A DNA stretch of 8,974 bases, taken from positions 1 to 8,974 of the forward strand of contig JAFGON010000011.1 in assembly GCA_016926475.1 (NCBI GenBank). Reading direction: 5' to 3'. The stretch is from a candidate division WOR-3 bacterium. Its GTDB lineage: Bacteria; SDB-A. Each line of letters starts with the position of its first letter. Positions within the stretch are counted from its first letter, which is position 1. The notes under the pieces are model-generated. The model was not told the DNA's origin. It searched no databases and saw nothing but the letters and a program-made list of their open reading frames with translations. Shown here piece by piece: positions 1 through 8,974 of the stretch. The translations under genes were made by a program, and so were the position numbers.

Positions 1-15
1 AAAAATTTAAGCATA

Positions 16-21
16 TATAAT
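16..21 (+). promoter_or_regulatory. Possible -10 element (TATAAT) far upstream of perR
   Basis: A perfect TATAAT lies near the left edge. The matching -35 would fall at or before the window start and cannot be checked. If used, it would give a perR leader of about 65-70 nt, beginning in the A/T-only hairpin TACTTTT/AAAAGTA (21-27 with 33-39). The DNA here is so A+T rich that a chance match is quite possible. Confidence 0.25.
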
Positions 22-60
22 ACTTTTTTTTTAAAAGTAAAGGAAAATTTAAGAAATCTC

Positions 61-89
61 TTGATCTATTTTACGATAAAGATTATCAT
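61..89 (+). promoter_or_regulatory. Putative perR operon promoter (TTGATC - 17 bp - TATCAT)
   Basis: TTGATC (61-66) and TATCAT (84-89) are separated by 17 bp, giving 4/6 and 5/6 matches to the sigma70 consensus. Transcription would then start about 6-8 nt after position 89, which is essentially at the GTG start codon at 96. The mRNA would be leaderless or nearly so. This agrees with the absence of any Shine-Dalgarno before that codon. The -10 lies inside the Fur/PerR-type palindrome. Confidence 0.5.
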
Positions 90-93
90 AATC
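75..93. promoter_or_regulatory. Fur/PerR-box operator
   Basis: The 19 bp GATAAAGATTATCATAATC matches the classical Fur box GATAATGATAATCATTATC at 16 of 19 positions. Its core GATTAT-C-ATAATC (81-93) is a perfect inverted repeat. It covers the putative -10 element and ends two bases before the start codon of the PerR-type regulator. Binding should therefore block transcription of the whole perR-rbr-fprA operon, giving autoregulation. The sequence match is seen directly; the identity of the binding protein is inferred from the adjacent gene. Confidence 0.75.
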
Positions 94-95
94 TT

Positions 96-491
96 GTGGC
101 AAGAAAGAGGGTTTACTCAAATATATTGTTGGATTTTCTTTCAAAATCCAACTTTCATCCCTCAGCTAAAGAAATTTACGATCTTTTAAAACCTCTTTAC
201 AAAAAGCTGAGCCTCGCAACCGTTTACAGAAACCTTGATTATCTGGTAAAAAGCGGAGATATAAAAAAGATAATGGCTTCAGACGGTTCGGAACGATTCG
301 ATGGGAACATGTCACCCCACGGTCATTTCATATGCCTTAAATGCGGTTCCATTATTGATTTTAAATTGGAAAATAATTCAACCGTTCTATACGAAATTGA
401 AGATGGATTTGTAATAAAGAACCGGTCAGTGCTCGCTGAAGGTTATTGTCCGGTTTGCTCGAAGAAACTCGGAAAGAGTGACGATGAGTAA
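96..491 (+). CDS. perR: PerR-type Fur-family peroxide-sensing repressor
   Basis: This 131-residue Fur-family transcription factor has an N-terminal winged helix, including the recognition stretch LSLATVYRNLDYL (38-50), and a C-terminal metal-binding dimerisation domain. The regulatory Fe/Mn ligands of Bacillus PerR are matched in spacing: H21 (HPSA), D69 (RFD), H75, H77 and D88. Asp rather than Glu at the last site is the PerR hallmark that allows metal-catalysed His oxidation by H2O2. The structural zinc site is C80-x-x-C83 with C118-x-x-C121. The start is GTG at 96: no ATG or other good start lies in frame upstream, and the protein begins about 16 residues later than B. subtilis PerR, so the first helix is short or absent. 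No Shine-Dalgarno is present, and a Fur-type operator abuts the start. It is first in an operon with rubrerythrin and the flavodiiron protein, both typical PerR targets. A generic Fur or Zur paralogue is less likely given the ligand set. Confidence 0.9.
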   Translation: MARKRVYSNILLDFLSKSNFHPSAKEIYDLLKPLYKKLSLATVYRNLDYLVKSGDIKKIMASDGSERFDGNMSPHGHFICLKCGSIIDFKLENNSTVLYEIEDGFVIKNRSVLAEGYCPVCSKKLGKSDDE

Positions 492-492
492 A

Positions 493-498
493 AGGAGG
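493..498 (+). promoter_or_regulatory. Shine-Dalgarno AGGAGG deciding the rubrerythrin start
   Basis: AGGAGG lies five bases before GTG at 504, but more than 20 bases before the in-frame ATG at 522. It therefore supports the GTG start, which also keeps the N-terminal KGT motif typical of rubrerythrins. It begins right after the perR stop codon. Confidence 0.8.
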
Positions 499-503
499 AA
501 ATA

Positions 504-1058
504 GTGACGATAAAAGGAACCATGACTGAAAACAATCTTTTAAAATCATTCGCCGGTGAATCACAGGCAAGAAACAGATACGAATTTTTTGCTAAACAGG
601 CGAAAAAAGAAGGATATGAAAAAATAGCCACGATATTCGAAGAGACAGCTCGCCAGGAAAAAGAGCACGCGAAGAGATTTTTTAAATTCCTTGAAGGAGG
701 CCCCTTGGAAATTACGGCTACATTCCCTGCAGGTGTCATAGGCAAAACGAAAGAAAACCTTTTAGCCGCGGCTCAGGGAGAGCTCGAAGAACATTCCGTT
801 TTGTATCCGCAATTCGCAAAAACCGCTGAAGCCGAAGGTTTCAAAGAAATCGCTTTAGTATGGCGGAATATTTCAGTTGCTGAAATATTTCACGAAAAAA
901 GATTCAGGCAGTTGCAAAAAGAAATCGACAAGATGTTCTGTAAAGATGAAAAGGTTGTCTGGAGGTGCTTAAACTGCGGTTTCATCCACGAAGGCAAAGA
1001 AGCGCCTCAAAAATGCCCGGCCTGCGACCATCCACAGGCATGGTTCGAAAAACTCTGA
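504..1058 (+). CDS. rbr: Rubrerythrin
   Basis: Cytoplasmic non-haem iron peroxidase that reduces H2O2 to water with electrons from NAD(P)H via rubredoxin or a reductase. The 184 residues match the usual length of about 190. The ferritin-like four-helix domain (about 5-145) carries the diiron ligand pattern: E19 (ESQARNRY), E52-x-x-H55 (EKEH), E93-x-x-E96 (ELEE) and E127-x-x-H130 (EIFH). The C-terminal rubredoxin-like domain (about 152-184) has the Fe(Cys)4 pairs C155-x-x-C158 and C171-x-x-C174. The GTG start is fixed by a strong Shine-Dalgarno. The gene lies 12 bp after perR and 13 bp before fprA, so the three are almost certainly cotranscribed and derepressed by peroxide. No key residue is missing. 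Confidence 0.96.
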   Translation: MTIKGTMTENNLLKSFAGESQARNRYEFFAKQAKKEGYEKIATIFEETARQEKEHAKRFFKFLEGGPLEITATFPAGVIGKTKENLLAAAQGELEEHSVLYPQFAKTAEAEGFKEIALVWRNISVAEIFHEKRFRQLQKEIDKMFCKDEKVVWRCLNCGFIHEGKEAPQKCPACDHPQAWFEKL

Positions 1059-1071
1059 GCTCGAGGCAGTA

Positions 1072-2268
1072 ATGTTAAGATCTGTAAAAATAACAGAAAA
1101 GGTCCACTGGGTAGGCGCGATCGACTGTAGTCTGCGCTATTTTCATGGTTACACTACAAATTTCGGGACAACCTACAACGCCTATTTGATCTTGTCAGAT
1201 AAAATAACTCTAATCGACACTGTTAAAAAAGGGTTTGAAGAAGAGATGTTGTCGAGAATAGAGTCTGTAGTCGATCCGGAGAAGATAGACTACATTGTTT
1301 CAAACCATTCAGAGCCTGACCATTCAGGAGCCCTTGTCTGGACAGTGGAAAAGGTCAAACCCGTAAAAGTTTACGCTTCACCAAACGGAGTCAAAGCCTT
1401 AAATAAATATTATCCCAGCTTGGAAGTATCCCAAATAAAGGACGCTGAAAAAATCGACATAGGAGGCTCTTCTCTCGATTTTTTCATCACCCCCATGCTC
1501 CACTGGCCCGACAGTATGGTCTCTTATCTCACCCCGGAGAAAATAGTGTTTTCACAGGACGCATTTGGAATGCATCTCGCTTCATCAGAGAGGTTCGACG
1601 ATGAAATGGATTGGGCGACACTGAAAAGCGCATCAGCGCAATACTACGCCAACATAATCACGCCATACGCGAAACAGGTCGAAACAGCCCTTAGAAAAAT
1701 TGGAGGGCTCGATATCTCCATTGTAGCTCCAGATCACGGACCAATATGGAGAGACATGGAAAGGTTCAAAAAAATTATAAAACATTATTCGGACTGGGCG
1801 TCGGGCAAGTTGGAGAGAAAAGCAGTTATAGTCTATGAGACGATGTGGAAGAGCACCGAGCTAATGGCTAAACATCTTGAGGACGGACTCAGGTCTGAAA
1901 ATATAAACGTATCAATAATTGATCTTAAAACAGGGAAAAGAAGCGATGTCGCGTCTGAGCTTTTAGGCGCATCAGCTCTTCTCGCGGGTTCTCCCACTTT
2001 GAACAACAACGCTTTCCCATCCCTTTTTGACGCTTTGTCTTACGCGAAAGGTCTAAAATTTAAAATTCCTTTCGGAGTTGTTTTCGGTTCTTTCGGATGG
2101 AGCGGAGAAGGGACCGGACAGCTTAAAACACTTCTTGAATCTATGTCAATTGAAGTTCTGCATGAAATTAAATGTCTTTACATACCTGATGAAGAAATAC
2201 TTGAAAGATGCTTTGAAGCTGGAAAAGATTTGGGCAAAAAGATAAACGAAAATTCTAAGGGGAATTAA
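1072..2268 (+). CDS. fprA: Flavodiiron protein (rubredoxin:oxygen/NO oxidoreductase, FprA/ROO type)
   Basis: Cytoplasmic enzyme that reduces O2 to water, or NO to N2O, at a diiron site using electrons passed through FMN. The 398 residues match the class A family length of about 400. The metallo-beta-lactamase-like domain (about 1-245) has the full ligand set H79-x-E81-x-D83-H84, H144, D163 and H222, at nearly the same numbers as Desulfovibrio gigas ROO. The flavodoxin domain (about 250-398) has the FMN phosphate loop YETMWKST (255-262), the GSPTLNNN loop (307-313) and FGSFGWSGEG (338-347). There is no fused rubredoxin or flavin reductase domain, so electrons must come from a separate rubredoxin; the rubrerythrin next door carries a rubredoxin-like domain. 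It starts at ATG 1072 with only a weak GAGG upstream, 13 bp after rbr, and is the last gene of the operon. No convincing intrinsic terminator follows. Confidence 0.95.
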   Translation: MLRSVKITEKVHWVGAIDCSLRYFHGYTTNFGTTYNAYLILSDKITLIDTVKKGFEEEMLSRIESVVDPEKIDYIVSNHSEPDHSGALVWTVEKVKPVKVYASPNGVKALNKYYPSLEVSQIKDAEKIDIGGSSLDFFITPMLHWPDSMVSYLTPEKIVFSQDAFGMHLASSERFDDEMDWATLKSASAQYYANIITPYAKQVETALRKIGGLDISIVAPDHGPIWRDMERFKKIIKHYSDWASGKLERKAVIVYETMWKSTELMAKHLEDGLRSENINVSIIDLKTGKRSDVASELLGASALLAGSPTLNNNAFPSLFDALSYAKGLKFKIPFGVVFGSFGWSGEGTGQLKTLLESMSIEVLHEIKCLYIPDEEILERCFEAGKDLGKKINENSKGN

Positions 2269-2283
2269 ATAAATAAGACCCAC

Positions 2284-2317
2284 CATGAAGGGCCATTGTA
2301 TCCCGCCTTCATGAAGG
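2284..2317. repeat. CATGAAGG / CCTTCATG inverted repeat just after fprA
   Basis: CATGAAGG (2284-2291) pairs with CCTTCATG (2306-2313) over a 14 nt loop. The second arm is itself part of a perfect 12 bp palindrome, CCTTCATGAAGG (2306-2317), so alternative hairpins compete. It begins 15 nt after the fprA stop codon. No U-run follows, so it is not a standard intrinsic terminator; it could stabilise the mRNA 3' end or be a protein-binding site. Confidence 0.5.
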
Positions 2318-2337
2318 TAAAATTTGATACAGTTTTA

Positions 2338-2450
2338 CTACACGAATTTTAAGATATTTAATCCAAAAAGTTTTTCTTTGTAATATTTGTTTGAAAAATT
2401 TTACTTCGTGTAGGTCAAAAGTTCAGCTTTTGACCGAATTCGTGGTAAAA
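2338..2450. repeat. Nested inverted-repeat cluster (palindromic intergenic element)
   Basis: A perfect 9 bp hairpin is formed by GGTCAAAAG (2413-2421) and CTTTTGACC (2427-2435) with loop TTCAG. It is flanked by outer arms TTTTAC (2399-2404) and GTAAAA (2445-2450). Further out, CTACACGAA (2338-2346) is the exact reverse complement of TTCGTGTAG (2405-2413), and a related TTCGTGGT recurs at 2439-2446. No coding frame explains this, and the arms lack a U-tract. It resembles a REP-like or small mobile palindromic unit, or a complex 3' UTR structure; which of these cannot be told from one copy. Confidence 0.5.
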
Positions 2451-2497
2451 ACTTCTTGTTTCTTTATCTATTACAAATGTTGAAAAATATTTATCAT

Positions 2498-2528
2498 AAA
2501 AAAAAAGGCGCTGAACGAAGTCAGCGCC
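2498..2528 (-). terminator. Intrinsic terminator of the minus-strand small gene
   Basis: GGCGCTGA (2507-2514) and TCAGCGCC (2521-2528) form a perfect 8 bp G+C-rich stem with a 6 nt loop. Read on the minus strand, the stem is followed at once by nine T residues (2506-2498), a textbook Rho-independent terminator. It lies about 25 nt beyond the stop codon of the small gene at 2554. On the plus strand it has no U-run, so it should act mainly leftwards. Confidence 0.88.
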
Positions 2529-2553
2529 GTTAAAAAAAACTATTTGCTATGGA

Positions 2554-2670
2554 CTAGATATCTTTTTGAGCTTTCTTCTCCTGTTTCATTTTTCTTTTTT
2601 CTTTCTTGCTGTATTTGGGCTCTTTCTTCGCTTCTTTCTGACCTTTGTCTTTCTTTCCTTTTGTTCCCAT
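2554..2670 (-). CDS. Lysine-rich highly charged small protein, 38 residues
   Basis: The open frame runs from ATG (2670-2668) to TAG (2556-2554). It is preceded by the strong Shine-Dalgarno AAAGGAGG (2683-2676), five bases from the start. A near-consensus promoter lies just upstream and an intrinsic terminator just downstream, so it is a complete single-gene transcription unit. The product begins MGTKGKKDKGQKEAKKEPK and ends KKAQKDI. It has 16 Lys and 1 Arg against 4 Glu and 2 Asp, so it is strongly basic. It has no Cys, no signal peptide and no membrane segment, and is probably disordered. I do not recognise a family. A nucleic-acid-binding or ribosome-associated role is conceivable from the composition alone. 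The expression signals, rather than homology, make it credible as a gene. Confidence 0.75.
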   Translation of the reverse strand: MGTKGKKDKGQKEAKKEPKYSKKEKRKMKQEKKAQKDI

Positions 2671-2691
2671 ATAGCCCTCCTTTCTTGATAA

Positions 2692-2720
2692 ATTATGTTT
2701 TTTGTTTCGTTTTCTGTCAA
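2692..2720 (-). promoter_or_regulatory. Strong sigma70-like promoter of the small gene (TTGACA - 17 bp - CATAAT)
   Basis: On the minus strand, a perfect -35 TTGACA (2720-2715) is followed after exactly 17 bp by CATAAT (2697-2692), which matches the -10 at 5 of 6 positions. The predicted start of transcription is near 2685, giving a very short leader that begins just before the Shine-Dalgarno. This is the best promoter in the window and implies high expression of the 38-residue product. Confidence 0.82.
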
Positions 2721-2860
2721 TAGTTGTTTAACGGCGGATTATTTTCAAATGTCGGGCATTCTTTAATCGGAATAGTTCAAAAGCTTATGGGACTTTCGTG
2801 GTCGGGGTTTAAGCAAAAAAAATAAAGACAGAAAATATTTTCCATTATAAAATGGCATAA
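2721..2860. other. Divergent intergenic stretch upstream of rfbC
   Basis: I see no gene, tRNA or CRISPR here. The stretch separates the leftward small gene from the rightward epimerase. A weak hairpin GCTTA/TAAGC (about 2783-2814) encloses another TTCGTGGT (2795-2802), a word also present in the repeat cluster at 2439-2446. CCATT/AATGG (2841-2853) lies just before rfbC. Confidence 0.5.
2845..2850 (+). promoter_or_regulatory. Possible -10 element (TATAAA) of rfbC
   Basis: TATAAA ends 10 bases before the rfbC ATG, and the overlapping TAAAAT (2847-2852) is an alternative. No clear -35 is visible. If real, transcription would start within a few bases of the ATG, giving a leaderless mRNA; this fits the missing Shine-Dalgarno but is weak evidence in A+T-rich DNA. 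Confidence 0.25.
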
Positions 2861-3400
2861 ATGAATATTAAAAACCTATCCATCCAGGGGCTTATGTTGT
2901 TTGACCTCGAAAAACACGACGACAAGCGAGGATGGTTTTTTGAGATATTCAACGAAACAAAACTTATAAAACCCAATTTGCAAAACATCAAACAGGTAAA
3001 CTTTTCAATTTCATACCAAAACGTCATCCGGGGTCTTCATTATCAGAAACCACCGAGAGCACAAGCGAAATTGATCCACGTAATCGAAGGAATAATCTTC
3101 GACGTCGCCCTCGATATAAGAAAATCCTCCCCCACTTTCAAACAATGGAAAGGAGTGGTTTTAGACCATACAAAACCTCAATCTCTATTCATCCCGGAAG
3201 GTTTTGCCCACGGATTCTGCGTTTTAAGCGAAACGGCAAAAGTTTTGTACTGCGTTTGGGATTCTTACGACAAATCATGCGAAAGAGGCATCAAACCAAC
3301 CGATCCGGAATTAAAAATCCAGTGGCCCAAAGGGCCTCATATTCTCTCTGAAAAGGACGAATCTCTTCCGCTGTTTTCGGAAGTGAAAGACTTTTTTTAA
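2861..3400 (+). CDS. rfbC: dTDP-4-dehydrorhamnose 3,5-epimerase family protein (RmlC/RfbC)
   Basis: Cupin-fold epimerase that converts dTDP-4-keto-6-deoxyglucose to dTDP-4-keto-L-rhamnose, step three of dTDP-L-rhamnose synthesis for cell-surface polysaccharide. The 179 residues match the family length. Family motifs appear in order: DKRGWFFEIF (21-30), the NVIRGLHYQ block (54-62) with catalytic His60, K70, the IPEGFAHGF cupin motif (111-119), Y130 and Y136, GIKPTDPEL (143-151) and SEKDESLPL (163-171), where D166 fits the Asp of the His-Asp dyad. The ATG at 2861 is the natural start; the ATG at 2853 hits a stop after two codons. No Shine-Dalgarno is visible. No rmlA, rmlB or rmlD lies nearby, so the other steps must be encoded elsewhere, or the enzyme epimerises a related nucleotide sugar (a 3- or 5-epimerase variant cannot be excluded). 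It converges on the minus-strand operon, with only 5 bp between stop codons. Confidence 0.9.
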   Translation: MNIKNLSIQGLMLFDLEKHDDKRGWFFEIFNETKLIKPNLQNIKQVNFSISYQNVIRGLHYQKPPRAQAKLIHVIEGIIFDVALDIRKSSPTFKQWKGVVLDHTKPQSLFIPEGFAHGFCVLSETAKVLYCVWDSYDKSCERGIKPTDPELKIQWPKGPHILSEKDESLPLFSEVKDFF

Positions 3401-3405
3401 GGTGC

Positions 3406-5304
3406 TTAAGCGAGCGGTAGAGAAATCGTGAATTCCGTGCCTTTGTGAATATCATTATCTATAGAAAATTTTCCCCTGTGAAGTTCGATCAGTTTTTTCG
3501 CAATGAGAAGAGACAACCAAATTTCCTTGTCTAAATCCAATCCAATCCTGGTAGATGCCTGTATTTTCTCGTCAAAAGAAGGAATATACTCCAAAAACAT
3601 TCCGGGTCCGTTGTATTTTATTTTTATAAAAGATTCCTTGACGTTCTTTGAAAGCTTTAGTTCAAGTAAACTGTCCCTTTTCGCGAATTTAATCATCGAA
3701 ACGAGAATACTATCCAGTATCTCTTCGAAAGCTATTTTGTCCAAATACACAGCAAGAGAGCTTTCACATGCACAGAGTTCTAAATCGATATTTTTATCTT
3801 TACAAGCTTCCTTCAGAGAAGGCATCAAAGATCCGATCAGGGTGTTTAAATCCTCTTTTTTTAGTTTCAGACCAAATGAAGGATTTTCGAGTTCGAAAAT
3901 CCTCGCAATTTTTTCTATAAGCAATCGTGAATAGTTCACTCGTTCAAACACGGATTTTAAAGATTGTGAGATCTCGGAATTTTCTACATTTCCTTTTAAA
4001 GCTAAAAAATTAAGGTTTGTCTGTACGAAATCGAGACTGTTCCTGATGTCTTGAGAAATTAAATCAAAAAGATTGTCTTTAGACTGCACAGCGGAAGAGA
4101 GCTCCTCTGCGATTTTTTTCAATTCAATTCTGGCATAGTCAAGTTTTCTCTTGGTCTTTTCAAGCTCGGTGTTTCTCTCACTCACAATTTTATTTTCCCT
4201 TTCGATCCTGTCTATTTCATAATTGAGTTCGATTTCTCTCATTCTCGATTTTTTTTCATTCTCGTTGATATTCTCTTGGATTTGATAATATTCTACTATC
4301 AGATCATAAGCTCTGCTCAGATCTCCGAGTTTCCTGGAGATTTCAGCCATATTTTTTACTATTTCTTTTCTATGATAAGCCATCTCTATTCCAGTCGAAT
4401 AAAAGTAAGCTTTTTCGAAATATTCTCGGGCATTCAGCATATCTCCCTTTCCTGAGTAAACAGAACCGATGGCGCTGTTCACCATTGCGAGATCTTTTTT
4501 GTCGCCGATTTTAACCCTCTCTTTGAGCGATTTGTTTAAAAAGCCGAGAGCTTCTTCGAAGTTTCCGAGGTTTTTATGGGCTTCTCCAAGGTTCAAATAC
4601 GCCGAGGAAAGACCCCATGGGTCATCTATCTTTCTCTTCAGTTCAATGCTCTTTTCGAAGTATTCCAAAGAGTCCCTGTAACTCTGGCTTTCACAAAGAG
4701 ACATGGCAATATTCATGTAAAGGTTCGAGAGAATTTTTTCATCACCCGTGCTTTTTATTGTTTTAAGGGATTTTTCGAAATATTGATTGGCTTTATCAAT
4801 CTCCCCGTTTCGCAAATACAAGATACCTATATTGTTGCATATTCCAGATACGCTTTTATTGTCGCCAGCGAATTCGCTTGAAGAAAGAGCTTTGAAAAGG
4901 CATTCAAGGGCGGTGTCGTATTTTAACGTTTCAATATATATTATTGACAAATTGTTCAAAGTCGCGGCGATTTTTTCAGGGGCTTCCATTGCCTCTCTGA
5001 GAGAAAGCGCGTTTAAATAATTCTCGGTGGCTTTATCGTAGTTCTTGATTTTAAAATAAACTGTTCCAATCATATGGTAAGCACTCGCCATGCCGTCGTC
5101 GTTTCTGCTTTCGATGGCAAGGTTCAGAGCATTGTCCAAAGTTTTAAGGCTTAAGTGGAAATCTCCCTTTTTGCTGTAATCTTGGGCGAGATCGAAAAGA
5201 ACATCCAGTTTATCCCTAGGGTTATCTGTTTGAGAAATATCTTTTTTGCTATTTGGAAAGTTTTCACCGGTTTTAATAGTGGTATTAATCTTGTCTTTTT
5301 TCAC
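3406..5304 (-). CDS. TPR protein with degenerate histidine-kinase-like C-terminus (putative pseudokinase)
   Basis: A 632-residue cytoplasmic protein with no signal peptide or membrane segment. Residues about 32-340 form eight TPRs in an exact 40-residue register, with the conserved small residue at 40, 80, 120, and so on to 320. Residues about 343-410 are a charged coiled coil. Residues about 408-470 resemble a HisKA dimerisation helix and 515-632 a HATPase_c fold ending GTEFTISLP (622-630). Catalytic residues are missing: the H-box reads ISQDIRNS, so the phospho-acceptor His is Gln418; the N-box reads ILDSILVSMIKF, with Ser532 and Ser536 at the Asn positions; the G1 box reads YNGPGM (564-569), with Tyr for Asp. 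It probably works as a scaffold or sensor rather than an active kinase. The start is GTG at 5304, with GGAAGG (5315-5310) five bases upstream. It is last in a minus-strand operon, 46 bp after the dCMP deaminase. No response regulator is adjacent. Confidence 0.85.
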   Translation of the reverse strand: MKKDKINTTIKTGENFPNSKKDISQTDNPRDKLDVLFDLAQDYSKKGDFHLSLKTLDNALNLAIESRNDDGMASAYHMIGTVYFKIKNYDKATENYLNALSLREAMEAPEKIAATLNNLSIIYIETLKYDTALECLFKALSSSEFAGDNKSVSGICNNIGILYLRNGEIDKANQYFEKSLKTIKSTGDEKILSNLYMNIAMSLCESQSYRDSLEYFEKSIELKRKIDDPWGLSSAYLNLGEAHKNLGNFEEALGFLNKSLKERVKIGDKKDLAMVNSAIGSVYSGKGDMLNAREYFEKAYFYSTGIEMAYHRKEIVKNMAEISRKLGDLSRAYDLIVEYYQIQENINENEKKSRMREIELNYEIDRIERENKIVSERNTELEKTKRKLDYARIELKKIAEELSSAVQSKDNLFDLISQDIRNSLDFVQTNLNFLALKGNVENSEISQSLKSVFERVNYSRLLIEKIARIFELENPSFGLKLKKEDLNTLIGSLMPSLKEACKDKNIDLELCACESSLAVYLDKIAFEEILDSILVSMIKFAKRDSLLELKLSKNVKESFIKIKYNGPGMFLEYIPSFDEKIQASTRIGLDLDKEIWLSLLIAKKLIELHRGKFSIDNDIHKGTEFTISLPLA

Positions 5305-5309
5305 AAATA

Positions 5310-5315
5310 CCTTCC
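5310..5315 (-). promoter_or_regulatory. Shine-Dalgarno GGAAGG for the GTG start at 5304
   Basis: Read on the minus strand, GGAAGG is followed by five bases and then GTG (5304-5302). It supports translation from this non-ATG start, in the 46 bp gap after the dCMP deaminase gene. Confidence 0.6.
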
Positions 5316-5350
5316 GGCAAAACTTTGTTTTTTACAAAAAAATTCTGCTA

Positions 5351-5848
5351 TCAGATCAAATCAAAGTCAATGATTATATTTTTCCTTTTCACCTCGTATT
5401 GCCTGTAAGCAACTTTGGCGCTGTCGAACATTCTCTTTGCGGCTTTTGTCTGGTCCGATTCGGCGTATTTATCCGAGAGGTATACGACTTCTTTAATTCC
5501 GGATTGAATGATGACTTTGGCGCATTCGTTGCAAGGGAAAAGCCCAACGTAAATTCTGCAATCATACAGGTCAACGCTTATTTTATTCAATACTGCGTTT
5601 AGTTCTGCATGACAGACATAAGCGTATTTAGATTCAAGAAAGCTCCCGTCTCGATTCCACGGAAAATCCTCGTCGGAGCAACCAGTTGGGAAACCGTTGT
5701 AACCTACACCTACGATTTTATTTTTTGAATTCACTATGCAGGCGCCAACCTGGGTGGAAGGATCTTTGCTTCTTTTTGCTGAAAGTATGGCAACTCCCAT
5801 GAAGTACTCATCCCATGTTATGTAATCACTTCTTTTTGATGACGGCAT
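5351..5848 (-). CDS. dCMP deaminase, eukaryote-like zinc-dependent type
   Basis: Cytosolic deoxycytidylate deaminase converting dCMP to dUMP, the substrate for thymidylate synthase, and so balancing dCTP and dTTP. The 165 residues carry the CDA-family zinc site H80-A-E82 (CHAELNAV) and P105-C106-x-x-C109 (FPCNEC); Glu82 is the proton shuttle. The [11 protein letters not shown] segment (49-59) matches the nucleotide-binding region of allosteric dCMP deaminases. From memory of human DCTD, long stretches are near identical: [34 protein letters not shown] and IIQSGIKEV. The start at ATG 5848 has AAAGGA six bases upstream. Its first 23 bp overlap the end of the upstream STAND-TPR gene, so translation is probably coupled. 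The downstream TPR pseudokinase follows after 46 bp. The simplest reading is a dTTP-supply enzyme; the odd neighbours allow a defence or signalling link. Confidence 0.93.
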
Positions 5849-8800
5849 CTTTTGTCCTTTCCAAAACTTTTTTCATTTCATTTGTTTTCTTAGACAAATC
5901 TTTAGTGCTTCTCTCCCTGTTTAAAGTCTTTAAGAATTTGTAAGTTTCTTCTGCAAACAAAAAGAGAATTCTATCGGGTTTTTCGTGGAGAAACCCTCTT
6001 TTTTTCCTAGAGCCGGTCAAGTAAAGGCATTGGCTGATAAAGTCTTCATCAACCGAAAGGATCAACAATTCCGGTTTTTTTCTGATTCTATTCATGGATT
6101 TCGTGATTTCGTAAAGCATGTGGGCTTTGATTTTTTTGTCAGGGGGGTAATTCTTAAAACCTGTCAGTTTCTTTATATTTTCGATTAACTCTCCCGGACT
6201 CGATTTTGAGAGGTTTTTCAAACGAAGAAGCATTGTTTCCGCTTCAATTTCAGTTTCTTGATCATGAGAAACTCTGATTACTTCTTTAAGTCTTTTTTCA
6301 GCCGATTTGTACTTTTTTGAGGAAATCTCGGCGTTCGCGAGATATACATTTATTTCCTTGGAAAATTTGTCGTTTTTCAAACCCAGAGCGATTTTTTGAG
6401 CGCTTTTCAGATACTTCCTGGCTGAACGAAGGTCTTTCAGTTTTCCGTGGACGATGCCCAGGTTTATCATGGCGTACATCAAATTCCTGTCAACTCCGGT
6501 TTTTTTAGCCTCCAAAAGCTGTTTTTTTAAATACTTCAAGGCTTTTTTGTCTTTACCAAGTTCCAAATAAGATGTCCCAATATTTCCGAGACAAGAAAAG
6601 ACACCAGTTTGATCTCCAATAGTCCGAGAAATCTCCAAACTCTTTTGATAATTGTCTATCGTCTTTTGCAAATCTCCAATTTTGTAGTATAACTGGCCTA
6701 AACTGCTCAATATAAATGCTTTACCTTTTTCATCCTTGAGCGAATTTGACATTTTGAGGGCTGACACAAGGTGTTTTTTTGCCATTTTGACATCTCCGCC
6801 CTGCATTTTCAAAATACCAATGTTGGTTGTGACCTGCTGAATTTCAGCTCTGTCTCCCAATTCTTTGACAACAGAGAGTTTTTGATCGAAAAGCCTCTCC
6901 GCTTCCGTTAGATTACCCATATCTTTATTCAAAACACCGAGGTTGCCGAAAGTTTTAGACAATTCTACTCTGTCTCCAAGTTCTTTCATTACTTTCAAAT
7001 TTTCTTGCAGGGAGTCTTTAGCCTGTTCAAGTTCGCCTTTCATGGCGTGCACAAGCCCGATATTTCCTATCGCTCGGGCGTACAATCTTTTGTCCTGTAT
7101 TTTTTGAGCAATTTCCAGTTGCTTTCGAAATGCCTGCATCGCTTTATCCATGAAACCCTGTCTCCAAAAAACGACACCCTGATCTAGCATTACCTGCGAA
7201 AGCCCCTTCTCATCTTTAACCTTTTCGTATAATGATTTCTGAAGGTCATAGTAATCCAGGGCTTTGGCATAATCACCCTGGCTCGCGAACAAAAATCCAA
7301 AATCACCAAAGACATCTGCGAGTTCTTTGTCAAGATGATTTGAGGTGAAATGGAGTTCGGCTTCTTTCAGGATTTTCTGAGCTTCTTCGTATTCGCCTTT
7401 GCTCAGAAGATGCCTGCCCAAATGCCTCTTTGACACGTAATACAAGTGCATGTCTTTATTTTTCTCGGCGTATTTTATAGCAAAACGATAATACTTATCA
7501 GCTTTCTGCCAATCACCTAAAAACCTCTCTATTTCAGCAGCCTTTATCAGGATTCGCTCTAATTGGGTCTCTTCTTTTAGGACACTTAACCTTCCGTCAA
7601 TGCTCATTATTGCTGTATCTTCGAGTTCAGGTCCAACAAACGACTCTTCTCCCCGGGGAAGCAAAGCGTATATCAATTTTTCGTAATAAGACGAAGCGTC
7701 TGAATAACGATATTTCAAACGGAGTTTCTCAGCTGATTTATAGAGATAAAACACGCTTTTTGAACTGTTTTCCGCTCTATGATAATGGTAGGACAACTCT
7801 TCGAATTTCTCTTCTATTCTATCCCCGTAAATTTTTTCAATTACCTCCCCTGTCTTTTGATGAAGATCGACCAAATCTTTCTTCAACTGCATTCTATAAA
7901 CGCATTCACGAATCATAGAATGCAAAAAAGTGTAGTAGAAATCGGATCTCGGCGCCCATATTGACTCCTTTTCACCTTCGAGCAAAAATGTAAAAATATC
8001 CGCTTGAGAAGACACCCATGAAAGAATCTGCGTGTCAAAATCTTTCCCCAAAACCGAGGCGATTTTGACCAGATTTTTAAGTTTGTACTTCAGGAGGTCT
8101 ATTCTTGAAATTATCAGGGAGTTTATGTCAGATGGAAATTCGAATTCTTCGACAGTCAAATTGTCAGCAGTATCGAGTTTGCCCTTGTTTTTAAGAAAGA
8201 GTATTATTTGTTCCATGAAAAGAGGGTTGCCTTCTGTGATTTCGATTATTTTTTCAACAATACCGCGCGGGACAAAATTTCGGTTTTCTGCGAGTTCTTC
8301 GATCCTCCTTTTAACGTAAAAACGGGAATCATCCTTTTCAAACTCCAAAAGAGTGATCTTGTTGAGTTTGTCTGTCGTAATTTCATCTTGAAGCGCTCTT
8401 GTGGGTCTGTAAGAGAGCACAATTAAAAACGGGTAGTTTTCGATGTTTTGGACCATAAAGTTTATCAACTTCACCGAATCGCTGTCCATCCAGTTCGTGT
8501 CTTCGATTTCAATTACAAGCTTTGACAAGGTCGAAAGGGCGAGAAAGAAATTTTTCAAAGCGCTCAAAGTATTGTCATATACTGCTTTGGCATCATACAT
8601 AGAATAGACAGCCGTGCTGTTTTCAAGCCCGATGAGGGCGCTCAAAAATATTTTCCCGAAAGACAGATTCGAACGTAATTTTTCGTTTTCCAATTTTGAA
8701 AGGAGGTCGTTGAATTTTTTTTCTACCTCTTCGCTTTTTAGGTTTTCAGTCAAAGGGCTTTCGGTTTTAAAATACAATTTAAGATATTCCGTGAAAGGTT

Positions 8801-8974
8801 TAAAACTATAGGAAATTAAATCATCGCACCTCATGCCCACCCAGTTCAAACCTAATTTATCAGAAAATATTTCTCTGGCGTTGTTTAAAAACCTGGTTTT
8901 CCCAACCCCGGTCGACCCCTCGACAAGAAGCACCCCGGCAAATTTCTTCTGCTCGAGCGGTTTTAGAATTCTTT
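5826..8974 (-). CDS. STAND-type AAA ATPase with C-terminal TPR array (5' end outside window)
   Basis: The frame is open to the window edge: 13 more codons ([13 protein letters not shown]) precede the GTG at 8933, so that codon is internal and the protein is at least 1048 residues. Numbering from that GTG, the P-loop is GSTGVGKT (6-13), Walker B is [12 protein letters not shown] (139-150), SYRP (174-177) fits the sensor Arg, and EGNPLFMEQ (234-242) and [10 protein letters not shown] (335-344) are the winged-helix hallmarks of AAA_16/MalT-like STAND ATPases. Eleven TPRs (about 458-900) follow in an exact 40-residue register. The last 130 residues are Lys-rich and match nothing I know. In related proteins the module follows a Ser/Thr kinase, cyclase or DNA-binding domain, and the missing N-terminus may hold one. 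Members use ATP-driven oligomerisation on ligand sensing by the TPRs. It is upstream of, and overlaps, the dCMP deaminase gene. Confidence 0.9.

Follow-up and report, generated by a model that had tools for sequence, protein, structure and literature searches.

The window, comprising the complete 8974 bases of contig C11 from a 2.15 Mb genome assembled in 106 contigs, encodes a 632 aa protein in which a TPR array is followed by a histidine-kinase module that has kept its fold and lost its phospho-acceptor histidine. As this state is shared by three orthologues and accompanied by an intact frame, the protein is a pseudo-histidine kinase, and, on the evidence of its sequence, it is very probably non-catalytic as a kinase. 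The layout of the gene and its signalling neighbours is provided in Table 1. A scan for promoters and terminators returned no usable signal.

Table 1. Features of the window that relate to the pseudokinase and its neighbours
Feature	Position	Strand	Remarks
TPR – pseudo-histidine kinase ORF, 632 aa	3406..5304	-	GTG start, GGAAGG upstream; 632 codons with 0 internal stops
TPR array, residues 25–350	4255..5232	-	Pfam TPR repeats; best-kept part of the protein, 60–62 % window versus orthologues
Long signalling helix/coiled coil, residues 351–408	4081..4254	-	In the model, continuous with DHp helix 1 (helix 329–436)
DHp-like helical hairpin, residues 409–478	3871..4080	-	Response-regulator-docking half is 420–449
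CA (HATPase_c, Bergerat) domain, residues 479–632	3409..3870	-	Pfam and structure model
Codon 418, CAA, Gln at the phospho-His position	4051..4053	-	AAA (Lys) in both orthologues
Codon 532, AGT, Ser at the N-box Asn 1 position	3709..3711	-	Asn in both orthologues
Codon 536, TCG, Ser at the N-box Asn 2 position	3697..3699	-	Asn in both orthologues
Codon 564, TAC, Tyr at the G1 Asp position	3613..3615	-	Asp in both orthologues
Deoxycytidylate (dCMP) deaminase-type gene between the two signalling genes	5351..5848	-	Named from reading the sequence; position kept in three species
AAA_16 (STAND) ATPase and TPR part of soluble-adenylyl-cyclase-like protein	5826..8972	-	Pfam; start cut by contig end

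Catalytic positions and fold of the kinase module

Pfam recognizes a HATPase_c domain at residues 522–631 (33.4 bits; cut-off, 26.4), and HisKA is absent from the 25 families that it lists for the protein; NCBIfam FimS gives a partial profile match. When compared with solved structures using phmmer, the last 235 residues align end to end with HK853 of T. maritima, such that Gln418 lies under the phospho-acceptor histidine, Ser532 and Ser536 lie under both N-box asparagines, and Tyr564 lies under the G1 aspartate. A purpose-built profile assigns the same four residues to the same columns. These alignments, joined for residue 418 by a check of its codon (CAA at 4053–4051), bear out the four substitutions that an earlier note had read from the window. 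The G2 box, which did not feature in that list, is also degraded, with GxGLG gone and EIWLSLLIA in its place. From the set of features that mark a histidine kinase, the window protein thus retains the Bergerat fold and lacks the phospho-acceptor histidine, the N-box asparagine pair, the G1 aspartate and the GxGLG of G2.

Phosphotransfer by the canonical mechanism requires the histidine. The only histidines in the kinase module of the window protein are 609 and 620, near the C terminus, meaning that no nearby histidine can substitute for position 418, and a shifted H-box or alternative phospho-site is rejected. When 39 distinct kinase-domain rows, drawn from the window genome, from related genomes and from bacteria further afield, were compared with HK853, histidine was found in the phospho-acceptor column of 34. 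The remaining five consist of the three orthologues, a partial domain that does not cover the column, and an unrelated PAS protein bearing arginine (L059).

Retention of the fold, as the same note had proposed, is supported both by the HATPase_c match above its cut-off and by an AlphaFold2 model of the monomer, generated from ten sequences (mean pLDDT 83.6). The model contains a TPR superhelix, a helix spanning residues 329–436, the second DHp helix and a complete CA sandwich, with the long helix joining the last TPR, the coiled coil and DHp helix 1 without a break. Residues 399–632 superpose on YycG with ADP (4zki; Z 22.5, rmsd 2.2, 227 residues), a match to HK853 is also found, and many histidine kinases are present amongst the Foldseek matches; phytochrome B appears amongst the weak sequence matches of the module. 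Structure comparison of the TPR part returns the superhelix of LGN (Z 33.7 over 317 residues) and, amongst bacterial proteins, Rap/NprR (Z 22–27), although structural matches for TPRs are common and indicate no function. The model itself is monomeric, and from the DHp family we infer dimerization through the long helix and the DHp bundle.

Orthologues, order of losses and selection

Orthologues in two other species of the genus display 51 and 47 % identity to the window protein. All three are 632 codons in length, with zero gaps in 632 aligned columns and no stop. The phospho-acceptor position is held by Gln in the window and by Lys in both orthologues, and the H+3 position is basic throughout (Arg, Lys and Lys, respectively). 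Both orthologues lack the histidine yet possess the N-box asparagine pair and the G1 aspartate, which are missing in the window's species only. It follows that the histidine was lost first, genus-wide, and that the ATP site was destroyed afterwards, in the window lineage. The four independent losses of the earlier note are therefore correct in number, but are of two ages, with the histidine gone from three of three species and the Asn, Asn and Asp gone from one. The note had also asked whether its substitutions are conserved amongst orthologues: the absence of histidine is (Gln, Lys, Lys), whereas the Ser, Ser and Tyr are not, as both orthologues have Asn, Asn and Asp. Loss in a single strain is rejected for the histidine, and accepted for the other three residues, their changes being private to the window's species.

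Each orthologue also carries a lesion of its own: in L003, GxGLG has become AWLG, and L004, which retains GLG, has DKGIS at DxGxG. To judge by their Asn pair and Asp, the orthologues may bind ATP, which is a poor fit to a purely inert CA domain across the genus. One could suppose that ATP binding persists in these two orthologues, which would serve as an ATP-gated switch or a phosphatase, the fully dead form being confined to the window's species; the N-box pair and G1 aspartate kept by both, and the GLG of L004, are in keeping with this, but the G2 lesion of L003, the DKGIS of L004 and the need of canonical transfer for histidine make it distinctly unlikely. That the changes are artefacts of sequencing, or of the assembly of a metagenome bin, has next to no probability: whilst the window, at 8974 bases, is a short piece of an assembly in 106 contigs, the lesions are spread across all boxes, and both the open 632-codon frame and the absence of the histidine from two independent genomes disfavour such an error.

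In a tree of 39 rows (HK853 included, partial domain omitted), the three pseudokinases form one clade (100/99), sister (99/94) to the intact TPR-kinases of the same three species and a sister genus, from which we infer descent from a conventional TPR histidine kinase of the kind still seen in the sister clade. At 1.55 changes per column, the kinase branch of the window is longer than those of its orthologues (0.23 and 0.49) and that of the intact paralogue in the window genome (0.33); we are unsure of the position of the long window branch inside the pseudokinase clade. Within a phylum sample of four genomes, the sister genus harbours intact TPR-kinases only and no pseudokinase orthologue. A scan of one genome per species produced a single orthologue (L009, located on the contig that carries it in G002), the other matches being distantly related TPR or TPR-kinase proteins. 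Amongst the genomes of the genus that bear an orthologue, one is deposited as candidate division WOR-3 bacterium Zod_Metabat.185.

The intact TPR-kinase paralogue of the same three species has had equal divergence time, and so provides a control. Between the window and G001, identity of the pseudokinases is 62 % in the TPR part and 37 % in the kinase module (DHp 37 %, CA 38 %), whereas for the intact paralogues of the same species pair the corresponding values are 55 and 62 % (DHp 64 %, CA 61 %). The two proteins differ in kinase identity with p 3e-7, whilst their TPR difference is not significant. Identity of the CA domain to the orthologues is 26–38 %, and no other part of the protein is as poorly conserved as the kinase module, or evolves as fast on the window branch. 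Using a codon model with shared branch times, and a ratio fitted by custom script, the kinase module gives 0.08 on the window branch and a ratio of 1 is rejected (2dlnL 29.4), a value that is rough as synonymous sites are saturated.

This test, within the same limit of saturation, together with zero gaps in the 632 columns, rejects a neutral pseudogene. The three 632-codon orthologues, with no indel or stop, and the rejection of neutral drift uphold the earlier view of a selected pseudokinase rather than decay. A more moderate form of decay would have the protein act as a TPR adaptor only, its kinase module a weakly constrained relic that is heading for loss and does nothing specific. The retention of the TPRs alongside fast divergence of the module, which is greatest in the window's species with its loss of all ATP-site motifs, would accord with such a relic; with zero indels or stops across 224 codons despite CA identity of 26–38 %, a confident fold and, on the window branch, the rejection of neutrality, we nevertheless find it unlikely. 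From the aligned sequences, selection is visibly keeping the TPR array and the fold, and not particular residues of the pseudo-active site.

Conservation within the module is uneven. In the response-regulator-docking half of the DHp (420–449), none of 30 columns is invariant, whereas the intact paralogues have 11 of 29 (p 1e-4); for the N-box helix, the counts are 3 of 18 and 16 of 18, respectively. Even when G001 and G002 are considered alone, agreement in the docking columns is 33 %, against 72 % in the intact set (p 0.004). The top of the DHp and the signalling helix are 45–55 % invariant.

These values bear on a mode of action like that of DivL from Caulobacter, a pseudo-histidine kinase with Tyr550 for the histidine and a CA domain reported to be dispensable (PMC4211667). 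By analogy, the dead module would bind a phosphorylated response regulator, or heterodimerize with a real kinase (e.g. the intact TPR-kinase paralogue), and in this way steer a phosphorelay. There are precedents for dead histidine kinases working so, in DivL and in a pseudokinase variant of ChrS from Corynebacterium glutamicum, the latter having an inactive CA and a proposed heterodimer with a paralogous kinase (PMC4211667, PMC9491836). An intact sister-clade TPR-kinase with a similar long helix and DHp (L042) exists in the same genome, and a basic residue is kept at H+3. The window protein also resembles DivL in having a histidine-kinase fold with another residue at the histidine position, conserved across orthologues. 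DivL, however, has PAS sensors, keeps its N, G1, F and G2 boxes and conserves its docking patch, whereas the window protein has a TPR array, ATP boxes that are ruined in the window's species (N, G1 and G2 being lost) and an unconserved docking half; the family also displays Gln or Lys in place of the Tyr (or Ala) of DivL relatives. Because DivL keeps the docking patch and the other boxes and the pseudokinase family does not, this route is the less likely one, and with no regulator or kinase gene next to the pseudokinase we deem it improbable. Regulation of a real kinase, as the earlier note envisaged, accordingly finds no direct support.

The neighbouring cyclase and a proposed mechanism

The STAND ATPase that the note placed in the same operon is sound as a matter of neighbourhood, but the full protein is soluble-adenylyl-cyclase-like, and only its C-terminal two thirds lie in the window. 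Its tandem cyclase part ends contig C93 (39661–40902), where it displays 59 % identity to a relative. An assembly break splits the gene between window positions 8972–8974 and the right end of C93 (40903), and contigs C11 and C93 should be adjacent. In two relatives, the full-length upstream protein has 1464–1478 aa, with two class III cyclase domains, AAA_16 and TPR; the corresponding Pfam families are Guanylate_cyc, AAA_16 and TPR. Soluble adenylyl cyclases have a split active site, formed by a metal Asp pair together with Lys, Thr, Asn and Arg, and alignment reveals the Asp pair in the first cyclase domain, and the other four in the second, in three of three species. Two cyclase domains with split active-site residues, AAA_16 and TPR are features shared with soluble adenylyl cyclases (ADCY10 type) and TOMM kinase-cyclases, and TIGR03903 (TOMM kinase-cyclase) covers part of the protein, far under the family cut-off. 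With these domains and key residues, the neighbour is soluble-adenylyl-cyclase-like, and a predicted cAMP-making enzyme. Within the same operon, cyclase residues are kept while kinase residues erode.

The order cyclase, deaminase-type gene, TPR-pseudokinase and convergent rfbC-type gene is found in three of three species. The intact TPR-kinase paralogue is similarly arranged end to end with a different gene of this cyclase type in the three species and the sister genus. With approximately 16 cyclase genes amongst approximately 1900, the chance of both TPR-kinases falling within two genes of one is about 0.001, which is a rough count with an estimated gene number. No kinase lies beside the other cyclase loci of the window genome (0 of 14 in available sequence, several touching a contig end).

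Our best reading, which as a whole we hold at about even confidence, is of a soluble, non-catalytic TPR adaptor dimer that would act by binding and not by phosphorylation, perhaps on the neighbouring cyclase. Of its parts, TPR-based binding is likely to be the working one, whilst the neighbouring cyclase as partner, to which gene order points, is plausible but falls somewhat short of an even chance. The long helix and DHp bundle would hold the dimer together, the CA domains would be inert appendages at its ends, and the paired TPR superhelices would bind a peptide or protein. The dimer would signal its bound or free state to the neighbouring cyclase, TPR contact being the simplest route, and cAMP synthesis would be tuned in turn; after loss of the histidine, the catalytic module would have been held only for its fold. 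A bolder version, tentative and on the doubtful side, is that the histidine-kinase fold has been recruited as a dedicated non-catalytic regulatory subunit, such that a ligand-sensing TPR-pseudokinase dimer controls cAMP synthesis directly, with no phosphotransfer, the intact TPR-kinase/cyclase pair being the still-catalytic counterpart. Several points count against the cyclase as partner. Both proteins carry TPR arrays, which are binders of many things; the deaminase-type gene separates pseudokinase from cyclase, and the order could be that of a historical operon; and two neighbour pairs are few, with conserved synteny rendering the species non-independent.

A number of further observations concern these loci. 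The window genome (G000) contains approximately 14–16 separate cyclase-STAND-TPR genes (L098, L107–L119) in its 2.15 Mb, which is unusually many, and only two of these have a TPR-kinase as a neighbour. Counted from stop to stop, the tail-to-tail overlap between the intact TPR-kinase gene and its cyclase gene is 57 bases in G001 (L008:8837–8893) and 17 in G002 (L097:4351–4367). Divergent from this pair is a gene for a protein with cyclic-nucleotide-binding and GGDEF domains, whole in G001 (L008:3817–4995) and cut in G002 (L097:3–467), which suggests a cAMP to c-di-GMP link. Elsewhere in the window, positions 96–2268 encode, in a row, Fur-family-like regulator, rubrerythrin-like and flavodiiron-like proteins (named from their sequences only), in what looks like the oxygen-stress cluster of an anaerobe.

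Relation to known pseudo-histidine kinases

Pseudo-histidine kinases are already known, in the form of DivL, plant receptors and the ChrS variant. The plant examples, i.e. the histidine-kinase-related domain of phytochromes and the degenerate ethylene receptors, are sensors with a degenerate kinase-like output; they differ from the window protein in being eukaryotic, with other sensors and outputs. The ChrS variant is a laboratory-evolved frameshift and not a conserved natural gene, and is without TPRs. The closest likeness is to the intact TPR sensor histidine kinases of the sister clade, which have the same domain order and also sit beside a cyclase-STAND-TPR gene, but which keep the histidine, N-box, G1 and G2, and conserve both the kinase module and the TPR part. 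No paper describing a TPR pseudo-histidine kinase beside such cyclase genes was found in the literature covered, coverage being incomplete. Within it, and as far as shown, a TPR pseudo-histidine kinase that is conserved in a genus next to a soluble-adenylyl-cyclase-like gene, and whose catalytic residues can be followed in their loss step by step, is new.

Taken across the genus, these proteins constitute a natural series of kinase death, from an intact paralogue, through orthologues without the phospho-acceptor in which the main ATP contacts are kept, to a species that has lost the ATP site as well, every member of the series having retained the sensor half. The order of events thereby becomes testable, with output lost first and the nucleotide site later. 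The conserved neighbourhood, moreover, ties two-component folds to soluble-adenylyl-cyclase-like enzymes, and suggests a direct route between two signalling worlds.

The window genome also encodes a PAS-HATPase_c protein on a different contig (L100:152–1279, G000:C33) with arginine for the histidine (LVRKINPPLL) and intact N, G1 and G2 boxes. It adjoins a sigma-54-type regulator, has no orthologue in three relatives, and is perhaps a second, putative pseudo-histidine kinase.
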